Shown: positions 1-64,000 of the stretch, piece after piece
Layout: every line of letters begins with the position of its first letter
Numbering within the stretch: the first letter of the stretch is position 1
Position numbers and translations under genes: made by a program
The notes under the pieces: generated by a model
What the model was told of the DNA's origin: nothing
What the model saw: only the letters and a program-made list of their open reading frames with translations
Databases searched by the model: none
NCBI RefSeq assembly: GCF_017377795.1
Contig: NZ_JAFRDR010000008.1
Location: 186,001 to 250,000, forward strand
Direction: 5' to 3'
Source of the DNA: Williamsia soli
Lineage (GTDB): Bacteria > Actinomycetota > Actinomycetes > Mycobacteriales > Mycobacteriaceae
DNA length: 64,000 nucleotides

Positions 1-522
1 CGACTTTCGACGGCCGCGAACCTTTCCCGAAGTGGTGAGTTCAGCGGCGAGCAGCGCGTCGAGGCTGTCGCCCGAGACAGCAGTGCTGCGCCGGTGATCG
101 CCGATGCGCCTGGTTGCGGGATCGATCGTGTACAAACTCATCCCGGTGTCGCCGAGGTCCACCACCACCACTGATGTGAACCGATTGATCTCGCCTGCGG
201 AGATCAGGTGGTGCGCGATCGCCTCGGTCTCGGCCACCAAATGGATCTGGCGTTTTGCACCGGTGCCGCGCGACGCGATCTCGCGGGCCTGCTCGTCCGT
301 TCGGTACGCCACCCCGATCGTGGCCACGCTCGTGTTGTTGTCGCGTGCCGTACCCAGCATGAGGTCGATGCCGGAGTTGACGCGGCCGGCGCGGGTCAAC
401 CCGTCTGTGGGGTCGACGTCGATGACACGGTTGACCGTGTGAGTACGACCGGCCTCATCGGTGGTCAGCAGGACACAGTGGATCATTCCACTGCCTGCGG
501 ACAAACCCAATGAGGTGGTCAT
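1..522 (-). CDS. Hypothetical protein with actin/Hsp70-like fold signature, C-terminus beyond the edge
   Basis: An ORF open to the left edge reads 174 codons from an ATG at 522 with no stop. The protein starts MTTSLGLSAGSGMIHCVLLT and later carries VVVVDLGDTGMSLYTID, which looks like a phosphate-2 loop of the actin/Hsp70 ATPase superfamily, followed by GDSLDALLAAEL where Hsp70s have their GGDDFD helix. Similar N-termini occur in mycobacterial proteins of unknown function (recalled, not searched). No signal peptide is seen. The visible end turns basic (GKVRGRRKS), perhaps a linker to a further domain. The gap to the next gene (523-702) is not coding and probably holds its promoter. Function unknown; the fold assignment is tentative. 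Confidence 0.55.
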   Translation of the reverse strand, partial: MTTSLGLSAGSGMIHCVLLTTDEAGRTHTVNRVIDVDPTDGLTRAGRVNSGIDLMLGTARDNNTSVATIGVAYRTDEQAREIASRGTGAKRQIHLVAETEAIAHHLISAGEINRFTSVVVVDLGDTGMSLYTIDPATRRIGDHRRSTAVSGDSLDALLAAELTTSGKVRGRRKS

Positions 523-702
523 GACTCTCTTCCGGCTCGATGATGGTCTCGGTCGTCCGGGTTCTGCAATTGCTGCCATCCCCCGGCGGGGCCGCTCTCA
601 CCACCCCAACACTGCCTCTTGAGAACTGCATCGCCCGTAAGGATGAAAGTGTTCATCTTTACTGACTGCAAGTTCAAGATGCAGTACTACGAACCATTGT
701 AA

Positions 703-1056
703 TCAGTCTGTGCCCAAAGGGTCGATGGAGGTCGCGAGCCAGAGGATGGCCACGCCGGCGAGAGTCATCGCGACCACGTCCGCGAAGCGACCTCGGACCT
801 CGAGCAGACCGACCCGAGAAGTCGGTATGAGGGCGCGCAGAAGGGCGGCGAGAAGCGCCGCTGATCCGAAGACGAACGCGCCACGCCGCCAGCGATCGAC
901 GATCAGGAAAACAGCCGCCACGATGACGACCGCCATCACTGCCAAGAACGGAATCTGGACCAGTACCCAGCGCAATTGGCGAACACGGTGCAGCCGGCGC
1001 GCGCGAGCGCGGCCACTGCCCGGGGTGGTCGGCTCGGTTGCCGAGGTACTGGACAT
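703..1056 (-). CDS. DUF3017 family small membrane protein
   Basis: A 117-residue protein with a basic, Ser/Thr-rich N-terminus (RARARRLHRVRQLR) and three hydrophobic stretches at about 30-50, 58-75 and 90-107, so an integral membrane protein. It starts 5 bases after the folD stop on the same strand, so it is almost certainly co-transcribed with folD. DUF3017 proteins sit directly downstream of folD across mycobacteria and relatives (Rv3355c position), and this one matches in size, topology and position. No catalytic motif is visible and the molecular role is unknown. Confidence 0.8.
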   Translation of the reverse strand: MSSTSATEPTTPGSGRARARRLHRVRQLRWVLVQIPFLAVMAVVIVAAVFLIVDRWRRGAFVFGSAALLAALLRALIPTSRVGLLEVRGRFADVVAMTLAGVAILWLATSIDPLGTD

Positions 1057-1061
1057 CGCGA

Positions 1062-1931
1062 TCAGGCGCGAGCCAACGCGGCCTCAGCGCGTTCGACGAC
1101 GTTCGCCAACAAGAAGGCCCGTGTGAGCGGGCCCACTCCTCCCGGATTAGGTGAGACATGCCCGGCCACATCCCAGACGTCCTGCGCGACGTCGCCGACG
1201 AGCCCGTCCGCCGTTCGACTGACGCCGACATCGATCACTGCGGCTCCGGGTTTGACCATGGTCGCCGTGATGAGTCCGGGGACACCTGCTGCCGCGATCA
1301 CGATGTCTGCCCGGGAGACCTCGGCCGCGAGGTCGCGGGTGCCGGTATGGCACAGGGTCACGGTGGCGTTCTCGGTGCGGCGGGTCAGCAACAGCCCGAT
1401 CGGACGGCCGACGGTGACCCCGCGGCCCACGACCACGACGTGTGCACCCTTGACCGGCACGTCGTATCTGCGCAGCAGATGCAGGATGCCGCGCGGCGTG
1501 CACGGCAACGCGCTCTGCGATGTCCCCGCACCGTCGAGGACCAGTCGGCCGAGATTGATCGGGTGCAGGCCGTCGGCGTCCTTCTCGGGGTCGATGCGCT
1601 CGAGAGCCGCATTCTCGTCGAGATGTTTGGGCAACGGCAGCTGCACGATGTAGCCGGTGCACCCCGGATCCGCGTTCAGCTCATCGATCGCCGCGTTGAG
1701 CTGCTCGGTCGTGATGTCGGCTGGAAGATCTTTGCGAATGGACGCGATCCCGACCTTGGCGCAGTCGTTGTGCTTACCGCGCACATAGGCCTGCGATCCC
1801 GGGTCGTCCCCGACCAAAATCGTGCCGAGACCGGGCGTGATGCCGGATTCCCGTAGCTTCTCGACCCGCTCCTTGAGGTCGACGAAGACCTCATCGCGGG
1901 TGGCTTTTCCGTCAAGTACAGCTGCGCTCAC
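1062..1931 (-). CDS. folD: Bifunctional methylenetetrahydrofolate dehydrogenase/methenyltetrahydrofolate cyclohydrolase
   Basis: FolD interconverts 5,10-methylene-THF, 5,10-methenyl-THF and 10-formyl-THF in the cytosol, supplying one-carbon units for purines and formyl-Met. The 289-residue length is typical. Visible motifs are the catalytic Tyr49-x3-Lys53 in YVRGKHNDC, the folate-site QLPLP at 97-101, the DADGLHP segment near 118-124 and the NAD(P) loop [12 protein letters not shown] near 166-177. Translation starts at a GTG (1931). It leads a two-gene unit with the DUF3017 gene. Nothing unusual is seen in the protein. Confidence 0.97.
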
Positions 1932-1979
1932 GACGCCATTGTTTCAGGTTGTGCGCATTGCCTGCCGCTGGCCCGCCAA

Positions 1980-3014
1980 CTACTCGAGATCGAACCACGC
2001 AACGCGCGGCGATCCGATGCCGCCGACCCACACTCTCCCGTCTCGTTCGCTCACTCCGGTGCTCTGACCGAATCCCGGGAGATCGACCCGATGGTCGGCA
2101 ACCACCCGCCCGCTCGGCAGGTGGATCTTGAGCACCCACAACGGCGCCACCGGCTCGGGCAGCAGTCGCTCCGGGATTTTCCATACGAGTCGTCGAGCCC
2201 GCGGACAACCGGCCAGGACTTCCAGTGGGCGGCTGCGCAGGCCCGCCATCGCCAGCCACAGGTGCTCACCGTCCGGAGACAGTGAACAGTTGTCGGGATA
2301 ACCCGGCAGACCATCACGTAGCACCTCACTCGTGCCCGTCGTCGGCTCCCAGGAGCGCAGACTGCAGTCTCCCGTCTCGGCGATGATCACCCGGCCGTCG
2401 TGGGTGACCAGACCATTCGCGAACTGCAGTCCGGTCAGCAGCACTGTCGCCCGCGGCGGTCCCGACTCGTCGCCGAGATCCACCCGGATCAGTCGTCCCG
2501 AACCGCCGTGCTCGATGATGTCGGCCTTGTAGTCGTCCAGGGAGAACCGGGTCGTCGACTGCGTCAGGTGCAGTTCCAGAGGTCGCGGTGTCGATCCACC
2601 CGAGTGACGGGTGACGATCACGTTGGAGCAGAACGTCAACGGTTCACCGTCGACGTGGTCGAGGACGACTCGTATCTCGCCACTGCTCATGTCCATCGAG
2701 AGGAGCCCGCGTCTGCTGTCGCAGATCAGCAGGGTCTCGCCGATCACCTCGAGGCCCAGTGGTTGACCGCCGGTGTTCGCGACCACATCCCACCGCCCGG
2801 TGCCGGCGTCGATGGCGATGATGTTCCCGTCGACCGTCCCTGTCCAGATCCGGCCGCGGTTGTCGGCGACGACGTCCTCGGGTGAGGACGACCCGACGTC
2901 GACCACGGTGATCTCCGGGGTCAGCGGCGTAGGCCAACCGGCTGTGTCCACCGGGGTCGGCGTCCACTTGACCGGTGCGATCGTCGGCTTGCGTCGTCTC
3001 GATCGAGTGGTCAC
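1980..3014 (-). CDS. SMP-30/strictosidine-synthase-like beta-propeller protein
   Basis: A 344-residue protein if translation starts at the GTG at 3014, whose GTGA overlaps the stop of the upstream pentapeptide gene. The reading frame stays open further upstream, but that extension is Arg-rich shadow translation of the neighbour. Repeated blade-like segments such as EDVVADNRGRIWTGTVDGNI, FANGLVTHDGRVIIAETGD and LPGYPDNCSLSPDGEHLWLA are typical of the strictosidine synthase/gluconolactonase six-bladed propeller family. The family hydrolyses lactones or esters with a bound divalent metal; the substrate here cannot be inferred. No signal peptide is seen, so it is probably cytosolic. It is translationally coupled to the pentapeptide-repeat gene. 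Confidence 0.8.
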   Translation of the reverse strand: MTTRSRRRKPTIAPVKWTPTPVDTAGWPTPLTPEITVVDVGSSSPEDVVADNRGRIWTGTVDGNIIAIDAGTGRWDVVANTGGQPLGLEVIGETLLICDSRRGLLSMDMSSGEIRVVLDHVDGEPLTFCSNVIVTRHSGGSTPRPLELHLTQSTTRFSLDDYKADIIEHGGSGRLIRVDLGDESGPPRATVLLTGLQFANGLVTHDGRVIIAETGDCSLRSWEPTTGTSEVLRDGLPGYPDNCSLSPDGEHLWLAMAGLRSRPLEVLAGCPRARRLVWKIPERLLPEPVAPLWVLKIHLPSGRVVADHRVDLPGFGQSTGVSERDGRVWVGGIGSPRVAWFDLE

Positions 3015-3616
3015 CCCTGCCCTCCGATCCGCAGGCCGTGAGCCGCGGCGAACTCCAGGGCCTGGCCGGCGTCCACGAGGGCATCGACGACGGATGCCTG
3101 CAGCCAGAGCACCGGGTCCACCCGCGCGCCGCGCAGGTCGGCCTTGTCGAGTTTTGCGTCGATGGCGCGCACTCCGGTGAGGTCGGCCCCGGACAGATCC
3201 GCGCCGATCAGTGTCGAATCCGACAGGTTGGCCTCTCGGAGTCGGCAACCTCGCAGCACCGCACCTGACAGATCGACCCCTCCGATCGACGTCAACGACA
3301 GGTCACAGTCGATCAGTGTCAGCGGCCTGACCCGGGAGTTCGTGATGACGGTCCCCAGCAGGCTGCAGTCGGTCATCTCGACCTTGTTCAGGTGCGTGCG
3401 TTCGAAATGGCAGTTTCGAAAGGCGCTCGCGCTGTGAACCGAACGGGAGAGGTTGGCTCCGCTGAAATCGCAGTCAGTGAATGTTACTGCTCGCGTTCGC
3501 AATTCACTGAGATCGGATTCGATGAAACTGCAACCGACATACTCACGATCGGACCAGTCCTCGCCCGAGAAGTCAGCGAAATCGAACCGTTCGTCCCGAG
3601 AAACGTCAACACTCAT
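3011..3616 (-). CDS. Pentapeptide-repeat protein
   Basis: A 201-residue protein starting at ATG 3616 (MSVDVSRDERF). A longer reading frame exists but would run into the divergent trmL gene. From about residue 10 onward the sequence is largely A(D/N)LxX-type pentapeptides (for example FADFSGEDWSDREYVGCSFI, ANLSRSVHS, GADLSGADLTGV), which fold into a right-handed quadrilateral beta-helix. Some relatives (MfpA, Qnr) mimic DNA and protect gyrase, but that function cannot be assigned from repeats alone. The C-terminal 35 residues are non-repetitive (WLQASVVDALVDAGQALEFA). It is transcribed away from trmL and coupled to the propeller gene. Confidence 0.88.
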   Translation of the reverse strand: MSVDVSRDERFDFADFSGEDWSDREYVGCSFIESDLSELRTRAVTFTDCDFSGANLSRSVHSASAFRNCHFERTHLNKVEMTDCSLLGTVITNSRVRPLTLIDCDLSLTSIGGVDLSGAVLRGCRLREANLSDSTLIGADLSGADLTGVRAIDAKLDKADLRGARVDPVLWLQASVVDALVDAGQALEFAAAHGLRIGGQG

Positions 3617-3699
3617 GTGCACATGTCTACACGGGTCGTGTAAACCGACGGGCTGACACCGGTTTGTCGACGATGCGACCGATGCGGCAAGCTCAGGGG

Positions 3700-4164
3700 G
3701 TGTTTCGACTGCTGTTCCATGAACCTCGCATCCCACCGAACACGGGAAATGCGATCCGGCTCGCCGCCAATACCGGGTGTGAATTACACCTGGTGGAACC
3801 GCTCGGCTTCGACCTGTCCGAACCAAAGGTCAAGCGAGCCGGGCTCGACTACCACGACATGGCATCGGTGACCGTCCACCCCGACCTGTTCGCCGCCTGG
3901 AAAGCACTTGCCCCGCAACGGGTATACGCGTTCACCGCGCACGCGGACACGTTCTACACAGACATCAGCTACCAACCGGGCGACGTGCTGCTGTTCGGTC
4001 CCGAACCGACCGGGCTGTCCGACACTGTGTTGGCGGACCCTCATGTGACCGAACGGGTCCGTATTCCCATGCTGCCGGGACGGCGATCACTCAATCTGGC
4101 GAACGCAGCCAGCATTGTGATGTACGAGGCCTGGCGGCAGCACGGCTTTCCTGGCGCGGTCTAG
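3700..4164 (+). CDS. trmL: tRNA (cytidine/uridine-34-2'-O)-methyltransferase, SpoU family
   Basis: TrmL methylates the wobble-base ribose of certain tRNA-Leu species using S-adenosylmethionine. From the GTG at 3700 the product is 154 residues, the normal family length, and begins with the conserved FRLLFHEPRIPPNTGNAIRL block. SPOUT knot motifs follow: LLFGPEPTGL and IPMLPGRRSLNLANAASIVMYE. In-frame starts at 3664 (TTG), 3673 and 3682 (ATG) would add up to 12 residues; none has a good ribosome site, and the purine run CAGGGG abuts the 3700 start, so the exact start is uncertain. In M. tuberculosis the homologue (Rv3366) also lies upstream of dnaE2; here the retron island sits between them. Confidence 0.92.
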   Translation: MFRLLFHEPRIPPNTGNAIRLAANTGCELHLVEPLGFDLSEPKVKRAGLDYHDMASVTVHPDLFAAWKALAPQRVYAFTAHADTFYTDISYQPGDVLLFGPEPTGLSDTVLADPHVTERVRIPMLPGRRSLNLANAASIVMYEAWRQHGFPGAV

Positions 4165-4176
4165 CCGGTCGACAGG

Positions 4177-4596
4177 TCAGTCGATCGGCAGTCCCCGCAT
4201 GATGAACTTGCGCAGCATTGCGGTGGTCGGTTCCTCAATACGCAGTTCGGCGTTATCGGTGGCTGTCGGGGCGACCACGTTCAGGAGTAGTTGACCGCCG
4301 GCGAGGATATCCGCGGAATAGGCGCTGTTGTCGCGACTCCATTCCATGTGCAGGCCACCCTCAGGGGTCGCGGTAGGCGTTGATTCCGCCCAGTACGAAC
4401 TCTGCAGTCCGTCGAAGTATCTCTCGAAGAATTCCTTCGCGGCTGCGGTCGGGGCCAGTGAGTCTTCCCCCTGCCAGCCGTCCTCGAGTCCGAGAACATG
4501 CTCGAGTCGGGCGTCGAGATTCTGCTTGGTGTCGCTGGGGTCCGCGGCACCGGGAGTTTGACGGTCGAGATTGCTCGAATAATTGCTCAGGCTCAT
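4177..4596 (-). CDS. Small unknown protein downstream of the retron reverse transcriptase
   Basis: A 139-residue acidic protein that I do not recognise. It contains LEHVLGLEDGWQGEDSLAPT early and PTATPEGGLHMEWSRDNSAYSADIL in the middle, a pattern (Leu-rich, Gly-Trp, then pro-glycine and an EW strand) also seen in small uncharacterised proteins of mobile defence or toxin-antitoxin loci (recollection only). It lies 58 bases after the reverse transcriptase stop in the same direction, so it could be a retron accessory protein or an independent gene. No membrane segment and no catalytic motif is visible. It ends 12 bases from the convergent trmL stop. Confidence 0.6.
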   Translation of the reverse strand: MSLSNYSSNLDRQTPGAADPSDTKQNLDARLEHVLGLEDGWQGEDSLAPTAAAKEFFERYFDGLQSSYWAESTPTATPEGGLHMEWSRDNSAYSADILAGGQLLLNVVAPTATDNAELRIEEPTTAMLRKFIMRGLPID

Positions 4597-4654
4597 TTAC
4601 CGATGTTAGGCGCCTTCCGCTCGGAGGTATAGGGCGGTCGGGGGGTGTTCATCT

Positions 4655-5932
4655 CTAGCGATCCCAGTCCACCTGCTCCGCCAACGCCAGCAAGGTGTTT
4701 CGTCGCCGCGGGCTGCTTGCCCCGATCCAGGCGATCTTGCCGTGCACGTGCGCGCGGAAATTCGGGTGCGCCGACCTGTTCTGCGCCTGCGCACCGGTGC
4801 GAATCGCGTTGTGCAGCAGTGCTCGAAGGTTGTCGTAGTCACGTCGGGCGACTCGCGGTTGATCGTTGACCACCAGCCCGGCCAATTGCTGGCGTTGGTG
4901 CGCACGCATGGTCTTCGTCTTGTCCGGATGGACGGTGAAACCCTCGTCGGCAACGATGCGCAGCACCACCCACAGCACTGCTTCCGGATTCATGTGGTCG
5001 CCGGAGATCGCCAGGTCATCACCATACCGGCTGTAATGCAATCTGTTTCGCTGGGCGTATCCCCAGATCCGACGATCCATGGCACGCATCACGAGATTCG
5101 CCAACGCCGGAGAAGTCGGTGCGCCCTGCGGTAGGTGCCGCTGCCTCAGCAGTGCCGCCTGCCGGTGGTCGATGTCCCGAAGATGGGCGATGGGCGTGGT
5201 TGTCGTGCACAGTTCTGCCAGGACTCGCGCGGTCCTCTCGTAGCCCACCGCCGCGAAAATTGCCTTCACCCTGGCTGTTCCGATCGAAGAAAAGCAGTCC
5301 CGCAGGTCCAACCGGACCACCACCGGACGATCGGTGTGCGGCCAGGCGAAGCTTGCGGTCGAGGTACCGGGAACGAACCCCTGGGCGGCCCGGTGCGGCG
5401 GGATGTGGTCGAGGATTGTGCGCAGTACGCGTCGTTGGATTTCCCTCAGGTGAGGTTTGGGCGCCTCGATCATCCGGACGCCGTCACGTTTCGGCACTTG
5501 CCAGTACCTGTAGTGCTGTAGCGGACCGTCCTTCGTCCGCAGCCAGTGACCCCGATCGGCGAACCACTCCAGTTCGCCGACAGTCAGGTTGAGCCAGCGC
5601 GCCACGTCCGAATAGTCCGGTAACCGGGGCAGGTCGAACCGCATGACGGGGTCCGCCGGATCGTCGAACTCCCGGCTGCGCGGCTCGCCGATCAGCGGCG
5701 CGAGAAACGTCCGGACATCGCCCAGATCGGTGGGTCGTTCCGGGAATCGGTCGAGCAGCATTCCGAGCAGCTCCGTGACCACGGGCTGTTCCACCGTAGC
5801 CACCAGCATCTCGACGAGCGCCGAGACCGTCCAGCGCGGATCGACCTCGAGCCTCGTCAGCAAGTGCTCGACCGAGTCCGCGGTCAGGCGCATACGTGGC
5901 CCCAGACCACCCAAGGAGTAGCTGTCGTTCAT
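4655..5932 (-). CDS. Retron-type reverse transcriptase
   Basis: A 425-residue RNA-directed DNA polymerase. The fingers/palm begin near residue 120 (LPDYSDVARWLNLTVGELEW), with VVVRLDLRDCFSS (catalytic Asp of RT motif A), LPQGAPTSPALANLVM (motif B) and YSRYGDDLAIS (motif C, YGDD where retrons usually have YADD). Retron hallmarks appear in altered form: AWPH ahead of motif A fits the AxxH part of NAxxH, and QQLAGLVVN sits where VTG is expected. About 115 N-terminal residues precede the RT core and may be an extra domain. The ATG at 5932 follows the putative msr-msd RNA by 24 bases. Such enzymes make branched msDNA, usually for anti-phage defence. Confidence 0.88.
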   Translation of the reverse strand: MNDSYSLGGLGPRMRLTADSVEHLLTRLEVDPRWTVSALVEMLVATVEQPVVTELLGMLLDRFPERPTDLGDVRTFLAPLIGEPRSREFDDPADPVMRFDLPRLPDYSDVARWLNLTVGELEWFADRGHWLRTKDGPLQHYRYWQVPKRDGVRMIEAPKPHLREIQRRVLRTILDHIPPHRAAQGFVPGTSTASFAWPHTDRPVVVRLDLRDCFSSIGTARVKAIFAAVGYERTARVLAELCTTTTPIAHLRDIDHRQAALLRQRHLPQGAPTSPALANLVMRAMDRRIWGYAQRNRLHYSRYGDDLAISGDHMNPEAVLWVVLRIVADEGFTVHPDKTKTMRAHQRQQLAGLVVNDQPRVARRDYDNLRALLHNAIRTGAQAQNRSAHPNFRAHVHGKIAWIGASSPRRRNTLLALAEQVDWDR

Positions 5933-5956
5933 GAAGGTTGGCCCGTCACGAATCAG

Positions 5957-6116
5957 ATGCGCGACGGGGAGGTGACCACGAGCTTGTGTCGGCGGCGCCG
6001 GCTGGCACGCGGAGCGTGCGGAGCGGCGTCGGACGCTGATACCAACTGCGAGATGTACCCAGGGGTTGCCCCTGAGACGGGTTCGAAGAACCCACTCTCA
6101 CCTCCCCACCGCGCAC
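5957..6116 (-). ncRNA. Putative retron msr-msd RNA
   Basis: Directly upstream of the RT and on its strand, two segments pair over 19 contiguous positions: a1 (6116-6098) with a2 (5975-5957). The 10-bp core GGGGAGGTGA/TCACCTCCCC is perfect and the extension contains G-U pairs that exist only in RNA made from the RT strand. Inside lie, in order, a 6-bp stem with a 3-nt loop (6093-6079), a second stem of up to 8 bp with a 3-nt CAA loop (6076-6058), and a longer imperfect stem capped by GCACGC-TCC-GCGTGC (6019-6005). Two short msr hairpins plus one long msd hairpin enclosed by an a1/a2 stem is the retron layout. A TANNNT-type box, TACGAT, lies at 6128-6123. The branching guanosine cannot be assigned by eye. 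Confidence 0.72.
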
Positions 6117-6157
6117 ACATGCATCGTAGCTGTGCTTGTCTGGCTCGCTCCTGATTT

Positions 6158-6241
6158 TGTCCAAACGACGGCACGCTCAACGGCGATATCAGCACGCTCA
6201 ACGGTATTTTCGGCACGGTCGGCGGCAGTTTCGGCACGCTC
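6158..6241 (-). repeat. Four tandem 21-nt repeat units, consensus GA(G/C)CGTGCCG-N12
   Basis: Read on the minus strand, four consecutive 21-nt units begin GAGCGTGCCG, GACCGTGCCG, GAGCGTGCTG and GAGCGTGCCG, each followed by 11-12 variable bases. The same unit with the same period occurs at 37916-38106. The rest of the gap between the retron RNA and the dnaE2 stop (6242-6409) contains no gene I can support; it holds GAGCGAGC-type purine-rich patches and nothing else recognisable. Confidence 0.8.
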
Positions 6242-6409
6242 GACGGAACCACACACGAAGGTCTGAGCGAGCCCAGCGATGCAAGGGCCTGGGAGGTGTG
6301 GCCGCGGTTGTTCTGGACTGCCGACGAACGAGCGCCAGCGAGGTGAGGAGAAGGGAAGAACAACCGCCTGATGGCCACACCGACAAGCGAGCGGAGCGAG
6401 CAGACAAAC

Positions 6410-9400
6410 TCAAGCCCAGTCCCTTGACCTCGTCCCGACCCTCAGGTCCATGCGTTGGAGGCGTTCTGCCACCACGGTCACGGCTCCTTCAGCGTTTTGC
6501 ACCCGGCCGCGGATCAGCAGGGCCGGGGCCGTCTGGGCGAGTTTGCGGTACTTGGCCCACAACCCCACCGAGCAGACCACGTTGATCATCCCGGTCTCGT
6601 CTTCGAGGTTCACGAAGGTCACCCCTGACGCGGTGGCGGGCCGCTGCCTGTGGGTGACCGCTCCCCCGACGAGCACCCGCGAGCCGTCGGGTACCGACAG
6701 CAGATCGACGGCCGCGATCACACCCAGCGCATCGAGTTGGGGCCGGATGAATTCGGTGGGGTAGTTCCCTGGGCTGACCCCGGTGGCCCAGACGTCCGAG
6801 GCCGCCATCTCGACATCGCTCATCCCCGGTAGCGCCGGCGAGGTGTTGATCTCGTGCAGCGGGAGCCGATCAGATTTCTCCTGCGCTGCCGCACCCGCAT
6901 CCCAGAGAGCTTGGCGCCGACTGGTCCCGAAGCATTCGAGTGCACCCGCGGTCGCAAGCGCCTCGAGCTGCCGGGTGTTGACGTCGCACCGCCGGGAGAG
7001 GTCGGCGGCATTGGTGAACGCCCCACCTGATGTGCGTTCGGCGACGATCGCCTCGGCCAGGTCGATACCTATGTGTTTCACCGAGCCCAGTCCGAGGCGG
7101 ACGTCCAAGCCGGCATTCTCCAGGTCCGCGTGCGGTTGCGACAGGTTGACGTCCGGCCCATGCACCTTGACGCCGTGCCTTCGGGCGTCGGCGACCAGTG
7201 ACTGTGGTGAGTAGAAACCCATGGGCTGCGCCTTGATCAGGGCGGCGCAGAATGCGGCGGGATGATGGAGTTTGAGCCAGGAGGAATAGAACACGAGCGA
7301 GGCGAAACTCTGCGAATGACTCTCTGGGAAACCGAAATTGGCAAACGCGGCCATCTTCTCGAAGACGCGGTCGGCCACCTCACCGGTGATGCCGTGCAGC
7401 TCTTTCATTCCTTCATAGAACCGGGCGCGCAAGCGCTCCATCTTCTCCGGGGAACGCTTCGACCCCATCGCCCGTCGCAGCTGATCGGCTTCAGCGGAAC
7501 TGAATCCGGCGACGTCCACGGCCAGTTGCATCAGCTGTTCCTGGAAGAGCGGCACGCCCAGGGTCCGCTCCAGTGCCGGCTTCATCGAGGGGTGTTCACA
7601 GGTTGCCTCTTCCAGGCCGTTGCGGCGCCGGATGTACGGGTGCACCGAGCCGCCCTGGATCGGGCCCGGCCGGATGAGTGCCACCTCGACCACGAGGTCG
7701 TAGAACTTCCGCGGCTTGAGCCGGGGCAGGGTTGCCATCTGCGCCCGCGACTCCACCTGGAACACCCCTACGGTGTCTGCCTTGCAGAGCATGTCGTAGA
7801 CCGCCGGCTCGGTGAGATCGATCTTCGCCAGGTCGACGTGGATGCCGCGGTGTTCGGCGAGAAAGTCGATGGCGTAGTGGATGGCCGAGAGCATGCCGAG
7901 ACCCAGCAGGTCGAACTTCACCAATCCGATTGCTGCACAATCGTCTTTGTCCCACTGCAGCACGCTGCGATTGGGCATCCGGGCCCATTCGGTGGGGCAC
8001 ACATCGGCGATGGGCCGGTCGCAGATCACCATGCCGCCGGAGTGGATGCCCAGGTGTCTCGGCATGCCGTTGATCTGCCCGGCCAGATCGAGCACATCAT
8101 CGGGGATGTCGCTGTCTGTCGGCTGAGCCTTGTCGTACCGCTGCACCTGTTTGCTCCAGGCATCCTGCTGTCCCACCGAATAGCCGAGCGCACGCGCCAT
8201 GTCGCGGACCGACGACTTGCCGCGGTACGTGATCACGTTGGCCACCTGCGCGGCGTTCTGCCTGCCGTACCGCTGATACACGTACTGGATCGCTTCTTCA
8301 CGGCGGTCCGATTCGATGTCGACATCGATGTCCGGCGGGCCGTCCCTGGCCGGGGACAGGAATCGTTCGAACAACAGACTGTTCCCCACCGGATCGATTG
8401 CGGTGACCCCGAGGGAGTAGCAGACTGCCGAGTTCGCCGCACTGCCCCGACCCTGACAGAGGATGTCGTGGGTACGGCAGAACGAGACGATGTCGTGTAC
8501 CACCAGGAAATAGCCGGGGAATCCCAGTGAATCGATCACGTTCAACTCATGTTCGATCTGCTGATACGCCTGGGGATGACTCTGGGGTGGGCCGTACCTC
8601 TCCAGTGCTCCCCTGGCCGTCAGTTCACGTAGCCACGAACTCTCGGTGTAGCCCTCGGGCACATCGAACGGCGGCAACTTGGGCGCGATCAGATGCAGCC
8701 CGAACGCCAGGTCCCGGGCCAGCATCGCGGCGTTGTCGATGGCGTCGGGATGTGCACTGAGCAATCGCATCATCTCGTCACCACTGCGCAGATGTGCCCC
8801 GCCCAGCGGACCGAGCCAGCCGTCCATGTCGTCGAGGCTGCGTCTGGCGCGGACCGCGGCCATCGCCATCGCCAGCCGCCGGCGATGTGGCGCCGAGAAG
8901 TGGGCACCGGTGGTGGCCACCGTGGCGACGCGGTTGCGCCGGGCCACCCACGCGAGTGCGGCATTGCGTTCGTCGTCATCGGCTGCGCCCTGCGCTGTCA
9001 ACTCCATCACCACGTTGTCGCGACCGAATTTCTCGATCAGGTCACGCAATGCCGCTTCCGCGGCCGACGGTCCGCCGGTCGACAAAGCTTGTCGCACACT
9101 TCCTTTACGACAGCCGCTGAGGATCAGCCAGTGCCCGGCCGCGGCCTGCGCCAGGGTGTCGATGTCGAATCGGAGCAACCCCTTCTCGCCCGCCGCCATG
9201 TGTCCGTCCGCGAGCTGCCGGGACAGTCTCCGGTAGCCCTCCTGACCGCGGGCCAACACCAGCAGATGCGCACCCTCCGGGTCGGCCACCCCCGTGCGGG
9301 CCGAGTCGTGTTCGAGCGAGAGTTCGGACCCGAAGACTGTTGGCAGTTCCCATTCCAGGGCTGCCTCGGCGAAGCGCACCACCCCGTAGAAACCGTTGTG

Positions 9401-9697
9401 ATCGGTGATCGCCAGCGCTTCCAGCCCGAGCCGGTAAGCCTCTTCGGCCATCTCTTCCGGACTGCTGGCGCCATCGAGAAAACTGTAGGAGGTGTGGGCG
9501 TGCAATTCGGCGTACCGAGTGTCAGAAACACCACGGTGCAGGGCACCTGCCTCGTACGGCCCGCGCTTGCGCGACCAGGCCGGACTGTCACCACCGTCAC
9601 CGGCGAATGTCTCACCCGGGCGCCCACCAGCAGTCGGGCGCCCAGAAAGAACGCGCTCCATCTCCGACCAGGTCGGAGGGCCATTGTGCCAGCCCAT
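6410..9697 (-). CDS. dnaE2: Error-prone DNA polymerase III alpha-type subunit
   Basis: DnaE2 is the SOS-induced C-family polymerase that performs mutagenic translesion synthesis together with ImuA' and ImuB. The 1095 residues contain an N-terminal PHP domain (TRYAELHAHTSYSFLDGASS at about 60-80), the polymerase palm with GRGSAANSA and the catalytic PDIDVDIE, fingers with GIHSGGMVICDRP and PLFQEQLMQLA, and a C-terminal OB-like region ending GTRSRDWA. The ATG at 9697 lies where transcription from the upstream SOS promoter would begin, so the message is probably leaderless. The replicative DnaE1 is longer (about 1180 residues) and is not in this window. The cassette partner imuA'-imuB lies 6 kb away. 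Confidence 0.96.
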   Translation of the reverse strand: MGWHNGPPTWSEMERVLSGRPTAGGRPGETFAGDGGDSPAWSRKRGPYEAGALHRGVSDTRYAELHAHTSYSFLDGASSPEEMAEEAYRLGLEALAITDHNGFYGVVRFAEAALEWELPTVFGSELSLEHDSARTGVADPEGAHLLVLARGQEGYRRLSRQLADGHMAAGEKGLLRFDIDTLAQAAAGHWLILSGCRKGSVRQALSTGGPSAAEAALRDLIEKFGRDNVVMELTAQGAADDDERNAALAWVARRNRVATVATTGAHFSAPHRRRLAMAMAAVRARRSLDDMDGWLGPLGGAHLRSGDEMMRLLSAHPDAIDNAAMLARDLAFGLHLIAPKLPPFDVPEGYTESSWLRELTARGALERYGPPQSHPQAYQQIEHELNVIDSLGFPGYFLVVHDIVSFCRTHDILCQGRGSAANSAVCYSLGVTAIDPVGNSLLFERFLSPARDGPPDIDVDIESDRREEAIQYVYQRYGRQNAAQVANVITYRGKSSVRDMARALGYSVGQQDAWSKQVQRYDKAQPTDSDIPDDVLDLAGQINGMPRHLGIHSGGMVICDRPIADVCPTEWARMPNRSVLQWDKDDCAAIGLVKFDLLGLGMLSAIHYAIDFLAEHRGIHVDLAKIDLTEPAVYDMLCKADTVGVFQVESRAQMATLPRLKPRKFYDLVVEVALIRPGPIQGGSVHPYIRRRNGLEEATCEHPSMKPALERTLGVPLFQEQLMQLAVDVAGFSSAEADQLRRAMGSKRSPEKMERLRARFYEGMKELHGITGEVADRVFEKMAAFANFGFPESHSQSFASLVFYSSWLKLHHPAAFCAALIKAQPMGFYSPQSLVADARRHGVKVHGPDVNLSQPHADLENAGLDVRLGLGSVKHIGIDLAEAIVAERTSGGAFTNAADLSRRCDVNTRQLEALATAGALECFGTSRRQALWDAGAAAQEKSDRLPLHEINTSPALPGMSDVEMAASDVWATGVSPGNYPTEFIRPQLDALGVIAAVDLLSVPDGSRVLVGGAVTHRQRPATASGVTFVNLEDETGMINVVCSVGLWAKYRKLAQTAPALLIRGRVQNAEGAVTVVAERLQRMDLRVGTRSRDWA

Positions 9698-9702
9698 AAC
9701 TC

Positions 9703-9731
9703 ACTATATCGAACACATATTCGATAGACAA
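9703..9731 (-). promoter_or_regulatory. SOS-regulated dnaE2 promoter with LexA box filling the spacer
   Basis: On the minus strand TTGTCT (9731-9726) and TATAGT (9708-9703) are separated by exactly 17 bases, and the spacer is occupied by TCGAATATGTGTTCGA (9724-9709). This matches the actinobacterial LexA consensus TCGAAC-N4-GTTCGA with one deviation. Bound LexA would lie between the -35 and -10 elements. TATAGT is five bases from the ATG, implying a leaderless transcript. Confidence 0.88.
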
Positions 9732-9821
9732 GTTACCTGTTACCCTCGACACATCAATGTCGGTTCGCGGGTGGGGACAGCGCCTCTGGCGGGGCTTCAC
9801 CTTTCAAGGAGGAGCGCATCA

Positions 9822-11948
9822 ATGCCCGACTACTTCATCACCGGTGGCACCGGCTTCATCGGGCGCCGGGTTCTACCCCTGCTACTCGCCGCTCTCGAGG
9901 CCGACGAGGCAAGCGGGGTCGACTCGACGGTGTTCGTGTTGGTCCGGCCGGGATCTGTGGAGCGATTGACCACCGCGAGGGCCGACTGGCTGGGCGGCGA
10001 TCGCATCACGGCCGTCGAGGGTGACCTGACCGCGGCAGATCTCGGCGTCGACACCACCGCACACGACCTGTCGAACATCGAGCACGTCCTGCACCTGGGT
10101 GCGATCTACGACATGGCGGCCAGCGCCGCCGATCAGCAATCCGCCAATGTCGACGGCACGGCCCGGGTCATCGCATTCGCACGCGAACGCGGCGCGATGC
10201 TGCATCACGTGTCGTCGATCGCGGTCGCAGGCGACCATGCCGGAGAGTTCACAGAGGCCGATTTCGATCTGGGACAGAGATTCCCATCTCCCTATCACCG
10301 CACCAAGTTCGAATCCGAGAGACTCGTCCGCGATGCCGAAGACCTACGCTGGCGGGTCTATCGGCCTGCGATCGTGGTGGGCGATTCTGTCACCGGCGAA
10401 ATGGACAAGGTCGACGGGCCGTACTACTTCTTCGGCTATCTGCGCGAACTCGGCCGCCTCCCCTCTCGATGGACCATCCCCATGCCCGACATGGGTCTGA
10501 CCAACATGGTGCCCGTCGACTTCGTCGCCGAAGCGCTGGTGACCCTCATGCGTCACGATCTGGCCGAGGCACCGCCCGGCACTCCGGATCCCGGCGGCGA
10601 GGTGTTCCATCTCGTCAGTCCGCACCCCCAGACGATCACCGAGATGTACAACGCGATCGCGCCTGCATTCGCCGGACCGCACGGCCGCGACCTGGTGCCC
10701 CACCGATTCGTTGCGCCGGTCGTCGACCGCAGCTCGCACGGGGTGATCCGGACCGGACGCGATCTCATCGCCCGGCAGCAGGGCATCCCGCCCGCCATCC
10801 TCGACACCCTCTCGATCCCCACGACCTTCAAGGCCGACAAGACCTTCGGAGTCCTGGCCGGTTACGGGGTGGCCCTACCCGACCTCTCCGACTACGGACC
10901 GAACCTCTGGCGGTACTGGCATGAGCACCTCGACCCCAATCGACACCGCCGGCGCAATCCGGCAGGCCCGCTCGCCGGCTTGCACATTCTGATCACCGGG
11001 GGCTCGACGGGTATCGGCAAGGAGACCGCTCGGCAATGCGTACGCAAGGGCGCCGTGGTCTTCCTGCTGGCGCGTGGCGCCGACGAACTCGCGGCGGCAG
11101 TCGATGAGCTGCGATCCGAACAGACTGAACAAAACGGACACCGCGGCGAGGCGTACGCCTACCCCTGTGACATCACAGACAGCGAGGCGGTGAACCTCAC
11201 GATCAAGGCCATACTCACCGAACACGACCACGTCGACGTCCTCGTGAACAACGCCGGGCGCTCGATTCGGCGGGCGACCATCGACGCGGTGGACCGCAGT
11301 CATGATTACGAACGAACAATGGCTGTCAATTACTTCGGCGCGGTGCACCTGACTCTGGCATTGTTGCCTCATATGAAGGAGCGCAACGTCGGGCACATCG
11401 TGAATGTGTCGAGTATCGGTGTGCAGGCGCGCGGACCGCGCTTTGCCGCGTACGTGGCGTCGAAAGCTGCCCTGGAGGCGTTCAGCGATGTCACCGCCAC
11501 GGAAACGCTCTCCGACCACATCACGTTCACCAACATCCACATGCCGCTCACGCGGACAAAGATGATCGCGCCCACCGAGGCGTATGACAATGCGCGGGTC
11601 CTTAGTCCACACACCGCGGCGGCGATCGTGGTGCGCGGCATCGTCGAGAAGCCACGCCGTATCGACACCCCACTCGGCACGCTCGCGCAGATCGGTCAGT
11701 TCCTCACTCCGAAGCTGACCGGCCGCCTGCACCATCAGGGTTATCTACTCTTCCCTGATTCCGCGGCCGCCCGAGGCAAAGCCGAAGCCTCCGAATCAAA
11801 TCGGGAAACAGACGTGATCACACGGGCACACGGCGTACGCGACCGCGCCCATGCACTCGCCCGACCGGCCCGGGTGGCGATGGTCGAAAGTGGCGCCCGC
11901 CGTATGACCCGTAAGACATTGAACCGAATACCAGGGATTTCGTGGTAG
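9822..11948 (+). CDS. Two-domain SDR protein, AcrA1-like fatty acyl reductase
   Basis: A 708-residue fusion starting at ATG 9822 behind a strong AAGGAGGAG site. The N-terminal half is an extended short-chain dehydrogenase (FITGGTGFIG at 5-14, YHRTKFESE as the YxxxK site) of the male-sterility/fatty acyl-CoA reductase type. The C-terminal half is a classical SDR (LHILITGGSTGIGKETA near 388, NNAGRS, VSSIGV and YVASK). This matches Rv3391 (AcrA1) of M. tuberculosis, proposed to reduce acyl-CoA to aldehyde or alcohol for wax ester or lipid synthesis. Its stop overlaps the GTG start of the next gene, so the three-gene unit is translationally coupled. Exact substrate is unproven. Confidence 0.85.
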   Translation: MPDYFITGGTGFIGRRVLPLLLAALEADEASGVDSTVFVLVRPGSVERLTTARADWLGGDRITAVEGDLTAADLGVDTTAHDLSNIEHVLHLGAIYDMAASAADQQSANVDGTARVIAFARERGAMLHHVSSIAVAGDHAGEFTEADFDLGQRFPSPYHRTKFESERLVRDAEDLRWRVYRPAIVVGDSVTGEMDKVDGPYYFFGYLRELGRLPSRWTIPMPDMGLTNMVPVDFVAEALVTLMRHDLAEAPPGTPDPGGEVFHLVSPHPQTITEMYNAIAPAFAGPHGRDLVPHRFVAPVVDRSSHGVIRTGRDLIARQQGIPPAILDTLSIPTTFKADKTFGVLAGYGVALPDLSDYGPNLWRYWHEHLDPNRHRRRNPAGPLAGLHILITGGSTGIGKETARQCVRKGAVVFLLARGADELAAAVDELRSEQTEQNGHRGEAYAYPCDITDSEAVNLTIKAILTEHDHVDVLVNNAGRSIRRATIDAVDRSHDYERTMAVNYFGAVHLTLALLPHMKERNVGHIVNVSSIGVQARGPRFAAYVASKAALEAFSDVTATETLSDHITFTNIHMPLTRTKMIAPTEAYDNARVLSPHTAAAIVVRGIVEKPRRIDTPLGTLAQIGQFLTPKLTGRLHHQGYLLFPDSAAARGKAEASESNRETDVITRAHGVRDRAHALARPARVAMVESGARRMTRKTLNRIPGISW

Positions 11949-13069
11949 CTCCTTCAGAAGATTCCCACAGCGGCACCGACATCGGCCGCGTCTCCAGAGT
12001 CCTGGCCGCAACCGCAGGACTCGACACTCCCTTGGCCGTGGTGGACGAAGTGGTGCTGGACGCCAACCTCGACCGAATGGCCGAGTTCGCATCCGCCGCC
12101 GGTGTCGCGCTCCGACCACACGGAAAAACCCACAAGAGCCCGGAACTGGCGGCCCGTCAGATCTCCCGCAGCGCAATCGGTTTGACGGTGGCCACCATTG
12201 GTGAGGCTGAGATCTTTGCAGCCTCAGGGGTCACCGACCTGTTCATCGCCTATCCCCTGTGGCTCACCGAGGGAAAGGCCCGTAGGCTCCGCGCGATCAT
12301 GGAGCACGCCGAGGTCCTGCTCGCGGTTGATTCCGCTGCCGGCGCCGCCTGTCTGGCGCACCACCTGCCACACGCACGAGTCGTCGTCGAGGTCGACAGT
12401 GGTCAGCACCGCACCGGTGTCCACCCACAGCGGGCGGGCGACATCGGGCACAGCGCTGCGGCGGCCGGTCTACAGGTCCTCGGCATCTTCACGTTCCCAG
12501 GACACAGCTACTTTCCGGGCCGACCGGCGGCGGTCGGGGTTCAGGAGGCCAATGCGCTGGCCATGGCCGCCCAGTCGCTGCGGGCGGTCGGCATCGACCC
12601 GGTGATCAGGAGTGGCGGATCGACGCCGTCGGTTGCCCACGCCGATCCCACCGTGCTCACAGAGATCCGGCCCGGGGTCTACCCCTTCAACGATGCCCAG
12701 CAGGTGGAGCTGGGTGTGTGCTCGTTGCCAGACGTGGCGCTGACCGTCGTGACCACTGTCGTCCATCTCGACGGCAACAAAGCCGTCCTCGACGCAGGCA
12801 GCAAGGCGGTCGGAGCTGATCACCCGGCCTGGGCCACCGGGGGCGGTCGACTGCCGGAGTTCGGCGACGCCCGCGTCACGTCGTTGTCCGAACACCACGC
12901 GACCGTCGACTTCACCGATTCCGCTGAGCGGCCCGGGCTGGGCGACCGGGTGCGACTGGCCCCCAATCACGTATGTACAGCAGTGAATCTGACCGATGAA
13001 TTGGTGATCGTCGACCATCACGGCACACTGACCAGATGGCCGGTGACCGCCCGCGGGGCGAACGCATGA
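11942..13069 (+). CDS. Fold-type III PLP enzyme, D-serine dehydratase/D-threonine aldolase-like
   Basis: A 375-residue alanine-racemase-fold enzyme. RPHGKTHKSPELA near residues 58-70 carries the PLP-binding lysine, and the C-terminal PNHVCTAVNL has the His-x-Cys metal-ligand arrangement of eukaryotic-type D-serine dehydratase and D-threonine aldolase. It is therefore likely a metal- and PLP-dependent lyase acting on a D-hydroxy amino acid; the substrate is not determinable. The GTG start overlaps the reductase stop by 7 bases, and the TGA overlaps the ATG of the serpin gene. The combination with a lipid reductase and a serpin is unusual and does not suggest an obvious pathway. Confidence 0.82.
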   Translation: MVAPSEDSHSGTDIGRVSRVLAATAGLDTPLAVVDEVVLDANLDRMAEFASAAGVALRPHGKTHKSPELAARQISRSAIGLTVATIGEAEIFAASGVTDLFIAYPLWLTEGKARRLRAIMEHAEVLLAVDSAAGAACLAHHLPHARVVVEVDSGQHRTGVHPQRAGDIGHSAAAAGLQVLGIFTFPGHSYFPGRPAAVGVQEANALAMAAQSLRAVGIDPVIRSGGSTPSVAHADPTVLTEIRPGVYPFNDAQQVELGVCSLPDVALTVVTTVVHLDGNKAVLDAGSKAVGADHPAWATGGGRLPEFGDARVTSLSEHHATVDFTDSAERPGLGDRVRLAPNHVCTAVNLTDELVIVDHHGTLTRWPVTARGANA

Positions 13070-14325
13070 AACCGCTGTGGACGGTGGTCGCCGCCGCCGC
13101 ACTGACGGTCACCGCGTGCGCGCAGGGCGCGGAGGCGACCTCCACTGCGCAACTGACCAAGGCCTCCGGAGTGCGCTTCGACGAAATCGGCATCGACGAA
13201 GTGCGCAGCGCCGCAAACGAACTGGTCGAGCGCACCACCGGATTCGGTGTCGACATGCTACGGCAGACCGGACTGGACGCCAACGAGGTGGTGTCACCGT
13301 GGGGTGCGATGCTCACGCTGCAGATGCTTCGCGCAGGCGCAGGTGGCACCACCGCTGCCGAACTCGATGCGGTGCTCGGCGCGACCGACGACGACGCCAT
13401 CGCGGCGATGATCGGTCAGCTCGACCGGGTTGACGGCAATCCCGGCGATGTCGACAAAGAGAACCCCCCGACGCCACCGGTGTTCCACGAGGCCACCGGA
13501 ATTTTCATCGACGAGTCACTCGATGTCGGTCAGGACTACCTCGCGACCCTGGGACGCGTCTTCGACAGTGGTGTCTACCCGGTTGATTTCGCCGAGCCGC
13601 AGACGGAGGCCGCCATCAACAAATGGTTGTCGATCAACACCGGTGGCGAGATCACCGAAACCCCGACGACCTACGATCCCGAGACCGTGATCAGTCTGCT
13701 GTCCACCGTGTTCCTCGCCGCCGCGTGGGAGCAGCCGTTCTCCCCGGCATCCACCGCCCGCGCTGATTTCACGTCCGCGAACGGGGCGGTCGGCGACGTC
13801 GACATGATGAACGCGGTTGTCACCGTGCCGTTCGGTCGAGGAGCAGGCTGGACTGGTGTGCAGTTGCCGTACTCAGCCGGCCTGGCGATGCAGGTGTTCC
13901 TGCCGGAGACGGGCCTGGACCCCTTTGTCACCGATGCGGCACTCGCAGACGCCTCGAATGCCCTTCGGTCGGCGCCGGAGACCTTGACCGCGGTCAGCTT
14001 GCCGAAATGGGATATCACGACCTCGGTGGACCTGAAGGCCACCCTGGAGCGGCTCGGTGTTCGCGATCTGTTCGGTGACACAGCCGATCTGTTCGCGATC
14101 AGTCCGCAACTCGCGGTCACCGCGGCAGCTCAGGACAGCACCATCACCGTGGGAGAGAAGGGAACTCTCGCGGCATCGGTCACTCAGATCGACGTCGGCG
14201 TCACTGCGCTGCCGCCGCAAGAACCCGCCGAGTTCTTCGTCGCGAATCGGCCTTTCATCTTCCAGATCATCGACACCGCAACAGGTTTGCCACTCTTCCT
14301 CGGAACGATGACCAAGCCCCGGTAG
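13066..14325 (+). CDS. Serpin family lipoprotein (serine protease inhibitor)
   Basis: A 419-residue serpin starting at ATG 13066. The N-terminus (MKPLWTVVAAAALTVTACAQ) is a lipoprotein signal with lipobox VTAC, so the mature protein is probably anchored outside the membrane. Serpin features are the SPWGAMLTLQMLRAGAGG helix, the FLAAAWEQPF breach region, the hinge VGEKGTLAAS, which keeps the small residues needed for loop insertion in inhibitory serpins, and the C-terminal signature FFVANRPFIFQIIDTATGLPLFLG. The reactive-loop P1 residue lies around VTQIDVGVTALPP and cannot be fixed by eye. Bacterial serpins are uncommon, and the coupled position behind a PLP enzyme is odd. Confidence 0.9.
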   Translation: MKPLWTVVAAAALTVTACAQGAEATSTAQLTKASGVRFDEIGIDEVRSAANELVERTTGFGVDMLRQTGLDANEVVSPWGAMLTLQMLRAGAGGTTAAELDAVLGATDDDAIAAMIGQLDRVDGNPGDVDKENPPTPPVFHEATGIFIDESLDVGQDYLATLGRVFDSGVYPVDFAEPQTEAAINKWLSINTGGEITETPTTYDPETVISLLSTVFLAAAWEQPFSPASTARADFTSANGAVGDVDMMNAVVTVPFGRGAGWTGVQLPYSAGLAMQVFLPETGLDPFVTDAALADASNALRSAPETLTAVSLPKWDITTSVDLKATLERLGVRDLFGDTADLFAISPQLAVTAAAQDSTITVGEKGTLAASVTQIDVGVTALPPQEPAEFFVANRPFIFQIIDTATGLPLFLGTMTKPR

Positions 14326-14387
14326 CGGTCCCCGCTGGCAGACATGGGGTGGCTGTTCTCCACAGGGACCGACGTGGGGGTGGATGA

Positions 14388-15755
14388 TCAGACCGCGGCA
14401 AGTCCCTGTTCACGCACGTCAGCGGGAAGGTCATCGTTCGGATGGCCCAGGCCTAGATGGTCACGCAGGGTGGATCCGGTGTACTCGGTACGGAACAGAC
14501 CGCGTCGCTGCAACTCGGGCACCACATAGTCGACGAAGTCGTTGAATGTGCCCGGAGTCTGCGCCGTGGAGACGATGTAGCCGTCAGCCTCACCACCGGT
14601 GAACCCGGCCTCTATCTCGTCGGCCACATCAGATGCGGTTCCGACGAACTGCGGCAGCATCACGCCCTGGGCATACAGTTTGCCGATGTCACGGACGGTG
14701 AGTTTGTCGCGTCGGCTGAGCCTGCGGGCCACGTCGAAGAGGCCCTGCGAACCGGCCACCGTGAGATCTTCGAGAGGGGCGTCGAGATCGTACTGAGAGA
14801 AGTCATGATCAGTGTGCACCGACAGCGTGATCAGACCCGAGATCGGATCGGCGAGTTCGTTGTGGAAGGCCTGTTTCTCGCGGGCAATCGACTCCGTCTC
14901 GCCGATGAACGGGATGAACGACGGCAGGACCTTGACGTGGTCGGGATTGCGGCCGACGTTGACCACGCGCGACTTGATGTCGTCGTAGTAGGCACGACGC
15001 CCCTCCGGGGTGGGATCGATCTCGAAGATCGCCTCCGCCCAGCGGGCAGCGAAATCTCTTCCGGTGGAGGATGATCCGGCCTGAATCAACACCGGCCGAT
15101 GTTGCGGGGATCGCGGCTGGTTCAGAGGACCGCGCGTACGGTAGAACTCGCCCGCGTGGTCGACGGTGCGCACCTTGTCAGGGTCGGCCCACACTCCGGA
15201 GGCCTTGTCCGCGACGACTGCGTCCTCGTCCCATGCCGACCACAGCTTGATGGCGGCCTGCACGAATTCCTCCGCTTTGAGGTACCTCTCGCCATGGGCG
15301 ACATGCTCGTCGAAGCCGAAGTTGAACGCTTCTGCCTGGGTCAGCGACGTGACGATGTTCCACGCCACGCGGCCGCGGGAGATGTGGTCGAGCGAACCGA
15401 AGACCCGCGCCAGCTCGTAGGGATGGAAGTACGTTGTCGACTTCGTGATCGCGATACCCAGATGCGTTGTGACTGCCGCGATGCTGGCGGCGACGATGCT
15501 GGGATCGAGGGTGGCGGCGGCCTGCGTTCCCCGGCGCAACGGCTCGGACTGATCGTCACCGAATCGCAGTGGCGCAGCCAGCAGATCGGCGAAGAACGCG
15601 AAGTCGAATTTGCCCCGCTCGAGGATCCGCCCCACTCGGTGATAGTGCTCGGGCGAGAAGAACTCCGTGGTCGATCCGGGATGGCGCCACGCAGCATGGG
15701 AGTGGGTGACGGGCGAGGCGATCAGAAATCCGCCCAGATGAAGCTCACGGCTCAT
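14388..15755 (-). CDS. LLM-class flavin-dependent monooxygenase, NtaA/SnaA/DszA family
   Basis: A 455-residue bacterial-luciferase-fold enzyme starting at ATG 15755, behind a GAAGGA ribosome site. Conserved family segments are LHLGGFLIASPVTHSHAAWR, ERGKFDFAFFADLL, GRVAWNIVTS, AEEFVQAAIKLW, PVLIQAGSSSTGRDFAARWAE and a C-terminal GFTGGEADGYI. Length and sequence resemble dibenzothiophene-sulfone monooxygenase DszA and nitrilotriacetate monooxygenase NtaA, which use reduced FMN from a separate reductase. No reductase and no dszB/dszC lie next to it, so desulfurisation should not be assumed. It is a single-gene unit between the serpin (convergent) and imuB. Confidence 0.85.
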   Translation of the reverse strand: MSRELHLGGFLIASPVTHSHAAWRHPGSTTEFFSPEHYHRVGRILERGKFDFAFFADLLAAPLRFGDDQSEPLRRGTQAAATLDPSIVAASIAAVTTHLGIAITKSTTYFHPYELARVFGSLDHISRGRVAWNIVTSLTQAEAFNFGFDEHVAHGERYLKAEEFVQAAIKLWSAWDEDAVVADKASGVWADPDKVRTVDHAGEFYRTRGPLNQPRSPQHRPVLIQAGSSSTGRDFAARWAEAIFEIDPTPEGRRAYYDDIKSRVVNVGRNPDHVKVLPSFIPFIGETESIAREKQAFHNELADPISGLITLSVHTDHDFSQYDLDAPLEDLTVAGSQGLFDVARRLSRRDKLTVRDIGKLYAQGVMLPQFVGTASDVADEIEAGFTGGEADGYIVSTAQTPGTFNDFVDYVVPELQRRGLFRTEYTGSTLRDHLGLGHPNDDLPADVREQGLAAV

Positions 15756-15924
15756 GGTGTAGTCCTTCGAGTTGTCAGCACTGTGTAGAGGCGCTTGCGT
15801 GGCCCCCTGGTTCGAGCACTCGACCATGAAAGACCCGATCAGCCAGACAACCAAGGATTGGCACCATCATGAGCAGAACTAAGCATCCGAGCGTTGATCA
15901 CGCGTATCGTCCCTGCTCAAAGCC

Positions 15925-17505
15925 CTACTCATACACTCCTTCCACCGTCCACTGCCCCTGCTGATAGTGCAGTAGCAGCGCCCGCGAATCTTCGAGCAGC
16001 ACCTGAGCTCTGGCATACGAGCCACCGTGTGAGCCTGCTTCTGACTCGGACCACCATCTCTCGTCGGTGGCCCAGGGACCGGCCCACCAGTTCAGCCGCC
16101 AGGTCCGGCTGCCCCAGGTGAGACTGGCGGGTTCCCCGGTGAAACCACCGCGTCCGGTGACCTCCACCGGATGATCCTCGGCGTCTCGCACGCTCACCGG
16201 CGCCATCGGCAGTATCGACGGGGACGGTCCCGGTACCCGTCCCGGCCACGGCGCCTGCGGGTCTGCCGCGGGCACGAGTTCGTCACCCAACGGCACCAGG
16301 GTGATCTGTTGTCCGGGACCCCGGCCACCACTGCGCAGAGGTATCTGCACCCGATCTCCGCCGAGCAGCCCCTGCACCCGCACCAGAGCCCGACGTACCC
16401 GTTCGGCCACTTCCCCGTCGCCTCCTGTCAGGCCACCACCCGTGAAACCCAATTGCAGTGCGCCCGAACTGATCACCTCCACCGGATCGAGACGCAGCAA
16501 CACCACCGGCCCATCCGGCCGGTCTGCGGCAGTGCGCCCGGACAGCCAGCCCTCCAGTTGCCAGCGGATCCTGTCGGCCGTCGCATCGGGAGTGAGCGGA
16601 TTGGCACAGCGCCAGGTTCGGGAGTACTCGCGACCACTGTCGGTGACCGCCTGCACGGTGAGCCTGGTGCAGGCCACCGACGCCGCCGCGAGCACATCGT
16701 GTAGTTGCGCCGACAATCGGCGGCCGATGAACGCCGCAGCGTCCACTCGATCCACGGGCGGGTCGCACTGGTGCTCCACCACCAGGTCCGGCGGGGGCGC
16801 CTGACCGGACGGCGGGCGCTGCGGCATGGCCCGCGCCGTGCGGTGGGCGTAAATGGCATCGGCCCCGAATCGGGTGGCCACGTCCGCGTCCGACAGACCG
16901 GCGAAGTCGCCGATCGTCCGAAGTCCCATCCGCCACAACAGGTCGACCAACGCGAGGCGATCGTCTGCACACATGCTGGGCTCCACCGCCAATTCAGAGA
17001 TGCGTAGTGGGGCAAGAAAATCGGCGCCTGCGCCCACGGGAATGACCATGCCGCGACGGGCCGCGATGATTGCGGTGAAGAGCTCGTCGGCGATCCCGAC
17101 CTGGGATTCGATACCGCATGCGGAGACGATGTCGGTCAGCTTCTCTGCGGCGATCTCCTCACTGCCGAAATACCGTGCGACACCGCGCGCAGGCAATACC
17201 AGCAGGCCGGGTCGCAGGACCTCCACGAGAGGAATGAGCTCGGCAACCGCTGCCACCACCGGCTCGAACAACCGGGCATCACGGCACTGATCGTTGTCGG
17301 CCACCGTCAACTGCGGACACCTGGCCTGGGCATCACGTTTACGCATGTCCCGCCGTACCCCCAACGCCCGCGCCGATGCCGAGCACGCGATCACTCGCCC
17401 CGCACCCAACACCGCGACCGGCTGATCAGGAGAGAGATCGATGTCCGACGCCGCGGCCACCGCCGGCCAATCCGGACACCAGAGACCGAACACCCGACCG
17501 CTCAC
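15925..17505 (-). CDS. imuB: ImuB-type Y-family polymerase-like mutasome protein
   Basis: ImuB is the adaptor of the DnaE2 mutasome: a Y-family fold without polymerase activity that binds the beta clamp, DnaE2 and ImuA'. The 526-residue product begins FGLWCPDWPAVAAA, replacing the acidic metal-binding motif of active DinB enzymes, consistent with a catalytically dead relative. Finger and little-finger regions follow (DLLWRMGLRTIGDFAGL, RRLSAQLHDVLAAA). The C-terminal tail (SLTWGSRTWRLNWWAGPWATDERWW) is characteristic of ImuB. Its ATG overlaps the imuA' stop by four bases, so both are made from one SOS-inducible message. Confidence 0.93.
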   Translation of the reverse strand: MSGRVFGLWCPDWPAVAAASDIDLSPDQPVAVLGAGRVIACSASARALGVRRDMRKRDAQARCPQLTVADNDQCRDARLFEPVVAAVAELIPLVEVLRPGLLVLPARGVARYFGSEEIAAEKLTDIVSACGIESQVGIADELFTAIIAARRGMVIPVGAGADFLAPLRISELAVEPSMCADDRLALVDLLWRMGLRTIGDFAGLSDADVATRFGADAIYAHRTARAMPQRPPSGQAPPPDLVVEHQCDPPVDRVDAAAFIGRRLSAQLHDVLAAASVACTRLTVQAVTDSGREYSRTWRCANPLTPDATADRIRWQLEGWLSGRTAADRPDGPVVLLRLDPVEVISSGALQLGFTGGGLTGGDGEVAERVRRALVRVQGLLGGDRVQIPLRSGGRGPGQQITLVPLGDELVPAADPQAPWPGRVPGPSPSILPMAPVSVRDAEDHPVEVTGRGGFTGEPASLTWGSRTWRLNWWAGPWATDERWWSESEAGSHGGSYARAQVLLEDSRALLLHYQQGQWTVEGVYE

Positions 17506-18299
17506 AGCGCCACCTTCATGGTGGCCGATTCTTGCGACGCAGAAATCGAATCATGCTGCTCAGCAACGGCGTCCAGCAACTGGACTCGTCCCCCTCTGTC
17601 GACCACATCGAGTCGGGTGCTGGCACCGGCAAACCCACGCCCCACCGAGCGCACCGTCAACGACACCCCACCGAGGCGGCCGTAACCACGCCGCCGCGCA
17701 ACAGGCTGATGCCGGTAGTCACAGACCCTGGATTGCAGCTTCACATGCGCCCCCGACCAGGTGCCGTCGGTGACCACCAGGACTGCGCCTTTACTGCGCG
17801 CACGAGCCATCACCACGCGACTGCGGGACGGCGGCACCGAGATGCCGCCGAGTCCGGCCACCACCAGATCGAGCCCGTCGAGCAACACCGCGGCGATCTC
17901 GACGGGGTCTGGGCCAGGGTCTGGTATCACCGCGATCCGGGACAGATCACCCCCCATCTCCACCACCCCCAGCAGGCACAGTTGCGGCTGTCCGATCACC
18001 GCAACATGTCCGCCGTCAGCACTCACCTGGGCGATCAATGAGAGCAGCAGTGAACGCGCTCCTTCCAGCGCCACCACCGTGCCCCTCACCAACCCCTGCG
18101 CAGGCAACAACTGTTCGAGCGCAGGCGGAACAGCCAGCCGATCCCGATCCGAGTACTTCTCCTGCGGCGTCGTCACCGCTGACATCTGACGTTGTGGCAC
18201 AATTGATTCCGGTCGCGCCCTGGTGGTTGCCGAAGCCAGTGTCTGCCGCAACATCGCCAGCTTCGCAGCCTTGTCCGGGACTGTCTCCATCGCCCGCAT
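17502..18299 (-). CDS. imuA': ImuA' RecA-like mutasome accessory protein
   Basis: A RecA-fold protein required for DnaE2-dependent mutagenesis. I place the start at ATG 18299, preceded by GGAGG at a spacing of five; the frame is open to 18464 but that would place the LexA box inside the gene. The resulting 265 residues contain LPAQGLVRGTVVALEGARSL in the position of a degenerate Walker A, followed by SLIAQVSADGGHVAVIGQPQ and GLDLVVAGLGGI as the Walker B-like strand, without the full GKT. The gene is first in an operon with imuB and is driven by the promoter at 18368-18421. Confidence 0.88.
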   Translation of the reverse strand: MRAMETVPDKAAKLAMLRQTLASATTRARPESIVPQRQMSAVTTPQEKYSDRDRLAVPPALEQLLPAQGLVRGTVVALEGARSLLLSLIAQVSADGGHVAVIGQPQLCLLGVVEMGGDLSRIAVIPDPGPDPVEIAAVLLDGLDLVVAGLGGISVPPSRSRVVMARARSKGAVLVVTDGTWSGAHVKLQSRVCDYRHQPVARRRGYGRLGGVSLTVRSVGRGFAGASTRLDVVDRGGRVQLLDAVAEQHDSISASQESATMKVAL

Positions 18300-18367
18300 C
18301 GCACCCTCCAGATCACTCCTCACCGAGATGAGGAAGCGGCTCAGGGAAGGTGGGCCACCATCAGAAC

Positions 18368-18421
18368 TCGAACACATTTTCGAACTTCCTGAGCGTAGGA
18401 CAGCCCTCCGACAAGCGTCAA
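18368..18421 (-). promoter_or_regulatory. imuA'-imuB promoter and LexA box
   Basis: On the minus strand TTGACG (18421-18416) and TACGCT (18397-18392) are 18 bases apart, and the LexA box TCGAAAATGTGTTCGA (18383-18368) lies just downstream of the expected transcription start. The box is identical to the dnaE2 box at 15 of 16 positions, so both halves of the mutasome should respond to the same LexA threshold. Confidence 0.85.
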
Positions 18422-18516
18422 CATCGTCCGGCGCGTCGGCCCGATTTGTCCGGGCGAGTCGCACACACCAGGCACACCGTCCACTTGAGCCTCACCAGTC
18501 CACTAAGGTCGGACAC

Positions 18517-19704
18517 GTGAGCGCCTCCGAATACCGCGTTCCCGGCCCGGACTATCTGGTCGCCGGGCGCTACCGGCTGCGCTCGATGATCGGCGGCGGC
18601 GGCATGGGCGCCGTATGGCTGGCACACGACACCTTGCTCGACCGCGAGGTCGCCGTGAAACAGGTCCTCTCGGTGGCAGGCATGACCGAGGACTCAGCCG
18701 CGCAGATGCGTCAGCGAGCGATGCGGGAGGGCCGGATCGCCGCCAGGCTCAGTCACCGCAATGCCATCGCCATGCACGATGTGGCCCTGGAGTCGGGTGA
18801 GCCGTGGCTGGTGATGGAGTACCTGCCCTCGCGCAGCGTCGCCGAGATCCTTCATCAGACCGGCACCCTGCCGGTGCACCAGGTCGCGCAGATCGGCGCC
18901 CAGATCGCGGATGCGATGACCGAGGCACATGCCGCCGGGATCCTTCATCGCGACATCAAGCCGGGCAACATCCTGATCGCCGAAGGCCGCAACGCCGGCC
19001 TGGTCAAACTCACAGACTTCGGCATCTCCCGATCGAAGGACGATGTCCAACTCACCCAGACAGGGGTCATCACCGGCACCCCGGCTTATTTTGCACCTGA
19101 GGTCGCCCGCGGTGAAGATCCCTCCGAGGCATCCGACGTCTATTCGCTCGGCTCCACGCTCTTCACCGCCACCGAAGGAGAGCCACCCTTCGGCATCGAC
19201 GACAATTCGCTGGTCCTCCTGCACCGGGTGGCAAGGGGCGAGATCAACCCGCCGAAGCGGTCGGGCCACCTCGAAGGCGCACTGCTGGCCATGCTCGAAC
19301 CCAGTCCTGCCCGCCGCCCGACCATGGCCGAGGTCCGCGACCGGCTCGCGCAGGTGGCCGCGGGTGACAACGGCAACACCGCGATGATCCTGACAAGTCC
19401 ACTCGATCGCACCTCATCGAACCGTCCGCAGCGTCCCCCGACCCGGCGCATCCCCACCACCACCGAATCCGGCCTCCCTGCGGTCACATCATCCGGTCCC
19501 ACACGCCAGGATGCCCCACACCCCTATCCACCCGTGGCCCCCGACCCCTGGCAGGTCACCCAGCACTCGCAGCCGTCGTACCCCGTCTTCGGACAGCAAC
19601 CACCACAGCAGCAGTCACGGCACCTCGGCCTCGCCGCCGCGGTGTTCCTGGTCTTCGTGGTGCTCGCGGCGATCGCCATCACCTTGATCGCCGTCATACG
19701 TTGA
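18517..19704 (+). CDS. Ser/Thr protein kinase with C-terminal membrane anchor
   Basis: A 395-residue Hanks-type kinase starting at GTG 18517. Catalytic elements are the glycine loop GGGGMGAVW, Lys48 in VAVKQV, HRDIKPGN with catalytic Asp146, the magnesium-binding DFGIS and the activation segment ending GTPAYFAPEVA. A Pro/Thr-rich juxtamembrane linker (about 290-365) leads to one transmembrane helix near the C-terminus (LGLAAAVFLVFVVLAAIAITLI) with only a few residues beyond it, so there is no extracellular sensor domain. It resembles PknB-family kinases without PASTA repeats. It is divergent from imuA'; the 217-base gap holds the imuA' promoter and presumably its own. Confidence 0.92.
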   Translation: MSASEYRVPGPDYLVAGRYRLRSMIGGGGMGAVWLAHDTLLDREVAVKQVLSVAGMTEDSAAQMRQRAMREGRIAARLSHRNAIAMHDVALESGEPWLVMEYLPSRSVAEILHQTGTLPVHQVAQIGAQIADAMTEAHAAGILHRDIKPGNILIAEGRNAGLVKLTDFGISRSKDDVQLTQTGVITGTPAYFAPEVARGEDPSEASDVYSLGSTLFTATEGEPPFGIDDNSLVLLHRVARGEINPPKRSGHLEGALLAMLEPSPARRPTMAEVRDRLAQVAAGDNGNTAMILTSPLDRTSSNRPQRPPTRRIPTTTESGLPAVTSSGPTRQDAPHPYPPVAPDPWQVTQHSQPSYPVFGQQPPQQQSRHLGLAAAVFLVFVVLAAIAITLIAVIR

Positions 19705-19707
19705 CAA

Positions 19708-19769
19708 ACCCACTCGTTCCAGGCACACCCAGGTGTTGCAGCTGGTGGTTTTGCCTGAAATAAGTGGGT
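19708..19769. terminator. Large imperfect hairpin between convergent genes
   Basis: A 62-base nearly symmetrical element: ACCCACT, CAGGCA and CACC on the left mirror GGTG, TGCCTG and AGTGGGT on the right, separated by small internal loops. It starts 3 bases after the kinase stop and ends 12 bases before the response-regulator stop, the position of a bidirectional terminator. It has no strong T-tract, so the role is inferred from position and pairing. Confidence 0.5.
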
Positions 19770-19781
19770 CTGCACAGGCTT

Positions 19782-20453
19782 TCAACTGATGTGACGGTTG
19801 GCAGCCCACCGGGTCAGCGCATTTCGGTTGGACTGTTGAGTCTTTCGCAGCACATTCGACGCATGTGTCTCGACCGTCTTGATGGAGATCACCAGATCCT
19901 CGGCGATCTCCCGGTAGGTGAACCCGCGGGCGAGCAGGCGCAAGACCTCCATCTCCCTGGGCGTGAGGGAATCGAGCTCCGGGTCGAGATGTGGTTCGGG
20001 CTGCGGAGAACGACCTGTGAAGGAATCGAGCACGAATCCGGCGAGCCGCGGGCTGAACACCGCATCCCCGTCGGCGACGCGCCGCACCGAATCGGCGAGC
20101 TCCGGTCCACCGATCGTCTTGGTCACGTAGCCGCGCGCACCGGCCCGAATTGTCGCGATCACGTCTTCGGCGGCATCAGACACGCTGAGCGCCAGGAACA
20201 CCGGGGCATTCTCGGGAGCTGCGTCGGCAATCCCCCGGAGCACCGCGATGCCACCGCCGGCGGGCATGTGCACGTCGAGGAGAACCACGTCGGGACTCGA
20301 CTGCAGGATTCCTGTGACGGCATCGGCCACCGCGCCGGCCTCCCCGACCACCTGCATGTCGTTCTCCGAGGCCAGTTCGGCTCGCACCCCCGAACGGAAC
20401 ACACCGTGGTCGTCCACCAAGAACACCCGATACGGCTCGCTTCGCCCGGTCAT
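19782..20453 (-). CDS. NarL/FixJ-family response regulator
   Basis: A 223-residue regulator. The receiver domain (about 8-125) has the acidic pair in FLVDDH, the phosphoacceptor Asp60 in VVLLDVHMP, the conserved Ser in LALSVS and Lys in YVTKTI. A linker leads to a LuxR-type helix-turn-helix (LTPREMEVLRLLARGFTYREIAEDL, about 160-215). It overlaps the stop of the upstream histidine kinase by four bases and is its obvious partner. With the PspC domain in the kinase, the pair resembles the actinobacterial MacRS/LiaRS-like envelope stress systems and probably controls the divergent PspC gene as well as itself. Confidence 0.92.
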   Translation of the reverse strand: MTGRSEPYRVFLVDDHGVFRSGVRAELASENDMQVVGEAGAVADAVTGILQSSPDVVLLDVHMPAGGGIAVLRGIADAAPENAPVFLALSVSDAAEDVIATIRAGARGYVTKTIGGPELADSVRRVADGDAVFSPRLAGFVLDSFTGRSPQPEPHLDPELDSLTPREMEVLRLLARGFTYREIAEDLVISIKTVETHASNVLRKTQQSNRNALTRWAANRHIS

Positions 20454-21706
20454 CTCTCCCGCTCTCGATTCACCGTTTCCCGGATGGACTCGGTGTCCTC
20501 GCCGCCACCTTCGGGAGCGCCCGAGGGCTCGGTCCCGCGCGGCATGGCCATCCGCACGTCAACCCCGCGACCCGGCGTCGACTTGATGTCAACGGTACCG
20601 CCGTGTCGCTGTACCCGACCCTTGATGGAGCCCGACACCCCGCGCCGATCCTCCGGGACCTGGTCCGGATCGAAACCGACGCCGCGGTCGCGGACGAACA
20701 CCTCCACCAGATCGCCGTCGACCTCGGCGTAGACGTCGACCGATCGTTCCCCGGAATGCTTGGCGGCGTTGACGAGGGCTTCCCGCGAGGCCGCGATGAG
20801 GGCAGCCCATCGGCGTTGTTCGGTACTCCAGGACGGGTCGTCGGCAGTGACATCCCCGACGGTCACCACCTCGACCTCGACGCCGTAGTGGTCCTCGACC
20901 TCGGCTGCCACCGACTTCAACGCGGCCGTCAGCGATTCGCTCTGCGGACCGACACCCCCGAACAGGTAGTTGCGCAACTCCCGCTCCTGGCTGCGCGCCA
21001 GCCGCTGCACCTCGTCTCCGTGGGCAGAACGCTTCTGGATCAGCGCGAGGGTCTGCAGAACCGAATCATGAAGGTGTGCAGCGATTTCTTCTCGCTCCGC
21101 GGTACGAATCCGGGCAGCCCGCTCGGCGCCGAGCATCCGTGCCATGCGTAACCACAACGGGATGGTCAGCAGCAACACACCCAGGACCGTCGCCGCGACC
21201 GCGAGCAGTGTCGCACTCAGCCCACCGATCCGGTTGTTGCCGGCGAGGACGACAACCACGAGACCAACCACCACAAGTGTTGCGCCACCGGCGATCCGGG
21301 TCCAGGTCAGCGCCCGCGCCGACCCTGATCGCGGACGCCAGCTGGAGTCGAGTTCGCGCCAGACCAGCGAGGCCCCGACGGCGACGACGACCAGCGGGAT
21401 GAGGAACTGCGCCGGCGTACCGGATGCCACGAAACCGACCGACACCACGGCGACGACACCGACTATGGCCAGACCGATGCCTTGCCTGCGTTCGGAACTG
21501 GTCGGCGGTTCGGTATCGGTGCCGGGCGGGCACATGAACCAGAGCAGCCCATAGGCACACACGCCCGCCCCGGCCAGCGCACTCAGGATCACGAAGACGA
21601 CCCGCACCCGAAATGCATCCATGCCAAGGTGATCGGCCACGCCACCGGCTACACCGCCGATGACACGGCCGCCATCGCGGCGGTGCACGCGTTCGACTGT
21701 GGGCAT
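20450..21706 (-). CDS. PspC-domain sensor histidine kinase
   Basis: Starting at ATG 21706 the protein is 418 residues. An N-terminal PspC domain (RRDGGRVIGGVAGGVADHLG, then a transmembrane helix) is followed by further membrane segments up to about residue 190, a HisKA_3 dimerisation helix with the phosphorylated His in EIAAHLHDSVLQTLALIQ, and a HATPase domain (NAAKHSGE, RDRGVGFDPDQ, GGTVDIKSTPGRG). Fusion of PspC to a NarL-type kinase is typical of actinobacterial cell-envelope stress sensors. The frame is open to 21742 but the extra residues are Cys-rich and probably not translated. It is divergent from another PspC-domain gene. Confidence 0.9.
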   Translation of the reverse strand: MPTVERVHRRDGGRVIGGVAGGVADHLGMDAFRVRVVFVILSALAGAGVCAYGLLWFMCPPGTDTEPPTSSERRQGIGLAIVGVVAVVSVGFVASGTPAQFLIPLVVVAVGASLVWRELDSSWRPRSGSARALTWTRIAGGATLVVVGLVVVVLAGNNRIGGLSATLLAVAATVLGVLLLTIPLWLRMARMLGAERAARIRTAEREEIAAHLHDSVLQTLALIQKRSAHGDEVQRLARSQERELRNYLFGGVGPQSESLTAALKSVAAEVEDHYGVEVEVVTVGDVTADDPSWSTEQRRWAALIAASREALVNAAKHSGERSVDVYAEVDGDLVEVFVRDRGVGFDPDQVPEDRRGVSGSIKGRVQRHGGTVDIKSTPGRGVDVRMAMPRGTEPSGAPEGGGEDTESIRETVNRERER

Positions 21707-21840
21707 CACTCGATACTTGCATGCGTGGACCGCTGCGCACATCAGGGTAGTTACCCAGATCGAAGTCCAGGGGGCAGATCAGGGTGAATCCCGATGGTCA
21801 GGCTCCCGCGCAGTGCCCAGAATTGAGGCATGAACTTCAG

Positions 21841-21889
21841 GCGGAGCTCGACCATGACGACGGAGACGAAGCGGAGCGGGGCTCGACCA
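21841..21889 (+). repeat. Copies of the 35-nt GGAGACGAAGCGGAGCGG-type repeat at the PspC gene start
   Basis: A partial unit (GCGGAGCTCGACCATGACGA, 21841-21860) is followed by a full unit at 21861-21889 (GGAGACGAAGCGGAGCGGGG, then CTCGACCA). It belongs to the same family as the three-unit tandem at 63811-63910. The ATG of the following gene is formed by the last bases of the unit (CGACCATGA), and the GGGG inside it is the only plausible ribosome site, so this repeat appears to have been recruited as a translation start. Confidence 0.75.
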
Positions 21890-23238
21890 TGACAAATACC
21901 GAGCATCAAGACACGAAGAGTGGTTCGCCTTTCAACTCGGACGAGCTTCACAACATCTGGCGCACCCGACCTGCCCGCGCAGCGGCCGGCTCGTCCATCG
22001 CGGGTGTCGCCACCGGGATCGGCCTGCGATACAAGGTCGACCCGACCCTGGTCAAGGTCGCTTTCATCGTCTCGGCCCTCTTCGGCGGCGCGGGCATCCT
22101 GATCTACATTGCCGCATGGATCCTGCTGCCCGAGGGTTCTGCGTCTGCCGGAGCTGCTGCTCAGGACACGCATGCCAACCGTCTGTTCCACGGATTCCGG
22201 CATGCTTCGTCGCATCCCCCGACCATTGTCGGCATCGTCATCGTCGTGGTGGTGGCGTTGGTCGCCGGGCCACATCTGGCCTGGAGCAGCGGCGGGGTCG
22301 CCGGACTCGCTCTGATGGCGCTGGGGTGGTGGCTGCTGTACCAGCGAACCCCGGTCGCGGAACCGGGCACCAGTGCCGACACGGTCGGTCAGCGACCCGT
22401 CGCACAGTCCACCGCACCCGGGTCCTGGTGGCAACAGACCACCGGCGCCAGCGACGACAGCGGACAGTTCCAGCGCTGGACGCCGCGGGCCTGGTTGAAG
22501 GAGGAGGCCGCGAGCAACGACAGCACCGGCACCGGCACCGAGGGTGCGACGGACCCGACACAAGGCTCGCAGGACCCGCTCGTCCCGACACCACCGGCGT
22601 GGGATCCGTTGGGAGCCGCTCCCTTTGCATGGGATCTACCCGAACCGACGCAGCCTGCCGAGATCGACGCCCACCCTCGCTCCAGGTTCACCCCGATTGT
22701 GCTCGGTCTCACCGTCATCGCGACCGGCGTGGCTGCCGCGATCTCGGTCGGCACCGAGTGGCTCGACCCGGTCAAGGTGGCCTCGATCGGGCTGGCGGTC
22801 GTCGCTGCGGGACTCCTGGTCGGCGCCTTCCTCCGACGCGGCGCGGGGTTGATCCCCGTGGCGATCGCGATGGCGGGCTTCGTCGTGGTGGCCTCGCTGA
22901 TCGACGGAATGCCGTCCGGCCCGGTCGGTGACCGCGATTGGAAGCCATTGACGAGCGCCGACATCCGGGACGAGTACACGCTGATGATGGGGTCCGGCGA
23001 ACTCGATCTGACTGCCGTCGACCTCACTGCGGACAAGAAGGTGGTCATCGACCTGGGCGTCGGAGAGTTCAAGGTCATCGCTCCGAAAGACATGAATCTG
23101 CGCACCACGTGCGATGCGGCGATCGGCGAGGCGAAGTGCCCCGACGGCCTCGACGGTGGCACGGACGGGACGGCCGGGCCCGTGCTGACCATCGACGCCG
23201 ACACGACCATCGGCAATGCGGAGGTCATCCGTGAGTAA
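21889..23238 (+). CDS. PspC-domain membrane protein with LiaF-like C-terminus
   Basis: A 449-residue membrane protein with start ATG 21889. The PspC domain lies at about 20-85 (NIWRTRPARAAAGSSIAGVA, YKVDPTLVKVAFIVSALFGG, then a helix). Two helices around 105-145 are followed by a long Ser/Thr/Pro-rich linker (about 150-265), three more helices (about 270-350) and a C-terminal beta-rich domain (SGELDLTAVDLTADKKVVIDLGVGEFKVIAP) like the C-terminal domain of LiaF. It is divergent from the PspC-type kinase and likely part of the same envelope-stress circuit, as a negative regulator or effector. Its stop overlaps the following small gene. Confidence 0.85.
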   Translation: MTNTEHQDTKSGSPFNSDELHNIWRTRPARAAAGSSIAGVATGIGLRYKVDPTLVKVAFIVSALFGGAGILIYIAAWILLPEGSASAGAAAQDTHANRLFHGFRHASSHPPTIVGIVIVVVVALVAGPHLAWSSGGVAGLALMALGWWLLYQRTPVAEPGTSADTVGQRPVAQSTAPGSWWQQTTGASDDSGQFQRWTPRAWLKEEAASNDSTGTGTEGATDPTQGSQDPLVPTPPAWDPLGAAPFAWDLPEPTQPAEIDAHPRSRFTPIVLGLTVIATGVAAAISVGTEWLDPVKVASIGLAVVAAGLLVGAFLRRGAGLIPVAIAMAGFVVVASLIDGMPSGPVGDRDWKPLTSADIRDEYTLMMGSGELDLTAVDLTADKKVVIDLGVGEFKVIAPKDMNLRTTCDAAIGEAKCPDGLDGGTDGTAGPVLTIDADTTIGNAEVIRE

Positions 23239-23452
23239 GTTCTCGCCCACCCAGGCCCTGGTCGGCATCGGAGTCGCGCTCGTCGCTGTCTGGGGACTGC
23301 TCGGCGGGCCGGACATCGACGGGTCGGGGGCCGGTCCCTGGGTCATCCTCGGTGTCACGGTCGTCGTCGGACTCACCCTCATCTTCAGCGGTGGCCGCGG
23401 TAGGGGTTCCGATGCGAAGAAGTCGACGACCGCCCCGCCGACGGAGAGTTAG
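23231..23452 (+). CDS. Small two-helix membrane protein
   Basis: A 73-residue protein starting at GTG 23231, overlapping the PspC gene by 8 bases. Two hydrophobic stretches (LVGIGVALVAVWGLLGG and GPWVILGVTVVVGLTLIFSG) and a short basic, Ser/Thr-rich tail make a hairpin-like membrane protein. No family is recognised. Its coupled position suggests it works with the PspC protein. It ends 4 bases before the convergent guaA stop. Confidence 0.7.
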   Translation: MSKFSPTQALVGIGVALVAVWGLLGGPDIDGSGAGPWVILGVTVVVGLTLIFSGGRGRGSDAKKSTTAPPTES

Positions 23453-23456
23453 CCGA

Positions 23457-25052
23457 TCACTCCCACTCGATCGTGCCCGGCGGCTTGCTGGTCACATCGA
23501 GCACCACCCGGTTCACCTCTGGCACCTCGTTGGTGATCCGGGTGGAGATGATCTCCAGAACTTCATAGGGAATCCGCGTCCAGTCCGCGGTCATCGCGTC
23601 TTCGCTCGACACCGGCCGCAGCACGATCGGGTGACCGTAGGTCCGCCCGTCGCCCTGCACGCCCACACTGCGCACATCGGCCAGCAGAACCACGGGGCAC
23701 TGCCAGATCTGGTTGTCGAGTCCGGCGGTCGTCAATTCCTCGCGGGCAATCAGATCGGCCTTGCGCAGCAACGCCAATCGCTCGCCGGTGACCTCGCCGA
23801 CGATCCTGATCGCCAGGCCTGGCCCCGGGAAAGGTTGCCGTGCAACGATTTCCTCGGGAAGACCCAGTTCCCGGCCTACCGCCCTGACCTCGTCCTTGAA
23901 CAACAGGCGCAACGGTTCGACGAGACTGAATTCGAGATCGTCCGGCAACCCACCGACGTTGTGGTGGCTTTTGATGTTGGCCGTCCCGCTGCCTCCGCCG
24001 GACTCCACGACGTCCGGGTACAGGGTCCCCTGCACGAGGAAGTCAACCTTGTCGCCGTGCGCCGCCCGATCGCCGAGGACATCGGTGATCGCGCCTTCGA
24101 AGGACCGGATGAACTCGCGGCCGATGATCTTGCGTTTGGCCTCCGGATCACTCACCCCCGCCAATTCCCGCAAGAAGGTCTCCTCGGCGTCCACGGTGAC
24201 CAAACGCGCGCCCGTGGCAGCGACGAAGTCCTGCTGGACCTGCTCACGCTCTCCGGCCCGTAGCAGACCGTGGTCGACGAAGACGCAGGTCAGTCGGTCG
24301 CCGATGGCGCGCTGAACCAGGGCCGCCGCCACCGCGGAGTCGACACCACCGGACAGACCGCAGATGGCCAGGCCATCCCCGATCTGGGACCGGACCTGTT
24401 CCACGAGCGCGTCGGCGATGTTTGCCGCCGTCCAGGTGGGTGCGAGGTTCGCGACCTCGTAGAGAAACCTGGTCAGGATCTGCTGTCCGTGTGGCGTGTG
24501 CATCACCTCTGGGTGGTACTGGACGCCGGCCATCCGCCGTTCCAGTGACTCGAACGCGGCGACCGGTGCACCCGGGGTCGAGGCGGTGACGGTGAACCCG
24601 GGCGGCGGCTCCCGCACGGCGTCGTTGTGACTCATCCAGACCGGTTGCTGCTCGGGGGTTCCCGAGTGCAGCACTCCGTCGCCCGCGGTGGTCAGCGTCG
24701 TCCGCCCGAACTCACGGCCACCGGTGTTGGCGACGACGCCGCCCAAGGCATCGGCCATGGCCTGGTAGCCGTAGCAGATCCCCATCACCGGGAGACCCAG
24801 GTCGAAGAGGTCGTGGTCGATCCCCGGTGCGTCTTCGGAGTACACCGATGCTGGACCGCCCGAAAGAACCAACGCCACAGGGTTCTTCGCCTTGATCTCT
24901 TCGATGGACGCGGTATGCGGAATCACTTCGGAGAAGATTCTCGCCTCACGTACCCGTCGGGCGATCAACTGGGCGTATTGAGCACCGAAGTCGACCACCA
25001 GCACCGGTCGCGGGGCCACTGCTTCCACACCTGAATCTGCGCTGTCCGTCAC
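23457..25052 (-). CDS. guaA: GMP synthase (glutamine-hydrolysing)
   Basis: GuaA converts XMP to GMP with ATP and glutamine-derived ammonia. The 531 residues show the class I amidotransferase domain ([19 protein letters not shown], nucleophile Cys93 in GICYGYQ, the His-Glu pair in GVQYHPEV), the ATP pyrophosphatase loop [14 protein letters not shown], and the dimerisation domain with [16 protein letters not shown] and the terminal KPPGTIEWE. It follows choD, guaB3 and guaB on the same strand, so XMP and GMP formation are encoded together. Nothing unusual is seen. Confidence 0.97.
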
Positions 25053-25076
25053 CGGACCAGTCTAAACGCGCCGCGG

Positions 25077-26897
25077 CTATGCACTGACCTCGGTGGGCTT
25101 CTGTACGACCGTCAGCGGAAGGTGCAGGGCACCCGGCGCATCTTCCGGGACGACCGGCGCAGTGGGCCGGGTCGGCGCGATGCGAAGATACGGCGCACCT
25201 TGCTGCGGGCGTTTGTCGTCTTCTCCCTGGTTGGGCCACAGCGCGATTGCCCGCTCCGCCTGCGCACAGATCGACAGCGACGGGTTGACACCCAGATTCG
25301 CGGAGATCGCCGCACCGTCGGTGATGTGGAGGGTCGGGTAGTTCCACACCCGGTGATACGGATCCACGACCCCGGTCTCCGGACTGTCGGATATCACGCA
25401 GCCACCGAGATAATGTGCGGTCAGCGGCATGTTGAACACATCGCCCCACGTCCCGCCGGCGAGACCGTCGAATTGTGCCGCCGCCCGCTCGGTGGCCTCG
25501 TTGCCCGCCGGGATCCACGTCGGATTGGGCTCACCGTGCCCCTGTTTGCTGTTCACGAACTTCCATGGCCCGAACTTCTGCACAAAGGTCGTCAACGAGT
25601 TGTTCCGGTTCTGCATCACCAGGAGAATGACGGTGCGCTGGCTCCACTTACGGAGTTTGAACAACTGCAACAGACTACCCAGCCCCTCCTCGCGTGCCTT
25701 GTCGAGGAACTTCAATCGCCGCGACCGCCCCGGCTCGCCATCGGTCAGCAACGTCTGCAACAGCGCAATCGCATTGGAGCCCTTGCCATACCGCACCGGC
25801 TCGATATGGGTATCGGGAGCCGGATGGAAGGAAGAGGTGATGGCGATGCCTTCGGAGAAGTCCTGCGCAGGGTCGTACTCGCGGCGCATCGCTCCCAGGA
25901 TTGACTCGGAGTTGGTGCGTGTCAGCAGACCCAGGGTGTCGGAGACGTTCCGGAGTGATCCGCTCTCCTTGCCCAGATGCATGATCTTCTGCGTGTTGAA
26001 CGTACCCGCGGCGACGACCACCTGAGCTGCGGTGATCGTTCTCCTACGAGCCCCGAGCCGTCCCCACGCAGCAGACCTGGACGTGCGCACCCGCCAGCTG
26101 CCGTCGGACTGGGGCTCGAGGCCGGTGACCGTGGTGCGGTCGATGATCGTCGCGCCTGCGGATTCGGCGAGTCCGAGGTAGTTCTTGAGCAGAGTGTTCT
26201 TCGCGCCGACGCGGCAGCCCGTCATGCACGAACCGCACTCGGTGCACACCGTGCGGTCCGGACCAGCCCCACCGAAGTAGGGATCCGCCACTCGCTCACC
26301 GGGAGCGCCGGTTCCGCCCGACTTCGCTCCGAAGAACACCCCGACCGGGGTCGGGCCGAACGTGTCCCCGACACCCATGTCGTCCGCGACCTTGCGCATG
26401 ACGCGGTCGGCGTGGGTCTCGATCGGAGTGGTCACCACACCGAGCATGCGACGGGCCTGGTCATAGTAGGGCGAGAGCTCGCCCTCCCAGTCCGTGATGT
26501 GCGCCCACTGCGGATCCTGGAAGAACGGCGTCGGCGGCTTGTACAAGGTATTCGCGTAGTTCAGCGATCCTCCGCCGACACCGGATCCGGCCAGGATCAT
26601 GACGTCTTTGAGAAGATGGATGCGCTGGATGCCGAACATCCCGAACTTGGGTGCCCACAGCCATTTGTGCAGTCGCCAACTCGTCTTGGCGAACTGTTCG
26701 TCGGTGAAACGTCGTCCTGCTTCGACGACACCGACCTTGTAGCCCTTCTCGACCAGCCGCAACGCACTGACGCTCCCGCCGAACCCCGATCCGATGATCA
26801 GCACATCGAAATCGTGATCCGTGCCGGGAACGGTGTGCTCGGGCTGTGAGTAACCGTTACCGCGTGATACAGACACCTTGACATCGTACCTTGTCAC
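25077..26897 (-). CDS. choD: GMC-type FAD oxidoreductase, cholesterol oxidase family (ChoD-like)
   Basis: A 606-residue flavoprotein with the FAD-binding GSGFGGSVSALRL near 36-48, ILAGSGVGGGSLNYAN, a Cys-rich segment VCTECGSCMTGCRVGAKNT reminiscent of an iron-sulphur motif, and the C-terminal GMC signature HYLGGCVISDSP / GAAISANLGVNPSLS. It matches M. tuberculosis ChoD (Rv3409c) in length, sequence and place next to guaB3. True cholesterol oxidation by ChoD proteins is disputed, so the substrate is best called an unidentified sterol or alcohol. The start is taken at GTG 26897; the in-frame GTG at 26876 is an alternative. It lies 24 bases upstream of guaA. Confidence 0.88.
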   Translation of the reverse strand: MTRYDVKVSVSRGNGYSQPEHTVPGTDHDFDVLIIGSGFGGSVSALRLVEKGYKVGVVEAGRRFTDEQFAKTSWRLHKWLWAPKFGMFGIQRIHLLKDVMILAGSGVGGGSLNYANTLYKPPTPFFQDPQWAHITDWEGELSPYYDQARRMLGVVTTPIETHADRVMRKVADDMGVGDTFGPTPVGVFFGAKSGGTGAPGERVADPYFGGAGPDRTVCTECGSCMTGCRVGAKNTLLKNYLGLAESAGATIIDRTTVTGLEPQSDGSWRVRTSRSAAWGRLGARRRTITAAQVVVAAGTFNTQKIMHLGKESGSLRNVSDTLGLLTRTNSESILGAMRREYDPAQDFSEGIAITSSFHPAPDTHIEPVRYGKGSNAIALLQTLLTDGEPGRSRRLKFLDKAREEGLGSLLQLFKLRKWSQRTVILLVMQNRNNSLTTFVQKFGPWKFVNSKQGHGEPNPTWIPAGNEATERAAAQFDGLAGGTWGDVFNMPLTAHYLGGCVISDSPETGVVDPYHRVWNYPTLHITDGAAISANLGVNPSLSICAQAERAIALWPNQGEDDKRPQQGAPYLRIAPTRPTAPVVPEDAPGALHLPLTVVQKPTEVSA

Positions 26898-26951
26898 ATA
26901 CGCGTGATGTAACGCCTGTCACTATAGGAATCGAGGGCTCCGAGCAGGGCG

Positions 26952-28094
26952 TCAGTTGCAGGCGGAGAGTCCGACCTTCTGGAACTCCTTGAGGTCGGAG
27001 TATCCGGCCTTGGCCATCGAACGACGCAGTGCACCAACGATATTCAGATGTCCGAACGGATCGTCGGTGGGTCCGTGCAGCACTGTCTCCAGCGAAGGGC
27101 GGCCGGCATCGGTCGACACCGGGAGGAGCGCGCCTCGCGGCATGGACGGGTGAGCGGCGGCGGCCGGCCAGTAGTAGCCGCGGCCGGGTGCCTCCGCAGC
27201 CGAGGCCAGCGGTGAACCCAGTACCGCCGCGTCGGCGCCGCACGCAATCGCCTTGGCGAGCTCACCGGAGGTGTGGATGTCACCGTCGGCGATGACGTGC
27301 ACGTACCGGCCACCCGTCTCGTCGAGGTATTCACGCCGAGCGGCGGCGGCGTCGGCGATCGCCGTGGCCATCGGCACCCCGATACCGAGCACCTCGCCGG
27401 TGGTGGTCGATCCGGCCGTCGACCCGTAGCCGACGATCACGGCCGCAGCTCCGGTACGCATGAGATGCAGGGCGGTGCGATGGTCGTGGACGCCACCGGC
27501 GATCACCGGCACGTCGAGGTCGGCGATGAACGTCTTGAGGTTCAGCGGCTCGGAACCGTCGTTCGAGACATGTTCGGCCGAGATGATCGTGCCGTGGATG
27601 ACGAGTAGCTCCACACCCGCAGCGACCAGGACCGGGGTCAGCTCGGCAGCCTTCTGCGGACTGACTCGCACGGCGGTGGTGACGCCTGCGTCGCGAATCG
27701 TCGAAACGGCCGCGGACAGCAGATCCCGATCGATGGGTGCGGAATGCAATTCCTGGAGTTTGCGAACTGCCGCGGAAGGGTCGACATCGTTCTCCGCGAT
27801 CTCGACAACCTGCGCGATCTTGTCCTCGACGTCGCGGTGCCGGGCCCACAATCCCTCACCGTTGAGCACCCCGAGCCCACCGAGCCGGCCCAACTCGATG
27901 GCCGACTGCGGAGAGATCAGCGCATCGGTCGGGTGGGCCAGGATCGGGGTGTCGAAACGATAGGCGTCGAGCTGCCACGTCGTCGAGACCTCACTGGACG
28001 AGCGAGTCCGGCGAGACGGAACGATGTTGATGTCACCGAGCTCGAATGTCTGCCGGGCTGTTCTGCCCATGCCGATATCGACGTGATCACGCAC
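26952..28094 (-). CDS. guaB3: GuaB3-family IMP dehydrogenase-related protein
   Basis: A 380-residue TIM-barrel protein of the actinobacterial GuaB3 family. It lacks the CBS pair and begins at the barrel (RTARQTFELGDINIVPSRRT). GGVHDHRTALHLMRTGAAAVIVGYGS occupies the phosphate-binding strand region, and AIACGADAAVLGSPLA the second phosphate loop. The Cys loop of true IMPDH (GSICTT) is replaced, so IMPDH activity is doubtful; some GuaB3 proteins have been reported to act as GMP reductases. The GTG start at 28094 follows GAAAGG. It sits between guaB and choD as in mycobacteria. Confidence 0.93.
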   Translation of the reverse strand: MRDHVDIGMGRTARQTFELGDINIVPSRRTRSSSEVSTTWQLDAYRFDTPILAHPTDALISPQSAIELGRLGGLGVLNGEGLWARHRDVEDKIAQVVEIAENDVDPSAAVRKLQELHSAPIDRDLLSAAVSTIRDAGVTTAVRVSPQKAAELTPVLVAAGVELLVIHGTIISAEHVSNDGSEPLNLKTFIADLDVPVIAGGVHDHRTALHLMRTGAAAVIVGYGSTAGSTTTGEVLGIGVPMATAIADAAAARREYLDETGGRYVHVIADGDIHTSGELAKAIACGADAAVLGSPLASAAEAPGRGYYWPAAAAHPSMPRGALLPVSTDAGRPSLETVLHGPTDDPFGHLNIVGALRRSMAKAGYSDLKEFQKVGLSACN

Positions 28095-28143
28095 TTGGAG
28101 TGCCTTTCGTAGCTACTGGTCGGTCAGAGACGGGACGACGGAC

Positions 28144-29760
<1,617 letters not shown>

Positions 29761-29902
29761 CTATCTGCTCCTCGGCAGGCGCCCGGACGGCCTGCGACCT
29801 GGGGTGAACGAACCGACCGGTGCCGACCGGGGCACGACGCCCGGTCATTCACCCAGCGCACAGAGTGGCGCCGGTGGGGTGAGGCTGACTACCGTGGTCA
29901 GC

Positions 29903-30295
29903 GTGCGAGATCATCTGCCTCCGGGACTGCCACCGGACCCCTTCGCCGACGATCCCGGCGGGGATCCGTCTGCAGCGCTCGACGCCGCCCCGCCCGGTGA
30001 GCCCTTGGACGCCAACGAGCGCATGGCGATCGAAGAAGACCTCGCCGATCTCGCGGTCTATGAGGCATTGCTCCACCGCCGCGGAATCCGCGGGTTGGTG
30101 GTGGTCTGCGACGATTGTCAACTCGATCACTATCACGACTGGGACATGCTTCGCGCCAATCTGCTGCAGCTTCTCGTCGAGGGCACCGTACGGCCACATG
30201 AGCCCGCCGTCGACCCCTGCCCCGAGGCCTATGTCACATGGGACTACTGCCGCGGATACGCCGACGCGATGATGCACGCCAGAGACGACGACTGA
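29903..30295 (+). CDS. DUF5319 family protein (Rv3412-like)
   Basis: A 130-residue protein from the GTG at 29903, the start that matches the mycobacterial homologue; upstream in-frame codons overlap non-conserved sequence. The conserved core is FADDPGGDPSAALDA, LADLAVYEALLHRRGIRGLVV and CDDCQLDHYHDWDMLRANLL, with a CxxC and clustered His/Asp that could bind metal, then CPEAYVTWDYCRGYADAM. DUF5319 proteins are confined to actinobacteria and are always near guaB/sigD; their function is unknown. It is transcribed divergently from guaB and convergently to rsdA. Confidence 0.88.
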   Translation: MRDHLPPGLPPDPFADDPGGDPSAALDAAPPGEPLDANERMAIEEDLADLAVYEALLHRRGIRGLVVVCDDCQLDHYHDWDMLRANLLQLLVEGTVRPHEPAVDPCPEAYVTWDYCRGYADAMMHARDDD

Positions 30296-30312
30296 AATCT
30301 CCTTTCAACAAG

Positions 30313-30344
30313 AAACAGCGCCGCGATTGTTCGCGGCGCTGTTT
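30313..30344. terminator. Bidirectional intrinsic terminator
   Basis: A perfect 14-bp stem (AAACAGCGCCGCGA paired with TCGCGGCGCTGTTT) with a 4-base loop TTGT lies between the DUF5319 gene and the convergent rsdA stop. It is followed by GTTTTG on the plus strand and by a T-rich run on the minus strand. Confidence 0.85.
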
Positions 30345-30354
30345 GTTTTGGGGA

Positions 30355-31272
30355 TCAGTTCGCAGGGGGAGGCGGCGGCAGCGGAACGCTACTGCTGCTA
30401 CTCGACGGGTTCGGTTCCGTCGGTGGCTCACTGACGGTGGTCGGGCCGGATGGAGACGTCGAGACGGGGGGCTCGGACGTCGAGGTCTCGGGTGGCGTGA
30501 TGGTCACGGTCTCCTGCGGGACCGTCACCGTCACCGTCGGCTCTTCGGCCACCGATGTCAGAGGCGGGGGGGTCGAAATGCTGGTCGACTTCGCGGAGGT
30601 CGTGGTGGTGGTCGCCGGGACCGCGAGCTTGCCCCGAACGTTGTCAATCCTGTCCTGCAACGCTTTTCGCTCGTCTTCGGCACGGACATCGCCGAGTTGC
30701 GACTGGGCGCGATCGAGGAATGTCGTCGCGGCCGGCTTGTCACCGGCGGCCAACGACTGCTCTGCGCGATCGATGTTCGCCTGCACATCGGCAACGGCCT
30801 GGGTGGCCGAGGCATCCGCACCGAACATCACCTCTTTGACGCCCCACAGGGCGTCGCCGGGAGCCGCATTGTGGGCGACCACACTGACCCCGCCGAACAG
30901 GATCGCGAAACCCGCAGCTGCACCAGCGGTGAACCGCACAAGCCGCAGAGATCTGCGACGCGAGTCGGCTCGGCGCCGCGACTCGATCCCGGCCTCCACC
31001 TCCTCCAGCGTCGGACCTGTCGGAAATGGCTGCGCCATGATGTCGCTGCGCCACTCGGACAGCAACGACGCCAACTCGTAGTCGACCGGAGTCTGTGCGG
31101 GAACGATCGGTTTGGACAGCAACGCGTCGATGAACTCGTCATCGGCACGCACTGCGCCCAGGTTCACAGGGATCGAATCTTCGTCGATCGAATCGGTACG
31201 GGGCGAGGGCACAGCCGCTCCCCTGTCATCCCGCCGATCGCGGTCTCCGCGTCGATCACGCCCACTGCCCAT
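30355..31272 (-). CDS. rsdA: Anti-sigma-D factor
   Basis: A 305-residue membrane-anchored anti-sigma factor starting at ATG 31272, preceded by AGGTGG/GAGGG and overlapping sigD by 17 bases. The cytosolic N-terminus holds the sigma-binding segment ADDEFIDALLS and DYELASLLSEWRSDI. A single membrane helix follows (FTAGAAAGFAILFGGVSVVA, about 120-140), then a coiled region (NIDRAEQSLAAGDKPAATTFLDRAQ) and a long Thr/Ser/Pro-rich extracytoplasmic tail ending in PLPPPPPAN. In M. tuberculosis the homologue (Rv3413c) binds SigD and is degraded by ClpX/ClpC1 proteases; the same role is inferred from synteny and architecture. Confidence 0.88.
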   Translation of the reverse strand: MGSGRDRRGDRDRRDDRGAAVPSPRTDSIDEDSIPVNLGAVRADDEFIDALLSKPIVPAQTPVDYELASLLSEWRSDIMAQPFPTGPTLEEVEAGIESRRRADSRRRSLRLVRFTAGAAAGFAILFGGVSVVAHNAAPGDALWGVKEVMFGADASATQAVADVQANIDRAEQSLAAGDKPAATTFLDRAQSQLGDVRAEDERKALQDRIDNVRGKLAVPATTTTTSAKSTSISTPPPLTSVAEEPTVTVTVPQETVTITPPETSTSEPPVSTSPSGPTTVSEPPTEPNPSSSSSSVPLPPPPPAN

Positions 31273-31843
31273 TGCCCTCACCACCTTTCGAGATCTCGTT
31301 TTTCAACTTGCCCAGTGCCCGGTGCTGAGCCACCCTGACCGCGCCGGCCGTACTTCCGACAGCCGCAGCCGTCTCCTCCGCCGACAGCCCCACCACCAGT
31401 CGCAAAACGAGCACCTCGCGCTGCTTCTCCGGGAGCTTGGCCAGCAGTTCGTCCATCCGTCTACCGGCGTCCGAATCGAGTGCCCGCTGTTCCGGGCCGT
31501 CGCCGGTATCCATCCGCTCGGGCATATCTTCCACCGGCTCGGACTTGTTACGTCCGGCCGCGCGGTGGGCATCTGCCACCTTGTGAGCAGCGATGCCGTA
31601 CACGAACGCCATGAACGGTCTGCCCTGGTCCTGATACCGGGGCAGCGCGGTCATGACCGCCATGCAGACCTCCTGCGCCACGTCGTCGGCGGAGAGCGAA
31701 TGCCGCTCACCACCTCCGACCCTGGCCCTGCAATAACGCACCACCAGTGGTCGGACACTCTCGAGAACATCGGAGAGAGCTGACCGGTCGCCCTGCGCTG
31801 CCGCAGCCACCGCCCGGTCCAACTCGTCACCTGTAAAAATCAT
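31256..31843 (-). CDS. sigD: ECF RNA polymerase sigma factor SigD
   Basis: A 195-residue ECF sigma factor. Region 2 spans about 30-100 (VVRYCRARVGGGERHSLSADDVAQEVCMAVM, YQDQGRPFMAFVYGIAAHKVADAHR) and region 4 about 130-185 (LPEKQREVLVLRLVVGLSAEETAAAVGSTAGAVRVAQHRAL). It is followed and overlapped by its anti-sigma gene. The 127-base gap upstream (31844-31970) carries its promoter region; no operator was identified. SigD of mycobacteria governs lipid, chaperone and ribosomal genes in late growth. Confidence 0.95.
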   Translation of the reverse strand: MIFTGDELDRAVAAAAQGDRSALSDVLESVRPLVVRYCRARVGGGERHSLSADDVAQEVCMAVMTALPRYQDQGRPFMAFVYGIAAHKVADAHRAAGRNKSEPVEDMPERMDTGDGPEQRALDSDAGRRMDELLAKLPEKQREVLVLRLVVGLSAEETAAAVGSTAGAVRVAQHRALGKLKNEISKGGEGNGQWA

Positions 31844-31970
31844 CGCTCGCTGATGTCTCCGCGTTACCTTCGCCGACTGCTGCAGGCCACGCAGGGGCGA
31901 TTTCCCCCGCGGTACGTCGCTAGTAGCTTATCCAGCGAGCTTCTGGGGGCTCGCGTGGTGGCTCACGCCA

Positions 31971-32801
31971 CTAGTCCAATGCGGCGCCTTGCGCCTTCAG
32001 CTGCACCCCGAGTTGCTGCGCTCGACCTGACCACTGTTCACCGGCCCCGATCCCGTCCAGCAGTTTGGCAGCCGCCCATTCCAAAGGGAGCTGACCGAAC
32101 TCGATCGCCTGGTCGGTCACCCGCGACGCCCGCTCGCTCGCCTGCCGGACATCTCCGGCGGTGGCGGCAGCCGCCGCCGCGATGAGATCGGTCTTGATGA
32201 CGTGCCGGATCGACGGGCATGCCGCACTCATGACCTCGGCCTCCCGGGCATGTCGTCCGGCTCCGGCCGCATCCCCGGTGAACATCGCCAACTCTGCCCG
32301 GACCCAATGCGACCTGAGCTCCGTTCGCCCACCCCAGATCCAGTTGCGGTCGGACTCCCGGCCCCGAGCTTCCAGGATCTGATCCACCCTGTCGAGCAGT
32401 CGACCGGACGCTCCGAACATGCCGCGACCCAAATTGTCGGCAGCCAGACCGGTCAGGGCGTCACACAGAGCTGCCCTGCGGCGCTCCTCTGTTTCGGATG
32501 TCGGATCAGCCCTGCCTCGCCCGGCGGCAAAGAGCAATGCACGCGCGTCGTCGGCGACGGCGTGGTGGTGGCGGCCCGCCTGTCTGCGGTGTGCCGCTCT
32601 GGTCGAGAGTGCGAGCGATCTCAGGACCTCATCGACACCCGGCACGTCGAGTCGGCCGAGTTCTCCCGCAGCCGCGGCGTAGCGTCCGGCACCACCGAGC
32701 GCCACGGCCCGAAACCAGGTCGCCCACGGGTCGGGCGCAGCGGGAATCGGGCGCGCTCTCGCGCTGCCACCGAACGCGATCGCGGGTAGTGTGACCTGCA
32801 T
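31971..32801 (-). CDS. Conserved helical-repeat protein (Rv3415c-like)
   Basis: A 276-residue protein from the ATG at 32801, which has AGGAGAG just upstream; an in-frame GTG four codons earlier is possible. It is almost entirely alpha-helical, with Ala-rich helix pairs (WFRAVALGGAGRYAAAAGEL, LSTRAAHRRQAG, WVRAELAMFTGDAAGAGRHA, DLIAAAAAATAGDVRQASE) suggesting TPR-like repeats. A homologue sits between sigD and whiB3 in M. tuberculosis, also without known function. It has no signal peptide or membrane helix. Confidence 0.8.
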   Translation of the reverse strand: MQVTLPAIAFGGSARARPIPAAPDPWATWFRAVALGGAGRYAAAAGELGRLDVPGVDEVLRSLALSTRAAHRRQAGRHHHAVADDARALLFAAGRGRADPTSETEERRRAALCDALTGLAADNLGRGMFGASGRLLDRVDQILEARGRESDRNWIWGGRTELRSHWVRAELAMFTGDAAGAGRHAREAEVMSAACPSIRHVIKTDLIAAAAAATAGDVRQASERASRVTDQAIEFGQLPLEWAAAKLLDGIGAGEQWSGRAQQLGVQLKAQGAALD

Positions 32802-33132
32802 CGCTCTCCTCACATCACACTTCGGACATCCGAATTAGCCTGAATTTAACTTACCGAAAAGTGCCGAAACCACTCCGTGATGTCAATTCCAGATCAACCA
32901 GATATGTCCACCAGGTAAATTGGGGCCCTTGTTCGAAGGCGCTCTGACTGTCCGATTCCGGCCTTGAATCCCTGAACGGATCAGCGCGAATATGCCCTTT
33001 GAGCTGGACCGATACTGGTCGGTCCAATTCCGGTCCCCGTTGATCACCGTGCCGCAAACGACGTGTCGTCCATTAAACGATTGGTTAACATCGTCCAAAA
33101 TCGACGTCTTCGAATGGCGAAATAACCGGCTG

Positions 33133-33162
33133 TTGACTCCATTTCCAGGATTTGCATACGGT
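33133..33162 (+). promoter_or_regulatory. whiB3 promoter in a long AT-richer upstream region
   Basis: TTGACT (33133-33138) and TACGGT (33157-33162) with an 18-base spacer form a good housekeeping-type promoter about 85 bases before the whiB3 ATG. The whole 445-base gap 32802-33246 contains no credible gene. It is clearly less GC-rich than its surroundings and contains several short inverted repeats such as GGACCG-ATACT-GGTCGGTCC near 33006, consistent with an extended, regulated control region. Confidence 0.65.
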
Positions 33163-33246
33163 AAGAGAGACACCGGAAAACAAAGTTGTTTCTGGTCGCA
33201 ACTGGTCTCAATTACGCCTCACGGCACGTTATAGAGGAGCACGCAG

Positions 33247-33543
33247 ATGCCTCAGCCAAACCACCTACCCGGACCGAACGCCGACATCTGGGATTGGCAG
33301 ATGAAGGGCCTGTGCCGTGGTGTCGACTCATCGATGTTCTTCCATCCCGACGGGGAACGCGGCCGAGCCCGTGCGCAGCGCGAGCGGCGTGCCAAGGAAC
33401 TCTGCCACCAATGTCCGGTGGTCGCAGCCTGTCGTGAGCATGCACTCGCCGTGGCCGAGCCCTACGGCATCTGGGGCGGACTTTCAGAGTCCGAGCGTGG
33501 AATCCTGATGAAACGCGGCGTGGGCCGCCGTATCGCCAGCTGA
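33247..33543 (+). CDS. whiB3: WhiB-family redox-sensing transcription factor WhiB3
   Basis: A 98-residue protein behind an AGAGGAG site. The four Fe-S ligands are Cys23, Cys53, Cys56 and Cys62 (CxxC spacing for the middle pair), followed by EPYGIWGGLSE, the G(I/V)WGG turn that contacts the primary sigma factor, and a basic C-terminal tail. The N-terminus (MPQPNHLPGPNADIWDWQ) is nearly that of M. tuberculosis WhiB3, which controls lipid anabolism and redox balance. Its gene position between the Rv3415c-like gene and groEL1 is also conserved. Confidence 0.95.
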   Translation: MPQPNHLPGPNADIWDWQMKGLCRGVDSSMFFHPDGERGRARAQRERRAKELCHQCPVVAACREHALAVAEPYGIWGGLSESERGILMKRGVGRRIAS

Positions 33544-33586
33544 CGCCACGTCCTCGGGCGATAGATCCATTCAACGATCGACCTGA

Positions 33587-33626
33587 AAAAGCGGCGTCTC
33601 GACCACTTGGTCGAGACGCCGCTTTT
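33587..33626. terminator. Bidirectional intrinsic terminator between whiB3 and groEL1
   Basis: An 18-bp perfect stem (AAAAGCGGCGTCTCGACC with its complement) closes a 4-base loop ACTT. The A4/T4 ends provide a short T-run in either direction, fitting termination of both convergent genes. Confidence 0.92.
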
Positions 33627-33642
33627 CAATACGTGGCAAATG

Positions 33643-35286
<1,644 letters not shown>

Positions 35287-35316
35287 CTAGAAATATGGAA
35301 AAAGTTAGGGAAACAG

Positions 35317-35357
35317 AACCGCCCCGGCAACCCCCGCATGGGGACGCCGGGGCGGTT
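35317..35357 (-). terminator. Hairpin with T-run between groES and groEL1
   Basis: A 12-bp stem (AACCGCCCCGGC paired with GCCGGGGCGGTT, 35317-35328 and 35346-35357). On the minus strand it is followed within about 15 bases by CTTTTTCC. It lies inside the operon, so it may act as an attenuator or a processing/stabilising structure that lowers groEL1 relative to groES. Confidence 0.6.
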
Positions 35358-35392
35358 GTCCAACTCGTGTCTCGATTGCTCGAAGCAGCGAG

Positions 35393-35692
35393 TTACTTGG
35401 AGATGACTGCCAGCACGTCACGCGCCGAGAGAATCAGGTATTCCTCGCCGGAGTACTTGATCTCGGTGCCGCCGTACTTGCTGTAGATGACGGTGTCGCC
35501 TTCTTTGACGTCGACCGGGATCCGGTTGCCCTGCTCGTTCACGCGTCCTTCGCCAACGGCGACAACGGTGCCCTCTTGCGGCTTTTCTTTGGCCGTATCG
35601 GGGATGACCAGGCCGGACGCAGTCGTCGTCTCGGCCTCATTGGCCTGAACGAGGATCTTGTCCTCAAGCGGCTTGATGTTCACGCTCGCCAC
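35393..35692 (-). CDS. groES: 10-kDa co-chaperonin GroES
   Basis: GroES caps the GroEL ring during folding. The 99-residue protein begins [15 protein letters not shown] and contains the mobile loop around [14 protein letters not shown] and the conserved [19 protein letters not shown]. The GTG start at 35692 follows GGAGGG at a spacing of eight. It is the first gene of the groES-groEL1 operon, controlled by the CIRCE element upstream. Confidence 0.97.
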
Positions 35693-35818
35693 GATGTGAG
35701 CCCTCCACTTTCGGGGTAGTTCGGGTCCGGTGTCCGGACCCTGTCAGCTGCTGATGCACGTATACGGCGCCTGGATCGGTCCCGTCGTCGCGGGTGCCGG
35801 AACCTCACTGGGTGCCGA

Positions 35819-35845
35819 CTAGCACTCTATACATGCGAGTGCCAG
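35819..35845 (-). promoter_or_regulatory. CIRCE (HrcA operator) upstream of groES
   Basis: AGCACTC, nine bases, then GAGTGC, flanked by CT and CAG, matches the CIRCE consensus TTAGCACTC-N9-GAGTGCTAA at most positions. It lies 127 bases upstream of the groES start, so heat-shock control by HrcA is expected. Confidence 0.88.
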
Positions 35846-35872
35846 CACTCAAGGTCGCAGGGTGCAAACGTC

Positions 35873-37369
35873 TCATGCTGAGACCGCCGACACCGCCGGT
35901 TCGCTCGTGCTGCGGCGACGTTCGAGAGCCAGGACCACGACCGTTCCGAGTAGTGCGACGACGGTGAGGGCCGCGATCACGGTGATCGCCGGGACCATAC
36001 CGCCGATCAGCTCCCCCGGCCTGCCCGGCTCGGCGCTGCCGAGGATGGCGGTGATCACCGCCATCATGAGTGCGCCGCCGATCTGGATGCTCGTGTTGAC
36101 CAGTCCCGAGGCCAGGCCCTGCTCGTCGTCGGAGACACCGGCCGTCGCCTGGGAGTTGACGGACGGGAAGGTGATGGCGAAACCGAGACCGAGGAAGACG
36201 ATCGTAGGCAGCAGGAACACCACATAGCTCGCGCCCGGTTCGACACGAAGGAACCACAGGTACCCGACGAGAAACGCCACGAAGCCGGCTGCGATGAGGA
36301 TGCGCGTACCGACCCGGTCCAGGATCCGATCCATGAAGAAGGCGCTCGCGACGACCAGCAACCCGGCCGGAAGGAAGCCCAGGGCCATCTGGATCGGCGA
36401 CCATCCCAGCGAATCCTGCAGGTACAGCGTGACCACGAACTGGAACGCGACGTACCCTCCGAACATCGCAGCCGCCGCCAGATTGGCGTGCACCAGGGTG
36501 AGCGAGCGCAGGATTCCCAGGCGCAGCAACGGGTGCCGGTGCCGGACCTCGACCGCGATGAACGTGGCTGCCAGTGCCGCTGCGACGAGGAACAGGACGA
36601 TCGTCGACAAGGCTGCCCACCCCACCTCAGGTGCTTGCACGACCGCGTACACCAGCGTCAGCAGCGCAGCAGTGCTCGTGATCGCACCGATGGCATCGAA
36701 GTGGGCCCAGCTGAAGGGTGTGCGCGACGACCTCGGGATGACCCGAGCACCGACCACCAGCAGTGCAATGGCGACCGGGCCAGGGAAGATCAGCGTCGCG
36801 CGCCACGACAACTCGGTGAGCAACCCACCGAACACGAGCCCCAGCGAGAACCCGCTGGCACCGCAGACGGTGTAGATCGACAGCGCCTTGTTGCGTGCGG
36901 GACCCTCCGCGAAGGTCGTGGTGATGATGGAGAGTCCGGCCGGGACCGTGAACGCCGCCGCCACGCCCTTGACGAAGCGCAGCGCGATGATCAGGGAATC
37001 GATTTCGGTGGCCGCACTGACCACCGACGCGATACCGAACACCGCCAATGCGGACAGGAAGACGGTCCGGCGCCCCAGTAGGTCACTGGCGCGTCCACCG
37101 AGCAGCAACAATCCCCCGTAGCCCAGCACGTAACCGCTGACGATCCACTGGAGCTGGGTCTGATCCATGCCGAGGTCGCCGCCCATGGATGGCAACGCGA
37201 CACCGACCATCGAGACGTCGAGACCGTCGAGGAACAGGGCGCCGGCCAGCACGACGAGCAGCAGCCAGACCTTTCCACTCCACCCGCCTGCGGATCTCAC
37301 GTGTTCGGGTGTCCGCGGGGAGCTGGAGGGCCCGTCGGAAGGTCGCTTGCGATTCAGATCAACTGTCAT
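35873..37369 (-). CDS. MFS transporter, DHA2 (drug:H+ antiporter-2) family
   Basis: A 498-residue protein with about 14 hydrophobic helices. Family motifs include LDGLDVSMVGVALPSM in the first helix, the motif A loop GGRASDLLGRRTVFL after helix 2 and LRFVKGVAAAFTVPAGLSI in helix 4. DHA2 proteins (EmrB/QacA-like) export drugs or toxic metabolites with proton influx. It is divergent from a MarR-type repressor that probably controls it through the operators at 37383-37451. This pair separates groES from tsaD, which are adjacent in M. tuberculosis, so it is an insertion relative to that map. Confidence 0.93.
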   Translation of the reverse strand: MTVDLNRKRPSDGPSSSPRTPEHVRSAGGWSGKVWLLLVVLAGALFLDGLDVSMVGVALPSMGGDLGMDQTQLQWIVSGYVLGYGGLLLLGGRASDLLGRRTVFLSALAVFGIASVVSAATEIDSLIIALRFVKGVAAAFTVPAGLSIITTTFAEGPARNKALSIYTVCGASGFSLGLVFGGLLTELSWRATLIFPGPVAIALLVVGARVIPRSSRTPFSWAHFDAIGAITSTAALLTLVYAVVQAPEVGWAALSTIVLFLVAAALAATFIAVEVRHRHPLLRLGILRSLTLVHANLAAAAMFGGYVAFQFVVTLYLQDSLGWSPIQMALGFLPAGLLVVASAFFMDRILDRVGTRILIAAGFVAFLVGYLWFLRVEPGASYVVFLLPTIVFLGLGFAITFPSVNSQATAGVSDDEQGLASGLVNTSIQIGGALMMAVITAILGSAEPGRPGELIGGMVPAITVIAALTVVALLGTVVVLALERRRSTSEPAVSAVSA

Positions 37370-37382
37370 GGTCGTGAACTAT

Positions 37383-37451
37383 ATGCATACGCATCTAATG
37401 TGTCTACATAAAATGCAAACAACAATAATTCCCTTGCATCTGATATGATGC
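37383..37451. promoter_or_regulatory. Candidate MarR operators between the MFS and MarR genes
   Basis: ATGC-ATAC-GCAT (37383-37394) and GCATC-TGATAT-GATGC (37436-37451) are palindromes in an unusually AT-rich 86-base divergent gap. The first continues as GCATCTAATGTG and the second reads GCATCTGATATG, a 10-of-12 direct match, suggesting two copies of one binding site. The second ends 4 bases before the MarR ATG. Confidence 0.6.
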
Positions 37452-37455
37452 CCCC

Positions 37456-37899
37456 ATGAGCAGCCCGCAACGAAGCGACGATGACCTGGCCCAGGCCTGG
37501 CACACGCTCTCGGTGCGCTATCACCGCTTGCAATGCGACCTCGATCGCGCATTGCAGGCCGCCCAGCAGATTTCCAGCAGCGAGTTCGAAGTCCTCGAGC
37601 TCCTCGCGTCCGCCGACGACCGGAAGATGCGGATGAGCGCACTCGCCGGCCTCGTCCACCTGAGCCAGAGCGCGCTCTCCCGGCTTGTGGCGGGCCTGGA
37701 AAAGGATGGACTGGTCGAGCGATCCATGTGTGCCGGCGACCGTCGATCGGTGTTCACCGAGCTCACCGCTGACGGTGTGGCCCGCTACCAGGCCGCCAAG
37801 CCGGTGCAGAGAGCCATACTGCGCGCAGAATCCGACGCCTGCACGTCGGGATCACTCTGCGGCGCACCGGACCTCGACAATTCCTCGGCGACCAGCTGA
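37456..37899 (+). CDS. MarR-family transcriptional regulator
   Basis: A 147-residue winged-helix regulator. The DNA-binding core is visible at about 35-105: SSSEFEVLELLASADDRKMR, MSALAGLVHLSQSALSRLVAGLEKDGLVER (recognition helix) and the wing SMCAGDRRSVFTELTADGVA. The C-terminal dimerisation helix is short and ends in a Cys/Ser-rich tail (ACTSGSLCGAPD). The start ATG 37456 is 4 bases from an operator-like palindrome, consistent with autorepression and repression of the divergent MFS pump. Its stop is followed within 20 bases by the 21-nt repeat array. Confidence 0.9.
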   Translation: MSSPQRSDDDLAQAWHTLSVRYHRLQCDLDRALQAAQQISSSEFEVLELLASADDRKMRMSALAGLVHLSQSALSRLVAGLEKDGLVERSMCAGDRRSVFTELTADGVARYQAAKPVQRAILRAESDACTSGSLCGAPDLDNSSATS

Positions 37900-37915
37900 T
37901 CTCGGGCTCCCCGCC

Positions 37916-38106
37916 GAGCGTGCCCTTTCAGGCATCGAGCGTGCCGGTACGTGCGCCGACCGTGCCCTTTCAGTCATCGAGCGTGCCGTTGATCGCGGTG
38001 AGTGTAGCCCTTTTCGATAAAAGCGGACCGAAATATCTTGTATCACAACGAAAAAGGCACGATCGGCGACGAAAAGGGCACGGTCGGCGTCGTTTATGGC
38101 ACGGTC
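37916..38106. repeat. Two facing arrays of the 21-nt GA(G/C)CGTGCC repeat
   Basis: Five plus-strand units of exactly 21 bases (37916-38020) begin GAGCGTGCCC, GAGCGTGCCG, GACCGTGCCC, GAGCGTGCCG and GAGTGTAGCC. After a 23-base AT-rich centre, three minus-strand units follow (38044-38106) beginning GACCGTGCC, GACCGTGCC and GATCGTGCC. The block is the whole gap between the MarR gene and tsaD and contains no gene. The unit is the same as at 6158-6241. A period of 21 could be two DNA turns or seven codons; codon-like heptads appear if translated but no start or gene context supports a protein. Confidence 0.82.
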
Positions 38107-38130
38107 GGCGGGGGTGTGGCCGGGCGCAGG

Positions 38131-39158
<1,028 letters not shown>

Positions 39159-39162
<4 letters not shown>

Positions 39163-39638
39163 GCGAGATGCTCCTCTGTCACAGGGACGGCGACAGCGGG
39201 CCGGCGCATCGTGTACGCGTCGGCACCGCTGGGCTGGTAATACCTCTTGCGCACACCGACCTGCTCGAAACCGTTGCGGCGGTACATCTCGATCGCCGTC
39301 TCGTTGTCCGTGCGGACCTCCAGGAACACTTCCGCGTGATGCCGGTCGGCGACCTCGAGCAGAGCCGTGAGGAGCTCGCGCCCGTGACCACGCCCCTGGT
39401 AGGCGGGATCGACTGCGATGGTATGGATTTCGCACTCGGGATGGTCGGAGGGACCCAGGACCGAGATCCCGGCGTATCCGATGAGCGTCTCGTCGTCGCG
39501 AACCGCGAAGTAATGATTGTGCGGGGCAAGCATCTCGCTGCGAAACGCCTCCGCGGGCCAGGGCGAGTCACCGGCAAATAGGAGTACCTCGAGTGCGGCG
39601 CAGCGCGCGGCGTCGCGGGGCGTCAGGTCACTGATCAC
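39159..39638 (-). CDS. rimI: Ribosomal-protein-S18-alanine N-acetyltransferase
   Basis: A 159-residue GNAT acetyltransferase. The acetyl-CoA loop is [21 protein letters not shown] (about 74-94), followed by [26 protein letters not shown] and [15 protein letters not shown], typical of RimI. It acetylates the N-terminal Ala of S18 in E. coli; in actinobacteria its targets are broader. The GTG start (39638) overlaps the tsaB stop, and its stop overlaps the tsaD start, so the three are coupled. Confidence 0.93.
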
Positions 39639-40294
39639 TTCTTACGATCCTTGAGTTCCACAGCGTCGGGACGGCGCAAATACAACGGCGTGAGCGGTCC
39701 CGGGACCACGCTCGCGACCAGGTTGGGCAACGCCACCTGCACCAGGCTCAGTGCCGTGGGCGCGCTCGCGGTGCGCACGGGGAGATCGAACAGCGCACTG
39801 TGGCCGGGCGAGCCGGCCACCGCGTCGATGTTCTCGCCGGCCAGATGTGCCGTCAACTCGCCGGGCGCCAGCACGTCCGGGCCGTGGGTGCGCACCCCAT
39901 CGACGAATCGAGCCCAGTAGACCTCGCGGCGCCGGGCGTCGGTGACGACGAGCAGCGACCGCACTTCGGGTTCTTGCAGCGCGATCGCGTCGAGGGAACA
40001 GACGCCGTGAACTCCGATTCCCAGGGCATCCCCGAATGCGGCTCCCGTCGCCAGTCCGACCCGCAAGCCGGTGAACGGACCCGGACCCTGACCGACGACG
40101 ACTGCGTCCAGGTCGGCGCGTGTCACCCCGGCCTCGGCGAGACACTCCAGAATCCGAGTGGTCAGGATTTCGGCATGGCCGCGGGTGGTCAGTTCTCTGC
40201 GCTCGGAACGGACGAGCGGACCGCTATCGTCGGTCACCTCGACGACCCCAGTGACGACCTCGGGAGTTGCGGTGTCGATCGCGAGCACAAGCAC
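39635..40294 (-). CDS. tsaB: t6A synthesis protein TsaB
   Basis: TsaB is the non-catalytic ASKHA partner of TsaD. From GTG 40294 it is 219 residues and begins with the family motif LVLAIDTATPEVV; an upstream open stretch lacks homology. Other conserved parts are TTRGHAEILTTRILECLAEAG, VVVGQGPGPFTGLRVGLATG and GVCSLDAIAL. Length is normal. It lies 91 bases downstream of tsaE with a hairpin between them, and is coupled to rimI. Confidence 0.94.
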   Translation of the reverse strand: MLVLAIDTATPEVVTGVVEVTDDSGPLVRSERRELTTRGHAEILTTRILECLAEAGVTRADLDAVVVGQGPGPFTGLRVGLATGAAFGDALGIGVHGVCSLDAIALQEPEVRSLLVVTDARRREVYWARFVDGVRTHGPDVLAPGELTAHLAGENIDAVAGSPGHSALFDLPVRTASAPTALSLVQVALPNLVASVVPGPLTPLYLRRPDAVELKDRKK

Positions 40295-40335
40295 GATCAG
40301 CCAGCCTACCCGCGCCCGCCCCGGTCCCCCATGAT

Positions 40336-40370
40336 GTGCCGTTCTGGCGAACGAAAGCCCAGGTCGGCAC
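40336..40370 (-). terminator. Hairpin between tsaE and tsaB
   Basis: GTGCCG ... CGGCAC form the outer stem and CTGG ... CCAG an inner stem, with a small internal loop, in the only sizeable gap of this operon (40295-40385). There is no T-run, so it is a weak terminator or attenuator at most. Confidence 0.4.
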
Positions 40371-40385
40371 CGCCACAACGACCCA

Positions 40386-40853
40386 TCATCGGGAGAGCCA
40401 GCCGTAGTCGACGGAGCGCTCATCCGTATCGAGGTCGCGGGTCAGCCGGACGAGCAGGTGTCGTCCGGCGAGCCGCTCGGCGACGCCCTCGCCCCATTCG
40501 ACGACGACCACCGAATCGGTGAGGTCGGTGTCGAGGTCGAGCGCATCGAGTTCATCCAGATCGCCGAGCCGGTAGGCATCGACGTGGATCATCGCCGGCC
40601 GGCCCGGTCCCCCGGACCGGTGCTCGCGCGCGATGATGAACGTGGGTGAGGTGATCCGGCCCTGCACCCCGAGGCCGGCCCCGATCCCCCGCGCCATCGC
40701 GGTCTTGCCTGCCCCCAATGGGCCGTCGAGTATCACGAGATCGCCGGCCGAGAGTTCCGCCGCGAGTTCTCGGCCGAAAGCCTCGGTGTCGTCGACGGTG
40801 GGTAACTGCCGACGATGTGGCAGGTCCTCCTGATGTCGCGGCTCGGAACTCAC
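40386..40853 (-). CDS. tsaE: tRNA t6A synthesis ATPase TsaE
   Basis: A 155-residue P-loop ATPase that drives turnover of the TsaBD complex. Walker A is GPLGAGKT at 44-51; ITSPTFIIAREH and MIHVDAYRLGDLDELDALDL are conserved family blocks, and VVVVEWGEGV is the Walker B-like strand. The GTG start overlaps the stop of the upstream hydrolase. Normal length. Confidence 0.95.
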   Translation of the reverse strand: MSSEPRHQEDLPHRRQLPTVDDTEAFGRELAAELSAGDLVILDGPLGAGKTAMARGIGAGLGVQGRITSPTFIIAREHRSGGPGRPAMIHVDAYRLGDLDELDALDLDTDLTDSVVVVEWGEGVAERLAGRHLLVRLTRDLDTDERSVDYGWLSR

Positions 40854-41899
40854 TGCCCGGCAACCCTCCGGACCAGCGCAGCGATCGCCGCGGTGATCAC
40901 CGCGGGGTTCTCCAGCATCACCATGTGCCCGCAGTCGGCCACCCCGACGAGCTCACACTTCGGGCTCAACTTGTTATGTAGTTCAACCGAGTTCGGCAAG
41001 GGCGTCACCTTGTCCTCGTACCCACAAGCCACCATCGTGTCGACCCCGGAGAGCACTGCCAGACCGGCCGTCTCGTCGTGCTCTTCGAGAGCTCGCAGGA
41101 AGTTGACGACGGTGTCGATCCGGGTGCGCTGGATCACCGACTCCACGAACTCGGCGACCGCCGGAGAATGGAACGTCGAACCGAAGCTGCCCGCGGTCAG
41201 CACCGGCGCCATCAGCAGCCTGGTCAGCCCGCGGCCTGCCTCCACCGCCCGGGGCGCTTGCCGCACGGAGAGCCGGAAAGCGTCGACGAGTGGGTTCTGG
41301 AGTCCGCGACCCAGGCCCGCCTCGGCGATGCCGTGCGCCGCGGATGCAACCAGCCCCACGCCGATCACCCTTGTACCGAACAACTCCGGACGTCTGCTCG
41401 CCAAAGCCATGATGGCCATACCGCCCATCGAATGCCCGACCAGGACGACCGGTCCCACAGGCACCACTGACCGCAGGACGGCTTCGAGGTCGGCAGCCAT
41501 CTGCGTGATGGTGCACGACTTGGGTGAGGCCTGCCCGGACTCGCCGTGGCCGCGGTGGTCGAAGAACACCATGCGTACGTCGTCACCCCACTGCGTGGCG
41601 AGGTCGCGGCGCTGGAAATGCCATGTCGACATTCGCAGGCAGAATCCGTGGACGAACACGACGGTCAATGGTGCATCCGAGGGTCCGACCTCCCGGACGG
41701 CCAGTGGCACACCGTCATCGGCGACGACGATACTCGCGTGGTCGTCGTAGATCAGACCGAAGTCCTCGATGGAGTTCGGATCCACAGACGTCGGTGCGCG
41801 ACGGGTGATCGAACGCACGGCAGCGCCGACCGCCAGGGCGCCGAGGGTCGCGACACCGGCGGATCCGGCCAAGATCTCGAGCCGTCCAGAACGTTCCAT
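40850..41899 (-). CDS. Alpha/beta hydrolase
   Basis: A 349-residue hydrolase with an N-terminal hydrophobic segment (LAGSAGVATLGALAVGAAV, residues about 10-28) that could anchor or export it. The oxyanion region is VVFVHGFCLRMSTWHF, the nucleophile elbow VLVGHSMGGMA (GxSxG) and the catalytic His lies in GVADCGHMVMLENP; ACGYEDKVTPL provides the acid. It directly follows alr (start one base after the alr stop) and overlaps tsaE. A homologous hydrolase sits in the alr-tsaE interval of many actinobacteria; its substrate is unknown. Confidence 0.9.
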   Translation of the reverse strand: MERSGRLEILAGSAGVATLGALAVGAAVRSITRRAPTSVDPNSIEDFGLIYDDHASIVVADDGVPLAVREVGPSDAPLTVVFVHGFCLRMSTWHFQRRDLATQWGDDVRMVFFDHRGHGESGQASPKSCTITQMAADLEAVLRSVVPVGPVVLVGHSMGGMAIMALASRRPELFGTRVIGVGLVASAAHGIAEAGLGRGLQNPLVDAFRLSVRQAPRAVEAGRGLTRLLMAPVLTAGSFGSTFHSPAVAEFVESVIQRTRIDTVVNFLRALEEHDETAGLAVLSGVDTMVACGYEDKVTPLPNSVELHNKLSPKCELVGVADCGHMVMLENPAVITAAIAALVRRVAGQ

Positions 41900-43078
41900 C
41901 TATGTCGCCCCGATGTCGTGGGTGCTGCGCGGGCGGGTGTCGGGGGTGCCTACGGGTTCGCTGCTGTACGTGCGGATCGTGCGACCCCGGATGCCGGATA
42001 CGATCTCGTAGTCGATGGACCCGATGGCCTCGGCCCAGTCCAGCGCGGTCGGTCCACCACCGGCACCCGTCCCGAACAGAATGGCCCGATCGCCTTCGGC
42101 GACACCACCACCGTCGGGTCCGACATCGACCACCATCTGGTCCATGCAGACACGGCCGACGCCGGGGAACCCGTGGCCGTTGATGTGCACCCGGAGTTGG
42201 TTGGACACCAGCCGTGGCACCCCGTCCGCGTAGCCGGCCGGCAGCAACGCGACAGTGGTATCTCGCGGCGCCACCCACGTGTGACTGTACGAAACCCCTT
42301 GCCCCGCTTTGATCTTTTTTACCGAGAGAACCTCGGCCGAGAGTGTCATGACCGGCACCAGCCCGAAGTCGCCGTACTCGGGTGCCGGAGAACGGCCGTA
42401 GACGGCGATGCCGGGCCGGACCAGGTCACGGGCGAGATCGGGTCTCATCAGCGTCGCCGCCGAGTTCGCGATGTGCTGCACCTGCGGACGCGCACCCACT
42501 CGAACCAGGTCGGCCACGGCCTCGTCGAAGCGCCGCGCCTGCAGGTCGTTCTCGGGATGCTGCGGTTCGTCTCCTCGTACCAGGTGGGTCATCGCACCGC
42601 GAAGGACGATCGATTGCTCGGCAACGGCTTTCGCCAGCCCGGCAGCGATCTCATCCCATTCCGCAGGCGCGACACCGTTGCGGGCCAGGCCGGTGTCGAT
42701 CTTGACCGTCACCGAGGCGCTTTGACCGACCACCCGGGCCGCGGCCACAACCGCGTCCAGTTGTCTGGGCGAGGAGACGCCGACCTGGACGTCGGCAGCG
42801 ATGGCTCCGGCGAAGTCGGAGCCTCGACTGTGCAGCCAGGCCAGGATGGGCGCGCTCACCCCGTCGCGGCGTACGGCCAGTGCCTCGTCGATCGTCGCCA
42901 CGCCGAGTTCGGCCGCGCCCGCCGCGAGGGCGGCTCGCGCCACCTGCACCGCGCCGTGTCCGTACCCGTCGGCCTTGACGACCGCCATCACCTGCGCAGT
43001 CGTGTGCGACCGCAAGATGTCGATGTTGTGGGCGACCGCAGAGAGATCGATGTGTGCCTCGAGCGCCGGAGAGTTCAT
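41900..43078 (-). CDS. alr: Alanine racemase
   Basis: Alr produces D-alanine for peptidoglycan with a PLP cofactor. The 392-residue enzyme shows the PLP lysine Lys35 in [42 protein letters not shown] and the catalytic tyrosine in [10 protein letters not shown] of the C-terminal barrel. Normal length. It overlaps the nnr gene by 4 bases and abuts the hydrolase gene, so wall D-alanine supply and t6A synthesis share one transcription unit. Confidence 0.97.
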
Positions 43079-44556
43079 CGCTTGTCATCTTCCCATCCGG
43101 TCGGGCCGGCGTCGCGGGTCCGCTCGACGAGCAACGTGCGCAGCGTCGGTGATACTGCGCGCACCAGCGCCGATGCCCCGATCGGGGCAGCCCCTGTGGT
43201 ATTCGACATCGATCCCGCGGACGCGGTGATCGCGGCACGGGCATGCACCCGCGCTGCGGCGGCGGCGGCGAGGGGGGCCGCGATACCGGCGGCGAGCAGG
43301 CTGCCCGCGATGCCGGAGAGCACGTCGCCCGCGCCGGCACTCGCAGCCCACGAGGATTGTGCGTCGTTGACCAGCACGTCTCCGTCCGGTGAGGCGATCA
43401 GGGTGGCCCGGCCCTTGAGCAGCACCGTCACGCCCAATTCGGCGGCGAGTCCGCGCACGGCCCCCACCCGGTCCGCACCCACCTCGGCGCCGGTGAGACG
43501 GGCGAACTCCCCCGCATGCGGGGTGAGCAGCGTCGGCGCGCTGCGGCCGACGACGAGCTCCCGATGCTGCGCCAGCAACGTCAGGCCATCGGCGTCGATG
43601 AGGACCGGCACATCGGTGTCCAACACGTGCCGCAGTCGCCGCAATCCGGCGTCTTCGGTACCTGCACCGGGCCCGACCACCCAGGCCTGCACCTTGCCCG
43701 CATCTTCGGGTTCTTCGGTCGCGATCACCTCAGGATAGTGCGAAAGGACTTGTGGCCCTGCAGCACCGGCGTACCGGACCATGCCGGATGTAGCCGAGAC
43801 CGCTGCGCCGCTACACAACACGCCGGCTCCCGGATACCGCGCCGACCCCGCGACGATGCCGACCACACCCTGGCTGTACTTGTCGTCCGTCGGTCCGGGA
43901 AGAGGCCACAGCCGCGCGACCTCGTCGTCGGTCAGCTGTCGCAGCGTCGGCTCGTGCGCCGTGATTCCGATGTCTGCCAACACTGTTCGACCGCACTGCG
44001 GTGCCGCGAGTACATGTGCGATCCGGAACGCCCCGAAGGTGACGGTGACCGCGGCACGGACGGCGGGGGCGTTGACCTGACCGGTGTCCGCGTCGACCCC
44101 GGACGGCAGGTCCACCGACACGACCGGCACAGTCAATGACTCGACGAGGGCGGCAGCCGCGGGCCGCAGAGGTCCTCTACCACTGAGGCCGACGATTCCG
44201 TCGATCACGAGATCAAGTCCGGCAGAGAATGTCTCGACGACGCGTCCACCGGCGCGCCGGAAGCTCTTCAGCCCGGCGGCGTGCGTCCGCTCACCGCCGA
44301 GCAGAATCGCCTCGACATGGACCCCGCGGCGCCGGAGCATCGCTGCCGCGTGCAGCGCGTCGCCACCGTTGTCGCCGGCACCCGCCAGTACACCGACACA
44401 ACGACCATAACAACCACCGTTGCGCGTACGTAGTTCCGCGGCAACGACATCGGCGACGGCGTGGGCCGCCCGACCCATCAGCACACCGCGTTCGAGCAGG
44501 TCCCCGGTCGCCTCTTCGGCGGCCCGGATCTGCTCGGCACTGAAGTAACCGATCAT
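43075..44556 (-). CDS. nnr: Bifunctional NAD(P)H-hydrate epimerase/ADP-dependent dehydratase
   Basis: This enzyme repairs hydrated NADH/NADPH. The 493 residues hold an N-terminal YjeF_N epimerase domain ([46 protein letters not shown]; about 1-210) and a C-terminal ribokinase-like dehydratase domain ([48 protein letters not shown]). The fusion is the usual bacterial form. It lies 17 bases after glmS on the same strand and overlaps alr. Confidence 0.95.
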
Positions 44557-44573
44557 GGTCTGTGGTCGCGCCC

Positions 44574-46436
44574 TTACTCGACGGTGACGGACTTGGCCAG
44601 GTTTCGCGGCTTGTCCACGTCGTAACCCCTGGCCTGGGCCACCGCGGCGGCAAAGACCTGCAGCGGCACCGTGGACACCAGAGGCTGCAGCAGGGTGGGT
44701 ACCTGCGGGATCCGGATCAGGTGGTCAGCAACGTCGAGCACGGTGTCGTCACCGTCCTCGGCAATGACGATCGTGGTCGCACCACGCGCCTGGATCTCGC
44801 GGATGTTGCTGACCATCTTCGAGTGCAGCACCGCTCTGCCCGTGGGCGACGGCATGACGATGATGACCGGGAGGTTGTCTTCGATCAGAGCGATGGGACC
44901 GTGCTTGAGCTCGCCCGCAGCGAATCCCTCGGCGTGCATGTACGCCAGTTCTTTGAGTTTCAGCGCACCCTCGAGTGCCACGGGGTAACCCACGTGCCGC
45001 CCCAGGAAGAGGACTGTGGGGCTGGCGCTCAGGGAGCGAGCCAATTCCCGAACCGGTTCGACCGTCTCGAGCACCTTCTCGACAGCGGCCGGCATTGCCT
45101 CGAGGGCAGCGAACTCGCGGGCGACCTCATCCGGGTACTTGGTTCCGCGCGCCTGTGCCAGCGCCAGCCCGACGAGGTACGTCGCGGTGATCTGCGCCAA
45201 GAAGCACTTTGTCGACGCGACACCGATCTCGGGCCCGGCGTGGGTGTAGAGCACCGCGTCGGACTCGCGCGGAATCTGGGCCCCGTTGGTGTTACAGATC
45301 GCCAGGACACGAGCCTTCTGCTCTTTCGCGTGCCGAACGGCCTCCAAGGTGTCTGCCGTCTCACCCGACTGCGAGATGGCGACCACCAAGGTCGAGCGGT
45401 CCAGAACCGGGTCGCGATACCGGAACTCGCTGGCCAGTTCGACCTCGACGGGGAGCCTCGTCCAGTGCTCTATGGCGTACTTCGACAGCAATCCGGCGTG
45501 ATAGGCGGTGCCGCAGGCAACGACGAAGATCTTGTCGATGTCGCGCAGGTCCTCATCGGTCAGGCGCTGCTCGTCGAGGATGATCCGCCCGTTCTCGAAG
45601 TGCCCGAGCAGGGTGTCGGCGAGCGCCTGCGGCTGCTCGGCGATCTCTTTGAGCATGAAATAGTCGTAGCCACCTTTTTCGGCGGCGGCGAGGTCCCAGT
45701 CGATGTGAAAGGGCCTGCCGGGCTCGGCATTGCCCGTGAAGTCGGTGATCTTGTAGGTGTCGGCCGTGATCACCACCACCTGGTCTTGACCGAGCTCCAC
45801 CGCTTCGCGGGTGTGTTCGATGAACGCGGCGACGTCCGAGCCGACGAACATCTCGTTCTCCCCGACGCCGACGACCAATGGTGTCGAGCGCCGGGCTGCG
45901 ACGATCGTGTCGGCGTGATCGGCATGGGTGAAGACGAGCGTGAACGCGCCCTCGAGCCGGCCCAGCACTGCGTAGGCACTGCCGACGAAGTCACCCGCGG
46001 TAGGACCCGACGCGTACTGAAGGGCCATCAGGTGGACCGCTACCTCTGTGTCGGTGTCGGAGCTGAACTCGATACCGGCCTGTTCGACCTCGCTGCGCAA
46101 TGCTGCGAAGTTCTCGATGATCCCGTTGTGGACGACGGCGATTTTGCCGTCAATGCTGGTGTGAGGATGGGCATTGCGGTCGGTGGGGCGACCGTGGGTG
46201 GCCCATCGGGTGTGCCCCATGCCGGTCGTACCGGCAAACGCGTCTCGGCCAAGGGTGGCGAGTTCCTTGTCGAGGTTCTCGAGCCGCCCGGCCTTCTTCT
46301 CCACCGCGGTGTGTCCGGCCCCGTCGAGAATGGCGACGCCGGCCGAGTCGTACCCGCGGTATTCCATCCGTCGCAGTGCCTCGACAACAATCTCGAGAGC
46401 ATCGCGTTTGCCCACGTATCCGACGATTCCACACAT
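44574..46436 (-). CDS. glmS: Glutamine-fructose-6-phosphate aminotransferase (isomerising)
   Basis: GlmS makes glucosamine-6-phosphate, the first amino sugar for peptidoglycan. The true start is ATG 46436, giving an N-terminal Cys after Met removal (MCGIVGYVG) as the amidotransferase nucleophile; upstream in-frame codons should be ignored. The 620 residues contain GHTRWATHG, HNGIIENFAALR, then two SIS domains (ACGTAYHAG, SQSGETADT, GRHVGYPVALEGALKLKE) and the terminal NLAKSVTVE. No glmS ribozyme is expected in actinobacteria and none is visible. Confidence 0.97.
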   Translation of the reverse strand: MCGIVGYVGKRDALEIVVEALRRMEYRGYDSAGVAILDGAGHTAVEKKAGRLENLDKELATLGRDAFAGTTGMGHTRWATHGRPTDRNAHPHTSIDGKIAVVHNGIIENFAALRSEVEQAGIEFSSDTDTEVAVHLMALQYASGPTAGDFVGSAYAVLGRLEGAFTLVFTHADHADTIVAARRSTPLVVGVGENEMFVGSDVAAFIEHTREAVELGQDQVVVITADTYKITDFTGNAEPGRPFHIDWDLAAAEKGGYDYFMLKEIAEQPQALADTLLGHFENGRIILDEQRLTDEDLRDIDKIFVVACGTAYHAGLLSKYAIEHWTRLPVEVELASEFRYRDPVLDRSTLVVAISQSGETADTLEAVRHAKEQKARVLAICNTNGAQIPRESDAVLYTHAGPEIGVASTKCFLAQITATYLVGLALAQARGTKYPDEVAREFAALEAMPAAVEKVLETVEPVRELARSLSASPTVLFLGRHVGYPVALEGALKLKELAYMHAEGFAAGELKHGPIALIEDNLPVIIVMPSPTGRAVLHSKMVSNIREIQARGATTIVIAEDGDDTVLDVADHLIRIPQVPTLLQPLVSTVPLQVFAAAVAQARGYDVDKPRNLAKSVTVE

Positions 46437-46508
46437 AGTGCTACAGGGTACTTGCCGACTTCGGCAGGACAGAATCTTCAAACGTCAGCACGAAGTTCGT
46501 CATTCGAG

Positions 46509-46538
46509 ATGACACGAAATGACGTTGTGGGCTACAGT
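46509..46538 (+). promoter_or_regulatory. Promoter of the tRNA-like transcript
   Basis: ATGACA (46509-46514) and TACAGT (46533-46538) with an 18-base spacer form a near-consensus promoter 70-110 bases from the glmS start and pointing away from it. Transcription would begin near 46545 and run through two small perfect hairpins (GAACTC-TTG-GAGTTC at 46543-46557 and GGGC-CAGA-GCCC) into the tRNA-like element. Confidence 0.6.
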
Positions 46539-46582
46539 GAGCGAACTCTTGGAGTTCACGGGCCAGAGCCCGCGAGAGTCGA

Positions 46583-46638
46583 GGGGGATGCGTCGGTTGG
46601 GACGCCATCGATACGTTCGATCCGTATGTCCTCCACCA
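46583..46638 (+). ncRNA. Putative anticodon-less tRNA-like RNA with alanine identity (G3-U70, ACCA)
   Basis: The segment can fold as a 56-nt tRNA without an anticodon arm. GGGGGAT (46583-46589) pairs with GTCCTCC (46628-46634) as a 7-bp acceptor stem whose third pair is G-U, followed by discriminator A and an encoded CCA. GCGTC-GGTTGG-GACGC (46590-46605) makes a D-arm-like hairpin with a GG-containing loop. ATACG-TTCGATC-CGTAT (46611-46627) is a fully canonical T-arm, including the G53-C61 closing pair. G3-U70 and A73 are the classic alanyl-tRNA synthetase identity elements. It lies between its own promoter and an intrinsic terminator, upstream of an aminoacyl-lipid synthase operon and an AlaRS-like gene. 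Not a canonical tRNA; tmRNA is far longer. Confidence 0.55.
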
Positions 46639-46670
46639 CCGGTGGTCAGTGATCCACCACAGTCGGCGTC

Positions 46671-46703
46671 AAACGTCCACCGAATTTCGGTGGACGTTTT
46701 TTT
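46671..46703 (+). terminator. Strong intrinsic terminator of the tRNA-like transcript
   Basis: A 12-bp stem (AAACGTCCACCG with CGGTGGACGTTT, loop AATTT) is followed directly by seven T residues on the plus strand only. No protein gene on the plus strand ends here, so it must terminate or attenuate an RNA begun near 46545. The upstream CGGTGG at 46640-46645 could pair with CCACCG of the left arm, which would allow an antiterminator. The rest of the 396-base gap 46437-46832 (46704-46832) is the leader of the esterase gene. Confidence 0.9.
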
Positions 46704-46832
46704 GGCGTTTAGCCAGGTCGCCCCATCGTCGGCAATTGCGCCATTTCCCTTCTGTAACCAGGTATTCCGCGCTGTTAGCCGGTACCTTTTTCCTGCAGGC
46801 TCATCGACGACCAAGGGCACCGAAGGACACCA

Positions 46833-48119
46833 ATGAACTGGCTGTGGGAAACATCGGTGCTCGACGGCTGGGTGCCGTGGACCATTCTGATCCTGGGAAT
46901 CCTGGGATTGGCATGGCTGATCCTGCTGTTCCAGAAGGTTTACCTCCTGTACGTGGTCCCACTGGCGGCAGTCGTGGCGATACTGCTGGTGATTCTGGCC
47001 AAATGGCTCATCGAAGACGTGTGGAAGCTGTTCTCCGACCCGATACCGCTCAACTGCTACATCTGGGGCGGACTCGCAGTGTTCGCGATCCTCCTCCTCG
47101 TTCCCCGGCTCATCCGAGGTAGCGGCGTCTTCGGCCGGATCATCACGGTGCTGGCCACCGTCTTTGCCGTGACGATGGCTTTTTCGCAGATCAATGAACA
47201 TTTCAGTGAGTACCCGACGGTCGGGTCCGTGTTCGGGATCAACAACGTCAAGACGATCTCTCTCGAGGAAGCCCGAAACAACGACATCAAGACCGTCGAA
47301 CTGAGTCAATGGAAGAAGCCGAGCAGCCTTCCCGGCGGGGGCGCCGTCATCACCGCCCCGATTCCTGGCACGACCTCGAATTTCAACGCCCGGCCCGCCA
47401 AGATCTATCTACCGCCCGCCTACTTCACCGAACCGCGTCCCTTGCTCCCGGTGCTGGTCCTGATGGCCGGGCAACCCGGCTCACCCGAGGATTGGCTCGT
47501 CGGCGGTCGCCTCACCCAGACCATGGACCAATACGCCGGCGCCAACGAAGGACTGTCCCCTGTCGTGGTGGTCGCCGATGCCACCGGCGACGAACTCGCC
47601 AATCCGCTCTGTATGGACTCCAAACTCGGCAACGTGGCGGCGTACCTCGCCAAAGACGTCCCGGACTGGACGAAGGGAAACCTGCAGGTCGACTCCGACC
47701 CCAAGGCCTGGGCGATCGGCGGACTCTCGTACGGCGGCACGTGTTCGCTTCAGATGACCACCAACTACCCCGAGATCTACCCGACATTCCTCGACATGTC
47801 CGGGCAGCTCGAGCCGACCCTCGGTGATCGCAAACGCACCGTCGACCAGGCCTTCGGTGGCGACTCGGCGAAGTTCACCGCCGTCAATCCGATGGACATC
47901 ATGAAGACCAAGCAGTTCCCGGGAGTCGCGGGCGCATTCGTCGTCGGTAAGGACGACGCCGAGTACCGGCCAGGCCTGACCCAGGTGTTCCAGGCAGCGC
48001 AGGCGGCGGGGATGGACGTCCATTTCGACACCGTTCCAGGAGGACATTCGTTCGCCGTGTGGTCCGCTGGACTCAAACTCGAGATGCCATGGCTCGGCAA
48101 ACGCCTGGGTTTGCCGTGA
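46833..48119 (+). CDS. Membrane-anchored alpha/beta esterase
   Basis: A 428-residue protein starting at ATG 46833 behind GAAGGA. About four hydrophobic helices occupy residues 12-135 (WTILILGILGLAWLILLF, LLYVVPLAAVVAILLVILA, WGGLAVFAILLLVP, IITVLATVFAVTMAF), and the rest is an esterase-D/antigen-85-like alpha/beta hydrolase with nucleophile GGLSYGGTCSL, KIYLPPAYF and a catalytic His in VPGGHSF. The catalytic domain is predicted outside the cytoplasm. The downstream gene encodes an aminoacyl-lipid synthase; aminoacyl-phosphatidylglycerol hydrolases are paired with such synthases in other bacteria, so removal of the amino acid from the lipid is a reasonable inference. Mycolate-related esterase activity is the alternative. 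Confidence 0.82.
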   Translation: MNWLWETSVLDGWVPWTILILGILGLAWLILLFQKVYLLYVVPLAAVVAILLVILAKWLIEDVWKLFSDPIPLNCYIWGGLAVFAILLLVPRLIRGSGVFGRIITVLATVFAVTMAFSQINEHFSEYPTVGSVFGINNVKTISLEEARNNDIKTVELSQWKKPSSLPGGGAVITAPIPGTTSNFNARPAKIYLPPAYFTEPRPLLPVLVLMAGQPGSPEDWLVGGRLTQTMDQYAGANEGLSPVVVVADATGDELANPLCMDSKLGNVAAYLAKDVPDWTKGNLQVDSDPKAWAIGGLSYGGTCSLQMTTNYPEIYPTFLDMSGQLEPTLGDRKRTVDQAFGGDSAKFTAVNPMDIMKTKQFPGVAGAFVVGKDDAEYRPGLTQVFQAAQAAGMDVHFDTVPGGHSFAVWSAGLKLEMPWLGKRLGLP

Positions 48120-48225
48120 ACTGGGCAATAATTCTGTTCACAAGCGACATTTCGCACACCGCTCGCACACTCACCCCGCACAGCGAGACACAGCTCGCAC
48201 GTCCGGCAACGAACGAAAGGCGCCG

Positions 48226-50361
48226 ATGAGCACGACCGACACCCCCAGCGAGGCACCCCCGTCCGAGCAGGCGGCGGCCCCATCGCCCCTCGCGAAGGTG
48301 TTCGGTGCCATCAGCTGGACTGCGCGCAAAGTACCGTTCACGACCACAGTCGTCGTGGCGATCATCGTCATCGGCATCGTCACCGGCGCCCTGTGGGAGA
48401 CGGTCGGCGACAAGAGCTGGTTCAACGACATCGCGTACGGCTATCCACCGCTGACCGAGAGCAAATGGTGGACTCCGCTGTCGGGCATGTTGTTCAAGTC
48501 CAGTCCGCTCAGCTACCTCTTCATCACGCTGCTGTTCGCGATCTTCGTGGGCTGGAGTGAATGGCTCCTGGGCACGGTCAGGGTGGCGATCGTCACCGTC
48601 GTGGGGCAGCTCATCGGCGTGCTCGGTGCCATCGCCTTCATCGCGATCTTCCGTCCGACGAGCTGGGCCTGGGTCGATCACCTCGCCGAGGTGCGCGACG
48701 TGGGCGTCACCACCGCCATCGTCGCCGCGATCGCCGCCGCAAGCGCCACCCTCAAATCGCCGTGGCGCCTACGGGTCCGGGCTGTTCTCCTGGCGTATGT
48801 GGCGATCTCGTTCCTGTTCGAAGGCAAGCTGGCGGATGTGACCCACCTGATCGCGGTGGTGGTCATGCTGATCGTCGGCGAGCGGTTCTTCAGCAAGAGC
48901 GAGTCCGGTGTCATGCCTCGTACCCGCCAGGAAATCCGGATGATCAGCTTCCTCGGTCTGGTCCTCATCGGAGTCGTCAACATCGCGGTCGCGGTGTTCC
49001 CAGGTGACGGGCCGTTCGGGCCGACGGACTCGAACGACAGCCTCAGCTGGGGTTCGATAGTCAGCGTCCTGATCGTGCTGCTCATCGCCGACCAACTCCG
49101 CCGAGGCCGTAAATGGGCCTGGTGGGTCACCGTCGTCTATGGCCTGCTGTACATCGCCTTGCTGGTTCTGGTCCTCATTGCCGTGATCACCTCGAGTTTC
49201 GAGGGCAAGGGCGCCGTCACCGTCGGTACCGGACTTCTCTGGATCGTCGAGCTGACCCTGCTGTTCGGTGGCCGCTATGCGTTCATGGTCCCGCTGAACA
49301 GCCGGAAAGCCATGGCGGGCATGGGTGGTTCGAATCCCGCAGAACAGGTCCGCAGCCTCCTGAAGAAGTACGGCGGCAGCACCATGAGCTGGATGATCAC
49401 CTGGGAGAACAACCAATACGCGTTCACCAAGGACGGCGAGGGCGTAATCGGTTACCAACGTCCCGCAGGCACCGTGCTCGCGTTGGCCGATCCCGTCTGT
49501 GCGCCAGAAAAACTCGAGGAGACCATCCGCGAGTTCACCGATATGGCCGAGAACAGCGCTCGGATCCCGTGCTGGTTCTCCGTCAGCGAGGCCACCGCCT
49601 CCATCGCCCGCGACATGGGCTGGCGAACCCTGCAGATCGCCGAGGACACGATCATCGACCTCCCGACGCTGGCCTTCAAAGGCAAACCGTGGCAGGACAT
49701 CCGATCGGCTCTCAACCGGGCGAAGAAGGAGGGCATCACCTTCAAACTCACGACCCTGAAGGACGAACCCTTCGCAGTCGTGGCGCAGGTGCGGGCGATC
49801 TCCGAAGAGTGGGTGGGCGACAAGGGCCTACCCGAGATGGGCTTCACGCTCGGCAGTGTCGAAGAGGCCCTCGACCCCGAGGTCCGGGTGGCCCTGGCCA
49901 TCGACGACACCGGGTCCGTACACGGCGTGTTGTCGTGGCTGCCTGTTTTCGGCAGCGGAGACACCATGCGCGGCTGGACGCTGGACGTGATGCGCAGACG
50001 CGACGACGGCTTTCGGCCGTGCATCGAGTTCCTCATCGCGAGTTCCGCCCTCGCGTTCAAAGCCGAGGGCGCCGAGATCCTCTCGTTGTCGGGAGCACCG
50101 CTCGCACGGGCCGAGGACGAGGCCGGCGAGGTGGTGGCGATGGACCGGATGCTCGACATGATGGGTGCAGCGATGGAGCCGTTCTACGGCTTCCGGTCGT
50201 TGCACGCGTTCAAGATGAAGTTCCAACCCCGCTACGAACCGGTCTACATGTGCTTCCGGGACGAGGGCGACCTACCGCGTATCGGAGTCGCGCTCACCCG
50301 CGCCTACCTTCCGAACGCCACTCCCGGTCAGATGATCAAACTCGCAACCACCCGGGAATAG
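48226..50361 (+). CDS. MprF-type aminoacyl-lipid synthase (DUF2156)
   Basis: A 711-residue protein. The N-terminal half has about eight to ten membrane helices (VVVAIIVIGIVTGALW, YLFITLLFAIFVGW, VAIVTVVGQLIGVLGAIAF and others, to about residue 355); the C-terminal 350 residues are a DUF2156 tandem-GNAT domain (TWENNQYAFTKDGEGVIGYQ, PCWFSVSEATASIARDMGW, RSALNRAKKEGITFKL, CIEFLIASSALAFKAEGAEILSLSGAPLA). This domain transfers an amino acid from aminoacyl-tRNA to phosphatidylglycerol, diacylglycerol or a related lipid at the inner membrane face. Whether the donor is Lys or Ala cannot be read from motifs; the tRNA-like RNA and the AlaRS-like gene nearby favour alanine. Confidence 0.85.
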   Translation: MSTTDTPSEAPPSEQAAAPSPLAKVFGAISWTARKVPFTTTVVVAIIVIGIVTGALWETVGDKSWFNDIAYGYPPLTESKWWTPLSGMLFKSSPLSYLFITLLFAIFVGWSEWLLGTVRVAIVTVVGQLIGVLGAIAFIAIFRPTSWAWVDHLAEVRDVGVTTAIVAAIAAASATLKSPWRLRVRAVLLAYVAISFLFEGKLADVTHLIAVVVMLIVGERFFSKSESGVMPRTRQEIRMISFLGLVLIGVVNIAVAVFPGDGPFGPTDSNDSLSWGSIVSVLIVLLIADQLRRGRKWAWWVTVVYGLLYIALLVLVLIAVITSSFEGKGAVTVGTGLLWIVELTLLFGGRYAFMVPLNSRKAMAGMGGSNPAEQVRSLLKKYGGSTMSWMITWENNQYAFTKDGEGVIGYQRPAGTVLALADPVCAPEKLEETIREFTDMAENSARIPCWFSVSEATASIARDMGWRTLQIAEDTIIDLPTLAFKGKPWQDIRSALNRAKKEGITFKLTTLKDEPFAVVAQVRAISEEWVGDKGLPEMGFTLGSVEEALDPEVRVALAIDDTGSVHGVLSWLPVFGSGDTMRGWTLDVMRRRDDGFRPCIEFLIASSALAFKAEGAEILSLSGAPLARAEDEAGEVVAMDRMLDMMGAAMEPFYGFRSLHAFKMKFQPRYEPVYMCFRDEGDLPRIGVALTRAYLPNATPGQMIKLATTRE

Positions 50362-50369
50362 CTCGATCG

Positions 50370-50420
50370 TGGTGGGTTTTGGTGAGCAAACCTGCAGGTC
50401 GCGCTCGCCAAAACCCACCA
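50370..50420. terminator. Bidirectional terminator between the lipid synthase and the AlaRS-like gene
   Basis: TGGTGGGTTTTGGTGAGC (50370-50387) pairs with GCTCGCCAAAACCCACCA (50403-50420) over 18 positions with one G-U, around a 15-base loop that contains the palindrome ACCTGCAGGT. It fills the gap between the two convergent genes. Confidence 0.8.
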
Positions 50421-50428
50421 TCATCGGA

Positions 50429-51841
50429 TCAGTCGGCGGTGGCGCCGAGCTTGGTTGACGCCTGCGAACGAGCACGCTGCGCTTCGATCTCCGCATCGAA
50501 CTCCGCCCGCCAATTCACCGTCATCGGCAAGCCACGTGTCACGGCCTCCTCGGCAGACAACTCGACCGGGAACCCGAACGTGTCGGACAACTTGAACAGA
50601 TCCTTACCGGTCACCGTCTCGCCGGTCTTGCCGAGCCGCTTGAGTTCGCGCAGCCCCTTGCCGAGAGTGCGACGGAAGGACCGCTCCTCCTTTTCCAGCA
50701 CCTCGATCACGTTCTCGCGGCGCTCGGCGACTTCCGGGTAGGCGTCGGTGTAGAGATCTGCGACCACCGGTACGAGCTGCGTCAGCAGCTTGTCCTGGAC
50801 GCCGAGCTGGTGAGCGAACCGGATCGCCCGGCGCACCAGCCGGCGCATCACGTATCCCTGTTCCTTGTTCGACGGCACCACGCCGTCCACCGCGAGGAAG
50901 ACCGCGCCACGGATGTGGTCGGCGATGACCCGCATCGCCACGGTGTTCTCGTCGTACCCGACCCCGGACAATTCCTCGATCTTCTGCACGATCGGCCACA
51001 GCAGACTGATCCGGTACACATCAGGACTGTCGATCGACGCGGCCGCGATCCGTTCGAGGCCACCGCCGTAATCGACGTTGAGTTTGGGCAATTCGGCGAA
51101 GCCCTCCACCGTCTTGGCGTATTGCATGAACACCGAGTTGCCGATCTCCATGTACTGCCCACCGTCGGAGTTCTGATGTGGGTACTTGCCGAACGCGGTG
51201 TCGTGCTCGACCTGCGGGAAGTAGTAGAAGACCTCACTGTCGGGCCCGCCGGGATCGCCGACCGGCATCGTCTCCGGTCCACCGGACCGCGACCACCAGT
51301 TCTTGTCGCTGTAGTACGCGATCCGCGCGCCCTGGTTGCCGACCTCGTTGCCGTGTTCTTCGGTCAGCAACACCACCCGGTCGGCGGAAACCCCGGCCTT
51401 GGTGAACAATTCGGTCCAGATGTCGGCGCTCTCGTCATCCCGCGGAATTCCGTTCTCGGGATCGCCCGAAAACACGGTCACGTAGATGCGATTCGGGTCG
51501 AGACCTACGATCTCGGTGAGGAAATGCCAGAACAACGGGATCTGCTCACTCTTGAAGTAGTCGCCGAGACTCCAGTTCCCGAGCATCTCGAAGAACGTCG
51601 TGTGCCGGTTGTCGCCCACCTCTTCGATGTCCTGCGACCTCAGGCACGTCTGCGAATCAGCAAGTCGCTTCCCCGACGGGTGTTCGGCACCGAGCAGGTA
51701 CTTGAGTAGCGGCTGCATGCCGCTGCCCGTGAACAGCGTCGTCGGGTCATCTTTGGGCACAAGCGGTGCGCGGGGAATCACGGTATGACCGCGTTCGGTC
51801 ATCAACGCGAGATAGGCACTGCGGATCTCATTGGCATCCAT
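50429..51841 (-). CDS. Stand-alone alanyl-tRNA synthetase catalytic domain (AlaRS-like paralogue)
   Basis: A 470-residue protein corresponding to only the N-terminal half of AlaRS (full-length about 875-900). Class II core motifs are intact: TGSGMQPLLKYLLG, TCLRSQDIEEVGDNRHTTFF, FEMLGNWSLGDYFK (motif 2), GNSVFMQY and GGGLERIAAA (motif 3). The tRNA-recognition part is also present (VIADHIRGAVFLAVDG, VPSNKEQGYVMRRLVRRA, KLSDTFGFPVEL). The editing domain and C-Ala domain are absent, with a natural stop rather than decay. An equivalent E. coli fragment (residues 1-461) still charges tRNA-Ala and minihelices. It converges on the lipid synthase and is unlikely to be the housekeeping alaS. Confidence 0.88.
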   Translation of the reverse strand: MDANEIRSAYLALMTERGHTVIPRAPLVPKDDPTTLFTGSGMQPLLKYLLGAEHPSGKRLADSQTCLRSQDIEEVGDNRHTTFFEMLGNWSLGDYFKSEQIPLFWHFLTEIVGLDPNRIYVTVFSGDPENGIPRDDESADIWTELFTKAGVSADRVVLLTEEHGNEVGNQGARIAYYSDKNWWSRSGGPETMPVGDPGGPDSEVFYYFPQVEHDTAFGKYPHQNSDGGQYMEIGNSVFMQYAKTVEGFAELPKLNVDYGGGLERIAAASIDSPDVYRISLLWPIVQKIEELSGVGYDENTVAMRVIADHIRGAVFLAVDGVVPSNKEQGYVMRRLVRRAIRFAHQLGVQDKLLTQLVPVVADLYTDAYPEVAERRENVIEVLEKEERSFRRTLGKGLRELKRLGKTGETVTGKDLFKLSDTFGFPVELSAEEAVTRGLPMTVNWRAEFDAEIEAQRARSQASTKLGATAD

Positions 51842-51960
51842 GCGGATTACTCTGCCAAGTTCGGGCCCTGAATGCGCGGTGAATGGCGTGGTCCGTCAAA
51901 ATACCGAGCAGCGGGCCGGGGGTGCTGCCGGTCCGAAGCACGATCCCCTAGAGTCAGATC

Positions 51961-52815
51961 GTGGCCAACCCCAAGAAGCTCCTTTCGCAGCTGTCCAAGA
52001 CCGGACCGCACAAGGTTCTGCGCGGCGACATGGCGATCGTCGGGTTACCCGGCACCCTCTATGCCCCTGCCGAGGGGAAGGACCTCCCGGGAATCGCCTT
52101 CGGCCACGGCTGGCTCACCGGCGCCAAGCAGTACTACAAAACCCTGGCGCACCTGGCGTCGTGGGGCATTGTCGCCGCGGCTCCGACCACCGAGAAGGGC
52201 ATGCTGGCGTCGGATCAGGGACTCGCCGCCGACCTGGAGACAACGTTGTCGGTGATCAGCGAGGTCCGGCTGGGTGCAGGCGACATCACCGTCCACAAAC
52301 ATCGACTGGGTCTGACCGGCCACGGCTTCGGTGCCTCGGCCGCAACTCTCGCCGCCGCCCGAAGCGATCGGGCCAAAGCACTTGCCGCACTCTTTCCGGC
52401 TCCGACGAGCAGCGCGGTCCTGCCTGCCGCGCGCGAGGTCACGGTGCCGGCTCTGATCGTCGTCGCGCCGGGCGAACTCGAGTCGATGACGTCCAACGCG
52501 CTCGCTCTGCGGCGTGCCCTCCGCGCCGATCACACTGTGCTCCGGATGGCACCGCGGACCGAGAACCGGGGTCTGGCCGAAGGTTTCAGTGTGCGATCCA
52601 AGCTCGGAGCCGGCGGCAACGACAGGAAGACCCAGAAGATCAGCAGGGGCGTCCTCACCGGGTTCCTGCTCCATCAGCTCACCGAGGACAGCAAGTACGC
52701 CGCGTTCAGCGACCCGGACGCCGGCCTCGGCAAGCTCTTGACCGTCGATCCCGACGCGCTCCCGCCAGGCACAGAAGACCTGATCGATCCGCTGACCCGA
52801 CTGTTGCGGAAGTAA
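51961..52815 (+). CDS. Dienelactone-hydrolase-like alpha/beta protein with Gly at the nucleophile position
   Basis: A 284-residue alpha/beta-hydrolase-fold protein starting at GTG 51961. PGIAFGHGWLTGAKQYYKTLAHLASWG matches the oxyanion region, and VPALIVVAPGELESM is the strand carrying the acid. The nucleophile elbow reads LTGHGFGASAA, so the catalytic Ser of GxSxG is Gly, and no obvious catalytic His is visible in the last third. It is therefore either catalytically dead or uses another chemistry. It is divergent from the AlaRS-like gene across 119 bases and convergent with the ESX-type cluster. Confidence 0.75.
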   Translation: MANPKKLLSQLSKTGPHKVLRGDMAIVGLPGTLYAPAEGKDLPGIAFGHGWLTGAKQYYKTLAHLASWGIVAAAPTTEKGMLASDQGLAADLETTLSVISEVRLGAGDITVHKHRLGLTGHGFGASAATLAAARSDRAKALAALFPAPTSSAVLPAAREVTVPALIVVAPGELESMTSNALALRRALRADHTVLRMAPRTENRGLAEGFSVRSKLGAGGNDRKTQKISRGVLTGFLLHQLTEDSKYAAFSDPDAGLGKLLTVDPDALPPGTEDLIDPLTRLLRK

Positions 52816-52828
52816 GTTCTCCGACCGC

Positions 52829-53209
52829 TCAGCGGTCGGTGAGCCAGCCGCTCGAGAACGAGAAATCCATCGTCCCGTCCTGCTCGTCATCGTTGCGATG
52901 AGCCGGCAGCGGTTCGTCGGCGACGGGGACCGACGTAGGCGTCGGGATGGCCGCGGGCACCGAGGCCGCACCCCGCGCCCCGGGCGCCGGAGTGTGGGGA
53001 CTGAGGTCGATGTCGTCGGCGGGCAACAGGATTGCACCCCGTGCCGCAATCGCTGCGCGGGTACTGCCGCGGCGATGGTCGGCGTTCTCGATTGCGATCC
53101 GAAGTCGTTCCTCGAGTGCGCGCTGTTGGTCTCGGTAGGTTCGCACCGCGGATCCGGTCTCTGCCCGTGCGCGTTCGGCGATCGAATCGAAGAGATCCGC
53201 GATGCTCAT
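52829..53209 (-). CDS. Small coiled-coil protein of the ESX-type cluster
   Basis: A 126-residue protein starting at ATG 53209, overlapping the previous stop by 4 bases. The first 60 residues are helical and charged (LFDSIAERARAETGSAVRTY, QQRALEERLRIAIENADHRR), suggesting a coiled coil. The second half is Pro/Ala-rich and disordered, ending MDFSFSSGWLTDR. No family is recognised. Its coupling to the EspC-like and Pro-rich genes suggests it acts with them, for example as a cytosolic chaperone or a secreted partner. Confidence 0.65.
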   Translation of the reverse strand: MSIADLFDSIAERARAETGSAVRTYRDQQRALEERLRIAIENADHRRGSTRAAIAARGAILLPADDIDLSPHTPAPGARGAASVPAAIPTPTSVPVADEPLPAHRNDDEQDGTMDFSFSSGWLTDR

Positions 53210-54726
53210 TGGTCACCCGCCAGGGCGAGAACACCGTCGTCGCCAGGTGCGGGTGGGCTTTGATCGGTGGCTTGCGGCGCGACCTGGGTGCTCGGCTCCG
53301 GTAGCCGCGCCGGGTGTGGATTCGGGACTTGCCCGCTGGGAGCCGTTCCAGGAGTCACCGGCACCGGGCAGGTGTCGGTTTCGGGCTCTGGCGTGGGTGG
53401 TGGTTTTTGCGTCTCGCTCGGTTCGTCGGTCGCACCGCTCTCGGGCGGGCCGACCGCAACAGGGTGATCGGGCCCGTCCGGCCCATCCGCGCAGCCTTGA
53501 TCTGCGTTGTCCGGGGACGTTCCCCCGCCACTGACGGTCGAGCTCGAGGAACGGCAATCGTCTCCGACCTCGCGTTCGGTGGTCTTCTCACCCAGGGCCG
53601 GCGACGCCCCGTCCGGGGGCCCGGCGACCTGCGGAGCTCCGGCAGACCCACCGACCGCCTGCACTGGATGACCGTCGGACTGCACTGAGATCACGGCATC
53701 GACGACACCGATCACGGCCCCTGCCACCGCCTGGCTGACTGCTCCGACAAGCGGCCCCAGCAACCCGGTGAGTTCGGGGAGCTCGGTGCCACCCGACGAC
53801 GCAACCGTTGGTGCGGTGATATGACCTGCGGCAGAGCCCGACCCTGCCGCGATCACCGCCCCGGCACGGGGATCGGTCACCGGCACAGCGGGAGTCGCCG
53901 GCGGCCCGCTCACTGGTTCAGCAGGCGTTGCTGTTCCCGAGGACGGTTCAGCCGTCCCTCCAGATCCGCCAGGAACCACGGGGCTGTCGGCACAGACCGG
54001 GCCGGAGCCATCCGCCGGGCCGGGGGCGGCAGCAGGAGCGCATGGTCTCGGCTGACCGCATGGGTATTCGGTGGTGTTGATGGCCTGAAGGCCGGTGCAG
54101 ACCCCGGACAGAATGGCTTCCACCGCCTGATCGCAGGTGTTGACCGACGAGGTGAACAGGTTGACCGCGGCCGTGATCGCCGCGCGTAGTTCTTCTCGCG
54201 GAGCGGTTGCCAGCGATTCGACGATGCCGGTCCACGCGCGGATCGGCATGCCGAGCAGGATGTTCGCGTCGATGGTTCCGATAGCGGTGAACTTGGCAAC
54301 CCGCGATATGTCGATACAGTCGGCGGCCACGAGCAATCCGGTCGCGAGCTCCCCGAGCGACGTGAGGTCCGCGTCTGCGCGGGGTAGGTGCGCCAAGAGC
54401 CGTTGGCGGGCAGCGGTTCCCGACCCATCGGGCCAACAATTGACCAGTGGTGCATCCTGCTCGTGCTGGTAGGCGACCTGGGCGGAGGCAGTGGTATGCA
54501 CGTTCTGGAGGATCCGCCCATCTGCACGCAGTTGATGGGTGTTGATGTCCTCCGTCTCGAAGAACCGCGCCAAGAACGTGTCGAATGCCGGGAAGGCATC
54601 GAGACCCAAGCGCCGGGCCAGCGGAGCAACGTTGTCGAAGAAGCACACGCTCGCCCTGGCGACCTCGCGTACGGCCAAGAGCTCCTCGTCGAGAGCACTC
54701 GCCGACGGCGCAGGCGGGTTACCCAT
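53206..54726 (-). CDS. Large Pro/Gly/Ala-rich protein with helical N-terminal domain
   Basis: A 506-residue protein from ATG 54726, overlapping the EspC-like gene by 8 bases. Residues 1-220 look like a helical domain (LDEELLAVREVARASVCFFD, AFDTFLARFFETEDINTHQL, LGELATGLLVAADC, RAAITAAVNLFTSS) with several Cys. The remainder is low-complexity Pro/Gly/Ser/Thr with one hydrophobic stretch (LLGPLVGAVSQAVAGAVIGVVDAV). The layout resembles large ESX-secreted or ESX-associated proteins, but no PE, PPE or WXG motif is evident. No classical signal peptide. Function unknown. Confidence 0.65.
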   Translation of the reverse strand: MGNPPAPSASALDEELLAVREVARASVCFFDNVAPLARRLGLDAFPAFDTFLARFFETEDINTHQLRADGRILQNVHTTASAQVAYQHEQDAPLVNCWPDGSGTAARQRLLAHLPRADADLTSLGELATGLLVAADCIDISRVAKFTAIGTIDANILLGMPIRAWTGIVESLATAPREELRAAITAAVNLFTSSVNTCDQAVEAILSGVCTGLQAINTTEYPCGQPRPCAPAAAPGPADGSGPVCADSPVVPGGSGGTAEPSSGTATPAEPVSGPPATPAVPVTDPRAGAVIAAGSGSAAGHITAPTVASSGGTELPELTGLLGPLVGAVSQAVAGAVIGVVDAVISVQSDGHPVQAVGGSAGAPQVAGPPDGASPALGEKTTEREVGDDCRSSSSTVSGGGTSPDNADQGCADGPDGPDHPVAVGPPESGATDEPSETQKPPPTPEPETDTCPVPVTPGTAPSGQVPNPHPARLPEPSTQVAPQATDQSPPAPGDDGVLALAGDQ

Positions 54727-55039
54727 CGAGGCGACCTGGATCGCCACCGACGAACATGGCCGCGTTCGACGAGTCCTGCCCGGCCAGTGTGTCGGCGGCC
54801 GCGGTCAGCGCCTCACCGAACGTTCGGGACGAACCCGCGAGTGCATTCACCGACTGGGCCACCGCGAGAATGCCTGCGGCGTAGTCCGTCGCATGGGTGC
54901 CGTAGCGACTCCCCATGTGTGAGCCGAAGTCGCAGTCCACGAGTTCGGTCGCAGCGACGTGCACCGCTGCCGCGCTCTGCCCGAATACACCGCCCAGTGT
55001 TCGCAACGCCTCTGGGTCGACCCTGGTCTGATCAGCCAT
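54719..55039 (-). CDS. EspC-like (DUF2580) small ESX-associated protein
   Basis: A 106-residue helical protein starting at ATG 55039 (MADQTRVDPEALRTLGG); upstream in-frame codons lack similarity. The pattern fits the EspC/DUF2580 family: a short N-terminal segment with VDPEAL, a helix rich in Ala (VFGQSAAAVHVAATELVD), a loop with GSHMGSRYGTHATDY and a second helix (AGILAVAQSVNALAGSS). EspC-type proteins are small substrates or components of type VII secretion. It is the first of three overlapping genes (106, 506 and 126 residues), about 4.7 kb from the ESX-4 genes on the same strand. Confidence 0.7.
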   Translation of the reverse strand: MADQTRVDPEALRTLGGVFGQSAAAVHVAATELVDCDFGSHMGSRYGTHATDYAAGILAVAQSVNALAGSSRTFGEALTAAADTLAGQDSSNAAMFVGGDPGRLDG

Positions 55040-55135
55040 GTTGCCCTCCCGTGGATCAGACGCAGCGCCGACCGGGCCGGTTCCATGATCCGCCAGGATG
55101 ATTCCGGACACCCTGCCGGGACGGTGTCCCTTGGT

Positions 55136-55831
55136 TCAGTCGAGCAGGTGCGCCACGGCATCGAGCAGAGCACGGGGACGCTGTGGCACGGGAACCGGCT
55201 GGACCAGCGTGAAGTCGCATCCCACGCCGCGGGCGCCACCGTCTGCCTCCTCGCTGTCCCCCACCATGAGTGCGCCCGGACCCGCAACGCCGAGGCTTCT
55301 CAGGGCCGAGGTGAAGATGGCCGGATCCGGTTTGGTGACACCGACCTCGTACGAGAGTGTGAACGTGTCGACGAGGCCACCCATGTCATGGACCTCGAAG
55401 ACATCTCGGAGATCGAACGCGATGTTGCTGACCACGCCGACACCGATGCCTGCAGACCGAAGCGAACACAGGCACCGGGCAGTGTCGGGGTACGGCTCCC
55501 ACGACCGCGGATCGATGACCCGCTCGTAAAGTGATTTCGCGTGCCCGGGCAAGGTCAGGCCGGAGCCCCGCAGGACCGCCAGGTACGCCTGTCGATGCAA
55601 CGCAGGGTCGAGGTCCCGGCGCTGCCATGCCTAGCGGCCTTCGTCGTCGAGGTCGACGGGAATCCCCACCGGAGCCGTCATCCGGCGGATCAGCTCAGCC
55701 TGCGTATGACCCTGCAACGGATCGCCGGACCCATCGCGCAGGTGCGTGAACCACTCGGCGCGTTCGGTGAACCGGAAAAGTGTCCCCGAGAAGTCGAACA
55801 GGACGGCAGAATGTGCCGCGGCGGTGGACAA
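55136..55831 (-). pseudogene. HAD-family hydrolase interrupted by one in-frame amber codon
   Basis: A 232-codon frame from ATG 55831 encodes a HAD-superfamily phosphatase: FDFSGTLFRF (motif I) near the start, VVSNIAFDLRDVFEVH (motif II), VGVTKPDPAIF (motif III Lys) and GALMVGDSEEADGGAR (motif IV). A single TAG at 55633-55631 interrupts it after DLDDEGR; translation resumes in the same frame with AWQRRDLDPALHRQAYLAVL, continuous with the family pattern. No other damage is visible. It is a very young pseudogene, a sequencing or assembly error, or a readthrough case. It begins one base after the glmM stop. Confidence 0.8.
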
Positions 55832-55832
55832 T

Positions 55833-57170
55833 TCAGGCAGCCTCCACGGCCGCAGCGATCCTCGCGGCCACCGACTGCGCCTGCTCAGCGGTCGCCGCCT
55901 CGACCATCACCCGCACCAATTGCTCTGTACCGGAAGGGCGCAGCAAGACACGGCCCGTCGCACCCAGCTCCGTTTCCGCGTCGGCCACGGCCGCCTGTAC
56001 GGATTGTGCTGCTGCCACCACATTCTTGTCTGCCACACGGACGTTGATCAGCACCTGCGGCAGGGCGTTCATGATCGCTGCCAACTCCGCCAACGACTTT
56101 CCAGTACTCGCCATCCGGCCCATGAGGGCCAGGCCGGTGAGGATACCGTCGCCAGTGGTGCCATGCGATGGGATGACCACGTGACCCGATTGTTCTCCGC
56201 CCAGAGAGAAGCCACCCGCCCGGAGTTCCTCCAGCACATAACGGTCGCCGACCGCGGTGGTGCGCACGGTGATTCCCGCGGCGGTCATCGCCAAGTGCAG
56301 GCCGAGGTTGCTCATCACAGTTGCGACCAGGGTGTCGTCCTTGAGGCTGCCCGCGTCCTTCATCGCGCTGGCGAGCACGGCCATGATCGCGTCACCATCG
56401 ACGACGGCACCGGTGGCGTCGACGGCCAGGCACCGGTCGGCATCACCGTCGTGAGCCAGCCCGAGATCGGCTCCGTAGTCGAGCACCGCAGCCCGTACCT
56501 GGTCCAAATGTGTTGAGCCACAGTCGAGATTGATGTTCTCGCCATCGGGTTCGGCACTGAGTGCGATGACGGTGGCGCCGGCACTGCGATACGCCCGCGG
56601 TGCCGCGGTGTACGCCGCACCATGGGCACAGTCGACGACCACCGTCACGGGCTTGAGGTTCACGTCAACGATGCCGGACAGGTGATCGAGATAGGCATCG
56701 ATGCCATCGGCAGCGTCGCGAACACGTCCGACTGCGGCACCGGTCGGTCGCACCACCGCGGCCCCCGCAGCCGCCTCGATGGCGTCTTCTGCAGCGTCGG
56801 AGAGTTTGTGACCGCCCGCAGCGAAGAACTTGATCCCGTTGTCGGGCATGGGGTTGTGGGACGCAGAGATCATCACACCGAATGCGGCGTCGTAAAAATC
56901 GGTCAGGTAGGCGACAGCCGGCGTCGGGACGACCCCTACACGTACGGCGTCGACACCGGCAGCGGTCAGCCCCGCGCACACCGCGGCTTCCAGCATCTCA
57001 CCAGACGCCCTCGTGTCACGGCCGACCACGGCGACCGGCCGCGCGCGGTCATCAGGACCGCCCGCCGGGAGTACCCGGGCAGCGGCCTCGGCCAGCGACA
57101 ACGCCAGCTCCGGCGTCAGGTCGGCGTTGGCCAACCCGCGGACTCCATCAGTTCCAAACAGTCGCCCCAT
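55833..57170 (-). CDS. glmM: Phosphoglucosamine mutase
   Basis: GlmM converts glucosamine-6-phosphate (from GlmS) to glucosamine-1-phosphate for UDP-GlcNAc. The 445-residue protein starts [15 protein letters not shown]. It contains the phosphoserine loop [17 protein letters not shown], the metal-binding DGDADRC, the sugar-binding GGEQSGHV and the C-terminal phosphate-binding [15 protein letters not shown]. Normal length. It follows rpsI after a 153-base gap with a terminator. Confidence 0.97.
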
Positions 57171-57245
57171 CGACCATCCCTTTCTTCGAGATCTTTACGC
57201 GTTCGAGCCGGTGGACCCGCACCCCGAGTTGTCCGGTCAAAGCAA

Positions 57246-57282
57246 CAGGCAGGCGTCCAGTGAAATCCTGAACGCCTGCCTG
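57246..57282 (-). terminator. Terminator after rpsI
   Basis: CAGGCAGGCGT pairs with ACGCCTGCCTG (11 bp) around a 15-base loop. In the direction of rpsI transcription the stem is followed by TTGCTTTG, a weak T-rich run. Confidence 0.75.
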
Positions 57283-57323
57283 TGCCCAAGACCGCCTTGG
57301 TGCTCGCGGGTCCTGTAGAGAAA

Positions 57324-57869
57324 TCAGCGCTTGCTGTACTGCGAAGCCTTACGGGCCTTCTTCAGGCCGTACTTCTTGCGCTCCACCGCACGCGGGTCAC
57401 GGGTGAGGAAGCCGGCCTTCTTGAGGGCCGGACGATCGTCGGGAGTGACCTCGATCAACGCGCGGGCGATGGCCAGACGCAGGGCGCCCGCCTGACCCGA
57501 CGGTCCGCCACCATGCAATTTCGCAGCGATGTCGAACGTGTCGCTCCGCTCCACCGTGACAAACGGGGCCTTGATCAGCTGCTGGTGCACCTTGTTGGGG
57601 AAGTACTCCTCGAGGGTGCGGCCGTTGAGCGTGAACCCGCCGGTACCCGGCGACATCCGGACGCGGACGACGGCCTCTTTACGGCGGCCGACGGTCTGGA
57701 TCGGGCGATCGAATTCGACCGGTGCGCGGGTGGCGGCAGGCTCTGCGTCGACGCTGTCGTCGACCGAGTAGTCGTCGGCACCGAACTCGGCAACAACTTC
57801 TTCGGCCACAACTTCTTCGGCGGCCACGTCAGTCTGATCGGACACGTTCTGCTCCTCCGGCGCCGTCAC
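57324..57869 (-). CDS. rpsI: 30S ribosomal protein S9 with acidic N-terminal extension
   Basis: The 181 residues comprise an acidic, Ala/Glu-rich extension (about 50 residues, [18 protein letters not shown]) and the S9 core ([57 protein letters not shown]) with the conserved C-terminal QYSKR that reaches the P-site tRNA. The extension is usual in actinobacteria. The GTG start overlaps the rplM stop by 4 bases. Confidence 0.97.
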
Positions 57870-58309
57870 TGGGCAACCTGGGTGATCTCGAAGGGGACGG
57901 GCTGCTGAGCCACGTGGGGATGATTCGGGCCGGCGTACACCTTCAGCTTCGAGGCCATGGCGTTTCCGAGCTTGGTCTTCGGGAGCATCCCGATGATCGC
58001 CTTCTCGACGAGGCGCTCCGGATGCGTCGCGATGGTCTCACCGACAGTGCGGGACTTCAGGCCGCCCGGATGACCGGAGTGACGGTAGAGCAGTTTGTCG
58101 TCGCGCTTGTTCCCGCTGACGGCAACCTTCTCGGCGTTGATGATGACGACGAAGTCGCCGCCATCCATGTGGGGTGCGTAGGTCGGCTTGTGCTTCCCGC
58201 GCAGGAGCGTTGCACTCTGCACGGCGAGGCGGCCGAGCACCACGTCGGTGGCATCGATGACATGCCACGTACGGGTGATGTCACCGGCCTTCGGGGTGTA
58301 TGTAGGCAC
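57866..58309 (-). CDS. rplM: 50S ribosomal protein L13
   Basis: A 147-residue L13: [19 protein letters not shown] at the start, [30 protein letters not shown] and [18 protein letters not shown] start. It heads the rplM-rpsI operon. The 185 bases upstream (58310-58494) hold its promoter region and no other gene; in M. tuberculosis esxT and esxU lie here. Confidence 0.97.
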
Positions 58310-58494
58310 AGATAATCCTCTGTCTGATCGGATGGAGCTGGTCGGGCATGCGGCAGAGGTTGTTCCTGGCGACCAGTGGGGACCCAGGCCTCGACTTCGC
58401 CGATTTCAGGCGGTCGCGTACCAACCGACAACAGTACCGGCCAGGCACGCAGCAGGTCAAAACGCTCACGACCTGCGGCGCGGGCGCATGGAGA

Positions 58495-59703
58495 TCATCG
58501 ATCGGCGACACGCGCCGAACCGACCGCCATGATGCACTGCTCGTCGATGGACTCCCCCGCCGATCCGGCTTGACAACCCACGCTGACCTGCAGTCCGGCC
58601 GCGACGACGAGATACCACCGGATGGCTCCGCCGGACACCGGCACCTCGCGATAGCTGATGACCTCCCGGCCCGCGTAACGAGTGCTGGCGGAGAATTCCT
58701 GGACCACGTCGTCGCCGCGCTGGTCGATGCGGTTGCGCAGGCTGCCGGCCACCGACGACAGTGTCGAGGTGCTGCGGACCGCGTTCTGGAGCAAGATGAT
58801 GCGCCGATCATCCTGCGGGGCGGCGAAGGTTGTGCGCGATACGACCCCCTCGGCGGCCGGTTCGCTGCTCTGCCGCCAATCCCCTGGCACCGCCAGCGAC
58901 ACGCGGCCGACCTGCGCCTGCCGATCCACCACGGCCGCCTGCGGCTGGGGTCCGTCCCGCACGACGACGGCGATCACCACGGCGACGGCCGCGATGGCGG
59001 TGAACACTGCGGCGACCAGCAGCGGTGTGCGACGGGATGGCCCCACAGGTGATGATGGACCGACGTCCGTGATGGGAGGCGGTACCGCGGTGGCGCCCCC
59101 GTACCGATGGACCAGAGCGCGGCGCACGCACGCCACCCGGCCGACCACGGTCTCGCGCTCGACGCGAGAGCGGACGGATTCGACCGCACCGGAATCGGCC
59201 CCGTCGACCAGGATCGCCTCGACCCCGTTGTCTGCCCGTTCCGCCACCAGCTCGGCGTAGGTCTGATCGGTGGCAACCGTTGTCGACGCGATCTGCCAGT
59301 CACCGCCTGCGCGCCGGACCTCGTGGATGTCGATGCGGCCGGCAACCTCGATGACGAGAGCCCGTTGAGCTGTGGCGTCCAGATGCGAGCGCGCGATGAC
59401 GACGGCACGTGGGACGAGCTCCACCTCGCGGCCCGCCACCGTGGCAGCTTGCCGCAACACGGAGGTCCGCGTGGTCCCCCACGTGCTGGGATGGGCGACG
59501 GTGACGTCATCGACACCGGACAGTGCCTGGTCGAACAGCCGTCTCCACGCCTGCACCGAATGCAATCGTTCACCGTCGACGACGACCGTCGAGGCGTTGA
59601 TCGCAGCCACCAGCGCACCCACCTGTTGCGGCGGACGTCCGCCGACCTCCAGCCGGTCATAGGCCACGTCGGCCACCGCCGCGCGCATCGGTGGCGCGTT
59701 CAC
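58495..59703 (-). CDS. Type VII secretion-associated protein (Rv3446c-like)
   Basis: A 402-residue ESX-4 protein. The N-terminal part (AAVADVAYDRLEVGG to about 210) resembles the regulatory-ATPase-like region of the family. One membrane helix lies at about 228-250 (TPLLVAAVFTAIAAVAVVIAVVV), followed by an extracytoplasmic C-terminal domain (VSLAVPGDWRQSSEP, SYREVPVSGGAIRWYLVVAAG). It overlaps eccC by 4 bases, exactly as in mycobacterial ESX-4 clusters. Role in the secretion complex is not established. Confidence 0.85.
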   Translation of the reverse strand: MNAPPMRAAVADVAYDRLEVGGRPPQQVGALVAAINASTVVVDGERLHSVQAWRRLFDQALSGVDDVTVAHPSTWGTTRTSVLRQAATVAGREVELVPRAVVIARSHLDATAQRALVIEVAGRIDIHEVRRAGGDWQIASTTVATDQTYAELVAERADNGVEAILVDGADSGAVESVRSRVERETVVGRVACVRRALVHRYGGATAVPPPITDVGPSSPVGPSRRTPLLVAAVFTAIAAVAVVIAVVVRDGPQPQAAVVDRQAQVGRVSLAVPGDWRQSSEPAAEGVVSRTTFAAPQDDRRIILLQNAVRSTSTLSSVAGSLRNRIDQRGDDVVQEFSASTRYAGREVISYREVPVSGGAIRWYLVVAAGLQVSVGCQAGSAGESIDEQCIMAVGSARVADR

Positions 59704-62700
59704 AGCGGCGGCATGTGGGCGACCTGGATCATCTCCTGCGGACGCGAACGGGACACCAACTCGCCCCGTCCCGGGACCAGCTTCTGCAGGCGGACCCTGC
59801 CGAGCAGATACCCCTCGTCCCGGTCTCCGCTCATCAGGAGACCATCACAGGAGAGATCTTTGAGTCGACCGATGATCGGATCGAACAGGGCCCGCCCGGC
59901 GCCCCCGGAGCGACGGGCGACTATGAGATGCAGGCCGATGTCGCGGGCCTGGGCCAAGAAATCGAGCAACGGCGCCAGGGGGTTTCCGCTTCCCGTGGCC
60001 ACCATGTCGTAGTCGTCGACGACGATGTAGACGTCCGGACCCGACCACCATCTGCGGTCCCGTAGCTGCTGCTGGGTGACGTCCGGGCCCGGTAGGCGCG
60101 CAGTGAAATAGGCTGCGAGCTCGGTGACCATCGGCGTCAGGGTCTGGGCGGACGTCGCGTATCCCGCAAGGTGATCGGTCTCGATCACACCGAGCATTGT
60201 GCGCCGATAATCGACGAGCACCACCTTCGTCTCGGTCGGAGAAGAGTTCTCGATCAGTCCGGCGACGATGTTTCGGAGCAGGTTCGTCTTGCCGTGCTCC
60301 ACATCAGCGAACACCAGGAAGTGCGGCTGGGTCCGGAAGTCGAGGATGACCGGCGCGAGCTCGGCCTCACCGACGCCGATCGCGACCTCCCCCGGCGCGA
60401 GCGCGATGTCGGCATCGCGCAGGCGCGCCTGCACCTCGGACCTTTCGAGGTGGGAGGTCAACTTGCGAACGGCCATCGCCGCACGCCCGGGATACAGGGC
60501 CGAGATGGTCGCGACCGTGCTCGCCAGCGCGGCACTCAGGGTATCGAGACCGGTCTCCGAGTCGGTGCGCGGCAGCGCGACGAGCATGTGTAGCTGCTGC
60601 GCCGTGAGACCACGGCCGGGACGGCCTTCGGGTACCAGGCCGGCGACCTTGCGGCCCATCTCCGAATCGAGCGGATCCCCCAGTCGTAGTTCGAGTCTGC
60701 TGCCGATCAGATCCTTGATCGCCGGGCGGAACTCAGCCCAGCGCGCCGCCGTGAGGATGACGTGGACACCGTACGAAAGCCCCTGCGCGACAATTGTGTT
60801 GATCTGCGACTCCAGGAACTCGAACTCGCCGCGGATGACCGCGTACCCGTCGACGACGAGGAAGAGGTCGCCGAACACGTCGTCGGCGAGAACGGAATCG
60901 CCGGCCCGGCGGCGCGACCGGAAGTCCCGCATCGACTCGATACCCGCATCGGCGAAACGCAACTCGCGCGAGCGAATCACGGTCGTGACCTCCGCCACCG
61001 TTCGTCGTACGGCATCCATGTCCGACCGGCCGGCCACGGATCCGACGTGCGGCAGTCCGGCGATCCCGGCCAGGCTGCCGCCGCCGAAATCGAGGCAGTA
61101 GAACTGGACCTGTTCCGGCGTATGGGTGGCTGCGGCACCGAGGATCAGGGTCCGCACCGCGTTCGACTTACCCGATTGAGGTCCGCCGACGATGGCAACG
61201 TTGCCCCTCGACCCGGACACATCCACGGTCAGGATGTCGCGCCGTTGGTCGTAGGGTCGATCGACGATCCCCAACGGGAACTCGAGCCGACCGACCTGCG
61301 GACTCCGCCACTGCGGGACCAGCATGTCGATCGTCGGAGGCTGATCCAATGGAGGCAGCCACACCTCGTGCGCGGCCGGACCCTGTCCGGCCATGCGGTC
61401 GAGCACGGTGTCGAGCAGGGTCCGCACCGCGGGTCCCGCGACGGGCTCGGGTTCCGGCTCGCCCGAGACCGGAATCTCCTGTTCGACAACCGCATCCACG
61501 GGTATGCGATCGGCGGTGAACATCTTCAGCTGGCCTGCCCCCGCCATCGAAGGGAGCGATTCGAGTCCGAGGCCGGTCGGCGGGGTGTAAGGACCCGACA
61601 CGTAACACGTGTTGAACCTGATGGGTTCGGCAGAATCACACTTGAGATATCCCGAGCCCGGGACATTCGGCAGATGGTAAGCGTCCGGCATACCGAGGAC
61701 CGAACGGGACTCGTTGGCGGAGAAAGTCTTCAGGCCGATTCGATACGACAGATGACTGTCGAGCCCGCGCATCTTTCCCTCTTCGAGACGTTGCGAGGCG
61801 AGCAGCAGATGAATGTGCAGGGATCGTCCCAGTCGACCGATTGCGACGAAGAGATCGGCGAAGTCCGGTTTCTGCGCCAGCAGTTCGGAGAACTCGTCGA
61901 CCACGATGAACAGCGCAGGCAGCGGTTCGAGCGGTGCACCCGACGCACGGGCCCGCTCGTAGTCGCCGACGTTTGCGAAATTGCCTGCCGCTCGCAGGAC
62001 CTCCTGCCGCCGATTCATCTCACCGGAGAGAGCGTCGCGCATGCGATCGACCATCGACAACTCTTCTTCGAGGTTCGTGATGACCGCGGCCACGTGCGGT
62101 GCGGAGTCGAGACCCAGAAAAGTTGCGCCGCCTTTGAAGTCGACGAGCACCAGGTTCAGCGCCTCCGGCGAGTGCGAGGCGAGCATCGACAGCACCAGGG
62201 TCCGGAGGAACTCCGACTTTCCCGATCCGGTGGCGCCGATGCACAGACCGTGCGGCCCCATCCCACCTTCGGCGGCTTCCTTGATATCGATCTCGACCGG
62301 GGTACCGCTGGCCGAATAGCCGATCGGAACCCGCAGCCGCATCCGGGCGCTACGCGGCGCCCACGCGGTGTGCGGATCCAGCCGCGTCGCATCGGCGATG
62401 CCGAGCAGGTTCATCAAACCTGGATCCGAGGGGGCGGCCTCCTGTTCGAGGTTCACCAATTGGGCCGCGGTGGCGAGACGATAACGCGCCATCGCCCTGG
62501 CGAACGCTTCGGCCTCAGCGACCCCGAGCGAGTCCATGTCGGCGAACTCCTCGACCCCGAAAGCGCTACGCGCCCCGATCTTTCCCTCTCGCACCACCAA
62601 CTGCAGTCCACGGCGCACGGCCAGTCCATCGGTGGGTGCGGAGAGATCGAGAATGCACACCGCCTCCATGCCGGCGTCGCCGACGATTCGTTCGTCACCG

Positions 62701-63701
62701 GAGACGAATCCGTCATCGATGACCACGACCAGCTGGGCCCGCGCTGCGCTCGGAGGCGCCGAGCGTGAGAAGCGGCCTCGCTCGAGCAGGTCGACGGCGA
62801 GATCATCCTCGAGGTCCGCCAGCGACCGGTAGACCATCCGGACCGAACCCATACCGTCGCGCTCATACGGATGCTGAAGATGCGGCAGCCACTTGCACCA
62901 ATCCCATGCCTCGGCACCGGGATCTGCGGTGACCACCGCGATCAGCAACTGATCGGGTCCGTGGAAAGCGCACAGCTCCAGCACCATCGACCGGGCGAGC
63001 TGCCTGGTCTCTTGCCGTGCCCCTTCGATGTTGATCGCCGGGAACCCCCTCAGGGACACTGCGGTGGGCAACCCGTGGACCACCGAATGGGTCCGGACGA
63101 ACCGGCGCAGCGCCACCGCGGACACCGGTTCGATGTCCTCGAGTGGTCCTGTCTCCGGTGGCATCAGGCGCGTCGCGAGCCGCTGCGACCCGACCCCGAC
63201 GCGGACATGGCCGAAGTCACTGTCGCCGCGCCGCCGCTCCCACATGCGCCGTCCGCCCACCACCGCCAGCAACGCGGCCGGTTCGGGGTGACTCCATTCG
63301 AGGGCGTCGCGTTGCGCGGCACCGGTCTCGTGCACCTCGTCACGGACCTGGCACAGGTAGCGGAAGTAGTCTTTGCGCTCTTCGTTCAACTCGGCTGCGC
63401 GTTTGCCCCCGCCACGGTTCCCGGCGCCCGCGTACATGCCGAACATCGACATCAGCATCATCATCGGAAACATCATGAACAGCGGATTCGACAGCATGTT
63501 GCGCCCGCCGGTCACGAACATCATCGAGATCATGCCGACGACGGCGACCACCATCACCACGGGCATCATCTTCATCAGCAGGCTGCCGGGCACCACCCGA
63601 GGCACATCCGGCGGCACCTGGATGTTGACCTCGCCGCCGGGCGCACGTGGTACCGGAACCCGCGCTCGCCGCACGAATCCCTCTGTCGTCCCTGCCGTCA
63701 C
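59700..63701 (-). CDS. eccC4: ESX-4 FtsK/SpoIIIE-type ATPase EccC
   Basis: EccC is the motor of type VII secretion. From GTG 63701 the protein is 1333 residues; an upstream open stretch is non-homologous. It begins TAGTTEGFVRRARVPVPRAP, has two membrane helices (about 45-95), then three ATPase domains: Walker A GATGSGKSEFLRTL near 489, GGPQSGKSNAVRTL near 840 and a degenerate DVEHGKTNLLRNI near 1136, with Walker B strands such as ALFIVVDEFSELL. This is a single-chain EccC. Only the first ATPase is usually active. The adjacent Rv3446c-like gene and the probable eccD start at the right edge mark the cluster as ESX-4. Confidence 0.95.
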   Translation of the reverse strand: MTAGTTEGFVRRARVPVPRAPGGEVNIQVPPDVPRVVPGSLLMKMMPVVMVVAVVGMISMMFVTGGRNMLSNPLFMMFPMMMLMSMFGMYAGAGNRGGGKRAAELNEERKDYFRYLCQVRDEVHETGAAQRDALEWSHPEPAALLAVVGGRRMWERRRGDSDFGHVRVGVGSQRLATRLMPPETGPLEDIEPVSAVALRRFVRTHSVVHGLPTAVSLRGFPAINIEGARQETRQLARSMVLELCAFHGPDQLLIAVVTADPGAEAWDWCKWLPHLQHPYERDGMGSVRMVYRSLADLEDDLAVDLLERGRFSRSAPPSAARAQLVVVIDDGFVSGDERIVGDAGMEAVCILDLSAPTDGLAVRRGLQLVVREGKIGARSAFGVEEFADMDSLGVAEAEAFARAMARYRLATAAQLVNLEQEAAPSDPGLMNLLGIADATRLDPHTAWAPRSARMRLRVPIGYSASGTPVEIDIKEAAEGGMGPHGLCIGATGSGKSEFLRTLVLSMLASHSPEALNLVLVDFKGGATFLGLDSAPHVAAVITNLEEELSMVDRMRDALSGEMNRRQEVLRAAGNFANVGDYERARASGAPLEPLPALFIVVDEFSELLAQKPDFADLFVAIGRLGRSLHIHLLLASQRLEEGKMRGLDSHLSYRIGLKTFSANESRSVLGMPDAYHLPNVPGSGYLKCDSAEPIRFNTCYVSGPYTPPTGLGLESLPSMAGAGQLKMFTADRIPVDAVVEQEIPVSGEPEPEPVAGPAVRTLLDTVLDRMAGQGPAAHEVWLPPLDQPPTIDMLVPQWRSPQVGRLEFPLGIVDRPYDQRRDILTVDVSGSRGNVAIVGGPQSGKSNAVRTLILGAAATHTPEQVQFYCLDFGGGSLAGIAGLPHVGSVAGRSDMDAVRRTVAEVTTVIRSRELRFADAGIESMRDFRSRRRAGDSVLADDVFGDLFLVVDGYAVIRGEFEFLESQINTIVAQGLSYGVHVILTAARWAEFRPAIKDLIGSRLELRLGDPLDSEMGRKVAGLVPEGRPGRGLTAQQLHMLVALPRTDSETGLDTLSAALASTVATISALYPGRAAMAVRKLTSHLERSEVQARLRDADIALAPGEVAIGVGEAELAPVILDFRTQPHFLVFADVEHGKTNLLRNIVAGLIENSSPTETKVVLVDYRRTMLGVIETDHLAGYATSAQTLTPMVTELAAYFTARLPGPDVTQQQLRDRRWWSGPDVYIVVDDYDMVATGSGNPLAPLLDFLAQARDIGLHLIVARRSGGAGRALFDPIIGRLKDLSCDGLLMSGDRDEGYLLGRVRLQKLVPGRGELVSRSRPQEMIQVAHMPPL

Positions 63702-63810
63702 CGAAACATCATGGTTGTACGAACCCCACCCCTGAACCGAATGAATCCCCTGGCCGCACATCATCCACCATGGGCCGGTGTGGGGCACCCCGAAGGGTGC
63801 CATTTATCCA

Positions 63811-63910
63811 CAGGAGACGAAGCGGAGCGGAGCTCGACCAGAGGACAGGAGACGAAGCGGAGCGGAGCTCGACCAGAGGACAGGAGACGAAGCGGAGCGG
63901 AGCTCGACCG
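63811..63910 (+). repeat. Three tandem 35-nt repeats upstream of eccC
   Basis: Units start at 63811, 63846 and 63881, each CAGGAGACGAAGCGGAGCGG followed by AGCTCGACCA and GAGGA; the third stops at CTCGACCG. The first two are identical. Together with 21841-21889 this is a dispersed family. The array occupies the divergent gap between eccC and the gene beginning at 63995 and has no coding potential of its own. Confidence 0.88.
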
Positions 63911-63994
63911 GCGCGAACATCGCCTCTCGTCGCCGCGTGTCCGAGCGATTCGCTATTGTTTCGAAATCTGGTGGGGATCTCTTGGGGGGGAATC

Positions 63995-64000
63995 ATGACC
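63995..64000 (+). CDS. Start of a divergent gene, probably eccD of ESX-4
   Basis: ATGACC at the very edge is preceded by a strong GGGGGGG ribosome site (63984-63990) and an AT-rich stretch (CGATTCGCTATTGTTTCG, 63949 onward). In M. tuberculosis eccD4 lies here, divergent from eccC4. Only two codons are visible, so identity rests on position. Confidence 0.4.

Follow-up and report, generated by a model that had tools for sequence, protein, structure and literature searches.

The window analysed here, a 64,000-nt stretch of DNA from Williamsia soli, carries a conserved gene for a 56-nt alanine tRNA-like RNA without an anticodon arm (mini-tRNA; 46583..46638, + strand) and a gene for a second, shortened alanyl-tRNA synthetase (AlaRS-N; 470 aa, 50429-51841, - strand). 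The comparisons described herein make it reasonably probable that AlaRS-N alanylates the mini-tRNA and that an MprF-type enzyme uses the product for lipid alanylation outside translation. The mini-tRNA would be a natural alanine tRNA-like RNA, cut down to an acceptor stem, a D-like arm and a T arm, and AlaRS-N would read its G3-U70 and A73 and load it with alanine. Since the charged mini-tRNA has no means of reading codons, proofreading would be dispensable. Its alanine would then be moved by the MprF-type enzyme to phosphatidylglycerol or diacylglycerol in the membrane, from which an esterase could remove it again. The pair would in this way be lipid alanylation's own alanine donor, apart from translation, and in some relatives an aspartate 4-decarboxylase of the cluster may supply the alanine.

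An earlier note on this DNA had proposed four elements (RNA, esterase, MprF/DUF2156 synthase and convergent short AlaRS), and all of them lie where it had placed them. Ahead of the mini-tRNA, a pattern scan found a putative sigma-70-type promoter (ATGACA - 18 nt - TACAGT; 46509..46538, + strand) with 9/12 consensus positions, a single match compared with a mean of 0.2 in shuffles. Boxes resembling -10 elements, as judged by eye, also stand 5' of many relatives' mini-tRNAs. On the 3' side, inverted repeat and fold energy indicate an intrinsic-terminator-like hairpin with a T run (46671..46705, + strand), whose 14-nt arms (46671-46684 and 46686-46699) pair perfectly before the Ts. Its fold z is -6.5, and values of -5.0 to -10.3 were obtained for the downstream stretches of relatives (six hand-picked from 24 displayed). 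The pattern scan for terminators found none 3' of the mini-tRNA, probably owing to an overlap of the T run with the stem. We infer that the mini-tRNA is transcribed. Downstream follow a membrane-anchored alpha/beta-hydrolase (PF00756 esterase, 428 aa; 46833-48119, + strand; profile E 6.8e-15) and an MprF-type aminoacyl-tRNA:lipid aminoacyltransferase (PF09924, LPG_synthase_C, 711 aa; 48226-50361, + strand; profile E 1.4e-74). Between the latter and the convergent AlaRS-N gene, a repeat search located a bidirectional-terminator-like inverted repeat (50370..50420, unstranded) with core arms at 50370-50387 and 50403-50420, inside a longer 70% repeat.

The window mini-tRNA (GGGGGAT / GCGTC-GGTTGG-GACGC / CATCG / ATACG-TTCGATC-CGTAT / GTCCTCC / ACCA) is built from an acceptor stem of 7 bp that contains G3-U70, followed by a D-like and a T arm, and it ends in A73 and CCA. 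Covariance models R1/R2 recovered mini-tRNAs of 54-56 nt in 27 actinobacterial genomes, with scores of 52.6-88.6 bits for the accepted cases, and 23 rows were chosen from these genomes, near-identical copies within a genus being left out. All 23 share the 7-bp acceptor, A73, a 4-bp D stem and, instead of an anticodon arm, a linker of 4-5 nt; the T stem is completely paired in 22. The T loop is of the TTCRA type (TGCGA in three; 8 nt, not 7, in Subtercola), and CCA is encoded in 16 rows, the other 7 ending in ACTA, ACTC, ACCG, ACAC or ACCC. Identical RNAs were removed before covariation was counted (23 to 21, 12 to 7 and 18 to 14 in the respective alignments). Over the 21 distinct mini-tRNAs, 335/336 base-pair cells are formed and 41 double-sided changes occur in the stems, whereas none of 1000 shuffles gave more than 24. 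The covariation falls in the T and D stems, and acceptor pairs 1-6, including G3-U70, are invariant in 21/21. For these counts, stems were paired by position with the best-pairing linker and T-loop length, a choice with a slight lean towards structure, and MAFFT columns (alignment A3) were not used because their D arm is misaligned. In the 18-row alignment, two of five covariation measures do not exceed the shuffles (pairs with a double change, 228/500; further pair types, 500/500).

Since energy folding does not single out the three-arm form, the proposed fold rests on sequence comparison. The minimum free energy (MFE) fold of the window RNA differs from three arms and is matched by 26/200 shuffles (z -1.09), for which reason energy folding was rejected as proof of structure; the three-arm form costs 1.2 kcal/mol more than this MFE fold, and in 16/23 relatives it comes within 1 kcal/mol of the optimum. 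The poor z value would be expected of a chance fold, or of a tRNA-Ala pseudogene decaying between two genes. However, the covariation, the invariant acceptor and the presence in 27 genomes, 25 of them with AlaRS-N, refute this explanation, to which we attach a negligible probability. The comparison of relatives confirms 46583-46638 as a real conserved RNA gene, beyond chance.

Neither ARAGORN nor Rfam recognizes this RNA. ARAGORN reported no tRNA or tmRNA across the window and nothing at the Subtercola copy, while Rfam gave no match over the window at gathering score and, at 46483-46832, no tRNA or tmRNA even at E<=10 (two irrelevant families only). The tRNA-like domain of tmRNA likewise joins an acceptor stem for alanine to a T arm and has no anticodon arm; its D arm is stemless. 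The mini-tRNA might on these grounds be a remnant or relative of that domain, acting in ribosome rescue or tagging without an mRNA-like part. This seems very improbable to us, given that neither program finds a tmRNA match, that the co-occurrence partner is an AlaRS paralogue and that the stem of the D-like arm covaries; the mini-tRNA differs from tmRNA in that stem, in its length and in the missing mRNA-like domain. In one genome (G180), the D-like arm GCGC-ACTTGGG-GCGC resembles the D arm of the same genome's tRNA-Ala, GCGC-AGTTGGTA-GCGC. In the lower acceptor stem, G5-C68 and A6-U67 occur in 21/21 distinct mini-tRNAs, and C5-G68 in the 7 tRNA-Ala genes seen (2 of 7 actinobacterial).

The link between the mini-tRNA gene and AlaRS-N is very strong at the level of genome content. 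AlaRS-N is present in 25 of the 27 mini-tRNA genomes, in at least 6 of which RNA and gene are distant or on different contigs. In G222, for example, a distance of 5.4 Mb separates them on a single contig of 6.06 Mb (~0.65 Mb if circular); in G197, AlaRS-N is 0.94 Mb from a mini-tRNA that has MprF at a distance of ~100 bp. In the family sample (151 genomes; AlaRS-N called at E below 1e-190), all 10 mini-tRNA genomes are among the 13 with AlaRS-N, and in the order sample (397 genomes) all 10 are among 14. In the class sample (394 genomes), 6 share both, 2 have the mini-tRNA only and 2 AlaRS-N only, G617 being left out for its weak RNA match. The corresponding Fisher p values (2.3e-13, 4.2e-17 and 1.6e-10) are indicative, because genomes recur among the three samples and relatives do not count as independent cases. 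Subtercola, with an AlaRS-N of a second group, also carries the mini-tRNA, and G119, of the window's genus, has neither mini-tRNA nor AlaRS-N nor the window-type MprF. The covariance search across actinobacteria that the earlier note had suggested as a check has found a conserved RNA with covarying stems whose matches co-occur with the short AlaRS. The note's core proposal of a non-decoding tRNA served by an editing-free AlaRS is strongly supported by these findings, by the invariant G3-U70 and by co-occurrence even without linkage.

The pairing has exceptions on both sides. Two genomes (G501 and G769) carry the mini-tRNA with only an ordinary AlaRS, and no mini-tRNA was detected in ten AlaRS-N genomes. 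These are G056, G066, G049, G189 and G271 (strict and permissive searches), G609 and G781 (where the strict search and the gaps flanking the gene were covered), and R. fascians, Brachybacterium and Brevibacterium; the DNA beside AlaRS-N in such AlaRS-N-only genomes held no convincing mini-tRNA. Because of both kinds of genome, the earlier note's claim that only a lipid transferase uses the RNA goes beyond the evidence, as would exclusive charging by AlaRS-N. The ten genomes would also suit a regulator or decoy that binds AlaRS-N, the ordinary AlaRS, EF-Tu or MprF, alanylation being a signal rather than a supply, as would a small RNA with its own promoter- and terminator-like signals and one (6/10) or two (4/10) copies per family genome. 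We regard this role as unlikely, because conservation is centred on aminoacylation features (G3-U70, A73, the T arm, CCA where encoded), the catalytic motifs of AlaRS-N are kept and an alanine-making enzyme occurs in three clusters. Charging of the mini-tRNA with alanine remains likely.

AlaRS-N consists of the catalytic and tRNA-recognition core of AlaRS (PF01411, E 1.5e-110). Residues 4-461 align with the E. coli AlaRS fragment 3hxu, and the class II catalytic motifs and the tRNA-recognition domain are kept. The editing (HxxxH) and C-Ala domains are missing: 30/30 actinobacterial copies end at 459-478 aa, and the window protein scores 380.6 with NCBIfam alaS, below the cut-off of 457. AlaX, a free-standing editing protein of the AlaRS type, is in this respect the opposite half of the enzyme. 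AlaRS-N accompanies an ordinary AlaRS of about 900 aa (in the window's own genome, an 891-aa frame located elsewhere). The residues matching N303 and D400 of E. coli AlaRS, which we take to be the readers of G3-U70, are unchanged in all actinobacterial rows but one (29/30); the exception, G057, has both altered. In the tree, AlaRS-N occupies two places, both within the AlaRS of Saccharibacteria-like bacteria and both without the editing domain, and was probably taken from such (CPR) bacteria twice. The CPR-type enzymes belong to the same family, share the class II motifs and are the nearest relatives; unlike them, AlaRS-N has lost the editing and C-terminal domains and coexists with an ordinary AlaRS. 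Eleven of these relatives measure 624-652 aa and show an HTATH, HTANH or HTVHH motif.

The lipid step is the less direct part of the proposal. The window MprF has a membrane domain, recognized on visual inspection and from a Rhomboid_2 match below threshold, and no fused synthetase. It is not a full bifunctional MprF (NCBIfam bifunc_MprF 166.6 bits, cut-off 600; profile match at positions 513-837 only). It aligns with a lysyl-PG synthase (4v36, E 1.1e-26) and an alanyl-PG synthase (4v34, E 8.9e-25) about equally, which fits either amino acid. An MprF-type gene lies near AlaRS-N in 10/27 loci, a LysX-like neighbour in G049 not being counted (binomial probability 6e-11 if 2% is taken as the background, 4e-7 if 5%), and none was found within the fetched stretch at the other 17. 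An MprF homologue (E below 1e-70) is present in 26/26 mini-tRNA or AlaRS-N genomes versus 16/25 hand-picked controls (p 7e-4), and in 19/19 mini-tRNA genomes tested. The window type also occurs in 8/25 controls that have neither RNA nor AlaRS-N (G038, G090, G117, G129, G083, G097, G122 and G216), so this MprF cannot always need them. Use of the charged mini-tRNA by MprF is what we infer from linkage; the earlier note's lipid step is supported by the 10/27 loci and the 19/19 genomes.

The window esterase resembles the structure 1jjf (E 1.4e-9), with N-terminal membrane helices judged by eye, and is a candidate aminoacyl-lipid hydrolase, whose role would be lipid de-alanylation. Homologues occur near MprF or AlaRS-N in G141, G057, Pseudonocardia, G322, G790 and G849. 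The earlier note had made the esterase a part of the pathway; it is an optional one. Aspartate 4-decarboxylase, which makes alanine, is encoded beside AlaRS-N in 3/29 loci (L049, L142 and L145; NCBIfam asp_4_decarbox 477, 478 and 429 bits, cut-off 435), with a chance of 2e-4 at an assumed 0.4% background and 3e-3 at 1%; it is absent from the other 26, the window locus included. At L145 (G322), a single cluster unites esterase, MprF, mini-tRNA, aspartate 4-decarboxylase and AlaRS-N.

The 17 loci without a nearby MprF-type gene, together with several unlinked mini-tRNAs that have none of AlaRS-N, MprF and esterase close by, could also mean a general non-ribosomal alanine donor. In that case alanine would mainly go to cell-wall peptides, protein N-termini or small molecules instead of a lipid, with MprF as one of several clients or a frequent neighbour. 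A precedent for small-molecule alanylation is the truncated, AlaRS-like AcmF of ascamycin biosynthesis, which, according to passages of its description, has lost most ATP-binding and alanine-activation residues and works as a transferase (PMC12945691). AlaRS-N, in contrast, keeps the activation motifs, and the N and D changed in the AcmF described there appear, by eye, to be kept, as EIGN/ELGN and NVD motifs in the 30 actinobacterial rows. When the ORFs around 29 loci were clustered and recurrence was set at three or more loci, the recurrent neighbours of AlaRS-N or the RNA were MprF, the esterase and, at three loci, the decarboxylase; an MFS-transporter-like cluster (6 loci) and ABC ATPases (5 loci) also recur, but these are common families. 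With MprF homologues in all mini-tRNA genomes tested as well, we hold the general donor to be possible yet distinctly less probable than a donor for lipid. A more extended form of the lipid reading seems to us slightly more credible than its negation. It combines an anticodon-less mini-tRNA class and a CPR-derived, editing-free AlaRS (probably acquired twice) into a ribosome-inaccessible alanine channel to lipid, with G5-C68/A6-U67 as an address label for dedicated enzymes and alanine from a local decarboxylase in some lineages.

A search of CC-licensed PMC papers found no description of such a mini-tRNA/AlaRS-N system. An acceptor-arm RNA with G3-U70 (minihelix or microhelix) suffices for AlaRS. 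Unlike these laboratory RNAs, the mini-tRNA is a natural conserved gene with a D-like arm retained. If charged as proposed, it would be a natural counterpart of the minihelix, which has long been discussed as the ancestral half of tRNA. In Staphylococcus, non-translating tRNA-Gly isoacceptors are set aside for cell-wall synthesis; these keep the full tRNA form and rely on the ordinary synthetase for charging, so that the mini-tRNA would share with them the non-ribosomal use but not the form. Passages of PMC9976931 mention tRNAs that lost EF-Tu identity elements, give the bacterial alanine identity set as A73, G2-C71, G3-U70, G4-C69 and G20, and describe other MprF as diverting ordinary aminoacyl-tRNAs. 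The MprF/aminoacyl-PG and Ala-diacylglycerol synthases (PF09924; AlaDAGS, LysX) have the same transferase domain as the window protein. Passages of PMC10580965 describe an Ala-DAG synthase in Corynebacterium and a LysX fused to its own LysRS, whereas the transferase of the window is accompanied by an unfused AlaRS core and by the mini-tRNA.

If true, the mechanism would allow lipid alanylation without robbing protein synthesis of alanyl-tRNA, and it would clearly exemplify how proofreading disappears once a charged RNA is kept from the ribosome. Short RNAs that are simple to prepare would allow tests of such a dedicated pair. Given that ARAGORN and Rfam are blind to such a small RNA here, donor RNAs for other amino acids may be missed.

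Several matches fall outside the accepted set. Plasmid records hold no DNA match for 46500-46720; the 55 that match AlaRS-N are all below 60% identity, and the best 20 look like ordinary AlaRS. Viral contigs contain no exact match to the RNA pattern typical of the window's genus. Among the weaker covariance matches, one in G049 (33.4 bits) is spurious, being coding DNA with a long insertion, one in G617 (31.3 bits) was dropped as it lies inside a gene and has a poor T arm, and one at 27.9 bits is an ordinary tRNA. Matches below 28 bits were in part inspected singly. Nine weak matches are ordinary tRNAs by ARAGORN (L184, L186, L261-L264, L266, L267 and L270), three more are likewise ordinary tRNAs (L273-L275), and inspection found no tRNA at L185, L188 and L190. 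A relaxed pattern scan returned a flood of chance matches, from which a single new mini-tRNA (L040, with an ACTA end) was accepted and confirmed by the covariance model.

The mini-tRNA gene (46583-46638, plus strand, 56 nt), which encodes a tRNA-like RNA without an anticodon arm, has a promoter-like site upstream (46509-46538) and, downstream (46671-46705), a perfect inverted repeat of 14 nt with a run of Ts, and was recognized neither by ARAGORN nor by Rfam. Downstream on the plus strand are a PF00756 esterase gene (46833-48119) and a PF09924 MprF-type gene (48226-50361); the gene of the 470-residue AlaRS-like protein AlaRS-N (50429-51841, minus strand) is convergent to them. Compared with a tRNA, the RNA falls short at the anticodon arm and, compared with a tmRNA, at the mRNA-like domain; it is therefore classed as neither. 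The putative leader (46543-46572) contains a 6-bp inverted repeat, GAACTC/GAGTTC, and a CGGGC/GCCCG pair judged by eye.

In relatives, the RNA is conserved and its stems covary. By pattern scan, it turned up next to AlaRS-N in related genomes and, in a version with another T stem, on two Pseudonocardia contigs. Two covariance models, the first built from 12 sequences and the second from 18, were run on samples at family, order and class level, with matches in 10/151, 10/397 and 9/394 genomes, respectively; one weak class match (G617), lying inside a gene, was later dropped. Including the genomes of both Pseudonocardia contigs and Subtercola boreus, 27 distinct genomes carry the RNA (10, plus 8 and 6 additional ones, plus 3). 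Pairing holds in 335 of 336 cells across 21 distinct sequences; two-sided changes number 41, versus at most 24 in 1000 shuffles, which overstate independence because relatives share ancestry. In the 18-row alignment, partner sliding with relatedness kept gave at most one double change versus 26 observed; two of five covariation measures did not exceed shuffles. Compensation is seen in the G501 D stem (CCAC/GTGG) and in the T stems ATACG, CCAGG, TCAGG and CTAGG; acceptor pairs 1-6, including G3-U70, are invariant and pair 7 shows slight variation. Of 23 rows, 16 encode CCA, which would have to be added in the remaining seven. Very probably, the mini-tRNA gene is genuine and its RNA accepts an aminoacyl group. 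In one family (L204, L205 and L206, from G849, G790 and G687), a T-loop change from TTCRA to TGCGA is found together with a D-loop G to A change, a possible covariation of the elbow contact, but perhaps a single event.

AlaRS-N is an AlaRS core rather than a complete AlaRS, as had been proposed: the E. coli AlaRS fragment 3hxu aligned with its residues 4-461, and the class II motifs are retained in the rows compared. N303 and D400, which we take to read G3-U70 in the E. coli enzyme, have N325 and D420 as counterparts, retained in 29 of 30 actinobacterial rows; the G057 protein has S and E at these positions. In a maximum-likelihood tree of 46 proteins, actinobacterial AlaRS-N falls among CPR-type AlaRS, apart from the ordinary actinobacterial enzymes. 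It splits into a group of 27 rows and a second group (Subtercola, Brachybacterium, Brevibacterium), which joins two Saccharibacteria-type rows; how often and in which direction transfer took place is inferred from this placement. All 11 CPR-type rows measure 624-652 aa and carry an editing-domain motif (HTATH, HTANH or HTVHH), whereas the 30 actinobacterial copies end at 459-478 aa; both groups have lost editing, as would be expected if the charged RNA stays out of translation altogether. That AlaRS-N loads alanine is quite probable.

The RNA and the synthetase belong together. AlaRS-N is present in 25 of the 27 mini-tRNA genomes; the other two, G501 and G769, have ordinary AlaRS only. In the family sample, AlaRS-N (called at E below 1e-190; 150 genomes match at the loose limit of the search because ordinary AlaRS matches too) occurs in 13/151 and the RNA in 10/151 genomes, all 10 shared; the order sample gives 14/397 and 10/397, again with all 10 shared, and the class sample, G617 dropped, 8/394 each with six shared. 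Fisher p values of 2.3e-13, 4.2e-17 and 1.6e-10, respectively, are indicative, since samples overlap and species are related. Six order genomes (G197, G204, G210, G222, G228, G258) carry the two genes far apart or on separate contigs, and gene order differs where they are close: RNA-esterase-MprF with convergent AlaRS-N in the window, AlaRS-N-RNA-esterase with divergent MprF in L041, and esterase-MprF-RNA with convergent AlaRS-N in L048. The RNA was undetected in 10 of 35 AlaRS-N genomes, of which four form one clade (G056, R. fascians, G066, G049) and one, G271, is an incomplete assembly (88%). In two Rhodococcus-group genomes where no mini-tRNA was detected (L042 7497-13873, L047 6134-12580), AlaRS-N lies, by eye, between cobN- and cobG-like genes, and a stretch resembling a cobalamin riboswitch is found upstream. 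In Brachybacterium and Brevibacterium (L059, L060), where no mini-tRNA was found, it adjoins, also by eye, ribonucleotide reductase small-subunit-, FMN reductase- and metal-uptake-like genes; one ABC ATPase was confirmed among these neighbours.

From its sequence, the mini-tRNA looks derived from tRNA-Ala. The ordinary tRNA-Ala(CGC) of G180 (acceptor GGGGCTG/CAGCTCC, D arm GCGC-AGTTGGTA-GCGC) and its mini-tRNA (GGGGGAT/GTCCTCC, GCGC-ACTTGGG-GCGC) agree in acceptor pairs 1-4 and the discriminator but differ in pairs 5-7. Pair 5 is C5-G68 in 7/7 tRNA-Ala genes seen (five of them in small CPR-type genomes and two in actinobacteria) and G5-C68 in 21/21 distinct mini-tRNAs. A table in PMC9976931 gives the bacterial AlaRS identity set as A73, G2-C71, G3-U70, G4-C69 and G20. 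Pairs 5 and 6 are invariant yet outside this set, which suggests that they are read by a second reader.

An MprF-type gene lies near AlaRS-N in 10 of 27 fetched loci, L178 and L060 being short stretches (binomial 6e-11 at an assumed 2% background, 4e-7 at 5%), and G049 has a LysX-like gene. Besides the window protein, Pfam confirmed PF09924 in five proteins from four other genomes, G197 contributing two. In G197, the mini-tRNA adjoins MprF, with AlaRS-N ~0.94 Mb away. A second, longer MprF type (L176 10162-13308, L177 1543-4146; ~45% identity in the C-terminal domain) lies ~5 kb from AlaRS-N in G197 and directly after it in G258. MprF homologues (E below 1e-70) occur in 26/26 mini-tRNA or AlaRS-N genomes tested versus 16/25 controls, chosen by hand mostly from the same genera (Fisher 7e-4); eight controls carry the same type without either partner. 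This MprF type can therefore work without them, presumably using ordinary Ala-tRNA. The C-domain of the window protein is about as close to lysyl-PG as to alanyl-PG synthases; an Ala-DAG synthase of the superfamily is known from Corynebacterium (PMC10580965).

The neighbour clusters add a link to alanine. Aspartate 4-decarboxylase, which converts aspartate to alanine, recurs in three lineages among 29 AlaRS-N loci: ~100 bp from AlaRS-N in a Pseudonocardia MAG (L049 8332-11392), 1.7 kb beyond the mini-tRNA in G180 (L142 8223-12960) and between the mini-tRNA and AlaRS-N in G322 (L145 6112-12808). TIGR03801 scores are 477, 478 and 429 bits (cut-off 435) and PRK09275 scores 507, 506 and 460 (cut-off 321), respectively; the structure nearest to the L049 protein is L-aspartate beta-decarboxylase 2zy5 (E 6e-113). 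The gene is absent from the other 26 locus stretches searched, the window's included; the chance of at least three such loci is 2e-4 at an assumed 0.4% background and 3e-3 at 1%.

In the most likely mechanism, with strong computed support for its first half only, AlaRS-N would charge the mini-tRNA with alanine, the charged RNA would be unable to decode, MprF would transfer the alanine to PG or DAG, and the esterase may reverse lipid alanylation. The full route to lipid is favoured with moderate confidence, raised slightly because the decarboxylase was found. The literature searched contained no account of a bacterial tRNA that lacks an anticodon arm and is linked to a synthetase paralogue or MprF, which is weak evidence of absence because most subscription papers and preprints fell outside its scope; we rate the pair as categorically new and each enzyme as of known kind.

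The genome of the window holds a second mini-tRNA (L137:9471-9526, plus strand; contig C22:152470-152525), which differs by one linker base. No clear terminator was seen there, and the fetched 19.5 kb contain no MprF, esterase or AlaRS-N match; by eye, a sigma-factor-like gene lies upstream. Second copies are also present in G059, G076 and G092.
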